From Algoriphagus sp. (lineage in GTDB: Bacteria; Bacteroidota; Bacteroidia; Cytophagales; Cyclobacteriaceae): a stretch of DNA of 64,000 nucleotides. How positions within the stretch are numbered: the first letter of the stretch is position 1; each line of letters opens with the position of its first letter. Location of the stretch: positions 1-64,000 of the forward strand of contig JANQWS010000053.1 in the NCBI GenBank assembly GCA_030729785.1, given 5' to 3'. The notes below the pieces were generated by a model. That model made no database searches. It was not told the origin of the DNA and saw only the letters and a program-made list of their open reading frames with translations. Made by a program: the position numbers and the translations under genes. Positions 1 through 64,000 of the stretch are shown in pieces.

Positions 1-55
1 GAACCCGTGTTTTATCCGTGAAAGGGATACGTCCTAACCCCTAGACGAACGGACC
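1..55 (-). tRNA. tRNA-Glu (TTC), truncated by window edge
   Basis: Reverse complement GGTCCGTTCGTCTAGGGGTTAGGACGTATCCCTTTCACGGATAAAACACGGGTTC is identical to the second copy at 99..170; TTC anticodon loop. Confidence 0.9.
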
Positions 56-98
56 TTAAGAAAAATCAAATGGATTTGTTCTAATTGAACAAACCCTG

Positions 99-170
99 TA
101 GTCCGTACGGGAATCGAACCCGTGTTTTATCCGTGAAAGGGATACGTCCTAACCCCTAGACGAACGGACC
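99..170 (-). tRNA. tRNA-Glu (TTC)
   Basis: Reverse complement folds as a cloverleaf: acceptor GGTCCGT/ACGGACT, anticodon loop CTTTCAC, T-loop GGTTCGATTCC; resembles bacterial tRNA-Glu. Confidence 0.95.
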
Positions 171-351
171 ATTTGACCCACAAAAAGGTGGCTTTTTCAA
201 AGGTTGTGCAAATATAGCCGCTTGAATTAATAATCCCAAAATGGGTAGAAAATTTCTTTTCAAACCTAGATAATACCTTGAACCAAAGCAGTAAAAATTT
301 GCTTTACTTGTTGAACACGTTTTTCTGTAAATTCACTGCAAACAAAAAAAT

Positions 352-1365
352 ATGACCGCAACTGCGCCTGCCTTACGTGTAGCTATCAATGGTTTTGGAA
401 GGATTGGCCGGTATACGGCCAAGCTTCTACTCCATAGATCTGATTTTAAATTAGTGGCTATCAATGACTTGGCTGAGCCAAAAGCTATCGCACACCTACT
501 CAAATACGATTCAGTTCACGGAAAATCAGAGTCCAACATCAGTCTTTCGGAAGATTTTCTTCAAGTAGACAATCAAAAAGTTGTGCTTTTTTCCGAATCA
601 AACCCTGAAAATCTTCCTTGGAAAGACCTACAAATAGATTTAGTTTTTGAATGCACAGGACGATTTACGCTCAAAAAAGATGCACAAAAACACCTGCAAG
701 CAGGTGCAAAAAAAGTAATTATTTCTGCCCCTTCTCAGGAGAATACTATCCCTATGGTGGTCTTGGGTGTCAATGATCACACCCTCTCTGGCCTAGAAAC
801 CATTGTCTCCAACGCCTCCTGCACCACCAACTGTCTAGCTCCACTGGTAAAAGTACTGGATGAAAATTTTGGGATTATTCAAGGTTTTGCCTCTACCGTG
901 CACTCCTATACAAACGATCAAAACCTACATGACGCTCCACACAAGGATCTAAGAAGAGCAAGAGCGGCGGCCTATTCCATCATTCCTACCACCACCAATG
1001 CGGGAAATGCATTAGACCGAGTAGTTCCTTCTCTTGCTGGTAAAATTGAGGCCTCCGCCATGCGAGTCCCTGTTCCAGATGGATCACTCACTGATTTGAT
1101 AGTAACCGTCTCTAGGGAAGTCACCGCAAGTGAAGTAAACGAAGCCTTTAAAAAGGCTGCAAAAACTAATTTGAAAGGGTATCTGGAAATAGAAGCAGAT
1201 CCAATCGTATCCATGGATATTTTGGGAAATACCCATTCTGCCATCTTAGATGAAGCTCTCACGTCTACAAAAGGCAATTTGGTCAAGGTAGTAGCTTGGT
1301 ACGACAACGAATCTGGCTATGCCAACCGCCTGGTTGAACTTGCAAAAAAAATAGCTAAACCCTGA
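352..1365 (+). CDS. gap: Type I glyceraldehyde-3-phosphate dehydrogenase
   Basis: N-terminal RVAINGFGRIGR Rossmann motif, catalytic SNASCTTNCLAP, C-terminal WYDNESGYANR. Confidence 0.97.
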   Translation: MTATAPALRVAINGFGRIGRYTAKLLLHRSDFKLVAINDLAEPKAIAHLLKYDSVHGKSESNISLSEDFLQVDNQKVVLFSESNPENLPWKDLQIDLVFECTGRFTLKKDAQKHLQAGAKKVIISAPSQENTIPMVVLGVNDHTLSGLETIVSNASCTTNCLAPLVKVLDENFGIIQGFASTVHSYTNDQNLHDAPHKDLRRARAAAYSIIPTTTNAGNALDRVVPSLAGKIEASAMRVPVPDGSLTDLIVTVSREVTASEVNEAFKKAAKTNLKGYLEIEADPIVSMDILGNTHSAILDEALTSTKGNLVKVVAWYDNESGYANRLVELAKKIAKP

Positions 1366-1367
1366 CC

Positions 1368-1991
1368 TCAATTCGCAAGTCTTACTTGGTAATTTTTTAT
1401 CGGATTATCAACGACAATTTTTACCAGTTTCCCCTGCCGGTAGTAATAGCGATTGGTATTTCCTTCTACCGAAACCGTGTATTCTCCCGGCCCTGTTTTC
1501 CTAATTGGAGCCGTAACCCCATACACCTCTGAAATAAAAATTTCTTGACCAGTAGGCTCCTGGAAAAATAACTTGCTACTACACCAAGACAATGGCCCGC
1601 TTACAGCTTTTTTATTGGTGTATTTATAGGAATTGGCATTTACCTGATATGCGTTATCCTTCCAATTTACCTTGGAAACAAAATTACCGCGATTGGTTTT
1701 GGAATGGGAATAGGTCCTGCTAACCATTCCTTGCTTAAAACTAGAACGTGTTAAAAACTGGAGTTCAACATCCCCAAAAAACCAAAATTTCACTTCGCTT
1801 TCAACCGAATATTGGATAGTATCTAAGCCAGCTGTTTTTGATGCTTTGAGCTTCCCAATTTTTAATCCCAAAACCACAATCTCGTAGTTGCTTACCTCCT
1901 GTTGGGATTGAGCAAATCCATTCGAAGAAAAGTTTAGAGAGAACAAGCCGACAAATAAAAGGTGGAAAAACAGTCTCCAAAGTGATTGCAT
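1368..1991 (-). CDS. Secreted hypothetical protein (DUF6134-like)
   Basis: Signal-peptide-like N-terminus, 207 aa ORF; family assignment tentative. Confidence 0.6.
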   Translation of the reverse strand: MQSLWRLFFHLLFVGLFSLNFSSNGFAQSQQEVSNYEIVVLGLKIGKLKASKTAGLDTIQYSVESEVKFWFFGDVELQFLTRSSFKQGMVSRTYSHSKTNRGNFVSKVNWKDNAYQVNANSYKYTNKKAVSGPLSWCSSKLFFQEPTGQEIFISEVYGVTAPIRKTGPGEYTVSVEGNTNRYYYRQGKLVKIVVDNPIKNYQVRLAN

Positions 1992-2077
1992 AGCTATTCA
2001 TGAAACAATAAAAGCGTTTTATTAATTATTTACTGAAAAGGTAACCAAAAAATCAATCCCGTCGAAGTATCCCTTAC

Positions 2078-2665
2078 CTATCCTTGGCTATGTTTTAGCC
2101 AATCTTCAAGAGTATCAATATCAGCCAAAACAGGTAATCGTGCGACGATCATTTCTTGATTTTCTGCTTTTGCTATGGTTTGTGAAAAAACCAAACTCGT
2201 ACTCCAGGTAATTCCCTCAAATAAAAAATCCGACTGTTTTTTCATTCCAATTAAATAGTACCCTCCATCTTCCGCAGGACCAAGGACGAGGTCTGCAGTA
2301 TCCAAGCTAGCAAATGCCTGATGGATGCTATTAAAATCTAATTCAGGGCAATCCGTTCCGATAAGGATAACTTTTTCAATCCCTAATTTGAAGGCATCCG
2401 AAAAGGCATTCTTCATTCGTGCACCCAAGTCTTCGCCCCTTTGCAAAAAAGATTTCGTAGGGGAGTAATCTGGATGTTTCGGAATGAAATCTGAAAAAAA
2501 AGCCCAAATTGGAAAAGTAAGACCTACTAAGGAATTGTACGTGGTGCGAACAAGCTGTCGATAGATTTCTAAGGCTTGAACATCCCCTACCTGAGCTGCA
2601 AGGCGTGTTTTTACACTACCCAAACTTTCATTTTTTTGAAAAACAAGAAGTACTCCCTTCTCCAT
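2078..2665 (-). CDS. DUF2064/TIGR04282-type glycosyltransferase
   Basis: VLIGTDCPELD and LGPAEDGGYYLIGM motifs typical of the family. Confidence 0.85.
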   Translation of the reverse strand: MEKGVLLVFQKNESLGSVKTRLAAQVGDVQALEIYRQLVRTTYNSLVGLTFPIWAFFSDFIPKHPDYSPTKSFLQRGEDLGARMKNAFSDAFKLGIEKVILIGTDCPELDFNSIHQAFASLDTADLVLGPAEDGGYYLIGMKKQSDFLFEGITWSTSLVFSQTIAKAENQEMIVARLPVLADIDTLEDWLKHSQG

Positions 2666-2725
2666 ACACGAAATACAATTCAGCAGCGTAATTCTTGCCT
2701 AATTAATTTTACAGCTCCTTTGGAA

Positions 2726-4024
2726 TTAAATTAATCCAAATAATCTAGGAAGGGCTAGCGTAATTTCTGGAAATATAACCAATAGTACCAAAGCCACGAT
2801 CATTGCCAAAAAGAAAGGCAGCAGTGGCCTTAAAACCTGTGTTAAAGAAATTTTAGCAATGGACACCCCCACAAATAACAAGGAGCCCACAGGTGGTGTA
2901 CACAATCCTATGCAAAGATTAACTACCATGATGATTCCAAAATGCACGGGATCCACCCCGACTTTAGTGACCACAGGTAAAAAAATGGGAGTGAAAATCA
3001 ATACAGCGGGAGTAATATCCATGAATGTTCCTATAAACAATAAAATAAGGTTGATTACCAGTAAAATAACCCACTTATTATCACTCAAGGTAAGCATGAA
3101 ATCACTAATCAATTGGGGAATGTCTTCCGCAGACATTACCCAAGACATGCTCATGGAGGTACCAATTAAAAGCAATACTACGGCTGTAGTTTCGGACGAC
3201 CGAACCAAAATACCAGGGAGTTCGGAAAGTTTTAATTCTCGATACAAAAATGAAAGTATCAAGGTGTAAACTACTGCAATAGCCGAAGCTTCTGTTGCCG
3301 TAAATACACCTGCAACAATACCTCCAATAACTAAAAAAAGTAAAAACAAACTAGGTAATGCTCTCCAGAATGATTTAACCAAAAAAGAAAAACGGATCGT
3401 CTCCCCTGGAGGTAAATTATTTTTTTTGATAAAAAACGCAGCACAGAGCATCAACACCAAACCCAAGAGGAGTCCAGGTAGGTAACCCGCCACAAATAAG
3501 GCGGCAATAGAAACCCCACCACTAGCCAAAGAATAAATAATCAGCACATTGGATGGAGGAATTACTAATCCTGTGGTAGAGGCAGTGACATTAACAGCTA
3601 CTCCAAGTGTTTTAGGATACCCCTCTTCATCCATTCGCTTTCCTAAAATACTTCCAAGGGCAGAAGCAGCAGCCGCTGCAGATCCAGCTATTGCGCCAAA
3701 AAGCATGGAAGCTATCACATTAACATACAATAAGCCTCCAGGAAGTTTACCCGTTAAGCCCTTTGCAAAATCTATCAATCGATTTGCAATGCCTCCCTTA
3801 TTCATTATTTCTCCCGCCAATACAAAGAACGGAATGGCCAATAAAGAGAAACTATCCAAACCGGTAGCCATTCGCTGTGCTATGGTCGTAGCAGCAGGCA
3901 AAGCAGCAACCGTAACTATCAAAGTGAAGAAGCTCGATAGACCAAGACTCCATGCCACAGGCATCCCAATTAGTAATAATACCAGGAAACTTAGAATCAA
4001 AATAAGTATGCTAATCCACTCCAT
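2726..4024 (-). CDS. TRAP transporter large permease (DctM-like)
   Basis: Multi-TM protein with LAIPFFVLAGEIMNKGGIA and LGIPPSN-like (GLVIPPSN) motifs; adjacent DctQ and DctP genes. Confidence 0.95.
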   Translation of the reverse strand: MEWISILILILSFLVLLLIGMPVAWSLGLSSFFTLIVTVAALPAATTIAQRMATGLDSFSLLAIPFFVLAGEIMNKGGIANRLIDFAKGLTGKLPGGLLYVNVIASMLFGAIAGSAAAAASALGSILGKRMDEEGYPKTLGVAVNVTASTTGLVIPPSNVLIIYSLASGGVSIAALFVAGYLPGLLLGLVLMLCAAFFIKKNNLPPGETIRFSFLVKSFWRALPSLFLLFLVIGGIVAGVFTATEASAIAVVYTLILSFLYRELKLSELPGILVRSSETTAVVLLLIGTSMSMSWVMSAEDIPQLISDFMLTLSDNKWVILLVINLILLFIGTFMDITPAVLIFTPIFLPVVTKVGVDPVHFGIIMVVNLCIGLCTPPVGSLLFVGVSIAKISLTQVLRPLLPFFLAMIVALVLLVIFPEITLALPRLFGLI

Positions 4025-4026
4025 GT

Positions 4027-4500
4027 CTACTCTTTATTTTTTAATAATTCTGAAATATGAAATCCATGGTAAAAAACAACCAATAGCCCAGAAACAGGTA
4101 CCACCCCGTAAATCCAAGAAAGTGGAACTTGAAGGGTCGCAGATTTTTGCTGAAGCAATTGGCTAATAAATACCAGATTTCCCCCTCCCCAAATCAATAC
4201 CGCTAAGCCAAAAAAAATAACCATCCCATGAATAAATAGCTGTAAGTTTCTCAGCTTTTTTCCTTGAAGTTGAGCCGTAAAGACATCAATTGCCAAATGC
4301 CCATTTTTTCCAGAAACATATGCTGCACCCAAAAGTCCAAGCCAAATCATACTGTATCTAGCCAATTCATCTGTGAACGAACTGGGATCCCCAAGTACGT
4401 ACCTTGAGAAGACTTGCCAGGTGACATTTAGGACCATCACCCCCATTAATAATGCTATGCTGACCCTTAAAAATTGGTCTAACCCCTGCTTTAATTTCAT
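4027..4500 (-). CDS. TRAP transporter small permease (DctQ-like)
   Basis: Four predicted TM segments; FTDELARYSMIWLGLLGAA motif; operon position. Confidence 0.93.
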   Translation of the reverse strand: MKLKQGLDQFLRVSIALLMGVMVLNVTWQVFSRYVLGDPSSFTDELARYSMIWLGLLGAAYVSGKNGHLAIDVFTAQLQGKKLRNLQLFIHGMVIFFGLAVLIWGGGNLVFISQLLQQKSATLQVPLSWIYGVVPVSGLLVVFYHGFHISELLKNKE

Positions 4501-5486
4501 TCTTTCGCCTGTTGAATTCGTTGAATCAATGGTTCCAATTGAGGCTGCTCTTTGAAGACCAGCTCATATACACCCGAAACTTTTTCAAAAAAAGGTTCCT
4601 TTGATGGGTAACTTATCTCAACTCCCGCTTTTATTACTTCGCGAAGTGCCTCTTCAACAGCTTCCTTCCAAAGTCCCTCTTGGTACACTGCAGATTCATT
4701 GGCCGCTTCTTGCAACCAATTTTGTTCCTCCAAATTTAGACTCTCCCAAACTTTGGTACTTACAAGTACCACATCAGGTATGGCCGTATGCTCATCTATG
4801 GAATAAAACTTACAAACTTCGTAATGTCGTGAATTATAAAAGCTAGGGGGATTATTTTCTGCTGCATCTACAATACCTTGCTGCAACGCCGTATACAATT
4901 CCCCATAAGCCACCGGTGTAGGAGATCCTCCCATGCCACGTACCATATTGATTGCCATTTTGGACTCTTGAACCCGAATTTTCAACCCAGCTAAATCTTC
5001 TGGATTGGCAATTGGTTTGGACTTCGTGTAAAAACTTCGCTTTCCAGCATCATAAAAACACAATCCTCGCAACCAAAATTTCTCGGTACTGACGAGTAAT
5101 TCTTTCCCAATCTCCCCTTTTAGTACCTGATTCATATGAGCATCATCACGAAATAAGTAGGGCAAACCCAATACACTAATCTCAGGTGAAAAGGCTTCAA
5201 GAGAGGCTGCAGAAACTTTGGTCATTCCCAAACTTCCTATTTGTAGGAGTTCCACTAATTCTCTTTCCGTACCCAGCTGTTGGTTGGGATAAACTTTCAC
5301 TTTTATCCGTCCTCCTGATTTTTCTTCCAGCCGTTGTCCTAAAAAGACCATCGCGTTGTGAACTGGATGCGACACCACTTGGGCATGTCCCATCTTGATG
5401 ACTTTTACATTTGTATCCAATTGGCAACCCCCAAGAGCTAAAATCAACACGAGGAAAACGAAAACATTTCTTCTGGACATCTGCAT
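4497..5486 (-). CDS. TRAP transporter substrate-binding lipoprotein (DctP-like)
   Basis: Lipobox LALGGC; GLKIRVQESK and YTALQQGIVDAAENNPPSFYNSRHYEV motifs. Confidence 0.95.
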   Translation of the reverse strand: MQMSRRNVFVFLVLILALGGCQLDTNVKVIKMGHAQVVSHPVHNAMVFLGQRLEEKSGGRIKVKVYPNQQLGTERELVELLQIGSLGMTKVSAASLEAFSPEISVLGLPYLFRDDAHMNQVLKGEIGKELLVSTEKFWLRGLCFYDAGKRSFYTKSKPIANPEDLAGLKIRVQESKMAINMVRGMGGSPTPVAYGELYTALQQGIVDAAENNPPSFYNSRHYEVCKFYSIDEHTAIPDVVLVSTKVWESLNLEEQNWLQEAANESAVYQEGLWKEAVEEALREVIKAGVEISYPSKEPFFEKVSGVYELVFKEQPQLEPLIQRIQQAKE

Positions 5487-6154
5487 TAGGTAAGGTTTCG
5501 TAAGGATGCGATATGTGCCATTACCTGGGCAATGGTCTCACTGATTTTTGAATAGTTGCCAGCGGCAATGTCTTCTTTTCGAAATAACTGGGAACCCATT
5601 CCCACACATAGGGCACCTGCATCAAACCAACTTTTAATACTAGGCAGCGTAGGTTCTACCCCTCCAGTTGGAATTAATTCTATTTTGGGCATCACTGCAT
5701 GTACAGCGGATATAAAAGAAGGTGTCAACAAATTGGCAGGATACATCTTGACCAGCTCTGCCCCAAGTTCTTGTGCAAAAAATATTTCCGAGACGGTTCC
5801 ACAACCAGGAATCCAAGGAACCCCTACTTCTGCACAATACTTGCCTAAAGCAGGATTCATCACTGGAGCAACGATAAATTCTGCACCCAGATCCAAAAAC
5901 AATTGAGCCTCTTCAGGATGGTAAATGGTACCCACACCTAAATACATTCCAGGAAGTTGGCCTACCAGCTCCTTGACCTTTGGGAAAATAGCCTTTACTT
6001 CTTTCCCTCTATTAACCATCTCAATGACGCGAACACCCCCTTCGTAGGCTGCTTTTACTAACTCCAAACATACCTGTTCCTCCGGATGGAAAAATATTGG
6101 CATCATACCTCCTGCATGCATGCGCTGAATAAATGGACTTGGATTTCGTATCAT
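5486..6154 (-). CDS. eda: 2-keto-3-deoxy-6-phosphogluconate / 4-hydroxy-2-oxoglutarate aldolase
   Basis: GVGTIYHPEEAQ, FIVAPVMNP, IPGCGTVSE, VKMYPAN, PTGGV motifs of the KDPG aldolase family. Confidence 0.93.
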   Translation of the reverse strand: MIRNPSPFIQRMHAGGMMPIFFHPEEQVCLELVKAAYEGGVRVIEMVNRGKEVKAIFPKVKELVGQLPGMYLGVGTIYHPEEAQLFLDLGAEFIVAPVMNPALGKYCAEVGVPWIPGCGTVSEIFFAQELGAELVKMYPANLLTPSFISAVHAVMPKIELIPTGGVEPTLPSIKSWFDAGALCVGMGSQLFRKEDIAAGNYSKISETIAQVMAHIASLRNLT

Positions 6155-7143
6155 CTTTTTATTTTTCCAGATCCTCCTCCATCCATTAATTCTTTAACTT
6201 CTTGAAGGGAACAGGTGAGTACATCTCCTGGAACACTGTGTTTCATTACTCCGGAAGCCATGGCAAATTCAATGGCTTCTTTTGGTTTGAAATGAAGCAA
6301 ACCATAAATCAATCCGGCAGCAAAGGCATCGCCAGTTCCTACCCGATCTACAATATGCGTCATTTCATAACTCCTAGAGGAAAACACCTTTTTAGAAGTA
6401 TGTAAACTAGCTGAAATCCCATTGGCAGAAGAGCTATGAGATACCCGATCTGTCTTCACCAAATATTCACAGGCAGGAAAGCGGCTAAAAACTTTGCGTT
6501 TGGCTTCTAAAAAACTCCCGAATTCCTCCTTTAGACATTGTTTGAAATCTCGAGTTCCTGCAATCATTACCTGTGTCAACTCCATCAATTGAGGCATCAC
6601 TTCATGAGGTGCTTTCCCATAATTCCATAAGTTACTTCGGTAGTTTAGGTCTCCAAAAACTCGGATTTTTCGTGCATTGGCTTCTTGAAGCAAGCGTAAG
6701 GTCAATTGAGCAGCTTCCTCTGATATAGCTGGTGAAATCCCTGACCAATGCACGCAGGAGACTCCATCCAAAAGTCGATCCCAATCCAAGCCTTCTCCCG
6801 TAAATTTGGAAAAAGCGGAATCTGTTCGGTCATAAATTATCTGTGAACTACGCTGCATAGCACCATTTTCAAGAAAATAGACCCCCATTCTGCCTGGTAA
6901 AAAGGAGATGAATTGTGTATCTATTCCATATTTACGGAGTTTACCTGCTGCAGCCCAGCCAATTTCATGGTCTGGGAAGGCAGTTAAATGGCTAACATGG
7001 GCACCCCAATAAGCAAGTGCAGCTCCTACATTAGCCTCAGAACCACCAAATTCAACTTCCAGTTGGCCTGCTTGAAAAAAACGCTGATTACCCGGCGGAC
7101 TAAGGCGAAGCATCACTTCACCAATTGTAATTATTTTCTTCAT
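6151..7143 (-). CDS. kdgK: 2-keto-3-deoxygluconate kinase (PfkB family)
   Basis: PfkB motifs: GGSEANVGAALAYWGA and DRVGTGDAFAAGLIYG; start placed at MKKIITIGEVM inside the longer ORF (to 7173). Confidence 0.9.
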   Translation of the reverse strand: MKKIITIGEVMLRLSPPGNQRFFQAGQLEVEFGGSEANVGAALAYWGAHVSHLTAFPDHEIGWAAAGKLRKYGIDTQFISFLPGRMGVYFLENGAMQRSSQIIYDRTDSAFSKFTGEGLDWDRLLDGVSCVHWSGISPAISEEAAQLTLRLLQEANARKIRVFGDLNYRSNLWNYGKAPHEVMPQLMELTQVMIAGTRDFKQCLKEEFGSFLEAKRKVFSRFPACEYLVKTDRVSHSSSANGISASLHTSKKVFSSRSYEMTHIVDRVGTGDAFAAGLIYGLLHFKPKEAIEFAMASGVMKHSVPGDVLTCSLQEVKELMDGGGSGKIKR

Positions 7144-7187
7144 AGAAGAAGGTATTTTTTCTAATTTGCCCAAAATAGGGAATAATT

Positions 7188-8813
7188 ATGAATTATAGTA
7201 ACGCTTTACTGCTAGATTCTTCGGACAATGTGGCCGTAGCCTTAATCGACCTAAAACCTGGCGAGGAGGTTCAAATTGGCACCGAAAAAATTCAACTCCT
7301 CGATTTTATTCCTGCGAAACATAAATTTTCTCTTCAAGACCTTGAAGCAGGAAATGATATTTTTATGTATGGAACGATTGTAGCTGAAGTGACGCAGAAA
7401 ATCAAAAAGGGCGCTGCACTTACTTTAATGAATATCCAACATAAAACTAGTACCTATCAACTACCCGCATCAAGTAATCTAAAAAAAGAAGTCAATACTG
7501 AAGCATGGCAAGGAAAGTCATTTTTGGGATACCATCGATCAGATGGACAAGTAGGAACAGCCAATTATTGGTTGGTTCTTCCTTTGGTTTTTTGTGAAAA
7601 CACCAACATTAAACTATTGCAAGAAGCATTTGAAAACGCCTTGGGATTTGGTGTACCAAATCCATACGAACAACAAATTAACCAATTGCTGGCTGGAAAT
7701 GGGGAAGCTATGCCCTTCGCAAATAAGGCCCGATCTACTTTAAGGAAGCAAGTATTTTCCAATGTGGATGGCATCCGCTTTTTAACGCATTCACTTGGAT
7801 GTGGAGGCACTAGAGACGATGCATCTAGTCTCTGTGGATTGCTAGCTGGGTACATTCACCATCCAAATGTTGCTGGGGCTACCGTGCTCAGCCTTGGCTG
7901 TCAAAATGCACAAGTAGCACTTCTACAAGAGAAGCTTGCCGCCTTAGCCTGTAAAAAACCTGTCTTTATTTGTGAGCAACAGCAGGAAGGAACTACGCAT
8001 GCATTGCTATCCAAAGCGGTGGTAAAAACCATGGAAGGCCTCAAGCTCGCCAATGAATATGAACGAAAACCTGCCCCCTTGAATAAGTTAGTTATTGGTT
8101 TAGAATGCGGTGGTTCGGATGGTTTTTCTGGGATTTCTGCTAATCCTACACTTGGGTACGTTTCTGATCAAGTAGTAGCATTGGGAGGCACAGCCATCTT
8201 AGCAGAATTTCCCGAACTGTGTGGTGCAGAACAAGACCTATTAAATCGTTGTCAAACCAAAGAGATTGCCGGGCGATTTATACAACTTATGGAAACCTAC
8301 CATGCAAGTGCCCGCCGAGTAGGTAGTGGTTTTGATAAAAACCCTAGTCCTGGAAATATAAAAGATGGCTTACTCACTGATGGGATAAAATCTTGTGGTG
8401 CTGCAAAAAAGGGGGGGACATCCCCTATTTCAGATGTATTGGATTACCCTGAATACATCAAAAAATCAGGCCTTAACCTCCTTTGTACCCCAGGTAATGA
8501 TGTAGAAAGTACGACCGCATTGGCAGGAAGTGGAGCCAACCTTATCTTGTTCACGACAGGATTAGGAACCCCTACTGGAAATCCCATCAGTCCTGTAATC
8601 AAGGTTTCCTCCAATACTACCTTATCCCAAAGAATGCCAGATATCATAGATTTTAATGCAGGGACCATCATTTCGGGTGAGGATAGCCTGCATTCGGCAG
8701 GAGAAAAGTTGATGGAGCTTCTAGTTGAAGTTGCAAGCGGAACCATTCAAACTAAGGCTGATTTGAATCGGAACTTTGATTTTATTCCATGGAAAAGAGG
8801 AGTTTCCCTTTAA
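7188..8813 (+). CDS. uxaA: Altronate dehydratase
   Basis: N-terminal SAF-like region plus D-galactarate/altronate dehydratase C-terminus (GLECGGSDGFSGISANPTLGYVSDQ; SCGAAKKGGTSPISDVLDY). Confidence 0.95.
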   Translation: MNYSNALLLDSSDNVAVALIDLKPGEEVQIGTEKIQLLDFIPAKHKFSLQDLEAGNDIFMYGTIVAEVTQKIKKGAALTLMNIQHKTSTYQLPASSNLKKEVNTEAWQGKSFLGYHRSDGQVGTANYWLVLPLVFCENTNIKLLQEAFENALGFGVPNPYEQQINQLLAGNGEAMPFANKARSTLRKQVFSNVDGIRFLTHSLGCGGTRDDASSLCGLLAGYIHHPNVAGATVLSLGCQNAQVALLQEKLAALACKKPVFICEQQQEGTTHALLSKAVVKTMEGLKLANEYERKPAPLNKLVIGLECGGSDGFSGISANPTLGYVSDQVVALGGTAILAEFPELCGAEQDLLNRCQTKEIAGRFIQLMETYHASARRVGSGFDKNPSPGNIKDGLLTDGIKSCGAAKKGGTSPISDVLDYPEYIKKSGLNLLCTPGNDVESTTALAGSGANLILFTTGLGTPTGNPISPVIKVSSNTTLSQRMPDIIDFNAGTIISGEDSLHSAGEKLMELLVEVASGTIQTKADLNRNFDFIPWKRGVSL

Positions 8814-8843
8814 AAGACTAATTGCTCCCTCAATGGAATCCCG

Positions 8844-9128
8844 TCAGTCACCTATCAACAAGAATCTTGCGGATGCAGCACAATCCCGTACCTGCTTTGC
8901 TTCTTGGTATTCAGGCGAATGGTACCAAGCAAGGGCTTTTTCTTTTGATGGAAACTCCAAAATCACCAAACGATCATGATCCCAACTTCCTTCCAAGACT
9001 TTTACTGGCAACCCCCTTACCAAGAATTTTCCATCAAAGGGAAGCAAACTTGTAGGCGTCATTTTCTTGTATTCTTCGTATAATTCAGGAGAATGAATAG
9101 CTACTTCAACAAGCATGTAGGCAGGCAT
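8844..9128 (-). CDS. DUF1330 family protein
   Basis: YEEYKKMTP...VLEGSWDHDRLVILEFPSKEKALAWYHSPEYQEAKQVR is characteristic of DUF1330 (dimeric alpha-beta barrel). Confidence 0.92.
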   Translation of the reverse strand: MPAYMLVEVAIHSPELYEEYKKMTPTSLLPFDGKFLVRGLPVKVLEGSWDHDRLVILEFPSKEKALAWYHSPEYQEAKQVRDCAASARFLLIGD

Positions 9129-9174
9129 AATTATTTTTAGTTGATTTACTAAGGCAAACTAACAGTTCCTAAGC

Positions 9175-10479
9175 ATGGAAACCATACATATTTTACAATT
9201 TGGTACAGGAAATTTTCTTCGTGGATTTATTGAACCTCTAATCGAGGAAGTAAATCAAAAAGGGAAATCACTACAGGTATACCTTGTCCAAAGTACACAA
9301 GGCAGTACATTGGAAGCGCTACGAAGCCAAAATTTTCAGTATTCCTTGCACCTGACCGGTATTGACCAAGGGGAGGTAATGGAACAATCCCAAAAAATAA
9401 CCTGCATCAAGGATGGACTTTCTTTACCCCAGGAGTATGACAAATTTCTTTCATTAGCCCTTCAGCCTGAATTGAAATGGGTCATTTCAAACGTCACGGA
9501 AGCTGGTATCGCTTGGCAAAATGAAGGCTCAAAAAACCAAAATGCAGTGTCCTTTGGAGGACGATTAACACAGTGGTTACATTGGAGATATACCAATGCT
9601 CCAAGTCTAATGACCACAATTCTTCCTTGTGAACTAGTCCCTAGCAACGGTAAATTTCTGGAAGAAATCATTCGAAAACATGCGCTTGCTTGGAACCTTG
9701 GTACTGAATTTTTGGCTTGGCTCACTACCCATTGCCGATTTTTCAACACTCTTGTAGATCGTATCGTGCCTGGATTTCCAAGTAATTTCAAAGAAATACA
9801 AACCCCAAACGCGGTGCAGGCAGAACCTTACCTCTTTTGGGGTATTGAAGGAACTCTCACAGATGCGGAAGAAATCCCCTTCGCTAACTGCAAAGGGGTG
9901 GTGGTGACCGAATCACTACTTCCTTATGCACAACGAAAAATCAGTATTTTGAATGGACTCCATACCTACCTCGCAGCAGTAGGAATGTTAAAAGGAATTC
10001 AAACTGTTCAGGAATATGTACAGGACTACAGTAGATTAATAGAAATAAATCAATTACTCGAGCAGGAGATTTTCCCCTACTTAAATCAACCCTTGGAATC
10101 TCTTCAAGAATACGGTTTTGAGATTATTGAACGATTCAAAAATCCGTTCCTAGCCCATGCCCTTTTGTCAATATCATTGCAATCAATTTCTAAATTTAGA
10201 AGTCGGCTGCTCCCTATTTGCCTACACTACAGCGAGAAAAACGGGGAATTACCACCAAAAATATCCAAGGGATTGGTCGCCTTACTGCTTTGTCATTTGC
10301 GCTTTTTTGATCAAATGAAGGATTCTGAAGAAACGAAAAAGTATTTTGAGAATCTCCGAAAAAGTACCGATTCTGAACTAAAGAAAATCATCTGCGCAGG
10401 AAAAGAATTGTATGACTTGATGGATGAGTCATCTTTGACTTCGGCGTACGACGAACTAATGAAGGAGCTATCTTCCTAA
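9175..10479 (+). CDS. uxaB: Tagaturonate reductase (mannitol dehydrogenase family)
   Basis: LQFGTGNFLRGFIEPLI N-terminus, KISILNGLHTYLAAVG motif; locus context. Confidence 0.9.
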   Translation: METIHILQFGTGNFLRGFIEPLIEEVNQKGKSLQVYLVQSTQGSTLEALRSQNFQYSLHLTGIDQGEVMEQSQKITCIKDGLSLPQEYDKFLSLALQPELKWVISNVTEAGIAWQNEGSKNQNAVSFGGRLTQWLHWRYTNAPSLMTTILPCELVPSNGKFLEEIIRKHALAWNLGTEFLAWLTTHCRFFNTLVDRIVPGFPSNFKEIQTPNAVQAEPYLFWGIEGTLTDAEEIPFANCKGVVVTESLLPYAQRKISILNGLHTYLAAVGMLKGIQTVQEYVQDYSRLIEINQLLEQEIFPYLNQPLESLQEYGFEIIERFKNPFLAHALLSISLQSISKFRSRLLPICLHYSEKNGELPPKISKGLVALLLCHLRFFDQMKDSEETKKYFENLRKSTDSELKKIICAGKELYDLMDESSLTSAYDELMKELSS

Positions 10480-11870
10480 TCAGCCACAAATCCCAAACCC
10501 GCTGCAAACCTTGCTTTCGCATAGGCGATGTAAAGTTTGGCTGATAAATCATTTAGAGTGAGCCGGGAATCAAAAGCAGCTACTTCTCGGGCATTAACCA
10601 AAAACAAGCTACTTTCTCCTATCTCAAAACGTCGCGTCTCTCCAGTAAGTAACGCTTCTAAACTTTTAACATTTTCTGCGAGCGTGCGCACCTGTTGATT
10701 CAATACCTTCCAAGAGTTGAGTTCAGTCTCTAACTTCGTTCTGAGCTGCTGCTCTTTCAAATTTCTACCTGTTTGCTTGATCTCAATCTTAGCTTTGGTA
10801 CTGCCCAAGTCTCCACGAGTTTTGCGCAATAATAAAGGTGTATAGACAGACACTCCCCATTTGTAATTATTTTCAAATAAGGGTGAAAGCTGAGCATCAG
10901 CAACAGTTTCAGTTAGGAAGTTATACTTAAGCTTGACTACTGGAAGTAATTCTTGCGTTTTTAAACGCTTTTCCACATTCAAACTTGCCAAATCAAAATC
11001 AGTGAGAAGCAAATCAGGATGTCTTCCTACTTGGGTTCGTAAGTCTTCCACCTCCGGAGTTACACTCAAAAATTGAGAAAGTGGTTGAGGAATTACGTCC
11101 TCATCCAAAAGCATAGGTGAACGTGAATCATCCCACAGAAAGGTATTGAGCACTTGCGTATTCTCAAAAAAGGTATTCTCCGCAAGTTGCAATCTATATT
11201 GGCGGTTGAGCAATTGGGATAGAGCTTCTACAGTATCAATGGCCGCCTGATCTCCAAGTTCATAGCTCCTCCTAACTCCTTCAAATCGGATTTTTGCTAG
11301 CTTGACTCCTTCTTCCAGCACCAATTTATTTTCATAGGCTGCAGCCCATTTCCAGTACGCACTTGTTGCCTCAAGATTCAATTCATTTCGAAATTTAAGG
11401 CGTTCTACCTCCGTCGCTTGCTCATAGAGTTGCGCTTTTTGAAGTGTAGCACGTCTATCGTCCAGGATCAATCCCTGACCTAGGTTAACAGCAGCTCCAG
11501 CGGAAAGCAATCCGTTACTAGGGACCGCACTCTCCGAATTGAGATACGCCCCGTTATTCTGTTCAAAAGTTCCCGTCAACTCTACACCCATCCAAGTGGG
11601 CACCAACACTCCTGCCTCACTTTTTTCAAAATAAGTAGACTGCTTAAATTCTTTTTTATCCAAGTTACCAAATAGCATGGGATCAAATCCACCTCGGGCT
11701 TTACGCACTTCCATTTGTCCAAGGCGAAGGTTGAGGTCCGCTTGAATAGCAATGGGATGGTACGCTTCTACCCATATCATGTACTCTTCAAAGCTCAATT
11801 CTTGCCTTTCTTGAGCCAAAAGTGAACCTGAAAAAACCACACCGAAAAGAACTAGTAATCCTGTTTTCAT
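10476..11870 (-). CDS. TolC family outer membrane protein
   Basis: Signal peptide, long helical TolC repeats (RFEGVRRSYELGDQAAIDTVEALSQL); directly downstream of HlyD gene. Confidence 0.88.
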   Translation of the reverse strand: MKTGLLVLFGVVFSGSLLAQERQELSFEEYMIWVEAYHPIAIQADLNLRLGQMEVRKARGGFDPMLFGNLDKKEFKQSTYFEKSEAGVLVPTWMGVELTGTFEQNNGAYLNSESAVPSNGLLSAGAAVNLGQGLILDDRRATLQKAQLYEQATEVERLKFRNELNLEATSAYWKWAAAYENKLVLEEGVKLAKIRFEGVRRSYELGDQAAIDTVEALSQLLNRQYRLQLAENTFFENTQVLNTFLWDDSRSPMLLDEDVIPQPLSQFLSVTPEVEDLRTQVGRHPDLLLTDFDLASLNVEKRLKTQELLPVVKLKYNFLTETVADAQLSPLFENNYKWGVSVYTPLLLRKTRGDLGSTKAKIEIKQTGRNLKEQQLRTKLETELNSWKVLNQQVRTLAENVKSLEALLTGETRRFEIGESSLFLVNAREVAAFDSRLTLNDLSAKLYIAYAKARFAAGLGFVAD

Positions 11871-13222
11871 TTTTTGGAGGATGCAGTTTTATCTTTTTCT
11901 TCTTGAGAATAATAATCTGCCGGGAAACCATTGAGTTGTCGCCAAAGCTCATACCAAACAGGTACATCATTGAATAAGGCAATTCCATCTGCACCAGAAC
12001 CCATACGCAGCAAATCAGGCCATCCCTCTTCTTCAGGGTCTTCGGTAACCAGCACACGGTACTGGTTGGTGGGTCCTGCAAATTGATCTATCGCAATAAC
12101 TACCCCCCCAAATGTTCCATTTGATAATTGTGGCCAGCCAGAGAAAACAATTGCTGGCCAGCCATCAAAGATAAATCGAACTTTATTTCCAGGCTTAATC
12201 AAGGGTAAATCCACCGGTTGAACAAACATTTCTACAGCCAATTCGGCATTTGCTGGCACTATATTGACAATCTCTGCCCCTTCTTTAACCGTCTCACCGA
12301 TACCCACTTGAATTGCTTTGGCAATAAATCCATTTTGAGGTGCTAAAATATAGCGGTATTCAGAGCGTTGAGCATAGTTGGAATATTGATTTTCAAGTTT
12401 GGCTACAGTAGCCTCTGCATCAAATTGAGAGGACATCGCTGTAAACATTTCTGACTTTGCTTTGGCAACCTTATCCTTGAATTCATTATCAATGGCACCT
12501 AAGTCTATTCTTGCAGTTATAAACTCATTTTTGCTACTCAGAAACTTGTTTTCTGTTCCAATTAGCTTGGCTTGAACTTCCTGAAATTTCAACCTTCTCC
12601 CTTCTAGGGATACCACTGATATCAACCCCTCTTTGAAAAGTTGCTCTGCTCTTTCCAGTTGATATTTACCAATATCAAAGTTAACCTTCGCTTGTACTAG
12701 TTCCATGCTATCCGACTGCACTTTCAAAGAGGCTATGGTCAAGTAATTTTGCGCCTGCTGGAGTTTAAGGATATTATTTTGTTCAAGAGCTTCAATTTGA
12801 TTTTCCAATGCCCCCACCTTATCTCCATACGATAGTGCAGCACGAGTTTTCACATCTACCTGCTGTTGCGTTCGTGGAAGAAGCAAGGAATCAAAGTATT
12901 CGTCCTTGATTTCTGAAATTCTTAAAATAGTATCTCCAGCGGCTACATAATCTCCTTCTGCGACGTACCACTTTTCAATCCGTCCTGCAATGATCGAATG
13001 AATGGTCTGCGGTCTTTGGTCAGGACGAAGCGCAGTCACAAATCCTTTGGAACGAATATTTTGGGTCCAGGGTAAAAATAAGAGGAGAAAAAATACGGCA
13101 ATTACCCAACGAAGAATTTTTAACCTTCGTTTACTTTCTTTTTTCGGCAGCGTGATTTCCAAGCTTTTGGCACCGCTGAAAGACGCTACATCTTTGATGG
13201 TGTTATTTGAAATATTCAACAT
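11867..13222 (-). CDS. HlyD-family membrane fusion protein
   Basis: Single N-terminal TM, biotinyl-lipoyl-like IAGRIEKWYVAEGDYVAAGDTILRI, coiled coil, PQNGFIAKAIQVGIGETVKEG. Confidence 0.92.
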   Translation of the reverse strand: MLNISNNTIKDVASFSGAKSLEITLPKKESKRRLKILRWVIAVFFLLLFLPWTQNIRSKGFVTALRPDQRPQTIHSIIAGRIEKWYVAEGDYVAAGDTILRISEIKDEYFDSLLLPRTQQQVDVKTRAALSYGDKVGALENQIEALEQNNILKLQQAQNYLTIASLKVQSDSMELVQAKVNFDIGKYQLERAEQLFKEGLISVVSLEGRRLKFQEVQAKLIGTENKFLSSKNEFITARIDLGAIDNEFKDKVAKAKSEMFTAMSSQFDAEATVAKLENQYSNYAQRSEYRYILAPQNGFIAKAIQVGIGETVKEGAEIVNIVPANAELAVEMFVQPVDLPLIKPGNKVRFIFDGWPAIVFSGWPQLSNGTFGGVVIAIDQFAGPTNQYRVLVTEDPEEEGWPDLLRMGSGADGIALFNDVPVWYELWRQLNGFPADYYSQEEKDKTASSKK

Positions 13223-13228
13223 GGCCTT

Positions 13229-14932
13229 TTATTTTTTGTAAGTAAGGTAATCGTCGTACTTTCCTTTGAAAACTAGTTTGCCTTGATCCATAAGAATGAT
13301 TTCATCGGCAAGCTGCTGTACGTTTTTTTCGTCCGAAACAAGCAGCAAAGTCCAAGGGCCTTTCATGACATAATCCATCACCTTTGCCTTAACGATTGAA
13401 TCTACATCATTAAAGATGTCCTCCATAATGAGGGCTTTGGGAGAACCTACTAATCCTCTTGCAAGAAGAATTTGGTGAGCAATGGTCTTCGATAGCCCTT
13501 TTCCTTCCGGCTGCAATTCGGTTTCCAAACCGAGTGGCAATTGGTAGACAAAATCTTTCAAGCCAACAAGGGCGATAATTTCTTCCAATTGTGATTTTAC
13601 ATAATCTCTTCCCATGCAGATATTTTCCAGTAGAGTCCCATGAAAAATTTGTTGGAGAGTTAAAAAATCCCCAACCATCCCTCGGAATTTTTCAAGATTA
13701 ATGTAATCCAAAGACAAGTCATTGACACATACTTTTCCCTCATACTGCTCGTAAAGACCAGAAAACAAAGCCATCATCGCACTTTTACCACTGCCACTTT
13801 TTCCAGTAACTACCACTTTTTGGCCAGGATTAATGGTAAGGGTTACATCCGATAGAATGGGAGATCGTGCATCTTGCGGTTGAAAAACCACTTTTTCCAT
13901 GCTAAATTTTAATCCTTCACTAGTAGGATCAACCACCTTTTCATGTGGCTCATGGTGTTCCAAATCAAGGTCCATCAGCGTGCCCAATTTATCCACTGAA
14001 ACCAAGGTATCGTACACCGTCTCTAAGGAAAGAATCAATTTTTCTACTGAATTGACCACCAATACAATAATCACCTCAGCAGCTACAAATTGACCAATCG
14101 AAATTTGATCGTTGATCAGAAGTAAACTACCTGCTAGGAGCAAACTGGTAACGATCAAAACTTTAAATCCGACCATCACCTTGTATTGGAAGATTAGCAC
14201 ATTAAAATGTTGGGACCTAAACTCAATGTATTTCTGGATTAGTTTATCTGCTCTTAAAATGGGAAGAGACGTATTTCCAACTAGTTTGAAGGAGTTTAAA
14301 GTCCTACCGACTTCCTCCAACCAAAAAGCAGTTTTGTATTTGTAGGAGGATTCTTTGATGGCTGTTTCCATTCCCTTTGGAGCACTGAAATAAAATATGA
14401 CTCCTAAAATTGCAAATAGGCCTAATCCAAACAAAATAAAGGTAGGATGGTAGAAAGAAAGCAAAAGAAGCCCAAAAACTACTTGAAGAAATGCTGCTGA
14501 AAAGTCGATTAAGATCTTGGAAAGCCCTTTTTGAAGGCTGACCGTATCGAAGAAACGATTGACCATTTCAGGAGCATATTTTCCGTGAAGGATTTCTGTC
14601 TTTATCCTCGGTAATCGATAGGCAATGGAAAGTCCAGATTTGGAGAAAATTCGCTGCTGAAATTTTTCCATGATTTGCAATTGTGAGATTTGAAGGAAGC
14701 CTCCAAAAATCACCCCTGCAGCCACAATAATGACTAGGATTATCCAAGAAGTAGTAATTCTACCCCCCAAAATAAAGTTCAGAATCGCTTGAATCCCCAA
14801 TGGGAGAGACAAGGTAATTAAGCCATTTAGGACTGCATAGAAATAAATGGCATATACCTGATTTTTCTCTTCCTTAAGAATGTTGAAAAATCGCTTAGTG
14901 GGCGTTAAACCGAATTCGGGCTGCATCATCAC
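13229..14932 (-). CDS. ABC transporter, fused TM and ATP-binding domains, degenerate NBD
   Basis: Six-TM-type region followed by an NBD with canonical Walker A GKSGSGKS but atypical other motifs (LSKTI in place of LSGGQ; ALIMED; LLLVSD). Confidence 0.93.
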   Translation of the reverse strand: MMMQPEFGLTPTKRFFNILKEEKNQVYAIYFYAVLNGLITLSLPLGIQAILNFILGGRITTSWIILVIIVAAGVIFGGFLQISQLQIMEKFQQRIFSKSGLSIAYRLPRIKTEILHGKYAPEMVNRFFDTVSLQKGLSKILIDFSAAFLQVVFGLLLLSFYHPTFILFGLGLFAILGVIFYFSAPKGMETAIKESSYKYKTAFWLEEVGRTLNSFKLVGNTSLPILRADKLIQKYIEFRSQHFNVLIFQYKVMVGFKVLIVTSLLLAGSLLLINDQISIGQFVAAEVIIVLVVNSVEKLILSLETVYDTLVSVDKLGTLMDLDLEHHEPHEKVVDPTSEGLKFSMEKVVFQPQDARSPILSDVTLTINPGQKVVVTGKSGSGKSAMMALFSGLYEQYEGKVCVNDLSLDYINLEKFRGMVGDFLTLQQIFHGTLLENICMGRDYVKSQLEEIIALVGLKDFVYQLPLGLETELQPEGKGLSKTIAHQILLARGLVGSPKALIMEDIFNDVDSIVKAKVMDYVMKGPWTLLLVSDEKNVQQLADEIILMDQGKLVFKGKYDDYLTYKK

Positions 14933-15684
14933 TGAATAGCTTTGGTCACGAGTTGATAAAAGAATTGAAAGCGGTTGGAACTATCCGGTCCAGCATCCAA
15001 CATTCCGGGCAAATGTTGAGAATTAAAATTTTGTAGTAGACTTGATTCAAGAATGGTAAATACCAAGGTTTTTGGAAAACAGTAGTTTGGATTAATTTCT
15101 GAAATGATAGAAGTCACTCTATCGCCAAACTTATACACTTGGGAGAAGATGCCAGATTCGTGTTCTAAATCAACCTCCTTGGTTAAAAACCCCTTAATAG
15201 ATTCATTAATGACTAAATTCTGTAAAATTTTAGGGTCCAAATACTCATTTTCAGTATAAATAGGACCTTCTACTAGCAGTTTAATAGCAAGTGTCAATCG
15301 ATCCTGAGGATTCGTTTGATTTGCTGTTCCAAATACCAGATTGTGTTCTAACCAAGCCCAATACCAAGCACTCAGGTACAAAAGCAACTTGTGTTTATTT
15401 TCAAAATATCGATAAATGGCAGCTTCTGTGCTCCCAATTTGTGCGCCTAATTTTTTGAATGTGAAATGCTCCATTCCCAACTCTTGAATTAAGCGCGCTC
15501 CTTCCTGAACTATCAAAATCCCTAGTTCTGAGCTAAAAGGATCCTTAAGAAACAAGCTACTATTGACCTCAACTCTAATCTTCTTAACTATTGAATCCAT
15601 GGTTATTTGTCGAATCTGAAGAGATAACGAAAGATAAGAAGCAAAAGTTTGCTTATCAATCATTTTTGTTAGTATTAATAACAA
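14929..15684 (-). CDS. TetR family transcriptional regulator
   Basis: HTH-like FTFKKLGAQIGSTEAAIYRYFENKHKLLLYL; start codon uncertain (MDSIVKK at 15600 is an alternative). Confidence 0.85.
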   Translation of the reverse strand: MLLILTKMIDKQTFASYLSLSLQIRQITMDSIVKKIRVEVNSSLFLKDPFSSELGILIVQEGARLIQELGMEHFTFKKLGAQIGSTEAAIYRYFENKHKLLLYLSAWYWAWLEHNLVFGTANQTNPQDRLTLAIKLLVEGPIYTENEYLDPKILQNLVINESIKGFLTKEVDLEHESGIFSQVYKFGDRVTSIISEINPNYCFPKTLVFTILESSLLQNFNSQHLPGMLDAGPDSSNRFQFFYQLVTKAIQ

Positions 15685-15746
15685 AAAGTTTATGAGTCTA
15701 TCCTACTATCGAATTATTAAAACAAAAAAATCTATCCATGAAATTT

Positions 15747-16136
15747 TTAAAACTTGGAATTTTTCTGGACCCAGAAAGCCCAGTACAAAAGTAGCGGATG
15801 AATCATCAGTAGACGAGTCCAACCTAGCCATTCGGAGACACACAATCCCCCTTCAATACATGAACCTAATTGAATAAAGTAAATGTGGGATGGAATAAAG
15901 CAGATCAAAAGCATAAAAATACCCCAAGCAGCCTTCTTCCGGGTAGGAAAGTACCCTACTCCCACCCCCAATAAAATCTCTAATACACCGGATATCAAAT
16001 TGATTAACTCTGGTTTAGGGAAAAATGGAGGGATAAGTGGTAGGTAAAATTCTGGAGAAAAAAAGTGATTAAGCCCTGCAAAAAAGTAAAATAAGGCCAG
16101 TGAATAAGTAAATGCTCTTTGGAAATTTCTTTTCAT
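15747..16136 (-). CDS. DoxX-like small membrane protein
   Basis: Four TM segments; FFAGLNHFFSPEFYLPLIPPF and GVLEILLGVGVGYFP. Confidence 0.75.
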   Translation of the reverse strand: MKRNFQRAFTYSLALFYFFAGLNHFFSPEFYLPLIPPFFPKPELINLISGVLEILLGVGVGYFPTRKKAAWGIFMLLICFIPSHIYFIQLGSCIEGGLCVSEWLGWTRLLMIHPLLLYWAFWVQKNSKF

Positions 16137-16197
16137 CCTATCTAGTTTGTACTTGAAAAGATACAGAAAAGAAAGGAAGCTCCCTCTTAATAGGAGT

Positions 16198-16575
16198 TCA
16201 AAAGCCCCTGTACTTTAATTTTCCTACTCCATATTGGTAAAGCGTCTTGGAATAACGAAGCATAGCTGGAAGCAATACTACCGTAAGTCCTGCTACTGTA
16301 CTGAGGTACATCCATAACTCAGGCTCATTCACAAGTACATTTATCGCTACCAATGAAGTAATCATAAGTGCCACTGAAAAAGCATAACTGATGTACATCG
16401 CCCCATCGTAAAATCCTGGCTCAGGAACCAAATTAGCGTCACAAACTGCACATCGTGAATGAATCACCGCTAATTTCCTATAACTAAAAGGAGAAACGGG
16501 GAACATATTCCCTTCTCGACATTTGGGACATTTAGCCTGAGTAATGGCTGATACTAAACTTTTCGGCATAATCAA
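16198..16575 (-). CDS. DUF983 family membrane protein
   Basis: Zinc-ribbon-like CPKCREGNMFP...CAVCDANLVPEPGFYDGAMYISYAF motif. Confidence 0.88.
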   Translation of the reverse strand: MIMPKSLVSAITQAKCPKCREGNMFPVSPFSYRKLAVIHSRCAVCDANLVPEPGFYDGAMYISYAFSVALMITSLVAINVLVNEPELWMYLSTVAGLTVVLLPAMLRYSKTLYQYGVGKLKYRGF

Positions 16576-16667
16576 TCAACTAAATGACAAAAGTAATTTG
16601 AGTAAATTCATTTATCAGTGATTTTGGTTACCGATTAACCAACCTCCACTTGAGCTTAAAATAATCT

Positions 16668-16830
16668 GATTATCCGCTATGTCACCAATAACCAAAGAAA
16701 AAAAAGGTTTGAAGTTCATTTGTATGAGCTGTGGACTGAGGACTATCGTCTGCCTGTGGGCCGTGGCCTATCGATGATTATCCGCAGTAATTCAAACAAT
16801 TTTTTACCTATTGTAAGTTTGCGGCTAATC
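16668..16830 (+). repeat. Dispersed intergenic repeat, copy A
   Basis: Shares blocks with 53734..53890: gattatccRc..., aggtttgaagttYatt, atgagctgtgg, ctgcctgtgggccgtKgcctatcgaYgattatccgca; ends in inverted arm ttgcggctaatc. Confidence 0.85.
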
Positions 16831-16843
16831 AGAAAAACTAATT

Positions 16844-17047
16844 TTATCGCAATTCCTCCAAGTCGTAATCTTTTCCTTTTCCCCACTGTAGCAATTCATA
16901 CAAGGTGTAGTACTCCAAGGTATCCAAATCTTTGACAAAAAAATCTTCTCCAGACAGCCTGGCCATCACTTCAATTTTCCGTACTTCTCCCTGGTTGACC
17001 AATCGGTAAATTCTCCCTACTCGAAGATTATCTAAGGCGAGTGGCAT
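16844..17047 (-). CDS. Small conserved hypothetical protein
   Basis: 67 aa ORF whose start overlaps the stop of the upstream gene by one base (suggesting translational coupling). Confidence 0.65.
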   Translation of the reverse strand: MPLALDNLRVGRIYRLVNQGEVRKIEVMARLSGEDFFVKDLDTLEYYTLYELLQWGKGKDYDLEELR

Positions 17048-17571
17048 CAGGATCTAGATTTGATTAACGCACCTATAGCTTCAAAGGAAATTTCCCTTTT
17101 TGGAGTTTGGATTGCAGCAACTTCTTCTTTCGTTTTTCCTTGATCCTCGGCATAGTGGCGCAAGGTCGCAACATCAGTTTCTGTTAGGGTAGCCACTCCC
17201 TCAATGGTAATTGGAAATCCCTGAGAATTGGTCGGTATAAAAAATCCATACTCCTTAAACGTAACTCGCATACTTGACCCATTGGGTAACTCCATGGAAA
17301 ACCAGCAGCCTTTGCTAGTACACACTTCCTTGATTTTTCCTGAAACCTTACCTGTAAAGGAACCTGAAGCTTCTACCGCATCAACCAATGACACCAGAGG
17401 AAGTATATTTTTTTCTTCTACTAAGTCCCCATAATTTCCCTCTACCACCGTGGCCTCTCCTATTTGCTCGTAGGTGATCACTAGCCTAGTTTCTTCAACT
17501 TTTTTACATCCCAAAAGAGTAAAAATCAAAACGAAGTATCCGAAAAGCAATTTTTTATTCATTAGTCCCAC
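17047..17571 (-). CDS. DUF4920-type lipoprotein
   Basis: Lipobox LLGC; GKVSGKIKEVCTSKGCWFSMELPNGSSMRVTFKEYGFFIP is typical of DUF4920. Confidence 0.82.
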   Translation of the reverse strand: MGLMNKKLLFGYFVLIFTLLGCKKVEETRLVITYEQIGEATVVEGNYGDLVEEKNILPLVSLVDAVEASGSFTGKVSGKIKEVCTSKGCWFSMELPNGSSMRVTFKEYGFFIPTNSQGFPITIEGVATLTETDVATLRHYAEDQGKTKEEVAAIQTPKREISFEAIGALIKSRS

Positions 17572-17901
17572 GTGTTAGTTCTTTTAAAACTAGGAATGCT
17601 CAAATAGTGAAAAAAATAACCCTTTATTTAAACAGCCTACCAAAAGTAAAGGAAAACTCCTTGCCACAAAAGCTTAGTTGAAGAAGTCTTGTGCATTATT
17701 CTGTCCACTTCTATGTGCACCTACTTTATCTTTTTGAATAAATTCAGTTCCTTATACATACGCAACTTCTGGATAGAAGGATCAAATGGACTATCTTTTA
17801 CAGCTTTACAAAAACAAAAAAGATTTGTAACAAATTCGGGAATAAATGGCCAATTTTTTTGACAATCTATTAATTTTACTGGATAAACTTTTAGCAATTC
17901 C

Positions 17902-19794
17902 ATGCCAAAAATCAAGAAATTCATTATTGACTTTGATAGCACCTTTACTCGGGTGGAAGCCTTAGACATTTTAGGCGAAATAAGTCTTTCCAATGACCCT
18001 AAGAGAAACGAAAAACTTCAGGCCATTAAAGACATTACCGACAAAGGAATGGACGGCAGTTTAACGTTCAGGGAAAGTTTGGAGCAGCGACTCCAAATTT
18101 TACAAGCCAACAAAAGCCAGATCATGGAATTGATTGTTGCCCTAAAGCAAAAAGTATCTAAATCTTTTGAACGCAATCGTGATTGGCTAAAAGACAATGC
18201 TGCCGATGTATTTATCATTTCGAATGGCTTTAAGGATTTTATAATTCCCATCGTAACCGAATACGGCATCAAAGAAGAAAATGTCTTTGCCAATGATTTT
18301 GTTTACGATCCAACCGGAAAGATTATTGATTTCAATAGAGAAAATCCACTATCCAAGAACAAGGGGAAATCTGAAACCCTTCGATCCATCAATTTGGAGG
18401 GGGATATTTACGTGATTGGCGACGGATATACCGATTATGAAATTAAAGCTTCAGGACTTGCTAATAAATTTTATGCATTCACTGAAAATGTAAATCGCCC
18501 CCAAGTCACAAGTCAGGCAGATCACATTGCACCAAGCTTTGATGAGATTTTGTACATCAACAAGCTAAATACCAAGTTTTCCTATCCCAAAAGCAGAATC
18601 AAGGTTCTCCTACTTGAAAATGTACATCCAATTGCTTTAGAACTACTCAAAGAAGAGGGGTATCAAGTAGAAGTTGCGTCTGGAGCCCTAAGTGAAGAAG
18701 AATTATGTGAAAAAATACGTGGTATTTCAATTTTAGGAATTCGCTCCAAAACTAACGTCACCAAAAAGGTCCTTGAACATGCCAACCGGCTATTAGCAAT
18801 CGGTGCTTTTTGCATAGGCACCAACCAAATTGACTTGGAAGAATGCCAAAAAAGAGGAGTTGCAGTATTCAATGCACCCTTCTCCAATACCCGTTCGGTG
18901 GTAGAAATGGCTATTGCGGAAATCATTTTCTTGATGCGTAGATTTCAAGATAAGTCTGTCGGAATGCATCAAGGAAATTGGGATAAGTCAGCCACAGGAT
19001 CCTTCGAAATTCGCGGTAAAAAATTAGGAATTGTTGGGTACGGAAATATCGGTGCGCAACTTTCTGTTTTGGCTGAAAATCTAGGGATGAATGTCTTCTA
19101 CTACGATGTTATTGAAAGATTGGCACTCGGAAATGCCACCAAGTTAAACTCCCTGGAGGAATTATTAGCCACCTGTGATGTCATCAGTTTACATGTCGAC
19201 GGTAGAAAAGAAAATAAATGCTTAATCGATAAGGATAAGATAGCCAAAATGAAACCTGGGGCATTACTGGTCAACCTTAGCCGAGGTCATGTGGTAGATA
19301 TCCCTGCACTTCGAGATGCAATGCTATCCGGACATATCGGTGGATGTGCAGTAGACGTGTTTCCTGAGGAACCAAAAAACAATAAGGAACCTTTCACATC
19401 AGAACTCATCGGATTACCGAATACTATCCTTACCCCTCATATCGGAGGTAGCACGCTAGAAGCACAAGAAAATATTGCCCGATTCGTTCCTGGTAAGATC
19501 ATGGAATACGTCAATACAGGAAACACGTACAATTCTGTAAACTTCCCCAATATCCAACTGCCCTTTTTGAAAGAAGCTCACCGACTCATTCATCTTCACC
19601 AAAACGAACCCGGAGTATTGGCCAAAATCAACCAGGTGCTCGCCAATTACCAAATCAATATTGTAGGACAGTACCTCAAAACGAATGAAAAAATTGGCTA
19701 TGTAATCACGGATATTGATAAGGTTTACGATGCCGAGGCAATTGAAGCTTTAAAAAATATCCCAGGCACCATCCGATTCAGAACCCTCTATTAA
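17902..19794 (+). CDS. serA: Fusion: HAD phosphatase (SerB-like) + D-3-phosphoglycerate dehydrogenase + ACT-like C-terminus
   Basis: N-terminal DFDST HAD motif and VIGDGYTDYEI; C-terminal GIRSKTNVT, LGIVGYGNIGAQL, LVNLSRGHVVD, LTPHIGGST and terminal ACT-like segment. Confidence 0.93.
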   Translation: MPKIKKFIIDFDSTFTRVEALDILGEISLSNDPKRNEKLQAIKDITDKGMDGSLTFRESLEQRLQILQANKSQIMELIVALKQKVSKSFERNRDWLKDNAADVFIISNGFKDFIIPIVTEYGIKEENVFANDFVYDPTGKIIDFNRENPLSKNKGKSETLRSINLEGDIYVIGDGYTDYEIKASGLANKFYAFTENVNRPQVTSQADHIAPSFDEILYINKLNTKFSYPKSRIKVLLLENVHPIALELLKEEGYQVEVASGALSEEELCEKIRGISILGIRSKTNVTKKVLEHANRLLAIGAFCIGTNQIDLEECQKRGVAVFNAPFSNTRSVVEMAIAEIIFLMRRFQDKSVGMHQGNWDKSATGSFEIRGKKLGIVGYGNIGAQLSVLAENLGMNVFYYDVIERLALGNATKLNSLEELLATCDVISLHVDGRKENKCLIDKDKIAKMKPGALLVNLSRGHVVDIPALRDAMLSGHIGGCAVDVFPEEPKNNKEPFTSELIGLPNTILTPHIGGSTLEAQENIARFVPGKIMEYVNTGNTYNSVNFPNIQLPFLKEAHRLIHLHQNEPGVLAKINQVLANYQINIVGQYLKTNEKIGYVITDIDKVYDAEAIEALKNIPGTIRFRTLY

Positions 19795-19803
19795 GTGCTA
19801 GAA

Positions 19804-19831
19804 TAAAAAAAGCCCTGGAGGGCTTTTTTTA
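19804..19831. terminator. Bidirectional rho-independent terminator between convergent genes
   Basis: aaaaaaagccctggagggctttttttat stem-loop with A and T tracts. Confidence 0.85.
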
Positions 19832-20884
19832 TTTATCTCCATACAACTCTTCGTAGTACGTTTGATAAGCTCCAGAAGTAACTCGGTTCAACCAACCCTC
19901 ATTTTCGAGGTACCAGTCGATTGTCAATTCAATTCCTTCTTCAAACTGCAAGCTAGGCTCCCAGCCCAATTCTTTTTGGATCTTTGTGGCATCGATAGCA
20001 TAGCGTAAATCATGCCCTGCACGATCTTGAACGAAGGTAATCAACTTTTCAGAGGCCCCTAGCTCACGGCCTAGCTTCACATCCATCTTTTGGCACAATA
20101 GGCGGACAATATCTATGTTTTTCCATTCGTTAAAGCCTCCAATGTTGTAGGTCTCCCCTGGTTTCCCTTTGTGGAAAACCACATCAATTGCACGCGCATG
20201 GTCCTTCACAAACAACCAGTCCCGCACATTTTCTCCTTTTCCATAAACAGGCAAGGGTTTGTTGTTTTTAATATTATGGATACACAGCGGAATCAACTTC
20301 TCAGGGAAATGATTGGGGCCATAATTGTTGGAACAATTAGATACTACCGTCTTCATCTTGTACGTATTTGCATAAGCACGCACAAAATGATCCGATGCTG
20401 CCTTAGATGCCGAATATGGTGATTGTGGATCGTAAGCTGTAGTCTCTACAAAAAACCCTCCATCGTGCAGAGATCCATAAACTTCATCTGTAGAAACATG
20501 GTAAAATAAATGCTGATCAAATGCTCCTTCCCAAGCTTTTTTAGCCACATTCAGCAAATTAACTGTACCAAACACATTGGTCCTTACAAAAGCGAGGGGA
20601 TCGGAAATAGAACGATCTACATGAGATTCTGCCGCCAAGTGAATGACATCCGTAATGCAATGCTTTTCAAAAATTGCTTCCAAGACTTGTTCTTCTTGAA
20701 TATCTGCTTTTTCAAAAAAGTAGTTGGGCGCACCTTCCAATTCAGTCAAGTTATCCAAGTTACCCGCATAGGTCAAGGCATCTAAATTGACTATTCGGTA
20801 CTGAGGGTAGGTAGTCACAAAAAGTTTGACTACATGAGAGCCAATAAATCCAGCTCCACCAGTAATTAAAATTGATTTTGACAT
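19829..20884 (-). CDS. rfbB: dTDP-glucose 4,6-dehydratase
   Basis: SDR motif TGGAGFIGSHVV, YHVSTDEVYGSL, YSASKAASDHFVRAY, ERAxD-like DHARAIDVV; start set at MSKSILITGG within longer ORF. Confidence 0.93.
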   Translation of the reverse strand: MSKSILITGGAGFIGSHVVKLFVTTYPQYRIVNLDALTYAGNLDNLTELEGAPNYFFEKADIQEEQVLEAIFEKHCITDVIHLAAESHVDRSISDPLAFVRTNVFGTVNLLNVAKKAWEGAFDQHLFYHVSTDEVYGSLHDGGFFVETTAYDPQSPYSASKAASDHFVRAYANTYKMKTVVSNCSNNYGPNHFPEKLIPLCIHNIKNNKPLPVYGKGENVRDWLFVKDHARAIDVVFHKGKPGETYNIGGFNEWKNIDIVRLLCQKMDVKLGRELGASEKLITFVQDRAGHDLRYAIDATKIQKELGWEPSLQFEEGIELTIDWYLENEGWLNRVTSGAYQTYYEELYGDK

Positions 20885-20888
20885 TTTT

Positions 20889-21938
20889 TTATCGATAAAA
20901 GTTAAGGTACCATTTTGTAAATTCTGCGACACCCTGAGGCACCGTGGTCCTCGGTTGGTACCCGAAATCACGTTCAAGAGGGCTAACATCAGCATGGGTC
21001 TCTACCACATCCCCTGGCTGCATCGGCAATAATTCCTTCTTGGCTTTCTGCCCAAGTCCTTTCTCTATCTCTTCAATAAACAGAAGCAAAGAAACTGGAG
21101 AGGAGTTGCCAATATTGTAAATCTTGTAAGGCGCGGTCGAACTCGATGGATCTGGCTGCTGAGAGTCATAATTTAAGTTGGGAGAGGCCGGCTTTTTTGC
21201 TACTCGGATAATTCCATCCACAATATCCGAGATATAGGTGAAATCTCGTTTCATATTCCCAAAATTAAACACCTGGATGGGATCACCTTTTCGTATCGCA
21301 TCGGCAAAAAGGAAATAAGACATATCCGGTCTTCCCCATGGACCATACACCGTAAAAAAGCGTAAACCAGTTGTCGGAATACCAAAAAGATGACTGTAAC
21401 TGTGAGCCATCAACTCGTTTGCTTTTTTGGAAGCTGCATACAAGGAAATAGGATGATCTACCCCATCTAAAGTAGAAAAAGGCATCTTGGTGTTGCTACC
21501 ATATACAGAACTTGATGAAGCAAAAACCAAATGCTGTACAGGATGGAATCGACAGCATTCCAACAGATTTAAAAACCCAGAAAAATTACTGTGTAAATAA
21601 TCTTCAGGATGTAAAATTGAATTTCGTACACCTGCTTGAGCTGCCAAATGAATCACTAGGTCAAATTTCTCCTGCTCAAAAATCTGGAGTAACCCATCCT
21701 TATCAACCAGATCAAGCTGAATAAATCGGTAGTTGGCTTGTGTAGTTGATTGCGTCAAAACACCTGCAACAACATCCTTTGAGGCAATGCCAGATTCAGC
21801 TAGGCGAGCATACTTCAAATCAATGCTGTAATAAGAATTAATGGAATCTAACCCAACTACTTCTGCTCCCTGACTGAGTAAGTCCTGGACTACATGAAAT
21901 CCAATAAAACCAGCTGCACCGGTAACCAAGTATTTCAT
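20889..21938 (-). CDS. UDP-glucuronate 4-epimerase-like NAD-dependent epimerase
   Basis: VTGAAGFIGFHV, FASSSSVYGSNTKMPF, SLYAASKKANELMAHSYSHLFGIPTTGLRFFTVYGPWGRPDM. Confidence 0.9.
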   Translation of the reverse strand: MKYLVTGAAGFIGFHVVQDLLSQGAEVVGLDSINSYYSIDLKYARLAESGIASKDVVAGVLTQSTTQANYRFIQLDLVDKDGLLQIFEQEKFDLVIHLAAQAGVRNSILHPEDYLHSNFSGFLNLLECCRFHPVQHLVFASSSSVYGSNTKMPFSTLDGVDHPISLYAASKKANELMAHSYSHLFGIPTTGLRFFTVYGPWGRPDMSYFLFADAIRKGDPIQVFNFGNMKRDFTYISDIVDGIIRVAKKPASPNLNYDSQQPDPSSSTAPYKIYNIGNSSPVSLLLFIEEIEKGLGQKAKKELLPMQPGDVVETHADVSPLERDFGYQPRTTVPQGVAEFTKWYLNFYR

Positions 21939-21989
21939 GAGGTATGAATTAAAGTTAAATTTCTAAGTTGTTTATCACTTGCCATATCC

Positions 21990-23126
21990 TCAATTCGTTA
22001 TTGCCTCTTCGTAGCTTCTCAGGTAAAGTTGACTTAACCTCTTCCGATCAAAATTATCTTTCACCTCCTTGTAAAGTGCATCTGCAAAACTGGCCATTAC
22101 ATCCCTTTTCACATAGGAAAACTCCAAGGCTTCTCGAAGGATAGCATGTTCGCCCACAGGAAATATCAGCCCTGTCTTTTGTTGTTGGATAAATGAGGAG
22201 TTCCCCACACAATTGGAACAAATTATTGGAACTTGCATAGCAGCAGCTTCTAGAAGCACATTGGAAAAACCTTCTGTATGAGAGGCCTGTACCACTACAT
22301 CTGCAAGTGCCAGGTGGTGCGCTACATGATCCGTCCAATCAATTTGCACCACACGCGGATGTTCTCGGATGGTGGTCAACGTCTCTTGGGCTAGTCGATT
22401 TTCCTCCAAATCATGCTCTCCAATCAAGACTAGTTTGGAGGTAGAAAGAAACTTAAAATTCAAAAAAGCATGTATTAGTTCTTCCATCCCTTTTTTGGTA
22501 GAAAGTTTCCCCACTGCCAAAATGATAAAATCATTTTCACTCGGCAACATTCGCATGGTTGCAGCCACTAAATGATTTTCCTTCAAGGACTCCCGGTTAA
22601 ACTTATCAAAATCAACGCCTAAGGTTGATCCATTTCCAATTATCCGAAACTTCGAAAAATCAAGATCAGAAAGGCCAGAGAAAAAAGAATACATCCCTGA
22701 AGAATTTACCCAAAGGGCTGTTGCATTCGAAATGGTCCACTTTTCCTTTCGAGTAAGCGTAGCAGATTTCGTAACAGGCATTTCGGTTATGCTGTGAATT
22801 CGATTCGGAATACCTGCATGTTTACCGGCAAGCGTCCCCAAAAACCCCGCCTTAGCCCCAAAACTATGGATCAGATCAGGTTTTTCTCTTTTAATCAATT
22901 GAAACAAATGCCAATACGTGGCGACATCATCAAAAAAATTATCCCCTTTTGAAAAAGAAATTGCTTCGTGGGATACCCCCTCCGCTCGACACATAGAATA
23001 CACTTCCCTCCCATCTCTGCTTACCAAAAGAACTTCCCAACCCTCCTTTTTCAAATAGTTGGGGAAACCAGAAAGGATTGTCCTAAAGGTTAATGGCTCA
23101 GCAGTAATTAAAAGAATTTTGGGCAT
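21990..23126 (-). CDS. Glycosyltransferase family 4
   Basis: IHSFGAKAGFLGTLAGK and C-terminal SHTEGFSNVLLEAAAMQVPIICSNCVGN. Confidence 0.92.
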   Translation of the reverse strand: MPKILLITAEPLTFRTILSGFPNYLKKEGWEVLLVSRDGREVYSMCRAEGVSHEAISFSKGDNFFDDVATYWHLFQLIKREKPDLIHSFGAKAGFLGTLAGKHAGIPNRIHSITEMPVTKSATLTRKEKWTISNATALWVNSSGMYSFFSGLSDLDFSKFRIIGNGSTLGVDFDKFNRESLKENHLVAATMRMLPSENDFIILAVGKLSTKKGMEELIHAFLNFKFLSTSKLVLIGEHDLEENRLAQETLTTIREHPRVVQIDWTDHVAHHLALADVVVQASHTEGFSNVLLEAAAMQVPIICSNCVGNSSFIQQQKTGLIFPVGEHAILREALEFSYVKRDVMASFADALYKEVKDNFDRKRLSQLYLRSYEEAITN

Positions 23127-23564
23127 TTAAACGTGAGGTAACAGATACAAATGTAAAATTTTATCAGAACATCTTGGGAAAATTGAGCCCATGACTTTTG
23201 AGTTCTGACTCCAATTAGTATTTAAGAGGTTTACAAAAAGAAAAATCCAAAAGAAAATAAGTGCCAAGCCACTTTTTATTTGAATTTTTCTAAGAATTAA
23301 TAGTTTGAAAAAAAAGCAGAAATCACTAATCCAATCGGAAAAACCAATCCCACTTTGAACAATTGGATTGGTTTAACTTTAAAATATAATAATAATGCAA
23401 TTTTTTATATTTATTTTTATTTAAAAATATTTTTGAATAGTAATTTTTTTATTAGTTTTATAACGGGTGATAAAATTTTTAAAATTTCTTTTTTTAATCA
23501 AGCTATTTTTATAGGAAGGACTCTTTAGTAATTTTTTCCTTCTTTTACTTTAAACTTTAACGCA

Positions 23565-23592
23565 AAATAGCCTTCTAAGAAAAAGGCTATTT
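23565..23592 (-). terminator. Terminator-like hairpin downstream of TlpA-like gene
   Basis: aaatagcctt ... aaggctattt inverted repeat just past the stop at 23614, followed on the minus strand by T residues. Confidence 0.6.
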
Positions 23593-23613
23593 CCGAATTA
23601 AAATCTAAGTAGA

Positions 23614-24726
23614 TTAATTAAAAATCTCAGCCAATTTAGCCTCAAGACTAGGCCCTCTCAAATCACGCGCAATAATTCGTCCCTCAGGATCAAGCAAATA
23701 GGTAGCTGGAATCGCTTGGATTTGATACAATTCTGCAGCAACAGAATTAAAGTACTTCAAATCTGAAACTTGAGTCCACGCCAATTGATCGTCAGCAATT
23801 GCTTTGATCCAATCTTCCCTACTTCGATCCAATGATACCCCAAAAACTTCAAAGCCTTTTGCGTTGTATTGCTTATACAGGCGAACTACATTGGGATTTT
23901 CTTGCCTACATGGTTTGCACCAAGCTGCCCAAAAATCAATCAAAACATATTTTCCGCGTAGATCAGAAAGCTTGGTGAGTTTTCCATTCGGGTCAGGAAG
24001 CGCAATATCGGGAGCTTCTTGCCCAACTGCCAATGCCCTCATTTCATTCAATTGCTGCTTCATTTGTAAGATCGAAATTGTACCAGGGTACCTCTCATCT
24101 AGCTTATTTATTAACTCATCAATAAATGGAAAATCATTTTGTGGGTTTAATAAGCCTATTGCTGCCAAAGAGGCAAATGAGCTTCCCATGCTTTCAATCA
24201 TTTCCTTGACCCTTCCTACTTGTTGCGACTCCAAAGCCATCGCATCCATTTGAATTTGTTGAATAGCTTCGGTATCGTTTTTACCCATTGCTGCATAATA
24301 ACGCTCATTGAGTTGATTGACGTCAAGCTGATAGGTTTCCATCAATTTTTCCAACTTCAACATTTCTTTACTGTCTTGGGAACCTTCAATTTGAAGACTA
24401 GTTGGATCAGAGAGGTTCAGCTTCACCGACACATCTTCCTTAAAAAGTGCCAATTTTACCAAGCGTTGTCCATAAAGATTTAATTCGTAAAAAGTAGGAG
24501 TAGAAATAGAATCTAGCTCATAAGAAAAATCTCCATTTGGCTGAATAGTAAGGGTATCCAACACTTTAGGCCTACTATCGGTATATTGAGAAAGTACCAC
24601 AATTCCTTGGGGGACATTTTGAAGATTCCCTGTGATGCGTACACTGCCATTCGTAGAATCTGGGCCTCCACAGGAGAACAGCGCAAGGGTGGCACTCAAC
24701 AAAATTCCTAACATAAATTTTTTCAT
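23614..24726 (-). CDS. TlpA family thiol-disulfide oxidoreductase (DUF4369-like N-terminus)
   Basis: Lipobox LFSCGG; FWAAWCKPCRQENPNVVRLY redoxin active site (WCKPC). Confidence 0.92.
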   Translation of the reverse strand: MKKFMLGILLSATLALFSCGGPDSTNGSVRITGNLQNVPQGIVVLSQYTDSRPKVLDTLTIQPNGDFSYELDSISTPTFYELNLYGQRLVKLALFKEDVSVKLNLSDPTSLQIEGSQDSKEMLKLEKLMETYQLDVNQLNERYYAAMGKNDTEAIQQIQMDAMALESQQVGRVKEMIESMGSSFASLAAIGLLNPQNDFPFIDELINKLDERYPGTISILQMKQQLNEMRALAVGQEAPDIALPDPNGKLTKLSDLRGKYVLIDFWAAWCKPCRQENPNVVRLYKQYNAKGFEVFGVSLDRSREDWIKAIADDQLAWTQVSDLKYFNSVAAELYQIQAIPATYLLDPEGRIIARDLRGPSLEAKLAEIFN

Positions 24727-24729
24727 AGT

Positions 24730-26190
24730 TTAATTCGCTAATAATTCATTCAATAGTTGGGTAGCTACTTTTGGATCTGCCTTTCCTTTTGAATTTTTCA
24801 TCAATTCACCCATAAAAAAGCCCAAAAGCCCTTTTTTTCCAGATTTGAATTCAGCAACTTTCTCAGGATTTTTCGCTAAAACTTCTTGTGCTAGTGGCAC
24901 CAAGAAACTTACATCACTTTCTTGAATCAAGTTAAGTTGCTGAGCAATTGCATTAGGTAAAACCCCAGGGCGAAGAATTAGTTCAGGGAAAATTTTCTGA
25001 GAAGCACTAGAAAACGAAACTTGCCCATCCTCAACCATGTCAATTAATTGAGCAAGTGATTCAGGGGCCAAAGGAAAATTGGAAAAGTCAATTCCATGCT
25101 CATTCATATAGGACCGTACAGGACCCATGATCCAATTCGATGCAGCTTTGAAGTGCTTTGAACTTTTGCATAGTGATTCATACCAAGCCGCCATCTCTCT
25201 AGTTTCAGTCAATAAAGCGGCATCGTAACTTGGCAGTTGGTAGACTTCCATGAACTTACGATACAAGACACGAGGCAAAGTGGGCATTTGTTCAGCAACC
25301 TCCTTTATCCACTCCTCCGACAAGACCAATGGGGGTAAATCAGGGTCTGGGAAATAACGGTAATCGTTGAGAGCTTCTTTGGTTCGCATACTTGCAGTGA
25401 AGCAGCCATCTGCATCAAAAGTTCGCGTTTCAGAAATAATCTCCTCCCCCTTTTCCAGCATGTTTACTTGTCGCTCGAATTCAAAGTCAATGGCACGCCC
25501 TAAATTCCTAAAGGAATTCATGTTCTTAACTTCTACCTTCTTCCCTAGGGTGGTCTCTCCTTGACGTCTCACCGAGATATTGGCGTCACAGCGAAGCGAT
25601 CCCTCCTCCATATTCCCATCGCATATACCTAAGTACATAACCAATTTTCGGATTTCAGCCAAAAATGCGACCGCCTCTTCTGCAGAACGGATGCAAGGTT
25701 CTGTGACTATTTCAATTAAAGCTGTTCCAGCTCGGTTAAAATCAACCCAACTTTCTGCTCGCTCAGGTGAATGGATCAGCTTACCGGCATCCTCTTCCAA
25801 ATGAATTCGGTTTAACTGTACGAGACACTCCAAACCATCTTCTAGAGTTACCGCAACCTGGCCTCCCAAACAAATCGGGGCTTTATCTTGAGTGATTTGA
25901 TATCCTTTGGGTAAATCTGGATAGAAATAATTTTTACGATCAAAGCTAGAAACTCTATTTACCCGACATGCGCAGGCCAATCCCATGCGCACAGCAAAGT
26001 TAACTGCCTGTAAATTTACCTTTGGGAGAGTGCCTGGATGACCTAGGGAAATTACAGAAACCTGGGTATTGGCTTTCGCACCAAAACTGCTCGCATCTGC
26101 AGCAAATAGTTTACTTGCAGTTGCCAGCTGGGCATGAACTTCTAAGCCCACCACCAATTGGTACTTATCTGTTAATTCCTGAGTTTCCAT
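24730..26190 (-). CDS. gatB: Aspartyl/glutamyl-tRNA amidotransferase subunit B
   Basis: VVGLEVHAQL, FDRKNYFYPDLPKGYQITQ, DFNRAGTALIEIVTEP. Confidence 0.97.
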   Translation of the reverse strand: METQELTDKYQLVVGLEVHAQLATASKLFAADASSFGAKANTQVSVISLGHPGTLPKVNLQAVNFAVRMGLACACRVNRVSSFDRKNYFYPDLPKGYQITQDKAPICLGGQVAVTLEDGLECLVQLNRIHLEEDAGKLIHSPERAESWVDFNRAGTALIEIVTEPCIRSAEEAVAFLAEIRKLVMYLGICDGNMEEGSLRCDANISVRRQGETTLGKKVEVKNMNSFRNLGRAIDFEFERQVNMLEKGEEIISETRTFDADGCFTASMRTKEALNDYRYFPDPDLPPLVLSEEWIKEVAEQMPTLPRVLYRKFMEVYQLPSYDAALLTETREMAAWYESLCKSSKHFKAASNWIMGPVRSYMNEHGIDFSNFPLAPESLAQLIDMVEDGQVSFSSASQKIFPELILRPGVLPNAIAQQLNLIQESDVSFLVPLAQEVLAKNPEKVAEFKSGKKGLLGFFMGELMKNSKGKADPKVATQLLNELLAN

Positions 26191-26206
26191 TTGGTAGGAG
26201 GATCAA

Positions 26207-28831
26207 TTACAACAAAATGGATTTCGCTTTGGCTACCACTTTGGGTAATCCAGCAAGGTCCTTACCTCCAGCTGTAGCAAAGAAAGGCTGTCCACCTCCA
26301 CCTCCTTGAATTTCTTTTGCCAACTCACGCACTAGGTTTCCTGCATGTAGCGCAGTGGACTCCAACAATGATTCGTCAATAAATACGGCTACTTGTGGGG
26401 CATTGCTTATGCTAGCTGCCAAAACAATGCATGCTTTGGAAACCTCATTTTTTAACTCATAAACCAACTTTTTCAAGGAATCCGCATTGGGCAATTCAAC
26501 GGAAGCAATAAGTATTTGCTTCCCTTCCTTCTCAATAAATTGTCCTTTCAACTGTTCTTTTACTCCGGCAGCCTGTTTCAGGTGTAATTGTTCTATTTCT
26601 TTTCGCAAGTCATTTCTTTCTTGTAACAGCGATTCTACTGCCTTAACGAGATCCCTAGGATTCTTAAACAGGGCTTGCAATTCCTTTACTAGTTTCTCCT
26701 GATCCTGCAAGTACTGTTCTGCAGCAGTAGCCGTAATCGCTTCGATTCGACGTACGCCTGAAGAAATAGACCCTTCACTACTAATTTTGAATAATCCGAT
26801 TTGACTGGTTTGACTTACGTGTGTGCCTCCACAAAGCTCTACTGAAAAATCCTTCCCAAAGGTGATTACACGAACAAAGTCTCCGTATTTCTCGCCAAAC
26901 AAGGCTGTAGCGCCTTGCTTTTTAGCTTCTTCTATGGGCACATTGCGTTGCTCTACCAAGGCAATGTTTTCGCGTACTTTGCCGTTGACGATGGCTTCGA
27001 CCTCTACCAACTCTTCTTCGGTCATTTTTCCAAAATGTGAAAAATCAAAACGAAGCAATTGCTCATTCACCAAGGAACCACGCTGCTGAATGTGATCGCC
27101 CAATACGGATTTCAAGGCGGACTGCAATAAGTGCGTAGCCGTATGGTTATTCATCGTTCGCTGACGCTTTTCCCTATCCACTTCTGCAAAAAACTGAGCT
27201 TCAGGATGCTGAGGAAGTTTTTCTACAAAATGTACAATGAGGTCATTTTCTTTTTTGGTGTCCAAAACACGAATCTGTTCAGACTCCGTTTTCAACCAAC
27301 CTGTATCCCCTACCTGACCTCCACTTTCTGCATAAAAGGGTGTTTTATCCAATACCAATTGGAATCGATCTCCTTTCTTATCCGAAAGGGTTCGGTATTT
27401 CACAATTTGCGCATAGCACTCCATCGTATCGTAACCGACAAACTCCACTCCTGCATCTTCATGGACCATCACCCAATCTCCTGTTTCTTGTTCGGAAGCA
27501 GCCCTAGATCGTGTCTTTTGCTTTTCCATTTCTTCTACAAAGCCTTTTTCGTCCACAGAAAACCCATTTTCACGGGCAATCAAGGAAGTAAGGTCTAATG
27601 GAAAACCGAACGTATCATACAATTCAAAGGCAGTTTTCCCAGAAATAACCCCTTCATTTTTAGCAATCAACTCTGCTTTGATCCCATCGAGCATGCGAAG
27701 TCCATTGTCAAGGGTACGCAAGAAGGAGGCCTCCTCCTCTTGAATCACCTTTGCAATAAACTCCTGCTGAGCACGAACCTCTGGAAAAATATCTCCAAAA
27801 TTTGAAGCGATCAAAGGGGTCAACTCGTGTAAGAATGGTTTTTGAAAACCTAAGAAAGTATAGCCATAGCGAACTGCTCGCCGCAGGATTCTTCGAATTA
27901 CATACCCTGCCTTGTTGTTGGATGGAATCTGTCCATCGGCAATGGTGAAGGATATTGCCCGGATGTGGTCTACTATTACACGGAAGGCAATATCTGTAGG
28001 CTCGTCTTTGCCATAGGTTTTACCAGACTTCAGTTCCAAGGCTTGGATAAACGGCATGAACAAATCCGTATCGTAATTGGATGACTTGCGTTGGATCGCC
28101 CGTACCAAACGCTCAAAACCCATTCCTGTGTCCACGTGTGTGGCAGGGAGTGGATTTAAGCTTCCATCAGACAATCTGTTGAACTGCATAAATACCAGGT
28201 TCCAGATTTCGATCACTTGAGGATGGTCGTTATTGACCAATTCACGACCAGGCACAGCAGCTCGCTCAACAGCAGAACGCAAGTCTACGTGTATCTCCGA
28301 ACAAGGACCACAAGGTCCGGTATCTCCCATTTCCCAGAAGTTGTCCTTTTTGGAACCCATGATTATTCGATCTTCTGCAACGATCCCTTTCCAAAGATCG
28401 TAAGCCTCCTGATCCATAGCCAAGTTGTCCCCTGCATCACCTTGGAATACAGAGACGTACAATAAATCTTTGGGAAGGCCATAAACTTCTGTCAATAATT
28501 CCCATGCCCACTCAATCGCTTCTTTCTTGAAATAATCTCCAAAAGACCAATTGCCCAGCATCTCAAACATGGTGTGGTGGTAGGTATCTACCCCTACTTC
28601 TTCCAAATCGTTATGCTTACCGCTTACACGAAGGCATTTTTGTGAATTGGCCACACGTGAAAATTTGGCAATCTCATTACCCAAAAACGCATCTTTAAAT
28701 TGATTCATCCCTGCGTTGGTAAACATCAGGGTGGGGTCATTTTTTACTACAATAGGGGAAGAAGGAACGTATTGATGCTGTTTGGATTGAAAAAATTCAA
28801 TAAACGTACTTCTGATTTTTTTGGCTTCCAT
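26207..28831 (-). CDS. alaS: Alanyl-tRNA synthetase
   Basis: FTNAGMNQFKDAFLG, GDTGPCGPCSEI, NHTATHLLQSAL, ELCGGTHV; start set at MEAKKIRSTF. Confidence 0.97.
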   Translation of the reverse strand: MEAKKIRSTFIEFFQSKQHQYVPSSPIVVKNDPTLMFTNAGMNQFKDAFLGNEIAKFSRVANSQKCLRVSGKHNDLEEVGVDTYHHTMFEMLGNWSFGDYFKKEAIEWAWELLTEVYGLPKDLLYVSVFQGDAGDNLAMDQEAYDLWKGIVAEDRIIMGSKKDNFWEMGDTGPCGPCSEIHVDLRSAVERAAVPGRELVNNDHPQVIEIWNLVFMQFNRLSDGSLNPLPATHVDTGMGFERLVRAIQRKSSNYDTDLFMPFIQALELKSGKTYGKDEPTDIAFRVIVDHIRAISFTIADGQIPSNNKAGYVIRRILRRAVRYGYTFLGFQKPFLHELTPLIASNFGDIFPEVRAQQEFIAKVIQEEEASFLRTLDNGLRMLDGIKAELIAKNEGVISGKTAFELYDTFGFPLDLTSLIARENGFSVDEKGFVEEMEKQKTRSRAASEQETGDWVMVHEDAGVEFVGYDTMECYAQIVKYRTLSDKKGDRFQLVLDKTPFYAESGGQVGDTGWLKTESEQIRVLDTKKENDLIVHFVEKLPQHPEAQFFAEVDREKRQRTMNNHTATHLLQSALKSVLGDHIQQRGSLVNEQLLRFDFSHFGKMTEEELVEVEAIVNGKVRENIALVEQRNVPIEEAKKQGATALFGEKYGDFVRVITFGKDFSVELCGGTHVSQTSQIGLFKISSEGSISSGVRRIEAITATAAEQYLQDQEKLVKELQALFKNPRDLVKAVESLLQERNDLRKEIEQLHLKQAAGVKEQLKGQFIEKEGKQILIASVELPNADSLKKLVYELKNEVSKACIVLAASISNAPQVAVFIDESLLESTALHAGNLVRELAKEIQGGGGGQPFFATAGGKDLAGLPKVVAKAKSILL

Positions 28832-29061
28832 GGAAGATAGTCGGTACAGTGGCAAATACTAGGTGGAGTGCATTTGGCAAAATTGAGCAAAATACAAGTG
28901 ACAAATTTAATAGAATTGGCTGGCTTATGCACAGGTATTTGAGATTTTGACAAAAAGGTTACTCCTCTATTCCTAGGAATTATTTATCCCAACTGGGAGA
29001 ACGATTGGAGAAACTGAAAACAAAAGATTCTGTTTATATTCGTTTCCTTAACCCCTTTTCC

Positions 29062-30165
29062 ATGTCCTACCTCGATCAAATTGCCTCACCAACGCTTCTT
29101 ATTGACGAAAAAATCACTAGAGCCAATCTTGAAAAAATGGCTAGCAAAGCACAGCGGTTAGGAAAAAAATTAGTGCCACACTGGAAAACTGCCCAATCCC
29201 GAACGATAGGAGACTGGGCAAAAGACTATGGGATTCATGAAGTGACTGCCTCCTCCATTTCCCTTGCGGAATACCTTTGTGGTGAGGGTTGGGAGAGCAT
29301 CCACATCGCTTTTCCTTTTAATATCCGCGAAATTCCACGACTCAATCGACTTGCAAAAAATCAGAACATTTCGGTGCAAGTGGTCAATGCATCTACCGCC
29401 AAAGCCTTGGCTGAAGGACTAACTGAAGATGTTTCTTTTTTTGTCGAATTGGATGCAGGGTATGGCCGTACGGGGATTCAAGCATCGGATGAAGCGGAGT
29501 TAGAAGAGATTTTGACCCATGCTAGTCATTCTCAACATCTCAAATTCAAGGGGTTTTACATTCATCCTGGACATACTTACTACGGAAAAAACACCCAAAA
29601 AATTCACGAGGAGAGTCAAGCCGAATTGGCGCGAATGAAAGCTAAATACTCGGACCGCTATCCCAATTTGGTAACTCGATTGGGTGATACACCTGGCTGT
29701 GCCGCGATGGAGGATTTTGGAGATGTCGATGAGCTCGGTCCAGGCAATTTTGTATTTTTCGATTTGATGCAGGTGCAATTGGGAAGTTGTCTTCGAGAGG
29801 ACATCGCTGTTTGCTTGGCCGTACCCGTAGTGGATATCCGCAAGGATCGTCAGGAGATTTTGATCCATGGTGGTGGGGTACATTTAGCCAAGGATGTGCT
29901 TATTCAGCCCGATGGAACCAAGAATTTTGGAGAGGTAGTCCTGTTAACAGAAAAAGGGTGGGATTTACCAAGCCATTACTCCTTTGTGAAAAGCATTTCC
30001 CAGGAACATGGGATTATTCAAGCTTCTGAGGAGTTATTAAATACGGTTAAAGTTGGGGATTTGCTGGGCATTTTACCCATTCATTCTTGCATGACTGCGG
30101 ATGCCATGGCTAGTTACCTGAATGTGAATGGGCAGAAAATAGACCATGCCGAAGGAGCACGGTAA
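29062..30165 (+). CDS. D-threonine aldolase-like / DSD1 family PLP-dependent enzyme
   Basis: TLLIDEKITRANLEKMA...PHWKTAQS N-terminus (alanine-racemase fold), DLMQVQLGSC, PIHSCMTADAM metal-site motif. Confidence 0.88.
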   Translation: MSYLDQIASPTLLIDEKITRANLEKMASKAQRLGKKLVPHWKTAQSRTIGDWAKDYGIHEVTASSISLAEYLCGEGWESIHIAFPFNIREIPRLNRLAKNQNISVQVVNASTAKALAEGLTEDVSFFVELDAGYGRTGIQASDEAELEEILTHASHSQHLKFKGFYIHPGHTYYGKNTQKIHEESQAELARMKAKYSDRYPNLVTRLGDTPGCAAMEDFGDVDELGPGNFVFFDLMQVQLGSCLREDIAVCLAVPVVDIRKDRQEILIHGGGVHLAKDVLIQPDGTKNFGEVVLLTEKGWDLPSHYSFVKSISQEHGIIQASEELLNTVKVGDLLGILPIHSCMTADAMASYLNVNGQKIDHAEGAR

Positions 30166-30213
30166 CACCTCAGGGATTCAAGTTTGCCTAGTGATTTTCC
30201 CAAATCCTAAAAA

Positions 30214-31593
30214 TTACACCTTGTTTAACTTCCACTTGCCTTTCTTGAAAAAGTAAAGGGAAACAAGCGCATGTAGGGAATGACAAGCAGCAATGGCTAT
30301 GAATATCCCCAAATAACCCAATTCTAGCGGGAAGGCAAGTACGTAGGCAAGGGGAACTTCCATACACAGGAGCACTATTGCATTGATCCAAGCGGGAGTC
30401 TTCGTATCCCCTGCCCCATTGAAGGCTTGGGTAAGCACCATGCCAATGGCGAAAAATACATAGCCCAAGGCAATCACCCACAAGCCCTGCGAAGCTACTT
30501 CTTGAATATGAGGGATATCCGTAAATAAGCCGACCAATTGCTTACTAAACAGCAGGTAAATCCCGGTGACCGACGCCATAAAGATCACGTTGTAGCGCAC
30601 AGTAAGCCATACCGCCAGCTCTGCACGTTTTGTTTTTTGTGCCCCAAGATTTTGTCCCACCAACGTGGCTGCAGCACCTGAAAGTCCCCAAGCAGGTAAA
30701 ATGGTGAATATTAAAATTCGAAAAGCAATGGTATAACCTGCCAATGCCGCCGAACCAAATTCAGCATTCATCCGAGTCAAGGCCACCCAGGAGAAGGAAT
30801 CAATCAAAGATTGCCCCATTCCCCCTAGTGACAATTCAACAATCTTTTTGATGGTTTCCCAACTTAAGGCGATGTTTTCTCTGAGGATTTTAAGTTTGTG
30901 CTTGCCATTGAAGAGGTGGTACAATTGGTAAAGTACCCCCACACTTCTGCCAAAAGTAGTGGCTATGGCAGCTCCATCTAATCCAAATCCCTCCCATGAT
31001 CCTATGCCGAAAATCAACAAGGGATCCAGCACGATATTCAACCCATTCGAAATCATTAAAGAACGCATCGCATGGTGGGCTTGACCTGCACCTCGGAAGG
31101 CTCCATTGCATAAAAAAAGCAAAAGAATGGCTGTATTGCCTGCAAATACAATCTTGGCATATTTTGACCCTGATTCAACTAATTGTTCCTCGGCCCCCAT
31201 CAGGCGAAGCAAGTCTCCAGCAAAGGTCCAACCCAAAACCCCTAGCACAATGGAAACAAGGGCACCGACCAAAAGCAATTGAAAGGTAACTGACCCTGCA
31301 TCTTCGTAATTTTTCTCCCCAAATCGTCGAGATACCAATGCGGTAGCAGCCATACTCAAGCCGAAACCAAGCGCATAGGTCAACACGATCACTGACTCAG
31401 TCAATCCCACAGTAGCTATGGCATATTCTCCCAATTGGGCTACAAAAAATATGTCCACAAGAGCAAATGAGGACTCCATCATCATTTCCAAGATCATGGG
31501 CAAGGCAAGAAGAAAAATGGCAGTCTTCAAAGGAAGCCGGGTAAAATCTTGCTCCTTACCCAAGAGCGCGTCTTTAATCAGTTGCCAGGTCAT
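30214..31593 (-). CDS. MATE family efflux transporter
   Basis: 12-TM pattern; GAFRGAGQAHHAM, NIVLDPLLIFGIG, QAFNGAGDTKTPAWINAI. Confidence 0.95.
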   Translation of the reverse strand: MTWQLIKDALLGKEQDFTRLPLKTAIFLLALPMILEMMMESSFALVDIFFVAQLGEYAIATVGLTESVIVLTYALGFGLSMAATALVSRRFGEKNYEDAGSVTFQLLLVGALVSIVLGVLGWTFAGDLLRLMGAEEQLVESGSKYAKIVFAGNTAILLLFLCNGAFRGAGQAHHAMRSLMISNGLNIVLDPLLIFGIGSWEGFGLDGAAIATTFGRSVGVLYQLYHLFNGKHKLKILRENIALSWETIKKIVELSLGGMGQSLIDSFSWVALTRMNAEFGSAALAGYTIAFRILIFTILPAWGLSGAAATLVGQNLGAQKTKRAELAVWLTVRYNVIFMASVTGIYLLFSKQLVGLFTDIPHIQEVASQGLWVIALGYVFFAIGMVLTQAFNGAGDTKTPAWINAIVLLCMEVPLAYVLAFPLELGYLGIFIAIAACHSLHALVSLYFFKKGKWKLNKV

Positions 31594-31654
31594 AAAAATT
31601 TATGAAAGGATGAACCCAATTCGAATACGATAGAAATGGGAGGACAAAAAAAGA

Positions 31655-31683
31655 AAAAAAACCGCGAAATCGCGGTTTTTAAA
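31655..31683. terminator. Rho-independent terminator
   Basis: aaaaaccgcgaaatcgcggttttt stem-loop with flanking A/T tracts, downstream of the acyl-CoA ligase. Confidence 0.85.
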
Positions 31684-31702
31684 TGAAATAAGACAAATTC
31701 CT

Positions 31703-33388
31703 TTAGGCTAAGCCCAACTTTTCGAGGTGAGCTTCCTTGATTTTTCGGCGAAGGATTTTTCCCACATTTGTTTTAGGAAGTTCCTCGGTAAAATACACCT
31801 CCTTAGGAACTTTGTAATTGGTCAAAGATTCCTTGCAATGCGCAATGATTTTCTCCTCGGTAAGCGTCTGATCCTTTTTGACGACATACGCAACTACCTT
31901 TTCGGTGGATTTCGGATCGGGCATGCCGATTACCCCTACTTCCAAAACACCTGGGCAAGAAGCCACTACATCCTCTACTTCATTGGGGTACACATTGAAT
32001 CCCGAAACCAAGATCATTTCCTTTTTACGGTCTACAATCTTGGTAAATCCATCTGCATCCATCACACCGATATCACCAGATTTGAACCAATCTCCATGCA
32101 TTACCAGAGCGGTTTCTTCAGGTCTATTCCAATAGCCCCGCATCACTTGCGGACCTTTGATCAAAATCTCACCTCGCTCCCCAAGGGCTACTGGATTGCC
32201 CGCATCATCGGCAATCATCACCTCGGTGTTTGGCAAAGGCATACCTATCGTCCCTATTCGCTCGGTTCCATCGATGGGATTACAGGTCGCTACAGGGGCT
32301 GTTTCTGTTAAGCCATAGCCTTCAGCCAAGGGTACACCAGTGACCGATTTCCATTTTTCGGCAGTTGCTTTTTGTACCGCCATTCCCCCTCCTACAGCAA
32401 TCTTCAAACCAGAGAAATCCAACTTACCAAAGGCTTCTTGATTCAATAAGCCATTAAAAAGCGTGTTGACTCCAGTGATGACTGTAAACTTCTTTTTTGC
32501 TAAATCTCCTATGAAAGCTTTCATGTCTCTTGGGTTGGTAATCAGCACGTTATGCGCACCAATTTTCAACATTGCAAGACAGTTTACCGTTAAAGCAAAA
32601 ATATGATACAAGGGCAAAGCAGTAATCACAATCTCTTGGCTCTCTACCAACTTGGGCTTCATCCAGGCAGAGATTTGTTGCATGTTGGCTACAATATTTC
32701 CATGGCTCAATTCGGCACCTTTAGACACCCCAGTAGTGCCACCCGTGTATTGCAAAAATGCTGGGTCGTCCAAGGTCATAGCTACCTTTGAAAAAGTATG
32801 CTTGGCACCTAAAGCCAATGCCTTCTTTAAACCAACCGCCTCGGGAAGATGGTAGGCAGGGACCATTTTTTTGACATGCTTTACCACCAAATTGACAAGA
32901 GTGCCTTTAAGTCCTCCAAGCAAATCCCCCAATTCAGTGACGATGACATGTTTGGCATGAATCTCAGTTTTGATTTTCTCGAGATTGGATGCAAAATTGG
33001 CTACAATGACCACCACATCGGCTCCAGCATCATTGAACTGATGTTTCATTTCAGCAGGGGTGTACAGCGGATTGGTATTTACGACCACCATACCTGCTCG
33101 AAGTGCTCCAAACATCACTACTGGATACTGCAAAACGTTGGGCATTTGTATGGCCACTCGAGTACCCTTAGTAAGCTTAAGTTCCTTAGTCAAGTAAGAT
33201 GCAAATTGCGCACTTAATCGGTCCAATTCCTGAAAAGTTAGCGTCTTTCCCATGCATTCGTAGGCCACAGACGAACCATATTTGAGCACACTTTCCTCAA
33301 AAAGAGCTACGACACTGGAATATGCGGTATGATCCACTTCTTTAGGTACGGAAGGTGGATAAAATTGAAACCAAGGAAAGTCTTTCAT
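31703..33388 (-). CDS. Long-chain fatty acid--CoA ligase (AMP-binding)
   Basis: LQYTGGTTGVSKGAELSH, EGYGLTETAPVATCNP, GWFKSGDIG-like DWFKSGDIGVMDADGF, KEMILVSGFNVYPNEVE. Confidence 0.95.
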   Translation of the reverse strand: MKDFPWFQFYPPSVPKEVDHTAYSSVVALFEESVLKYGSSVAYECMGKTLTFQELDRLSAQFASYLTKELKLTKGTRVAIQMPNVLQYPVVMFGALRAGMVVVNTNPLYTPAEMKHQFNDAGADVVVIVANFASNLEKIKTEIHAKHVIVTELGDLLGGLKGTLVNLVVKHVKKMVPAYHLPEAVGLKKALALGAKHTFSKVAMTLDDPAFLQYTGGTTGVSKGAELSHGNIVANMQQISAWMKPKLVESQEIVITALPLYHIFALTVNCLAMLKIGAHNVLITNPRDMKAFIGDLAKKKFTVITGVNTLFNGLLNQEAFGKLDFSGLKIAVGGGMAVQKATAEKWKSVTGVPLAEGYGLTETAPVATCNPIDGTERIGTIGMPLPNTEVMIADDAGNPVALGERGEILIKGPQVMRGYWNRPEETALVMHGDWFKSGDIGVMDADGFTKIVDRKKEMILVSGFNVYPNEVEDVVASCPGVLEVGVIGMPDPKSTEKVVAYVVKKDQTLTEEKIIAHCKESLTNYKVPKEVYFTEELPKTNVGKILRRKIKEAHLEKLGLA

Positions 33389-33479
33389 CTGTTTACTATT
33401 TTGGGTGTGTTAATAAAAGTTCAATTACTTAAAATTGTTGGGTATCGACAAGAATCAAGTCTGCAATTTTAATAGGTAT

Positions 33480-33535
33480 GATTATCCGTAATTATGTCAA
33501 GAGCTTAAGATAAGTTTGAATCACTGCGTATAATC
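33480..33535 (+). repeat. Degenerate hairpin-only copy C of dispersed repeat
   Basis: gattatccgtaa ... 32 nt ... ctgcgtataatc, matching arm sequence and spacing of copies A and B with a few mismatches. Confidence 0.5.
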
Positions 33536-33753
33536 AAATTAACCGTTTCCAAGGTACTAGCCTTACTCAAAATCAGCTGTTTTTCTTCCTTACCCGATTA
33601 ATCCATATTAAATCTTGGTAAGAAGGATAGCACCTTTCAAAAATAGAAAATTACTTAGGACAACTACCAACATCGTTCATTCAAATTGAATATTCTCGTT
33701 TAAATCTACTCCTTCTTTCTCCCGAAAGGCTAAATTTGAGGACTTCTTAAAAA

Positions 33754-34716
33754 ATGATTGATATCCAGCAAAATTCCCCCATAGAACTACTCCAAAGCTT
33801 AGATTTTTGGCTGCCAGGAGAAAAAATTAGCCAAATTTCTATTCCTGGAGAAAGCAACATGAATTTGGTACTTCGAATTAAGACCAACGTGAGAAGCTAT
33901 ATTCTCAAGCAAGCCAAACCTTACGTTCGAAAATATCCTCATATTCTGGCTCCCATCTCTCGAATTCAGATAGAATACCAATTTTTAAAGCAGCTTGAGG
34001 ATAATTCATTCTTGGCTTCCCTATCCCCAAAAGTATTGCAGTACGATGCACATCAACACCTGATGCTCTTGGAAGATCTTGGGGAGGGTAGCGACTACCT
34101 CGCTCTTTACGAAGGAAATCGAATGCTCAATAGAATGGAAATCAGACAATTGGTGGACTACTTACTACACCTGCATCAACTTCAGGCACCAACCTTTCCT
34201 CCAACTAATTCCATGCGATCCCTGAATCACGAACATATCTTTAATTTTCCTTTTTTAAAGGAAAATGGATTTAACTTGGATAGCGTACAATCTGGTCTTC
34301 AAGAGGCAAGCATACCCTACAAGACTGACCCGCTGCTCAAGGAACGTATCCAAGCTTTAGGCATTCGCTATTTAGCTGAAGGAAAGGGATTAATGCATGG
34401 AGATTTTTATCCAGGTAGCTGGTTACAGGTTCCTTCTGGAATAAAAATTATTGACCCGGAATTTGGTGGCTTAGGGGATGCAGAATTTGATCTAGGCATT
34501 TTCCTAGCTCATCTAGATCTTTCGGAACAAGCGGAAGAATTAAGCTCGCTCGTACAAAAACAGTATACCCTCCCGGCGGATTGGTCCTTGGTCCAACAAT
34601 ACCGAGGAGTGGAAATCCTCCGACGACTGATTGGCATTGCCCAACTACCGGTATCTTTAAGTTTGGAAGCTAAAAAAACGCTTCTTGCACGAGCACGAAC
34701 TTACCTCCTATCCTAA
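33754..34716 (+). CDS. Kinase-like phosphotransferase (APH / methylthioribose-kinase-like fold)
   Basis: MHGDFYPGSWL catalytic loop and IDPEFGGLGDAEFDLGIF metal-binding motif. Confidence 0.85.
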   Translation: MIDIQQNSPIELLQSLDFWLPGEKISQISIPGESNMNLVLRIKTNVRSYILKQAKPYVRKYPHILAPISRIQIEYQFLKQLEDNSFLASLSPKVLQYDAHQHLMLLEDLGEGSDYLALYEGNRMLNRMEIRQLVDYLLHLHQLQAPTFPPTNSMRSLNHEHIFNFPFLKENGFNLDSVQSGLQEASIPYKTDPLLKERIQALGIRYLAEGKGLMHGDFYPGSWLQVPSGIKIIDPEFGGLGDAEFDLGIFLAHLDLSEQAEELSSLVQKQYTLPADWSLVQQYRGVEILRRLIGIAQLPVSLSLEAKKTLLARARTYLLS

Positions 34717-35973
34717 ATGAAAAAATTAACCTTCTTTTTACTTACGCTACTTACTTTTTCCTGCAGCAAACAGGCTCCAGAAGATTTAGCACTCACTTTT
34801 TCAACGGAAAGCCTGACTATTTCTGGGTTTACAGAGGCCGAATTGTACGACCGAATATTGGGTATGCTGGTAGGATCCGCTATCGGGGATGCCATGGGGG
34901 CACCTACAGAAATGTGGCCCAGAGAAGCGATCCAACTCGAATACGGATTTGTTAAAGGGCTAGACTCTATGGTTCGTGAAGTTTCTCCGGAAGGAATTTG
35001 GAAGGCCAACTTACCTGCAGGAGGCACCACGGACGATACGCGATGGAAAAGTCTAGCTGTGGACTACTTGCTCAGCCAAACTACCGAATCCCTGGAACCC
35101 AAAGACTTTGCTTCCCATATTTTGAAATCCTACGAAGGGAGTTTAACCAAACTGAAAAATACGGAAGGTGTCGACGTTGAGCCTTTTGAAAATGCATTGC
35201 AAGAAGCAAATTGGCTTTCAGAGTGGGCCAAGGTAGCTACCCCCTATCGAGATGCCAATTTGGGAGGCTATATAGATTCGCTAAGCAAGTTTTATGGAGG
35301 AGAGATGGTCTGTGCAGGACTCTTATATTCTCCTGCTTTGGGCGCATTTTATCCTGGAAATCCGAAAAAAGCCTACCTGGAAGCCTACAAACTTTCATTT
35401 TTTGATCTTGGCTATGCCCGTGATTTAACAGCACTAGCAGCAGCCATGACTGCCTCTGGGATGACGCCAAGAGCAAGTCAAGACAGTATTTTGGCCACCC
35501 TTCGCTTGGACCCAGCGGGATATTTCCAAAGTCGGCTGGTTGGTCGCACTTCCCATAAATTACTGAAAGATGCCTTGGGTATTGTCCGTGAAGCAAAAAA
35601 ACTTGATTCACTCCCAACCCCATTGAGTTTGGGAAATCCTGCCTTGAATTATGCATACTCCGAATTGGATCGCCGTCAGCAGGACATGCCTTTCCATGCA
35701 GGGGAAATATATCTGCAAAGTCTAACCGCTATGCTTTATGCAGACTTTGATTTCAAAAATACCTTGATCTTCCTGACAAACTACGGTAGAGACAATGATA
35801 CAACTGCTTCACTAGCTGGTGGAATCCTGGGCGCTTGGTATGGCTACAGCGGGTTGCCTGTTTCCGAGCGAGAAAAAGTAGTACGCGTTACTCGAGAAGA
35901 ATTAGGAATTGACCTAGAACAACAAGCACAACTACTGACGCTTCATTTGTTGGCTAGGGAGAAAAACAAGTAG
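34717..35973 (+). CDS. ADP-ribosylglycohydrolase family protein with lipoprotein-like signal
   Basis: MKKLTFFLLTLLTFSCSK leader; GMLVGSAIGDAMGAPTE, GGTTDDTRW and NYGRDNDTTASLAGGILGA metal-site motifs. Confidence 0.92.
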   Translation: MKKLTFFLLTLLTFSCSKQAPEDLALTFSTESLTISGFTEAELYDRILGMLVGSAIGDAMGAPTEMWPREAIQLEYGFVKGLDSMVREVSPEGIWKANLPAGGTTDDTRWKSLAVDYLLSQTTESLEPKDFASHILKSYEGSLTKLKNTEGVDVEPFENALQEANWLSEWAKVATPYRDANLGGYIDSLSKFYGGEMVCAGLLYSPALGAFYPGNPKKAYLEAYKLSFFDLGYARDLTALAAAMTASGMTPRASQDSILATLRLDPAGYFQSRLVGRTSHKLLKDALGIVREAKKLDSLPTPLSLGNPALNYAYSELDRRQQDMPFHAGEIYLQSLTAMLYADFDFKNTLIFLTNYGRDNDTTASLAGGILGAWYGYSGLPVSEREKVVRVTREELGIDLEQQAQLLTLHLLAREKNK

Positions 35974-35982
35974 TTCGATCGC

Positions 35983-36543
35983 TTAAAACGCATAGCCCAA
36001 GCCTATTCCGGCAAAAAGCGGCCAGAAGCCATTGTTGTTGAATATCGGAGTCAAGTTTACTCTCCAGGTGAAGCCCCCATTTTCTGGGATTTTTCGATAG
36101 CCAATATTCATGGTTCCCATTAAACTTGGAGATCCATCCACTGGAAGGATGAAATTAACATCTGATTCCTCAGTTACCAGAGGACCTATACAATTTCCAT
36201 TCGCATCGAAAGATTGGCAGTAGGAATAGGACTCGTTATTCACTCCGAAAAAAGTCATTCCCAAGCCTAACTCAAAAAACCGCTCATCTTTCCCATACAA
36301 TTTATTGACTAAAATAGGCAAAGAAAAAAAAGAATCCTGTCCTATTTTGTATCCCCCAGCACCTACACGCATCCCCCATGAGTCAATTCGACTGTCATCA
36401 AATCGGAAATCATAATTAAAGCTATAGGCTAAACCAGAACCTCCAAGCTCCACAAATACCGACTGATGAGGGACTTTTTTATCTTGACCGAAGCCGGTTA
36501 AACTTAGAACAAAAAAAGCGAGAAGCAGGACCAGTTTTTTCAT
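35983..36543 (-). CDS. Secreted/outer membrane beta-barrel-like hypothetical protein
   Basis: Signal peptide MKKLVLLLAFFVLSLTGFGQ; start placed at 36543 inside the longer ORF. Confidence 0.7.
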   Translation of the reverse strand: MKKLVLLLAFFVLSLTGFGQDKKVPHQSVFVELGGSGLAYSFNYDFRFDDSRIDSWGMRVGAGGYKIGQDSFFSLPILVNKLYGKDERFFELGLGMTFFGVNNESYSYCQSFDANGNCIGPLVTEESDVNFILPVDGSPSLMGTMNIGYRKIPENGGFTWRVNLTPIFNNNGFWPLFAGIGLGYAF

Positions 36544-36715
36544 GGGTAACTTAGGATTAGCTTGGCAAAGGTAAACGATAACATTACAAACAGGTTCCAA
36601 TAACCATAAATTATGGCCATTGGAACGATATAATCGCTTGCAAACCCGTAAAATCTGAGATATTTGCAACAAAGCTTTTCACTTCTGGCTTACCGGCTGC
36701 TAATCACCTCATCCC

Positions 36716-37798
36716 ATGGTAAAAAAAATATTCCTAGGCCTTTTTGCTACCGCCATGATTTTGGCAATCGTATACATGCTGGGTCCTAAAGTAAAAACCC
36801 AGCGCCTGACCATTGCCTTCCCAGAAGTCCCAACTGATGCGGAGGCACTTGAGGAATATCTTTCCAGAAGGGAGGATTCTGTCAAGGGAATGAAGCCCGG
36901 AAACGAAGCCTACCTCATTTGGGCAGATTCCCTAAACAAGCAAAAAACTCCGTATTCCATTGTATACATTCATGGATTTGGTGCTAGCCCCATGGAAGGG
37001 GATCCTGTGCATCGATTCTTGGCGGCTCATTTTGGCGCCAATTTATTTGTAACCCGCCTACCCGAACATGGCATCAGTCGGAAAAATGGAATGGAATATT
37101 TGACCGCCCAAGACTTGGCCAATGCTGCGGGTGAGGCGTATCAAATAGGTAAAAGTTTAGGTGAAAAAGTGATTGTTGTGGGAACTTCCATGGGTGGTTC
37201 CTTAAGCCTTCTGCTTGCCAGTCAGCAAGCGGATATCCAAGCCCTGGTACTCTATTCACCTGCCATCCGTGATGAAGCAAGGATGCTTGAAGGATTTTTT
37301 TCTCCTTGGGTTTTCTGGGTCTTGAAGAAGACACTCTTGGAAGATGGAGTCATGAACCAGCCGCGTGAGGGAGAAAAGGGAGATTACTGGTCTGAAGAAT
37401 ACCATGCCAATGGGTACCAGAGTTTGGCTGTGCTATTGTACAGCGAAATGAATGAAGAAACCTTTGCCAAGGTGAAGCAACCTGTATTTATGGGCTATTA
37501 TTACAAGAATGACCAGGAAAAGGACATGGTCGTATCCGTTTCCAAAATGCAAGAAATGTTTGGACAATTGGGTACAGCCCCTGCACTGAAAAAGGAAATG
37601 GCCTTTCCAAAAACTGGAGATCACGTGATCGCATCTTCCATTACCTCTCAAGATTGGCAGACGGTATTATTTCAAACCATAGATTTCTTAGAGAATGTTA
37701 CCCAGGTTCCTGCCAATCCTGCCTACCAGCAGCAAGTGGAGCAAATGACTAAGGCCAACCAATTGCTGGACAGCATCCCTTTTAAAAAGCAAGACTAA
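36716..37798 (+). CDS. Alpha/beta hydrolase
   Basis: YIHGFGASPMEGDPV and nucleophile elbow VVGTSMGGSLSLLLA. Confidence 0.9.
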   Translation: MVKKIFLGLFATAMILAIVYMLGPKVKTQRLTIAFPEVPTDAEALEEYLSRREDSVKGMKPGNEAYLIWADSLNKQKTPYSIVYIHGFGASPMEGDPVHRFLAAHFGANLFVTRLPEHGISRKNGMEYLTAQDLANAAGEAYQIGKSLGEKVIVVGTSMGGSLSLLLASQQADIQALVLYSPAIRDEARMLEGFFSPWVFWVLKKTLLEDGVMNQPREGEKGDYWSEEYHANGYQSLAVLLYSEMNEETFAKVKQPVFMGYYYKNDQEKDMVVSVSKMQEMFGQLGTAPALKKEMAFPKTGDHVIASSITSQDWQTVLFQTIDFLENVTQVPANPAYQQQVEQMTKANQLLDSIPFKKQD

Positions 37799-37812
37799 TT
37801 TGGATAAATACA

Positions 37813-37846
37813 AAAAAATGGGAGGTTAAAGCCTCCCATTTTTTTT
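37813..37846. terminator. Bidirectional terminator between alpha/beta hydrolase and xylA
   Basis: aaaatgggaggttaaagcctcccatttt with A/T tracts. Confidence 0.88.
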
Positions 37847-39158
37847 AGATAAATCTGTTGATTAGATTTTCGAAGTATTCCTGCTTCCCGCTGATTTGGG
37901 TTGGCTCTCCCACTTCTAAGGCATAAGAACGAAGATCCTCAAGCGTCAATTTACCCTCCTCAAAGGCCTTGCCTTTTCCAGCATCAAAGCTTCCATAGCG
38001 ATTTTTCCGTCGCGCCAAGTAGTCTGACTTTTCGAGAACCTCAGCAGCTATAATCAAGCCACGGGCAAAGGCATCCATACTGCCGATATGCGCCAAGAAT
38101 AAATCCTCAGGATCGGTCGAGTTTCGTCTGATTTTCGCGTCAAAGTTGACCCCTCCACCTTGCAAGCCTCCGGCAGCCAAGATAATCAACATAGATTCTG
38201 CTAGTTCTTGTAGGTTGAGCGCAAATTGATCTGTATCCCAACCATTCTGGTAATCTCCCCGGTTGGCGTCAATAGATCCAAGCATGCCTGTATCTGCAGC
38301 CACCTGGAGTTCATGCTGGAAAGTATGTCCTGCAAGTGTCGCGTGGTTCACTTCAATATTCAATTTGAAATCCTTGTCCAATCCAAAGTGTCTTAGGAAT
38401 CCAATCACCGTTTCCGAATCGTAATCGTATTGGTGTTTGGTCGGCTCCATCGGCTTCGGCTCAATAAAGAAGGTGCCTTTGAATCCATTTTTACGCGCAT
38501 AATCTCTAGCCATGGTCAAGAATCGAGCAAGGTGCTCCTTCTCCCGCTTCATATCGGTATTCAATAAAGACATGTAGCCTTCTCTACCGCCCCAGAACAC
38601 GTAGTTTTCACCTCCTAATTTGATGGTTGCATCCAAGGCATTTTTCACTTGGGTACCCGCAAAAGCCAGCACATCAAAGTTTGGGTTGGTAGAGGCTCCA
38701 TTCATGTAGCGAGGGTTGCTAAACACGTTGGCAGTACCCCAAAGCAATTTGATTCCACTAGCCTTTTGATGGTCAGCGGCATAATCTGTGATGATCTGCA
38801 TTCGCTTCTCGTATTCGGCCAAGGTAGGTCCTTCATCGATTAGATCTATGTCGTGAAAGCAGTAGTATTCTGCACCAATTTTGGTCATGAATTCAAAAGC
38901 CGCATCCATTTTATCTTTCGCTCGCTGAATGGGATCAGCGCTTACATCCCAAGGATGTTTGATGGTACCTGGACCAAAGGGATCCCCTCCCGTACCACAG
39001 AAGGAATGCCAGTAAGCGATTGCAAACTTAAAATGTTCCTTCATGGATTTACCAGCAATGACCCTATTGGGTTCATAATAGCGAAACGCCATGGGATTGT
39101 CACTTTCTTTGCCTTCAAATTGAATTTTCCCAATGTTGGGAAAAAATGAATTAGCCAT
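37845..39158 (-). CDS. xylA: Xylose isomerase
   Basis: [62 protein letters not shown]. Confidence 0.98.
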
Positions 39159-39200
39159 AGTTATAAAGGTTATTGATTATAGGTTAAGAAATAGGTTCAA

Positions 39201-40709
39201 TTAATAGGATTCAGGATTAGCAGTAAGTTGTTCCAATCGAGCAAGCCACACCTGGTATACTTCTTCGTAGCGATCCGCAATTGCAGGATTTGGAGCTAAA
39301 GTTTGGAGTTTGGTTAATCCAAGAAATGCCTCTTCTTCACTAGCAAATATACCTGCGCCCAAACCTGCGCCTCGTGCTGCCCCTTGTGCTCCGTCGGTGT
39401 CATAAAGCTCCAAATTCACTTGATTCATTTGCACAAAAGTCTCTCGAAAAATTGGACTTAAAAACATGTTGGCATGACCTGCCTTTACCGTAGCTAGAGT
39501 CATCCCCATGTCCTTCATAATTCGAAACCCATACGTCAAAGCAGATACAATTCCTTCTTGAGCAGCACGAAGGAGATGGCCTTGTTCGTGCTTTAGTAAG
39601 TCCAAGCCAAGCAGGTGAGCACCTACTGGCTTATTTTGTAAAATACGCTCCACACCATTCCCAAAGGGTAAAAAAGTTAGCTTATCTGCCCCAAGAGGGG
39701 CTTTACTAGCAAGTGTGTTCATGTCCTCGTAACGAAGTGAATTTCCTCCAAGCATTCTTTTGAGCCAAGAATTGAGGATACCAGTACCATTGACACAAAG
39801 GAGCACTCCATAAGAAGGCGTACGTTGAGAATGGTTTACATGAACAAAGGTGTTCACACGAGATTTGGGATCGTATACGGGCGTGTTTGCCACCCCATAC
39901 ACTGTACCCGAAGTTCCTGCGGTAGTTGCTAATTCGCCCGGATGAAGTACTTGCAATGAAAAGGCATTATTGGGCTGATCTCCAGCTCGGTAAGCAATGG
40001 GTATTCCAGCTTCCAAGCCTGTTTCAGCGGATGCGGATGCAGAAACTTTCCCTTGAAGAGAGAAAGAAGGAACTGCTTCAGGAATCCAATCTTTTGGAAT
40101 TTGCATTTCCGCGAGCAACCGCTCACTGAGTCCGTTTTGTTTGAAATCCCAGAAGATACCTTCAGAAAGTCCTGTTTCTGAGGTAAGGATCTCCCCACTC
40201 AACTTCATGGCGATAAAATCCCCTGGAAGCATGATTTTATAAATCTGTTCGGCTAACTCCGGTTGATTTTCAATTACCCACCGTAGTTTGGATGCAGTGA
40301 AATTCCCAGGAGAATTGAGCAAGTGCGGAAGGCAGTACTCCGCCCCCAAACTTTGAAAAGCTTTTTCTCCTTGCGCTACAGCCCTACTGTCACACCAAAT
40401 GATAGAAGAACGGAGAACTTGGTGAGATTTATTTACACAAACCAATCCATGCATCTGGTAGGCAATACCAATAGCAGCTAATTCACCGACTTGCACATCA
40501 GCTGCTTGACGCACAAATGCAATTCCTTCCTTTACATAGCCCCACCACATCTCGGGATCCTGTTCAGCCCATCCTGATTGGGTGGATTGAATAGGCATTT
40601 CTACAGCTGGAAAAGCTTTAGCAATTATAGATTTACCAGTTTTTGCATCTAAAAGGCAGACTTTTACAGAAGAGCTGCCTAGATCAATACCGAGGAGTAA
40701 CTTACGCAT
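39201..40709 (-). CDS. xylB: Xylulokinase (FGGY family)
   Basis: LLGIDLGSSSVKVCLLD, YQMHGLVCV, TTAGTSGTVYGV; start placed at MRKLLLG. Confidence 0.95.
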   Translation of the reverse strand: MRKLLLGIDLGSSSVKVCLLDAKTGKSIIAKAFPAVEMPIQSTQSGWAEQDPEMWWGYVKEGIAFVRQAADVQVGELAAIGIAYQMHGLVCVNKSHQVLRSSIIWCDSRAVAQGEKAFQSLGAEYCLPHLLNSPGNFTASKLRWVIENQPELAEQIYKIMLPGDFIAMKLSGEILTSETGLSEGIFWDFKQNGLSERLLAEMQIPKDWIPEAVPSFSLQGKVSASASAETGLEAGIPIAYRAGDQPNNAFSLQVLHPGELATTAGTSGTVYGVANTPVYDPKSRVNTFVHVNHSQRTPSYGVLLCVNGTGILNSWLKRMLGGNSLRYEDMNTLASKAPLGADKLTFLPFGNGVERILQNKPVGAHLLGLDLLKHEQGHLLRAAQEGIVSALTYGFRIMKDMGMTLATVKAGHANMFLSPIFRETFVQMNQVNLELYDTDGAQGAARGAGLGAGIFASEEEAFLGLTKLQTLAPNPAIADRYEEVYQVWLARLEQLTANPESY

Positions 40710-40710
40710 A

Positions 40711-42354
40711 TTACCAGAAGATAGTGTAAAGTGCAGCAATAATACCAACAATCAGAATCGCCCCAATCTTAAAACCAGTGCTTGTTTTGAACAATTCCTT
40801 TGAAACATCAATACTGTTGGGATGGTCTTTCCCTTTGCCTTCTACAAGAGATATTCCAATCATTAGGACTGCAAGTACCACAAACACCCAACCCATTCGG
40901 TCGATAAAAGGCAAAGCTGGGAATACAATTTTGAGGACCACTGAGAGTGGAATACTGAGGGATGCACCCACAAGTGCTGCATTTGAGGTGGTTTTTTTCC
41001 AGAAAACTCCAAAGAAGAAAATGGCAAATACCCCAGGGCTTATGAAACCGGTATATTCTTGAATAAATTGAAAAGCCTGATCCAATTGTCCTAAAGCCGG
41101 TGCTACAAATGCTGCAATTACAAAGGAAACAATTGCAGTAATCCTACCTATTCGTACTTTGCTCGCTTCAGAACTATCTTTTCCAAAATACTTGGAGTAG
41201 ATATCCATGGTAAAAATAGTGGACGTACTGTTGGCCATGGAGGCAAGGGAAGAAACAATAGCTGCCGTCAAGGCAGCAAAAGCAAGCCCTTTCAATCCGG
41301 TCGGCAAAATTTGAAGCAAGGAAGGATAAGCACGGTCGGACTTAATCAAACCAGTAACCGGATCTTTCATCGATTCAATAAATCCAAGATCCGTGCCATT
41401 CGACACAATTACCAAGGCAGCAATTCCTGGAACCACTACAATAAGTGGCATAAGTAGCTTTAGAAATCCAGCAAAAATCATCCCTTTTTGTGCTTGATCT
41501 AAGTTCTTTGCAGCAAGGGCACGCTGGGTGATGTATTGATTAAATCCCCAATAGCTAAGATTTGTAATCCACATCCCCCCGATCAATACAGACAATCCAG
41601 GAAGATCCAGGTAAGCATCTCGGGTCCCTCCCTTTCCATCGGCCACCATCATCTCTCCTTTGGACAAGATCATCGAAAAATGACCTGGAACCTCATTTCT
41701 TAAAATGGCTAATCCTTGCCAGGCGTCCCCATCTCCTACCATACCCAAGGCGATGTAAGTAGTGGCTAGTCCACCACCAATCAAGAACACCACTTGGATG
41801 ACATCCGTCCAAGCTACTGCTTTTAATCCACCATAAATGGAATACAGCATTGCAAATAAAGCAAGGCCCACGATCCCATACGTTAGAGGAATCCCTAAAA
41901 TCGTATTCAAGCTCAATGCTCCGAGGTAGAGCACGGAAGTCAAATTCACAAACACATACAAAAGCAACCAAAACACTGCCATGGTAGTCCGTACACGTGC
42001 ATCGTATCGGTCAAAAAGGAAGCCAGGCATGGTGTAAATCCCTTTTTTCAAATAAACAGGTAAAAAGAAAATAGCAACCACTAAAAGCGTGGCCGCTGCC
42101 ATCCATTCGTAAGTAGCAATGGCCAGACCCAAAGCATATCCTGAACCAGACATCCCAATAAATTGCTCTGCCGAAATATTAGAAGCAATTAAAGAGGCAC
42201 CTACAGCCCACCAAGGCAAGGCTTTACTAGCAAGAAAATAGTCAGAGGAGTTTTTTACGTGGCCTTTCTTTTCGCGGGAGACAAAAAAACCCATCCCAAT
42301 AATCAGGAAGGTATAGCCTAAAAAGACTACTAAATCAATGGTTTCTAAGAGCAT
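40711..42354 (-). CDS. Sodium/sugar symporter (SSS family)
   Basis: Multi-TM; SNISAEQFIGMSGSGYALG, AYPSLLQILPTGLKGLAFAALTAAIVSSLASMANS; adjacent to xylBA. Confidence 0.95.
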   Translation of the reverse strand: MLLETIDLVVFLGYTFLIIGMGFFVSREKKGHVKNSSDYFLASKALPWWAVGASLIASNISAEQFIGMSGSGYALGLAIATYEWMAAATLLVVAIFFLPVYLKKGIYTMPGFLFDRYDARVRTTMAVFWLLLYVFVNLTSVLYLGALSLNTILGIPLTYGIVGLALFAMLYSIYGGLKAVAWTDVIQVVFLIGGGLATTYIALGMVGDGDAWQGLAILRNEVPGHFSMILSKGEMMVADGKGGTRDAYLDLPGLSVLIGGMWITNLSYWGFNQYITQRALAAKNLDQAQKGMIFAGFLKLLMPLIVVVPGIAALVIVSNGTDLGFIESMKDPVTGLIKSDRAYPSLLQILPTGLKGLAFAALTAAIVSSLASMANSTSTIFTMDIYSKYFGKDSSEASKVRIGRITAIVSFVIAAFVAPALGQLDQAFQFIQEYTGFISPGVFAIFFFGVFWKKTTSNAALVGASLSIPLSVVLKIVFPALPFIDRMGWVFVVLAVLMIGISLVEGKGKDHPNSIDVSKELFKTSTGFKIGAILIVGIIAALYTIFW

Positions 42355-42786
42355 AACTAGTGGTTGGGATAGGTTATTTGCAGAATTTGTTTTAGAAAAA
42401 ACTTGGGTTTATCTGGTTTACAGGTGTTAAATATAAAGGTTTGTTACAAAGCTGCACACAGGATTGAAGATCAATTCAAGTAAAATCTAAATTTTTTATT
42501 TGAATGGAACTCCAGTTAAGAAAATGAAATCCAATCCATAGATATGCCAATTAAGAAACTAACAAACTCTTAACTGACTCTATAAACAGGATGTGAAAAC
42601 GAAGTGTACCACATACGTACAGACAACTGTTCATATTCGTTCAATTCGTAAAATTGTTTAACAAGAATTAGAAAATAAATAGGGTCAAACCGCTTAATTT
42701 CAAGGACAACTAGCGATTTATTCAAACAAAAGCCGTAAAATTGGGTCGATTTTTTACTTAGCATCATTTTTGGAGCTGAATCGTTT

Positions 42787-43464
42787 ATGGCAAATAAAAG
42801 CAGTGTATTTGATATGATTGGGCCGATCATGGTTGGACCCTCTTCTTCACATACTGCAGGCGTAATTCGAATAGCCAGAGCTTCCATTCGTGTATTGGGA
42901 GGAACTCCAGAAGAAGCAAAAATCACTTTCTATAATTCCTTCGCAAGAACGTACGAAGGACATGGCAGTGATCGCGCCATTTTAGGCGGATTGATGGATT
43001 TCAAAACTGATGATCTTCGAATCAAAGATGCCTTAGAAATAGCTAGTCAAACTGGTTTGAACTACAGTTTTAAATCCATTGGAAATTCGTCCATTCATCA
43101 TCCAAATACGATCAAGCTGCAACTTCAAAAAGGCTCCCGAAGGATAGAAACCACCGGCGAAAGTTTAGGAGGCGGAGTGATTAACATTTCTGAGGTGGAT
43201 GGATTTGTAGCTAATTTTTCAGCACAAAACCATACGTTGATCATTAAAGCGGACGATGTTTCTGGTGCCATTGCCTTTATTTCAAGTGTGATTGCACAGG
43301 AAAAAGTAAATATTGCAACCATGTCAGTATCTAGAAAAGGAAAACATGATCTAGCATGCCATGTAATTGAAATGGATTCAGGTATTCAAGAAATTACCCG
43401 TAACTATTTGCTTTCTTTGCCCTGGATTAAAGAACTAATCTACATTCCAGATATCGATCTCTAA
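42787..43464 (+). CDS. sdaAB: L-serine dehydratase, iron-sulfur-dependent, beta subunit
   Basis: IGPIMVGPSSSHTAGVIRIAR, YEGHGSDRAILGG; C-terminal ACT domain. Confidence 0.93.
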   Translation: MANKSSVFDMIGPIMVGPSSSHTAGVIRIARASIRVLGGTPEEAKITFYNSFARTYEGHGSDRAILGGLMDFKTDDLRIKDALEIASQTGLNYSFKSIGNSSIHHPNTIKLQLQKGSRRIETTGESLGGGVINISEVDGFVANFSAQNHTLIIKADDVSGAIAFISSVIAQEKVNIATMSVSRKGKHDLACHVIEMDSGIQEITRNYLLSLPWIKELIYIPDIDL

Positions 43465-43491
43465 CCAATTCTAAACCAACACCTACCACAG

Positions 43492-44847
43492 ATGAAAAAA
43501 TTTTTTGTACTGTTTTTCTTTGGAGTTCTGCCACTACTACCGGTTAACGCTCAAACAGAGGTTCCAAATGGACCTTTGGATTTGGGTACCTGTGTGGCAA
43601 TAGCCATTGAAAACAACCTCACCTTAAAGCGATCCGAACTCAACCAGCTAATTACTGAAGCCAACCTCTTGGAAAGCCAAGGCAGAAGATTACCTAGTTT
43701 GACTGCCGGTGCCAGTTCAGGATATCGTTGGGGCCGATCAATCAACCCAGTAACCAACTTGTTTGAAACAAGGAGAATCGGAAACATCAACCTATTTGGA
43801 AATACGGGTGCGCCAATTTTTCAAGGTTTGCGTATCAACAATAGTATTGGACAAGCAAAGAGCGACTTAAAAGCCGGAGAATTTAATTTGGAAGCTACCC
43901 GGAATGACATCACCTTGAATGTGATCAATTTATTTATTGATGTGGTATTTAATCGGGAACAAGTAAAAATTGCAGAAAATCAGTTCAATACTACTACCGA
44001 ACAATTGGGACGAACCCAGCAATTGGTAGATGTAGGCTCCTTGCCGTATTCAGATTTGTTGGATTTACAATCTCAGAATGCAACCAACCAATTGAATGTG
44101 ATCAATGCAAAAAACGGGCTTCGACAAGCCAAATTAGCGTTGGCGCAGGCACTTCAGATCCCATTCACGGAAAGTTTTGAGGTAATCGAACCAGAATATG
44201 AAGTATCCAAAGAGGCCCTAACTTCTGGTACCCCTGCTGAGATTTTTGAGATTTCTGTATCCCTAATGCCTCAAATCAAAGCTGCCGAAGCCACTATGAA
44301 AAGTGCAGAATATGGCGTAAAAATAGCAAAAGGAGGATTTCTCCCTACCCTTGATGCTGGGGTATCTGCATTTTCAAACTATGTAGATCAAGCATTTGTA
44401 TTTGGATCAAGTGAAATCATTCCATTCCGTACACAGGTAGAAAATAACTTTTCCCAATCAGGAACACTCAATTTGAGTATTCCTCTTTTTACACGATTCG
44501 GCAACAAGTCCAATTTACAGCGTGCACGCGTGCAACAGCAACTTGCTGAAGTATCTATGACAGAAGCAAAAAATAGATTGCGTCAGGATATCGAAACCGC
44601 ATACAATTCAGCATTGAGTTCAGAGCTATCCTACCAAGCCTCCTTAGTTCGGGTGAAGAGCTTGGAAGAAACCTTCCGAATTGCGCAGCAAAGATTTAAT
44701 TTAGGGGCCATCAATTCAGTAGACTTTCAAGTGGCCCAAAACAACTTATTCAATGCTCAGGCAGATCTATTGAACGCGAAGTACAGCTATATTTTCAGAA
44801 TCAAAGTCCTAGATTTATACCTAGGTAACTCCATTAATCTAAACTAA
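43492..44847 (+). CDS. TolC family outer membrane efflux protein
   Basis: Signal peptide; TolC helical repeats (LGRTQQLVDVGSLPYSDLLDLQSQ; RIAQQRFNLGAINSVDFQVAQNNLF). Confidence 0.93.
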   Translation: MKKFFVLFFFGVLPLLPVNAQTEVPNGPLDLGTCVAIAIENNLTLKRSELNQLITEANLLESQGRRLPSLTAGASSGYRWGRSINPVTNLFETRRIGNINLFGNTGAPIFQGLRINNSIGQAKSDLKAGEFNLEATRNDITLNVINLFIDVVFNREQVKIAENQFNTTTEQLGRTQQLVDVGSLPYSDLLDLQSQNATNQLNVINAKNGLRQAKLALAQALQIPFTESFEVIEPEYEVSKEALTSGTPAEIFEISVSLMPQIKAAEATMKSAEYGVKIAKGGFLPTLDAGVSAFSNYVDQAFVFGSSEIIPFRTQVENNFSQSGTLNLSIPLFTRFGNKSNLQRARVQQQLAEVSMTEAKNRLRQDIETAYNSALSSELSYQASLVRVKSLEETFRIAQQRFNLGAINSVDFQVAQNNLFNAQADLLNAKYSYIFRIKVLDLYLGNSINLN

Positions 44848-44850
44848 ACC

Positions 44851-46164
44851 ATGGCTACTAAAAAGTCCAACAAACTCCTTTATTACTTACTCGGTGCAGT
44901 AGGTGTAATCCTATTATTTGCCATCATTGGCCGCTCTGCTGGCTGGATCGGTGGTGCCAAAGAAACAGAAGTTGAATTTTCAATGGTGAAAAAAGTCGCC
45001 ATTGTAGAGAAAGTGAGTAGCTCTGGAGAAATTCAACCCGAGGTTGAAGTAAAGCTATCCCCAGATGTGGCCGGTGAAATCATTGAGTTGAATGTACAAG
45101 AAGGTGACTCTGTTGAAATGGGAAGACTACTTGTAAAGATTCGCCCTGACAACTTTATCTCTGCATTAGATAGAACCAAGGCAAACTTAAATCAACAAAT
45201 GGCCAATTTGGCACAGTCTAGAGCCAACCTACAGCGTGCTGAAGCCCAGTTTACTCGTTCGGAACTGGAATACAAGCGACAGCGCACCCTACACCAACAG
45301 AAAGCAATCTCCGATGCAGATTTTGAGCAGGCACAAGCCAACTACATTTCAGCACAAAAAGATTTGGAGGCTGCAAAACAAAATGTAATTGCTTCTGAAT
45401 TTATTGTTAAAAGTTCCCAAGCTTCTGTAAATGAAGCATCTGAAAACCTCCGTTTGACCAATGTAAACTCCCCAGTATCGGGTATTGTATCCAGCTTAAA
45501 GGTGGAGCAAGGCGAACGTGTGGTAGGTACACAGCAGATGGCGGGTACAGAAATGATGACCATTGCAGACCTATCCAAAATGGAAGTTCGCGTAGATGTC
45601 AACGAAAATGACATCGTACGCTTGTCTTTAGGTGATACCACGCTTATCGATGTGGATGCCTATTCTGCATCTGGAAAGAAATTTAAGGGCATTGTCACCA
45701 GCATTGCCAATACGGCCAATACCAAAGCATCTCCGGATGCCGTTACTGAATTCAAAGTCAAAATTCGAATTCTGAATGATTCTTACCAAGATTTGGTAAA
45801 GGAAGGAAATAAGTATCCTTTCCGGCCTGGAATGACTGCTTCTGTTGAAATTTTGACCAATTCAAAAAATGACGCGATTTCTATCCCTCTTTCTGCAGTC
45901 ACCACACGAGAAGACAAAAAAGACAGCATAGCAGGAGGTTCTGGCAAAGTGAAAGAACTTGTTTTTGTGTCTGAAAATGGAGTTGCAGCCATTCGTGAAG
46001 TGAAAACTGGAATCTCCGACTATGAAAACATAGAGATTATTTCTGGTCTGAAAGAAGGAGACGAAGTGATTTCAGGCCCTTATTTTGTGGTTAGCAAACA
46101 GCTAAAAGAGGGTGATAAAGTAAAGAAAATTTCCGCACCAAAGCCAGCTACTACCAAGGAGTAA
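44851..46164 (+). CDS. Efflux RND/ABC periplasmic adaptor (HlyD/MacA-like)
   Basis: VKLSPDVAGEIIELNVQEGDSVEMGRLLVKI lipoyl motif, coiled coil, VNSPVSGIVSSLKVEQGERV. Confidence 0.94.
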   Translation: MATKKSNKLLYYLLGAVGVILLFAIIGRSAGWIGGAKETEVEFSMVKKVAIVEKVSSSGEIQPEVEVKLSPDVAGEIIELNVQEGDSVEMGRLLVKIRPDNFISALDRTKANLNQQMANLAQSRANLQRAEAQFTRSELEYKRQRTLHQQKAISDADFEQAQANYISAQKDLEAAKQNVIASEFIVKSSQASVNEASENLRLTNVNSPVSGIVSSLKVEQGERVVGTQQMAGTEMMTIADLSKMEVRVDVNENDIVRLSLGDTTLIDVDAYSASGKKFKGIVTSIANTANTKASPDAVTEFKVKIRILNDSYQDLVKEGNKYPFRPGMTASVEILTNSKNDAISIPLSAVTTREDKKDSIAGGSGKVKELVFVSENGVAAIREVKTGISDYENIEIISGLKEGDEVISGPYFVVSKQLKEGDKVKKISAPKPATTKE

Positions 46165-46183
46165 TTAGCTATCTAATAAATTC

Positions 46184-46226
46184 AAAAAGTCTTCTAAGCC
46201 TCTAGGGTTTAGAAGACTTTTTTTTT
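46184..46226. terminator. Bidirectional terminator between adaptor and TonB receptor genes
   Basis: aaaaagtcttctaa gcctctaggg tttagaagacttttttttt stem-loop. Confidence 0.85.
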
Positions 46227-48582
46227 AGTAGCTAAACCGAACTCCTAAAAATCCTCTGATCCCTTGATTTGGAGCAAAAAGGCGGGTAGGATCAAAACTA
46301 AGTGCATGGGGATTATCTGGTGTGGGGACCACTGAGCCAGAAGCATCAAAAACAACGCCTCGATCAAAGGGATCAAATGCTCTTGCGATACTGTTGCTTG
46401 GTGGTCGGTAATTTAATAAGTTTTTTACCCCACCATACAACTCCCATTTATACCCAAAACGCTTGGTAAGCTGAATATTTTGCAAACTCCACCAGGGTGA
46501 ATATTCCTGCCGATCATCAAGGGGACCCAACAAAGGCAATCGCATGGGCCCGTACACATTTCCGGTATAATCTAAGGTCAATTCCATGGGATGAAAATGA
46601 TAGCCAATCGTCCAAACCCCAGAAAAACGCTCGGCTAATAATTGTTGAACTCGCTTCCCCTCTTCAGTCATCGACACATCCATCCAGGTGATTCCCGTCA
46701 AGAGTTTAAATCCATTGGCCCACAGTCCATCAAAATTAAGGCTTAACCCCTTACTTCGAGAAGTACCGTCCAAATTTGCGTAGCGGATCTCATTTGGATT
46801 CGATTCGTAATCTGGAATGATTTGATTTGAAAAATGGGTATAAAATAAAGATGCATCCAATCCAAAATAGTTGCCCGAGGAGGTATATACTTTCTTGATC
46901 AGGTTGCTTGTGGTATTCCAACTTACTTCTGGACGCAGCCTTTCGGTAAAGACCACTGTCCTTGCACCAGTGAGTGCTGCATGATCCTCGGTAAATACAT
47001 TTGCCACACGGAAGCCATTTCCTATGGAGGTTCTCCAAATCAGGGACTTATCTTCTGAGTTTAATTTGAAATTAATTCGCGGGGACCAAATTGAACCATG
47101 TACTCTACTAAAGTCATGTCTCAAACCAAGTAAAAGTTGGGCATTGGAACTGATCTTTAGTTCGTCTTGAAGAAAAATACCTGGCAGATGGGTAATGGAT
47201 GGCGCATTGGCTTGACTGTTTGGATCTGTGGTAGCTGGTGTACTGTCATCGTAACTTGTCAGGCGATAAGCGGCCCCAAGTAAAAGATGATGGATTCCAC
47301 TGCGCTTATTCCAAGTCAATTGTCCAAAACCTATTTTTTGATTTGCCCCATAAAAAGTAGTTCCATAATAAGAATCTTGCTGGTGACCATTGGCAGAAAC
47401 TTGTAATTTCAAATCTTGAATCAAGGGCAAATCATAGGTTCCAAAGAGTTCCCAGCGCCGAGTTTGGATACTTTCTCCATAAATTTGATCACCTCCACGT
47501 TCTCGAGGAGTCCAATTCATTTCTCCCCCCCAGCGATCTTCAAATACAAGACGCCCGGCAAAAGAAAGTACCTTGCTATCCTTTCTGCTGAAGTCAATTT
47601 TCTGAAACACTGAAATTCTATCCTGTAAAGCCAGATCAGTCAAGCCGTCCTTATTGTGGTCTATGGGGCTATCATACCTGAAAGCATTAATTCCAGTTAA
47701 AGATTGAATACCTTTTCCAAAATTTGATTTAATGGAAGCATCAAGGGAGAGTTCTTCCCAAGAAGTACCCATCAGATCAAAGGAAAATAGCGGTGCTTTT
47801 TCTGGCCTTTTGGTGATGATGTGAATCAAGCCTCCTACTGCCTCCGAACCATACAGCGTGGATGCTGGACCCTTGACTACTTCGATCCGATCAATTAAGG
47901 ATTGAGGGATTCCCGAAAGGCCATAGACTGTGGCTAGACCACTGATAATGGGCATCCCATCAATCAAAATCATGGTGTAGGGACCAGGAAGACCATTGAT
48001 TTGAATGTCTCCGGTATTGCATATTGCACAATTTACTTGCGTGCGTACCCCATTGACTTGTTGAAAGGATTCAAATAGGGAGGGTACGGGGTTAGATCGG
48101 AAAAAGGAACTTTTGAATACCTCCACCGGTATAGGACTATCTGCTCGAGACAATTCCTGCAAAGTACCAGATACCACCACTTCTTCTAAGCCTGTTGTAT
48201 GGGTTTCAAGTTGAAAATGAATAAATTCAAAAGGAGCGGTCACCCAGCGCTCCACCGAATTGAATCCTAGCAATGAAACAGTGATTTGCACACGATCAAT
48301 TTTTGGAAGAGGTAAGCTAAAGTTTCCCAAACTATCCGTTACAGTGCCCTTTTCGAGGTCTTTTACATAAACTGAGGCATTCTTAAGAACAATTCCTTCG
48401 GAGGTGGTAACCTTCCCTTGGAAGGAAATTTCTTGAGCAAAAACCTTTAAATGAGAAAAAATCAATAATCCAAGAATCAGGTAGAAATGCCTCAATTTCA
48501 AACCAAAAAAAGTAAGAATAACACACTTTAAGAGCTGTTTTTTTTGAGAAATACCGTCGCTGATTGCTAACAGATGTAGCAT
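46225..48582 (-). CDS. TonB-dependent receptor with carboxypeptidase-like N-terminal domain
   Basis: FQGKVTTSEGIVLKNASVYVKD, plug IDGMPIISGLATVYGLSGIPQSLIDRIEVVKGPASTLYGSEAVGGLIHIITK, C-terminal aromatic VRFSY. Confidence 0.95.
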   Translation of the reverse strand: MLHLLAISDGISQKKQLLKCVILTFFGLKLRHFYLILGLLIFSHLKVFAQEISFQGKVTTSEGIVLKNASVYVKDLEKGTVTDSLGNFSLPLPKIDRVQITVSLLGFNSVERWVTAPFEFIHFQLETHTTGLEEVVVSGTLQELSRADSPIPVEVFKSSFFRSNPVPSLFESFQQVNGVRTQVNCAICNTGDIQINGLPGPYTMILIDGMPIISGLATVYGLSGIPQSLIDRIEVVKGPASTLYGSEAVGGLIHIITKRPEKAPLFSFDLMGTSWEELSLDASIKSNFGKGIQSLTGINAFRYDSPIDHNKDGLTDLALQDRISVFQKIDFSRKDSKVLSFAGRLVFEDRWGGEMNWTPRERGGDQIYGESIQTRRWELFGTYDLPLIQDLKLQVSANGHQQDSYYGTTFYGANQKIGFGQLTWNKRSGIHHLLLGAAYRLTSYDDSTPATTDPNSQANAPSITHLPGIFLQDELKISSNAQLLLGLRHDFSRVHGSIWSPRINFKLNSEDKSLIWRTSIGNGFRVANVFTEDHAALTGARTVVFTERLRPEVSWNTTSNLIKKVYTSSGNYFGLDASLFYTHFSNQIIPDYESNPNEIRYANLDGTSRSKGLSLNFDGLWANGFKLLTGITWMDVSMTEEGKRVQQLLAERFSGVWTIGYHFHPMELTLDYTGNVYGPMRLPLLGPLDDRQEYSPWWSLQNIQLTKRFGYKWELYGGVKNLLNYRPPSNSIARAFDPFDRGVVFDASGSVVPTPDNPHALSFDPTRLFAPNQGIRGFLGVRFSY

Positions 48583-48613
48583 AGTAAATAAATTAGATTA
48601 ACTAAATTACAAA

Positions 48614-48629
48614 GTTAGTATATTCTAAC
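48614..48629. promoter_or_regulatory. Candidate DtxR/MntR-type operator in divergent intergenic region
   Basis: Imperfect palindrome gttag-tatatt-ctaac between the divergent TonB receptor and DtxR-type regulator genes. Confidence 0.45.
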
Positions 48630-48678
48630 AAATTTGTTTTTTAATTAATAGAATCTATTTTTGAACAAATGATAATCA

Positions 48679-49347
48679 ATGGCTTCTCCAACCGAAGAAA
48701 ATTACCTAAAAGCCTTGTTCAACTTGGCAAATGAGCAAGGTGAGCTAAGCCTTTCAGATTTAGCAAATCAAGTACAAGTAAGTTTGCCTACAGCCAACAG
48801 CATGGTGAAATCCTTGAGAAGGCAAAATTGGGTGCATTATGAAAAATACAAGCCCCTCACATTAACTGAAGAGGGGAAAGCAATGGCCATATCCATCATT
48901 AGAAAGCATCGCTTAACAGAGATGTTTTTGCTAAAAATGATGAATTTCGGTTGGGAAGAAGTTCACGAAGTAGCAGAGCAAGTAGAACACATACATGCTC
49001 CAAAATTTTTTGAACGCATGGACGAGATTTTGGGATATCCGTCGGTGGACCCTCATGGATCTCCCATTCCAGATAGGCATGGAAACTTAGAAAAACAGAG
49101 CTTTCAACCACTTACTGTTGTACTTCCAGGGCAACGAGCCAAATTACATGCGCTAACGAATTCATCGACAGCATTTTTAGCCTATTTAAATTCAAAAGCC
49201 CTTACGCTTGGGAGTAGTATAGAAATTATTTCCATAGAACAATTTGATCAAAGTAGAGTAGTTCGCTACACTGGTCATCCTACAGAAACTTTAACTGAAA
49301 AAGTATGCGAAAGGCTGCTTGTTCAATTGGAAGAAACTTCTTCTTGA
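48679..49347 (+). CDS. DtxR/MntR-family metal-dependent transcriptional regulator
   Basis: ASPTEENYLKALFNL, wHTH, VEHIHAPKFFERMDEILGYPSVDPHGSPIPD metal-binding/dimerisation region. Confidence 0.94.
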   Translation: MASPTEENYLKALFNLANEQGELSLSDLANQVQVSLPTANSMVKSLRRQNWVHYEKYKPLTLTEEGKAMAISIIRKHRLTEMFLLKMMNFGWEEVHEVAEQVEHIHAPKFFERMDEILGYPSVDPHGSPIPDRHGNLEKQSFQPLTVVLPGQRAKLHALTNSSTAFLAYLNSKALTLGSSIEIISIEQFDQSRVVRYTGHPTETLTEKVCERLLVQLEETSS

Positions 49348-49368
49348 TTTCATTAAGCCAGAATCTGG

Positions 49369-50394
49369 TTACCCCTTCATCAAAAATTGCTGCCAGCGCC
49401 AGCTATCTCGCATGCAGGCATCCAAATCGTAGGTAGGGAACCAGCCCAATACCTGGTTTATTTTTTGAGTATCTGCCCAGGTCTTCACCACATCTCCAGC
49501 CCTTCTAGGGCCAATCTCATAGGGCAAGGTGAGGTTATTTACTGTTTCAAAGGCATCTATCACCTCCAGCACGGTGTTTCCTCGTCCTGTGCCTACATTA
49601 AATACATCGTAAAAATTAGGTGCTTGGTCATTTAAGAAGCCTAAGGCTTTGACATGCGCATTTGCCAAATCTACTACATGAATATAATCTCGAATGCAAC
49701 TGCCATCCGGAGTATCGTAATCGTTGCCAAATACAGTGAGTTTCTCTCGAATTCCAGCTGCTGTTTGCGTGATATATGGAACCAAATTTTGAGGTGTACC
49801 AATGGGCAACTCTCCAATCTTTGCACTAGGATGAGCCCCAACAGGGTTAAAATAGCGGAGTGCAACGACACGAACTCCCGCTTTACTCTTTACAAAGTCA
49901 AGGAGGATATCCTCCCCTATCTTTTTGGTATTTCCATAAGGGCTCTCTGCCTCTTTTCTGGGTGTCGCCTCTGTAACAGGCAATACATCCGGCTGCCCAT
50001 AAACAGTACAGGACGATGAAAAAACCAAATCTACTATACCCCTTTCCTGCATAAACTCCAACAAAATAACCAAGGAGCCTACATTGTTTTTGTAATAAGC
50101 CAAGGGCAATTGCGTACTCTCTCCTACTGCTTTAAAGGCAGCAAAGTGAATAACACCTTGAATTTGATGTGCCTCTGCAATTTCATGAAGCAAGGTTTTG
50201 TTGGAACAATCGCCACGATAAAAAATAAACCGCTTCCCCGTAATCTCTTCGAGTCGATCCAAAACCTCCTCTTGGGAATTGGAAAAATCATCCAAAATAA
50301 TTGGCTCCATTCCCGCATTCCAAAGCTCAACTGCGGTATGCGAACCAATGTACCCTGCACCACCGGTAATTAAAATTTTTTTCATTTTACTCAA
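49369..50394 (-). CDS. galE: UDP-glucose 4-epimerase
   Basis: ITGGAGYIGSHTAVEL, FSSSCTVYGQPD, ALRYFNPVGAHPSAKIGE, DYIHVVDLANAHVKAL. Confidence 0.96.
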   Translation of the reverse strand: MSKMKKILITGGAGYIGSHTAVELWNAGMEPIILDDFSNSQEEVLDRLEEITGKRFIFYRGDCSNKTLLHEIAEAHQIQGVIHFAAFKAVGESTQLPLAYYKNNVGSLVILLEFMQERGIVDLVFSSSCTVYGQPDVLPVTEATPRKEAESPYGNTKKIGEDILLDFVKSKAGVRVVALRYFNPVGAHPSAKIGELPIGTPQNLVPYITQTAAGIREKLTVFGNDYDTPDGSCIRDYIHVVDLANAHVKALGFLNDQAPNFYDVFNVGTGRGNTVLEVIDAFETVNNLTLPYEIGPRRAGDVVKTWADTQKINQVLGWFPTYDLDACMRDSWRWQQFLMKG

Positions 50395-50444
50395 AAATTT
50401 AAGCTATAAAAGTACAGATTTATCCCAAAATCTTGAGAAGGAGC

Positions 50445-53400
50445 TCAATGGAATAGTGTGAAAATCCCTGACTTTTCCTCTTGTTGAATTTTTCCTTCCA
50501 AGGTATACGAGTAGCGTAAAAAATACGAGTAGCTTCCAATGGGGGCGGCAACAGACTTAATTTTTCCATCCCAAGGGGCTGCTCCCCTAAAAACCAAATC
50601 TCCCCATCGGTTCCAAATCAATAATTCATAGGTAACAGGGCAATTTGAAATAGGTCCAAATTCGCCATCGCTTGGAAGAAATCCTGTAGGCATTCGTAGC
50701 TTAGCTTCAGCTTGACTGACTCGAGTGGTTCCTACTACCATGCATCCCTTGGCGTCAGTCACTGTGTAGGAATACGCTCCAGGAGCCAATTCAGTAAGCA
50801 ATAAGCCTTCACTCCCGTTGTCCCAAACCACCTCAAAAGGGGCCTTTCCACCAGATATTTCAAGTTGCACTTGACCAGTGAAGCTCCCCTCGCAGCCCGG
50901 CTGAATCTCCTCAGGAACTACCACAACCTCCATGGGTTCTATCATATCTACTTCCAAAGGAATGACACAGCCCTTACTGTCTTGAATTCTAAGTTGATAT
51001 TTGCCTGCTGCAAATCCAAAAACAGTCAAATTCGGAGACTCCCACTGGGAATCAAACCCAGAAACAGTATATGGAGGACTTCCTCCAACTATATTCAATC
51101 GAATTTGTCCATCCGTACCTGCAAAACAGGAAACTTCTTTTACTTCCACATCCCCTTGAATTTGGAGTGGAGCCGGTTCCTCCAAACGTACTTCCATTTG
51201 GATAAAATCACATCCTGACGCATCGTACACAGTGACCAAGTACATTCCTGCAGGAAGGCCTGTTGCAAAATTTGTAGAAAGGCTTGCATCGTGTGCCCAT
51301 TGGTAGGTATACTTGGAAGAACCTCCCCTCGGCTGAATCTGGATACTCCCATTCGCTTCACCTACGCAAGCAGGAAGAGAAACTTGAGGAGATTCCAGTA
51401 CTAAAGGGCTAAAAATATCCACAGTCAAGACGGAAGAGATTCCCTTACAAGCCCCATTGGCTACACTACTTTCTTCATAGACGAGTTCTCGAATTGGGGC
51501 ATTTGCATCCCAAAGCACCTGAACTTGATCTTCCCCTTGTCCAGAAATCAGCGTACCACCAATTACACTCCAACTGTAATCCCTATTGGCTAACGAATAC
51601 GGAACCTGATAACTAAGAAGTAAGTCTCCACCACAAATTCCTGAGCTTCCCAAGGGGGCTTCTGGTGTAAGAACCTCTGAAATGGTTACAGCAAGTTCCC
51701 TACGCTGTCCAGGACAACCAGATACAGTGTAGGGGGTAGCGGCAATTTCACCTGAAGTACGCCCTGAGTCCCACTGTACGGTCACCTGGTCTGCTTCCTG
51801 CTGGAGTAGGACTCCTCCTTCAATCTCCCATCCGATTTGCCCTAAGGCCGCATCGGATTCTAATCTATAGGTGAATTGATCCGATCCAGGACAAACACCC
51901 CTAGGACCTTTTAATTCGCCAGCAACTGCTTCAACAAAGACCTCAAATCGGAAAGTCTCTTCACTATCACAGCTTTCATCCCCAGTAGATGCACGAACAG
52001 AAATTTGATAGTTTCCAGGTTTTTGAAAAGTATGCAAAGCCTCCACCCCATCTTGAAGTGCTGAGCCATCCCCAAAATCCCAACTGAAATTTTTGTAAGT
52101 GGACGTCTCGGTTTGAATAGCCCAACTACCTTCAGAACCCAGACAAGCCACTTTATCCCCAACTACCTCAAAGGGATAGGTCGTAGTTGTTTCAAATTGG
52201 ATTGGTTCTAAACTTGCCCCTACCGCATACACATAGGATTCTACTGCTCCTGAGCCATATGCAATTGCATTAAATCCAGAAGAATTTTGTAGCAGGTTAG
52301 GACCTTCCTCAACTACTAGACGCGCATATTCAAAATTAGGATTGGTAGGAACAGGTTTAAATTGGCTTCCAACAGCTTGCCCGTTGAGAAAAGTTTGCTG
52401 CGCCGTACCTTTTTTTACGAGGATATTTACTAAGTGTGTCCGAATCCAATTTATTTTGACAGAAGAAAAAACCATTTCCTTCATCAACTGATTGACTGGA
52501 CTTAGCGTAACTAAGGAAGGGTCACCGTAACGAGAATAGGAATCATTTTGATCGTTGCAATTCCCACTTTTTGCAATCATCGATACGGCTGTAGGTTTGC
52601 TGGTTTCAATGGAAACTAGATCGTCCTTAGTGAATTCAAAGGTAAAGAATGCTCCACGATTCAGTGTGCCTTTTGAAATCCCATTTAGTTTTACTTCTGT
52701 GTTATTTTCAGAAGCCAAGACCTTAATTAGTTCACCAGAAGTTCGGTCTGCAAGTGGGATATGAATGTAGGATTTGCCCCACGAAGGCAAGGGATAGGCT
52801 TGTTGAAACAAATGATCCCCAGAAGTGGCACAGTTGTCTCCCGCACTAGTCATTTTATTGCCACCAAACACTGCTAAATTTTTACAATCTTCAGATTGCC
52901 CATTCACGACACGAACCCTGGTACCTGTCAGATCACCCGTTGCTGCTTTCAGCTGAAACGTTTGCCCCTTATCGAGCTTGATTCGGATCGGTGCAACTGC
53001 AGGTACAGGAGTACCATTCAAATCTACTCGAGCAGTAGCTGTAATTTCAACCTCAGTTTCATCGGCAACTGCAACCAGCAGTAGCGTACTTTCATAGTTT
53101 TTGTTGGATGGAGAAATGTCTAACCCTGACTCAAATTCATCGTAATGAGAAGTGATATAATATTCCTTACCAAGTGCTGTGACTGGCAATATTACAGTTC
53201 CATCAGCACTTGCTTGCCTTTTGTTAAAGGCATGAACAGCTACCAAACCTGTAGTGGCCACATAAATGCTTTTTTCTTCTACCAATCCTGAAGAGGAGTG
53301 TAGTACATTGTAAAGTTTATTCTCATAATCCTGAATGTGCTGCTGCCCTTTTTCTAAGTCGAAAAAAGTTTTTTGATTATTGTATTCAATATACCCTGAA

Positions 53401-53576
53401 GTTTTCTCTGAAGCAGTAATTAGGACGGAGGCGGTAGCCGGTAAAAAAGGAGTAGCATGGTTTTCCATGAACCCGAAATAAAACTCTTTTCCTAATGTGT
53501 TATTTTGAGCAAAAACATCGAAATCAGCTCCAAGAAGAATAAAAAAAAATCCAATGAATTTAAATGTGCCGCGCAT
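50445..53576 (-). CDS. Large surface protein: IgGFc-binding-like N-terminus, PKD, SprB-like repeats, T9SS type B (gliding-motility-type) C-terminus
   Basis: Signal peptide; FSWDFGDGSALQDGVEALHTFQKPGNYQISV PKD; repeated GGSSKYTYQWAHD / GGSPPYTVSGF / GGKAPFEVVWDNG; C-terminal YELLIWNRWGDLVFRGAAPWDGK. Confidence 0.88.
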   Translation of the reverse strand: MRGTFKFIGFFFILLGADFDVFAQNNTLGKEFYFGFMENHATPFLPATASVLITASEKTSGYIEYNNQKTFFDLEKGQQHIQDYENKLYNVLHSSSGLVEEKSIYVATTGLVAVHAFNKRQASADGTVILPVTALGKEYYITSHYDEFESGLDISPSNKNYESTLLLVAVADETEVEITATARVDLNGTPVPAVAPIRIKLDKGQTFQLKAATGDLTGTRVRVVNGQSEDCKNLAVFGGNKMTSAGDNCATSGDHLFQQAYPLPSWGKSYIHIPLADRTSGELIKVLASENNTEVKLNGISKGTLNRGAFFTFEFTKDDLVSIETSKPTAVSMIAKSGNCNDQNDSYSRYGDPSLVTLSPVNQLMKEMVFSSVKINWIRTHLVNILVKKGTAQQTFLNGQAVGSQFKPVPTNPNFEYARLVVEEGPNLLQNSSGFNAIAYGSGAVESYVYAVGASLEPIQFETTTTYPFEVVGDKVACLGSEGSWAIQTETSTYKNFSWDFGDGSALQDGVEALHTFQKPGNYQISVRASTGDESCDSEETFRFEVFVEAVAGELKGPRGVCPGSDQFTYRLESDAALGQIGWEIEGGVLLQQEADQVTVQWDSGRTSGEIAATPYTVSGCPGQRRELAVTISEVLTPEAPLGSSGICGGDLLLSYQVPYSLANRDYSWSVIGGTLISGQGEDQVQVLWDANAPIRELVYEESSVANGACKGISSVLTVDIFSPLVLESPQVSLPACVGEANGSIQIQPRGGSSKYTYQWAHDASLSTNFATGLPAGMYLVTVYDASGCDFIQMEVRLEEPAPLQIQGDVEVKEVSCFAGTDGQIRLNIVGGSPPYTVSGFDSQWESPNLTVFGFAAGKYQLRIQDSKGCVIPLEVDMIEPMEVVVVPEEIQPGCEGSFTGQVQLEISGGKAPFEVVWDNGSEGLLLTELAPGAYSYTVTDAKGCMVVGTTRVSQAEAKLRMPTGFLPSDGEFGPISNCPVTYELLIWNRWGDLVFRGAAPWDGKIKSVAAPIGSYSYFLRYSYTLEGKIQQEEKSGIFTLFH

Positions 53577-53733
53577 TTTCTTCCCTCATTTACCGCAATA
53601 AATATAATCCTTTTGAATTCATTTTCTAATAACCCGAGTCAATCGTTCTTGTTTGATTTTATAAGTGTAATTAAGCCCAAATAAACCCTCCTATCAACTC
53701 CATACAATTCACTGAATTAGAAAAATAAAATCT

Positions 53734-53890
53734 GATTATCCACTTTGTCAGCAGTAACCAAATAAAACTAAGGTTTGAAGTTTATTTTAATGAGCTGTGG
53801 CCTTTGGACTGCCTGTGGGCCGTTGCCTATCGACGATTATCCGCAAGTTTTAGTACTCCGATGGGGCTACTGGCATAATTGCGGATAATC
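53734..53890 (+). repeat. Dispersed intergenic repeat, copy B
   Basis: Aligns to 16668..16830; terminal arms gattatccgcaa (53835..53846) and ttgcggataatc (53879..53890) form a perfect 12-bp inverted repeat. Confidence 0.85.
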
Positions 53891-54057
53891 ATAAAATAAG
53901 TGACTGTCTATTTTATCCACATTTGTAACCAAGGAAAAATGTATGGATGCCCATTTTAGAGAGAAATGACCAAAAAAATCTCACGAAGACTTTTATACTA
54001 GAGTAATCTACTCCTTGAGTGACTGGAGGGATGAATAGCTCAAAAGGAGAGGATTAA

Positions 54058-57000
54058 CTAGTTTATCAGAAGTACAGCCCCCCTAAATGTCACCTGAATT
54101 GAGCTACCTTCAATACGATAGCTGTAAGTGGTCGCGTAAGAATAAGTCCCAAGAGGAGCTTCTTTTCCTGCAAATTGCCCATCCCAGCCCTGATTTCCAG
54201 CATAAACAAGTTGTCCCCAGCGATTGTAAATAGTCATTGAAAAATCAACCACACAGGTAGATACCCCAGTAAAAACCCCCTCTTTGGGATTAAAGGCGTT
54301 GGGCATACGTATTTTAGGAGCTTCCTCAATGACACTGCCAGTCCCAAAAGAAATACAACCTGCTGCATCGGTAACTTGAACCTCGTAGCTCCCAATAGCA
54401 AGTCCTGTCGCCAAATCAGTGGTTTGGCTAGTAGGAGTCCAAAGGTAGTCAAAAGGCCCTTGCGTCCCTGAAGGTACTACGAGTAATTCCCCATCAGCTT
54501 GGCCAGGGCAAGCTGTTTTTGCAAGGCTCACGTCAACGACTAGCGGTGGTGGAGAAGTGATTTCAAAATCAATTGGAATTTTACAGCCGTTCGCATCAGT
54601 CACTTCCCATGCATAAATTTCTTTTTTGAGGGTATCTAGTTCGAAAATTCCTGTAAAAACCTGAGTCCCTCCAAATTCCAAACTGTAGGGGCCTACTCCC
54701 CCAATCACTTCCAGCCTTACCTGCCCATCTTTCTTTCCAAAGCAGGTGGTTGGAAGAGTAGTCACACTTGAAAGTTGAAGTAAAGGAGGCTCTTTTACTT
54801 CCATATCAGCGATGCTTTGGGTACAGCCTAGCGCGTCGATGACTTTAACTGTGTATAAACCAGCCTTGAGGTTGGATGCACTTGAGGACTTCAGCGTAGC
54901 ATCGTGAGACCATTCAAAAGTGTAGGGTATAGTCGTACTACTCGTTCCTCCAGCTGCCAAAACTTCAATTTTCCCTGTTGCCTCCCCAAAGCAGGCTACA
55001 TCGGTAATTGATTGAGTAGCCAACCTCAATTGGGTTGCAACTTTGACTTGAATGTCTGGAGCTGTACCTGCGCAAGAGTTGTCCACCAAACTGTAAGCCG
55101 TGTATCCTACTGTACCTATTACATCCTCTTGGTCCCAAATGACCTCAATTTTATCAGAATCTTGTCCGCTTACCAAGGTACCCCCCTGTACGACCCATTC
55201 GTATCTTCGTCCATTCGATGGATTCGGTGCTGCATAGGTAAATCGTACCGAAGGGTCAAAGCATACTTCCTTTTCTCCTTCCGCTTCAATAACTTCAATA
55301 CGAAGTTCAACCACGACAGGAAGTTCGATCACCTCCCCAGGGCATCCATTTTCTGAAAAAGGCACTAGTCGGACTAAGGCGTCCGGGTTTGAAGGACCCC
55401 ACCGAATCAATACAGAATCGGAATAAGTTTCCAGAATAGTTCCTCCTTCCACTTCAAATTCCATTCGAGAAATATTTTGCTTATTCTTTACCCGATACAT
55501 CACTTCCTCCACTTCTGGACATACGGATTGTGCACCCAACAAGACTGCCTCTGTCTTCAAAACTTCTACTTCAAAGGTCGTTTCTTCTTGATCATCGCAG
55601 GAATTCGGGCTCAAGGAAGCCACAATACTCACTTCGTATTTACCAGGTTGCTTAAACGTATGCGTGACATTTTTTCCAATTTCTGTGGGGGTTCCGTCCC
55701 CAAAATCCCAAACAAAGTAGGTGAAATCGGGATTTTCAGAATTTATGGTCCAAGCACCTTCCTGATTGAGGCATGCCACATTATCTCCTTCTACATCAAA
55801 GGCATACTCTGGTTGAGTTTCAAAATTCAGATTATTTAATGCTGCACCTGCTGCATAACCGTAGGATTCAATATTTCCAAAGCCATACACGTAGGCCGCA
55901 AATCCAGCAGGATTGGACAATTCGTGTACACCTTGCGTGATTTCGATTCGTGCAAATTTATAAGTTGGGTCTCCCGGCAACATTTGAAAGCTATTTCCAA
56001 TAGCTACCCCATCCAAACGAGTTTGATTTTCCTCCCCAGTCTTTACTACAATATTGACATAATGGTTGACGATAGAAGGAAGGCTGATTGCATTAAAGTC
56101 CAACTGAGTCAAAAGCTGTTCGGTAGGGCTGTAAGTAATCATAAATGGATCTCCATTAGTTGCAAATGGATCCGAAGCGTTATTGCAAGTTTGACTTTTT
56201 GAAAACACAGTAACAGAAGCAGGCTTGGAGGTATCAATCTTTCCTGACTCATTGGCGCCAAACTCCAATGGCAACCATTCCCCACTATTTAAAACCTGAG
56301 GTTGAAGAATTCCGTTAATTCGAACCTCAGTATTGTCCTCTGATGCCAATACTTTAACCAACTCACCCGAAGATCTTCCTAAAAGCGCGGTGTGGACGAA
56401 AGAGGTGCCCCAAGTATTTACTGGATAAGCTTGCTGATACAGGTGGTCATTTGCATTTCCACAGGCACCTACTGAAGTCCATTTATTCCCTCCAAAAACG
56501 GCGATTTTTTTACATTCATCCGCATTAGCTCCTATCACCCGAACCCGAGAGCCAGTCAAATCACCTCGTGCTTTTATTTGGTAGCTTTGTCCACGGTTCA
56601 GAACCACTTCAAAGGGGAACCCTTTGGATTCCCCTGAAATTGAATTTTCAGTTGTCGTAATTTCAACCTGTGTATTATCTTCGGTAGCGACCACCAAGAG
56701 TGTACTTTCGTTATTGACATTAAGATTTGCTAAGGGATTGACTTCAAAATGGGACGTAATGTAATGGTCTTTACCCAATGCGCCCAAAGGCAAAATCACA
56801 GTTCCATCTGCACTTCGAAATCGTTCGTTGAAGGCATGTACGGCAACTTTTCCTGTGGAAGTGATATGGATTCCAAGATTTTCAATTTGACCCGAATTCC
56901 GGTTTAACAAATCAATGTCAAAAAATGAGTTCTTCCGAAAGGTATACTGTTCTCCCGTAGTCAACGAAAAAGATTCCGCTTGTCCGAGAAACTCGATTAC

Positions 57001-57192
57001 GCCAGTTGTTGGTTCTGTAGCCGTAATAACCAAAACTGCAAAATCTGGAGTATTTTGATTTCCAGTACTCCGGTTATTCTCCATAAATCCCACCCAAAAT
57101 TCTTTGCCTGTGGTAGAAAGTTGTCCATAGCTCGTAAAAGCCAATGCCAACACAGGAAAGAAAAGTACCAAAAAGCGGGAAATCATTCGCAT
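54058..57192 (-). CDS. Large surface protein, full-length paralog of 50445..53576
   Basis: Same architecture: TGKEFWVGFMENN, VAVHAFNERFRSADGTVILPLGALGKDHYITSHFE, PKD FVWDFGDGTPTEIG, C-terminal FSMTIYNRWGQLVYAGNQGWDGQFAGKEAPLGTYSY. Confidence 0.88.
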   Translation of the reverse strand: MRMISRFLVLFFPVLALAFTSYGQLSTTGKEFWVGFMENNRSTGNQNTPDFAVLVITATEPTTGVIEFLGQAESFSLTTGEQYTFRKNSFFDIDLLNRNSGQIENLGIHITSTGKVAVHAFNERFRSADGTVILPLGALGKDHYITSHFEVNPLANLNVNNESTLLVVATEDNTQVEITTTENSISGESKGFPFEVVLNRGQSYQIKARGDLTGSRVRVIGANADECKKIAVFGGNKWTSVGACGNANDHLYQQAYPVNTWGTSFVHTALLGRSSGELVKVLASEDNTEVRINGILQPQVLNSGEWLPLEFGANESGKIDTSKPASVTVFSKSQTCNNASDPFATNGDPFMITYSPTEQLLTQLDFNAISLPSIVNHYVNIVVKTGEENQTRLDGVAIGNSFQMLPGDPTYKFARIEITQGVHELSNPAGFAAYVYGFGNIESYGYAAGAALNNLNFETQPEYAFDVEGDNVACLNQEGAWTINSENPDFTYFVWDFGDGTPTEIGKNVTHTFKQPGKYEVSIVASLSPNSCDDQEETTFEVEVLKTEAVLLGAQSVCPEVEEVMYRVKNKQNISRMEFEVEGGTILETYSDSVLIRWGPSNPDALVRLVPFSENGCPGEVIELPVVVELRIEVIEAEGEKEVCFDPSVRFTYAAPNPSNGRRYEWVVQGGTLVSGQDSDKIEVIWDQEDVIGTVGYTAYSLVDNSCAGTAPDIQVKVATQLRLATQSITDVACFGEATGKIEVLAAGGTSSTTIPYTFEWSHDATLKSSSASNLKAGLYTVKVIDALGCTQSIADMEVKEPPLLQLSSVTTLPTTCFGKKDGQVRLEVIGGVGPYSLEFGGTQVFTGIFELDTLKKEIYAWEVTDANGCKIPIDFEITSPPPLVVDVSLAKTACPGQADGELLVVPSGTQGPFDYLWTPTSQTTDLATGLAIGSYEVQVTDAAGCISFGTGSVIEEAPKIRMPNAFNPKEGVFTGVSTCVVDFSMTIYNRWGQLVYAGNQGWDGQFAGKEAPLGTYSYATTYSYRIEGSSIQVTFRGAVLLIN

Positions 57193-57286
57193 ACAAGCTA
57201 AATCTAGACTTCAAATTTACATCAGAAATATACAATACTATAGTGAACAAATAAGGGCTTCGGTTTGAAGAATATGAAAAGTTTAA

Positions 57287-58975
<1,689 letters not shown>

Positions 58976-58993
58976 ACTGCAAGCAATACAATC

Positions 58994-60391
58994 GTGCTGC
59001 TCACTGCCATTTTAATTTACCTAGTCATCACTCTTGCGATTGGCGCAGCTTCGTCGAGGCTAGTAAAAAATTCGAATGACTTTGTGCTTGCAGGTCGATC
59101 CCTTCCCTTATTTTTATCTGCATCGGCTCTCTTTGCCACCTGGTTTGGTTCAGAAACGATTTTTGGTGCATCCTCGGTCTACTTGGATGAAGGACTTTTG
59201 GGAGTGATTGAAGATCCTTTTGGAGGTGCGCTTTGCCTGATTTTATTTGGCCTTTTTTATCTACGTCCCATGTACCGGATGAATGTACTGACCATCGGAG
59301 ATGTATTTAAAAAACTCTTTGGCGAACGTTTAGCCTTTTTTGCCTCCCTCTTTATGATCCCTGCTTACTTTGGCTATGTCGCTGCCCAACTGATTGCTTT
59401 AAGTTTGGTATTGGGGACAGTTACCGACCTTAGTCTTTTGGAGGGGGTAGTTATTTCTGCTTGCATCGTCGTTTTTTACACCTTCCTGGGCGGAATGTGG
59501 GCCATCTCCATTACCGATTTTATGCAGACTACGGGCATCGTCATTGGGCTACTGGCTGTAGCCTACCTCGTTGCAGACGAAGCAGGTGGCGTGGGGGTGA
59601 TTTTAGAAAAAGCCCCACCTGAAAGTTTCCAATTTTTCCCTGAAGCTAATTTTTCTGCATGGACTTCTTACTTTGGAGCTTGGATCATTCTCGGGTTGGG
59701 CAGCATTCCCTCTCAGGATATCTACCAACGAGTGATGTCTTCCAAATCGGAAAAGGTAGCTGTTCAATCCACTTTTTTAGCAGGTATTTTTTACCTGAGC
59801 TTTGGTTTGCTTCCACTATTTATTGCTTTGGGAGCAAAAATACTTTATCCCGAGCTGTACTTAGCAGACAAGCAGATGCTCTTGCCTGCCATGGTTTTGC
59901 AGCACAGCAATCTTGCAATACAAGTACTCTTCTTTGGAGCATTGATTTCTGCGATTATGAGTACTACTAGTTCGGGATTGCTAGCACCAGCAGCCATTAT
60001 CTCGGAAAACTTAATCCGCCCTTACTTTGGAAAAAAGTTATCGGATCCCCAGTTTTTATGGATTTTACGCCTAAATGTGATCTTGGTTGCCACTATCTCA
60101 TTAGCCATGGCCTCTTGGAAATCAGATATTTACGAGCTTGTAGCTGGAGCATCCATTTTAATGCTCGTATCCTTATTTGTTCCACTTACCGCAGGGATTT
60201 ACTGGAAAAAATCGTCTTCAATGGGGGCCTTTCTTGCTTTAGTTGTGGGAATGGGCAGCTATCTTGCAGCAGAAACCTACCTACCCAATCAAGAAACTCA
60301 TATCCTAGGTCTACTAGCTAGTGGACTAGCAATGGTAATTGGGAGTTTGATTTTCCCAAACAAATTGCCTTCGACTCATGAACTATCCTAA
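58994..60391 (+). CDS. Sodium:solute symporter family protein
   Basis: Multi-TM SSS pattern; NSNDFVLAGRSLPLFLSASALFATWFGSETIFGASS; GLGSIPSQDIYQRVMSSKSEKVA. Confidence 0.93.
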   Translation: MLLTAILIYLVITLAIGAASSRLVKNSNDFVLAGRSLPLFLSASALFATWFGSETIFGASSVYLDEGLLGVIEDPFGGALCLILFGLFYLRPMYRMNVLTIGDVFKKLFGERLAFFASLFMIPAYFGYVAAQLIALSLVLGTVTDLSLLEGVVISACIVVFYTFLGGMWAISITDFMQTTGIVIGLLAVAYLVADEAGGVGVILEKAPPESFQFFPEANFSAWTSYFGAWIILGLGSIPSQDIYQRVMSSKSEKVAVQSTFLAGIFYLSFGLLPLFIALGAKILYPELYLADKQMLLPAMVLQHSNLAIQVLFFGALISAIMSTTSSGLLAPAAIISENLIRPYFGKKLSDPQFLWILRLNVILVATISLAMASWKSDIYELVAGASILMLVSLFVPLTAGIYWKKSSSMGAFLALVVGMGSYLAAETYLPNQETHILGLLASGLAMVIGSLIFPNKLPSTHELS

Positions 60392-61559
60392 GCTTATTCT
60401 TCAAAAAGGAAAAGAAGTTTCCCTACTTCGAAAACATCATTGGGTATTTTCTGGCGCACTTGCAAAAAAAGAAGAGGGAATCGAAAATGGGGATTTGGTG
60501 GCCGTGTATTCGTCTAAAGATGCCTTTTTAGGAATAGGGCATTATGCCACGGGTTCCATCATGGTCCGAATTATTTCCTTTGAAGAACGAGCCATAGATA
60601 CTGAATTTTGGACGGAAAAAATCTCTGCTGCACATTCGGTACGCGAAGCCCTACAACTCACGAAGCAAGAGGAGACAACCGTCTACCGATTAGTTCATGG
60701 CGAAGGTGATGGACTACCTGGTTTAATCATTGACTATTACAACGGGACTGCGGTAATTCAGGCACATCATATTGGGATACACTTGCAAGTACAGGCAATC
60801 ACGGAAGCGTTGAGAGCCGTATATGGAAGCCATCTCAAAGGAGTGTATGATAAAAGTGGGGAGACCCTCCCCAAGGCAGAGGCCGTACCTTCCAACGAGT
60901 GGCTCTGGGGGAAGGCTGAAACCAACTTGGTAAAAGAATATGGTGCAGTTTATAAAATTGACTGGGAAAAAGGACAAAAAACGGGCTTCTTCATCGACCA
61001 GCGTGAAAACAGAAATTTAGTCGCCAGCTACTCTAAGGGAAAAAAAGTACTGAACACCTTTTGCTACTCCGGAGGGTTTTCAGTACTCGCACTGCAAGAG
61101 GGAGCCAGTGAAGTCCATTCTGTAGATATTTCTCAAAAGGCAATAGACCTCACGGAAGAGAATGTTGGATTAAATGCAGGATTCCAAGGCAAGCACCAAT
61201 CCATCGTAGCGGATGTAGTCAAATACATTCGTGAGATTGGCGATGACTTCGATATTATCATTTTGGATCCACCCGCCTTTGCCAAAAGCCTAAAAGCCAG
61301 ACACAATGCGGTGCAAGCTTACAAGCGTTTGAATGCTGAAGCACTTCGAAAAATCAAACCGGGAGGAATCTTATTTACCTTTTCCTGTAGCCAGGTGGTC
61401 GATAAGCGACTTTTTGCCAATACCATCACTGCTGCAGCACTAGAAAGCAAACGAAACGTACGGATCTTGCATCAGCTTTCCCAGCCTGCAGATCATCCGA
61501 TCAACTGCTTTCATCCAGAAACAGAATATTTGAAGGGACTGGTCTTGTATGTAGATTAG
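60378..61559 (+). CDS. Class I SAM-dependent rRNA methyltransferase (RlmI-like)
   Basis: PUA-like N-terminus, GEGDGLPGLIIDYYNG, GFFIDQRENR, VLNTFCYSGGFSV, IILDPPAFAK. Confidence 0.94.
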   Translation: MNYPKLILQKGKEVSLLRKHHWVFSGALAKKEEGIENGDLVAVYSSKDAFLGIGHYATGSIMVRIISFEERAIDTEFWTEKISAAHSVREALQLTKQEETTVYRLVHGEGDGLPGLIIDYYNGTAVIQAHHIGIHLQVQAITEALRAVYGSHLKGVYDKSGETLPKAEAVPSNEWLWGKAETNLVKEYGAVYKIDWEKGQKTGFFIDQRENRNLVASYSKGKKVLNTFCYSGGFSVLALQEGASEVHSVDISQKAIDLTEENVGLNAGFQGKHQSIVADVVKYIREIGDDFDIIILDPPAFAKSLKARHNAVQAYKRLNAEALRKIKPGGILFTFSCSQVVDKRLFANTITAAALESKRNVRILHQLSQPADHPINCFHPETEYLKGLVLYVD

Positions 61560-61623
61560 TTTTCAAACATATTGCCACCTTAATTCTTTTTAAATAATAA
61601 CTTATCCCAAAAAATAAAATCTA

Positions 61624-62061
61624 ATGTACACTGGACTTCAACACGCTCACTCTGGCCTAGCCTATTTGGCATTGTTGGCACTCATTCTTGTCATCCTTTG
61701 GTCGCTTGTAGGCGCGCTATCAGGTCGCGATTTCCTGGAGAAAGATCGCAAAATAGCCCTAATCGCATTTATCTTGTGCCACGTACAATTGCTTGTGGGC
61801 TTGATTTTGTATTTCGTCAGTCCTCTAGGCTACGCGCTACTTTCAGGTGGCGGGGCCATGGCTGATTCCGCAGCTCGTTTGACAGCCTTGGAACACCCAT
61901 TAATCAACATCATCGCAATTGTTTTGATTACCATTGGCTACAGTAGAACTAAAAAACTGGAAAGCTCCAAAGCAAAATTTCGAAGCATTTACATGATGTA
62001 TGCCATTGGATTAATTTTGATTTTAAGTCGGATCCCTTGGGGAAATTGGTTAGGCAATTAA
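61624..62061 (+). CDS. Conserved four-TM membrane protein
   Basis: 145 aa hydrophobic protein with conserved-looking His residues (LQHAHSGLAY, HVQLLVGL, LEHPLINI). Confidence 0.7.
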   Translation: MYTGLQHAHSGLAYLALLALILVILWSLVGALSGRDFLEKDRKIALIAFILCHVQLLVGLILYFVSPLGYALLSGGGAMADSAARLTALEHPLINIIAIVLITIGYSRTKKLESSKAKFRSIYMMYAIGLILILSRIPWGNWLGN

Positions 62062-62086
62062 TTGAATCCAATCCTAAAATTTTTTT

Positions 62087-62114
62087 AAATCCAGCCTAAG
62101 GCTGGATTTTTTTG
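62087..62114 (+). terminator. Rho-independent terminator
   Basis: aaatccagcctaaggctggattttttt stem-loop plus T tract. Confidence 0.88.
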
Positions 62115-62234
62115 TTTGCCCCTAGTTATCCATCTCTAAAAACTGTGCATCTATAAATTTTACCTTTGGTCATCATTTGCAACTTTGTTTCAAAAATAGT
62201 AGGTAGTTTTAGGTAAATCTTTATTTTTGCAACT

Positions 62235-64000
62235 ATGATTCAAAAAGCAATTTTGCTTTGTCTGGTACTAATCCTTTCACTGGGCACGCTTTCCGCACAA
62301 AAATGCGACCTCGTTCTTCGTGGAAGGGTATTGCATTTGGAAAATAACCAGCCTATTGAAGCCGCCTACATATGGCTATCTGAATCCGCCACTGGAGTAG
62401 TCACTGATGCCAATGGGAATTTCATGCTTAAAAATCTCTGCCAGGGTCAACAAACGATACAAATCACTTTTATTGGACACAAGGAAATCAAGCAATCCAT
62501 TGGGCTGAATTCAGCAATCAACAATTTGACCTTTAAAATGGAGGAAGAATCGGTAGCCCTAGGAACGGTAGATGTTCATGGCCACCGAGAGGCCGTACAA
62601 ACAACCACAGCTGTTTCCACGCTCTATGGAGAAGCGCTCTTGCAGTCCCGCGGAGAAAGCCTGGGAGAAAGTTTGAAAAGAGTCGCGGGAGTCTCCACTT
62701 TTTCTACTGGCAACACCATTTCAAAGCCTGTGATTCATGGATTACATAGCAATCGAATCTTAATTTTAAACAATGGCATTCGCCTCGAAGGCCAACAATG
62801 GGGCGCAGAACATGCTCCAGAAATTGATCCTTTCCTAGCAGATGAACTAACAGTAATCAAAGGCGCAGAGACTGTTCGCTATGGCCCTGAAGCCATGGGT
62901 GGGGTGATCTTGGTCAACCCTCCTGCCCTTCCTACCTCTAAAAAATACGCTACAGAACTAAACTTGGTGGGCAATTCCAATGGAGGTGCCGGTAATGTAG
63001 CCGTTTCCCATGCAGGCGGTTCTGGAAAATACCCAGGACTAGGCTACCGCATACAGGGCGCTACAAGGCGAGCTGGAAATATCCAAACCCCAACGTACAA
63101 CCAAGGGAACACGGGGATGTCTGAAGCCAGTCTTTCGGGCGCTTTGGGTTACAGTTCCCCCAAAATTGGTACCGAAGCCTATTACAGTTTCTTTACCACC
63201 GAATTGGGTATTCTTCGCGATGCACACACAGGAAATCTTTCCGACTTGCTAGCAATCATTGAAAATGGTGCTCCTTTTGCCCAGGCGGATTTTACCTACA
63301 CCATCAACAATCCCAAACAAGTAGTCACACATCACTTGGCGAAATTAAAGGCACATTACCATTTGAATCCTTCCTGGAAACTCAATTTTCAGTATGGATT
63401 TCAACAAAACAACCGTCAAGAATTTGACCGTCGAAGAGGAGAGCTGAATACCCGCCCCAGCTTAGATTTGGAATTATTTACCAACACTGCTGAATTAATT
63501 CTTGAACACAATTTGAAATCTCAATGGACTGGTTCAATGGGAATTCACCTGATCCAACAAGCCAATAGCAATGTGCCAGGCACCGGAGTGACTCCCTTGA
63601 TTCCAAACTATGATCTCCTGAATGGTGGTGTTTTTGTAATGGAAAAGTACCTGAAGGGTGCACTTGAACTCGAAGCTGGTCTCCGCTACGACTACCGTAC
63701 CGTTTCGGCAGCTCGTTACGTGGGCAAGAACTTGCAAGAAGCCACGATGACCTACCAAAATGGTTCCCTCTTTTTTGGAGGTAGATACCAGATTAATTCG
63801 AATTGGTCTTTTACATCCAACCTTGGAACTGCCTGGAGACCCCCCAATGTAAATGAATTGTTTAGCCAAGGTCTCCACCATGGTGCTGCTGCCGTAGAGT
63901 TGGGGGATGCCAACTTGGATTCCGAGAAATCCCTGAAATGGGTCAATGAATTAGAATACGAGGGAAAGAGAAGCACCTTGGAACTCGCTGCTTATGCCAA
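62235..64000 (+). CDS. TonB-dependent receptor, 3'-truncated by the window edge
   Basis: Open frame from ATG at 62235 (MIQKAILLCLVLILSLGTLSAQKCDLVLRGRVLHLENNQPIEAAYIWL...) with plug motif IHGLHSNRILILNNGIRLEGQQWGAEHAPEIDPFLADELTVIKGAETVRYGPEAMGGVILV; absent from the ORF track because no stop is reached. Confidence 0.92.
   Translation, partial: MIQKAILLCLVLILSLGTLSAQKCDLVLRGRVLHLENNQPIEAAYIWLSESATGVVTDANGNFMLKNLCQGQQTIQITFIGHKEIKQSIGLNSAINNLTFKMEEESVALGTVDVHGHREAVQTTTAVSTLYGEALLQSRGESLGESLKRVAGVSTFSTGNTISKPVIHGLHSNRILILNNGIRLEGQQWGAEHAPEIDPFLADELTVIKGAETVRYGPEAMGGVILVNPPALPTSKKYATELNLVGNSNGGAGNVAVSHAGGSGKYPGLGYRIQGATRRAGNIQTPTYNQGNTGMSEASLSGALGYSSPKIGTEAYYSFFTTELGILRDAHTGNLSDLLAIIENGAPFAQADFTYTINNPKQVVTHHLAKLKAHYHLNPSWKLNFQYGFQQNNRQEFDRRRGELNTRPSLDLELFTNTAELILEHNLKSQWTGSMGIHLIQQANSNVPGTGVTPLIPNYDLLNGGVFVMEKYLKGALELEAGLRYDYRTVSAARYVGKNLQEATMTYQNGSLFFGGRYQINSNWSFTSNLGTAWRPPNVNELFSQGLHHGAAAVELGDANLDSEKSLKWVNELEYEGKRSTLELAAYA

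Follow-up and report, generated by a model that had tools for sequence, protein, structure and literature searches.

The locus and its operon

The window, a stretch of 64,000 nucleotides from an Algoriphagus genome, encodes on its minus strand an ABC exporter half-transporter with a catalytically degenerate ATPase domain (13229..14932; 567 aa, GTG start), an assignment drawn from Pfam, alignment, AlphaFold and Foldseek. The gene of a HlyD/EmrA-type periplasmic adaptor (11867..13222, minus, 451 aa; PF13437 HlyD_3 at 49.8 bits, TIGR01843 at 72.9 bits and under its cut-off) begins 6 bases past the ABC stop codon and is overlapped by 4 bases by the gene of a TolC-type outer-membrane channel (10476..11870, minus, 464 aa; PF02321 OEP, 113 bits). 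On the other side, the gene of a TetR-family regulator (14929..15684, minus; PF00440 TetR_N, 33.8 bits) overlaps the ABC start by 4 bases; its listed TTG start is probably about 28 codons early, most relatives having 223-228 aa. Pfam thus upholds the TetR, HlyD and TolC neighbours named in the original prediction, and the predicted parts list is that of a type 1 secretion or tripartite efflux system. No second ABC exporter was found in this operon or in the loci of the relatives.

The 567-aa protein has a transmembrane domain (TMD) at about residues 10-330 (13943..14905, minus), delimited by conservation by group, the AlphaFold helices and the Pfam match to ABC_membrane at residues 29-295 (40.8 bits, cut-off 28), followed by a degenerate nucleotide-binding domain (NBD) at about residues 340-562 (13247..13915, minus), delimited by Pfam and alignment, with an ABC_tran match of 58.5 bits (gathering cut-off 25). 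Its AlphaFold model is that of an ABC exporter (pLDDT 78), like our other models a monomer whose membrane domain is of modest confidence, and the best Foldseek match is PCAT1, with HlyB/D also among the best. The protein falls far under every curated HlyB/LssB-type family cut-off in NCBIfam, including those of its best match, TIGR03375 LssB (172.8 bits against 693.1), and of TIGR01846 (141.6 against 725.6).

Loss of the ATPase motifs

We read the motif columns from an alignment of the protein with other family members and with five canonical exporters encoded in the same genome. It shows that, at the level of sequence, the ATPase domain of the window protein lacks every group of hydrolysis residues except Walker A. 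Both Pfam domains of an ABC exporter and an intact Walker A (GKSGSGKS, within about residues 376-389; 13766..13807, minus) are present. The remaining motifs are absent: Thr stands at the position of the Q-loop Gln425, LSKTI at that of LSGGQ (residues 480-484), Glu-Asp ('ED', or 'EN' in most of the genus) at those of the Walker B Asp504 and catalytic Glu505, and Asp at that of the H-loop His534. The A-loop Tyr also seems absent ('VVFQPQD'), less certainly so, as the alignment is one residue short there. The same columns hold Q, S(G/V)GQ, D(E/D) and H in 5/5 canonical exporters of this genome, which rules out the explanation that canonical motifs are present at an offset. The motif state, predicted earlier from a hand alignment, was therefore correctly read.

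Family distribution

Single orthologs occur in nearly every Algoriphagus genome searched, at 63-98% identity, and in many other families of the order at about 37-44%. Since orthologs at both distances have the state in common, the motif state of the window protein is, by homology, not a matter of chance, and in a first alignment all orthologs with an ATPase domain have the same losses. Family members were found in 328 of 391 genomes in an order-wide search and in 76 of 297 in a phylum-wide profile search; they include Belliella, Cyclobacterium, Roseivirga, Polaribacter, Olleya, Salegentibacter and Tenacibaculum. The gene order ABC-HlyD-TolC is conserved, and the TetR gene adjoins it in Algoriphagus and many other genera. 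As judged from these alignments, the substitutions mark out a family of Bacteroidota orthologs whose operon, (TetR)-ABC-HlyD-TolC, is conserved. This answers the earlier question of whether homologs carry the same substitutions and bears out the proposal of a distinct exporter branch. A search of open-access literature gave no description of the family.

Motif loss comes in degrees. Among the 190 NBD-bearing members, the Gly, Lys and Ser/Thr of Walker A are retained in 188, 184 and 171, respectively. The Q-loop Gln is retained in 5, the Ser, Gly, Gly and Gln of the signature in 106, 8, 21 and 7, the Walker B Asp and Glu in 37 and 36, and the H-loop His in 16. The combination of Walker B Asp-Glu and the His occurs mainly in a single clade outside the class of the window, a clade that lacks the Q-loop Gln and mostly LSGGQ. 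Walker A is also gone in two members (L193, L235), and its Lys is replaced in a third (L236). Distant sphingomonad homologs lack Walker A as well, and the Sphingobium plasmid pHAL16 has an ABC-adaptor-TolC operon. Distant homologs on alphaproteobacterial plasmids without Walker A nonetheless have the helix-6 motif GQLVAAEL (L276:3908-5614, L279:3653-5624, L277:3962-5396).

Other features vary between relatives. Many have an N-terminal extension of 150-190 aa (L173:6839-7393, L039:6640-7125, L049:4811-5374 and other members of 720-832 aa), which is absent from the window protein and has no Pfam or PDB sequence match. A few copies are damaged or shortened (L054:4676-6375, L243:3477-7481, L244:4187-7702, L231:3616-5208), the lesions being a split frame, an interruption of about 2 kb and frameshifts; the NBD of L231 is truncated and lacks Walker B and the H-loop. 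At 107 loci, the genes upstream of the operon are for the most part unrelated, and none stands out as a substrate. A carbonic anhydrase lies near the operon in several lineages (L170:987-1742, L190:4901-5545, L189:7338-7988, L226:431-1093, L088:115-765), and DabA, involved in inorganic carbon uptake, lies just upstream on a Sphingobium plasmid (L276:1312-3864) and in one member of the class of the window (G281:C1:791680-793902). A link to inorganic carbon is suggestive yet patchy, and we rejected it as a general one.

A clade without the NBD

The family contains 41 genes for the membrane domain only (family codes f11, f13, f18 and f22), which encode 333-374 aa and end at the domain boundary. 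HlyD and TolC follow directly in 25/25 loci examined, and the stop codon often overlaps the start of hlyD by 8 bases. In the five NBD-less proteins scanned with Pfam, ABC_membrane is the only match and SbmA_BacA gives none; no remnant of an NBD was found at the junction in five loci tested. We searched 21 genomes with an NBD-less gene, using the NBD of the nearest NBD-bearing relative as query, and found no family-type NBD: the best matches lie inside full-length ordinary exporters and score about 70-95 bits, compared with 527 and 130 bits in two genomes possessing the family NBD. A cognate NBD split off from the gene and encoded elsewhere is thus rejected, for the five loci tested as for the 21 genomes. 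An assembly artefact is rejected too, as several of these genes are on single-contig genomes, none has internal stops, and the junction is the same in 25 loci.

In a tree built on the TMD columns only, the NBD-less genes form one clade (SH-aLRT 99) nested among degenerate members. Canonical exporters do not fix the root as an outgroup because of their very long branches; the direction from canonical to degenerate is taken from the fact that canonical motifs are ancestral in ABC proteins generally. The single nested clade points to one probable deletion of the NBD, at a time when its motifs had already been lost; wide inheritance or spread of the gene would have followed. The AlphaFold model of an NBD-less member has six long helices and matches the TMDs of ABC exporters (TmrAB, PCAT1, HlyB; TM-score up to 0.80). 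A conserved stretch of loop 1, at the place where an NBD would dock, is kept in the NBD-less members L165-L168, L053 and L205-L224.

Constraint and charged residues in the membrane domain

The window protein and its relatives in other families have an identity of 0.476 over the TMD and 0.309 over the NBD, whereas the same comparison for a canonical exporter of this genome gives 0.562 and 0.674. Positions at least 90% identical number 80/315 in the TMD against 14/222 in the NBD. In the NBD-less clade, the median dN/dS is ~0.21 over 41 non-saturated pairs, and within the genus dN/dS is about 0.13 for the Walker A segment against about 0.38 for the segment from Walker B to the H-loop; these values are rough, most pairs being saturated at synonymous sites and the two segments being short. 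Constraint has thus moved to the TMD. The strong constraint on this domain, together with the conserved family and operon, agrees with the original view that the gene is selected rather than decaying; conserved orthologs and operon rule out a recent decay of the window gene.

Degenerate and NBD-less members show almost no variation at several charged residues of the TMD (E89, E286, E297, K298, K135 and K198). The clade keeping the Walker B Glu and the His has these residues for the most part, and the five canonical exporters lack them. Residue 286 is acidic in 174/174 degenerate, 25/25 NBD-less and 15/16 other members, and residue 297 has the same counts; residue 298 is basic in 174/174 degenerate and 25/25 NBD-less members. 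None of the five canonical exporters of this genome (0/5) is acidic at position 89, 286 or 297. The models would place E286 and E297-K298 within the bilayer part of helix 6. The presence of these charges in the clade that retains Walker B Glu and His as well means that their origin does not coincide with the loss of the NBD, and they may be structural.

How the exporter may be powered

The best explanation of these observations, to which we give a probability of roughly 55%, is an inner-membrane exporter of the ABC fold that has been freed from ATP hydrolysis and is probably coupled to an ion gradient, in a TetR-HlyD-TolC tripartite system. A homodimer of the six-helix membrane domain would carry out transport without hydrolysing ATP. 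The inferred energy source is a proton or sodium gradient, which would act on conserved charges, chiefly E286 and E297-K298 of helix 6, and so drive alternating access; the substrate would then be handed to the HlyD-TolC duct. Control by TetR suggests that this substrate is a small molecule or a peptide. What is left of the NBD in the window protein would be a vestige with a structural or ATP-sensing role, and the ATP independence of this NBD-bearing protein would be carried over by homology from the NBD-less clade.

What speaks most strongly against power from ATP hydrolysis is the existence of this clade taken with the architecture of ABC dimers, where each ATP site is made of the Walker A, Walker B, Gln and His of one subunit and the LSGGQ of the other. 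The window protein has neither side intact, Walker B/His or signature, so a canonical partner cannot rebuild a consensus site. Several points count against the ATP-free reading: the charged residues may be structural, the Walker A Lys is kept in most NBD-bearing members, and the loop-1 region where an NBD would dock is conserved in the NBD-less clade, whereas SbmA lost its coupling helices.

A first alternative, doubtful in our view, is that transport is gated by ATP without being powered by its hydrolysis, Walker A binding the nucleotide and binding and release gating an ion-coupled or facilitated path in the NBD-bearing members. The retention of the Walker A residues across these members while the hydrolysis residues have gone, and the lower dN/dS of this segment in the genus, speak for such gating; the Lys in particular, kept in 184/190, suggests that nucleotide binding still matters and may regulate members such as that of the window. 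Against it, scattered members and the sphingomonad homologs miss Walker A, the NBD-less clade dispenses with it altogether, and the signature that sandwiches ATP in the dimer is gone. The original prediction of a slow or regulatory ATPase is weakened for the family by the nested clade without NBD, while members like that of the window may still bind ATP as a regulatory signal.

A second alternative is a hetero-oligomer, in which a canonical half-transporter encoded elsewhere, or a stand-alone NBD, hydrolyses ATP in trans. The draft genome does encode five canonical ABC exporters, and the loop-1 residues conserved in NBD-less members could be read in the same direction. We consider it improbable even so, because both composite sites of any heterodimer would be non-consensus, the operon offers no ABC partner, and the 21 NBD-less genomes have no family-type NBD; the unlinked canonical partner proposed earlier would therefore bring no rescue of catalysis. 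Even less plausible is a slow or unconventional ATPase that uses displaced acidic residues: there are such residues near the Walker B position (ED, EN, DD, EE), but they vary freely between relatives, the signature, the Q-loop and the His are lost as well, and one clade has deleted the domain. The few broken copies (L054, L243, L244) and the truncated NBD of L231 give next to no credence to the view that the window gene is a pseudogene or the decaying copy of a normal exporter, because the gene is intact in nearly all relatives and carries the same substitutions in orthologs, the operon is kept, and the TMD is under strong purifying selection.

Whether ABC exporters do physiological work without ATP hydrolysis is debated, mostly on the basis of the engineered LmrA-MD and MsbA-MD and of SbmA. 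In living Bacteroidota, nature has apparently made the same truncation, and close relatives represent every stage of the loss: catalytic NBD residues kept, a dead NBD, an NBD without P-loop, and no NBD. Operons at each stage could be expressed and tested side by side. Many Bacteroidota proteins annotated as 'ABC transporter ATP-binding protein' probably cannot hydrolyse ATP.

Comparison with known systems

The window system resembles several known ones and differs from each. First, type 1 secretion and peptide-export ABC proteins (HlyB, LssB/LapB, PCAT1, ComA) also combine ABC_membrane with ABC_tran and have HlyD and TolC in the operon; unlike them, the window protein has lost the catalytic motifs, has no peptidase domain and is under the family cut-offs. 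Second, heterodimers with one degenerate site (TM287/288, TmrAB, MsRv1273c/72c) have the same fold and a partial loss of ATP-site residues. Their losses are divided over two subunits, so that one consensus site survives, whereas the window protein has lost both sides and has no linked partner gene. Third, EmrAB-TolC joins a HlyD/EmrA-type adaptor and TolC, as here, to a gradient-driven inner-membrane pump; that pump is an MFS protein, whereas the inner-membrane protein encoded in the window has the ABC exporter fold. Fourth, MsbA-MD and LmrA-MD, engineered to lack their NBDs, still transport ethidium under a proton gradient, and E314 in helix 6 of LmrA is needed for the dependence on the pH gradient (PMC4979069, PMC2704374). 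They are laboratory truncations of working ATPases, whereas the loss of the NBD in this family is natural.

The NBD-less clade also has a parallel in the proton-driven peptide transporters SbmA/BacA (SLiPT), which have an ABC-exporter-like TMD without NBD and with conserved glutamates, as E89, E286 and E297 are invariant in the TMD of our family. SbmA is related to ABC TMDs, has no NBD, is driven by protons and carries a glutamate ladder; a complete ABC transporter whose NBD was lost is its proposed origin, and the ladder is partly present in NBD-bearing kin (PMC13316013). The window protein itself retains a degenerate NBD, the absence of the domain being confined to the related clade. Unlike SbmA/BacA, the NBD-less members have six helices in the model, no TM0a/b and a preserved loop-1 region, and the family has HlyD and TolC partners and surviving NBD-degenerate intermediates. 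In our best reading, the family parallels SbmA independently, within a HlyD-TolC pump. We would lay even odds that nature has here, for a second time, turned an ABC exporter into a secondary transporter driven by a gradient, set within such a pump and with the intermediates still alive. The system is best called an NBD-degenerate variant of the tripartite ABC exporters, one branch of which is naturally NBD-less.
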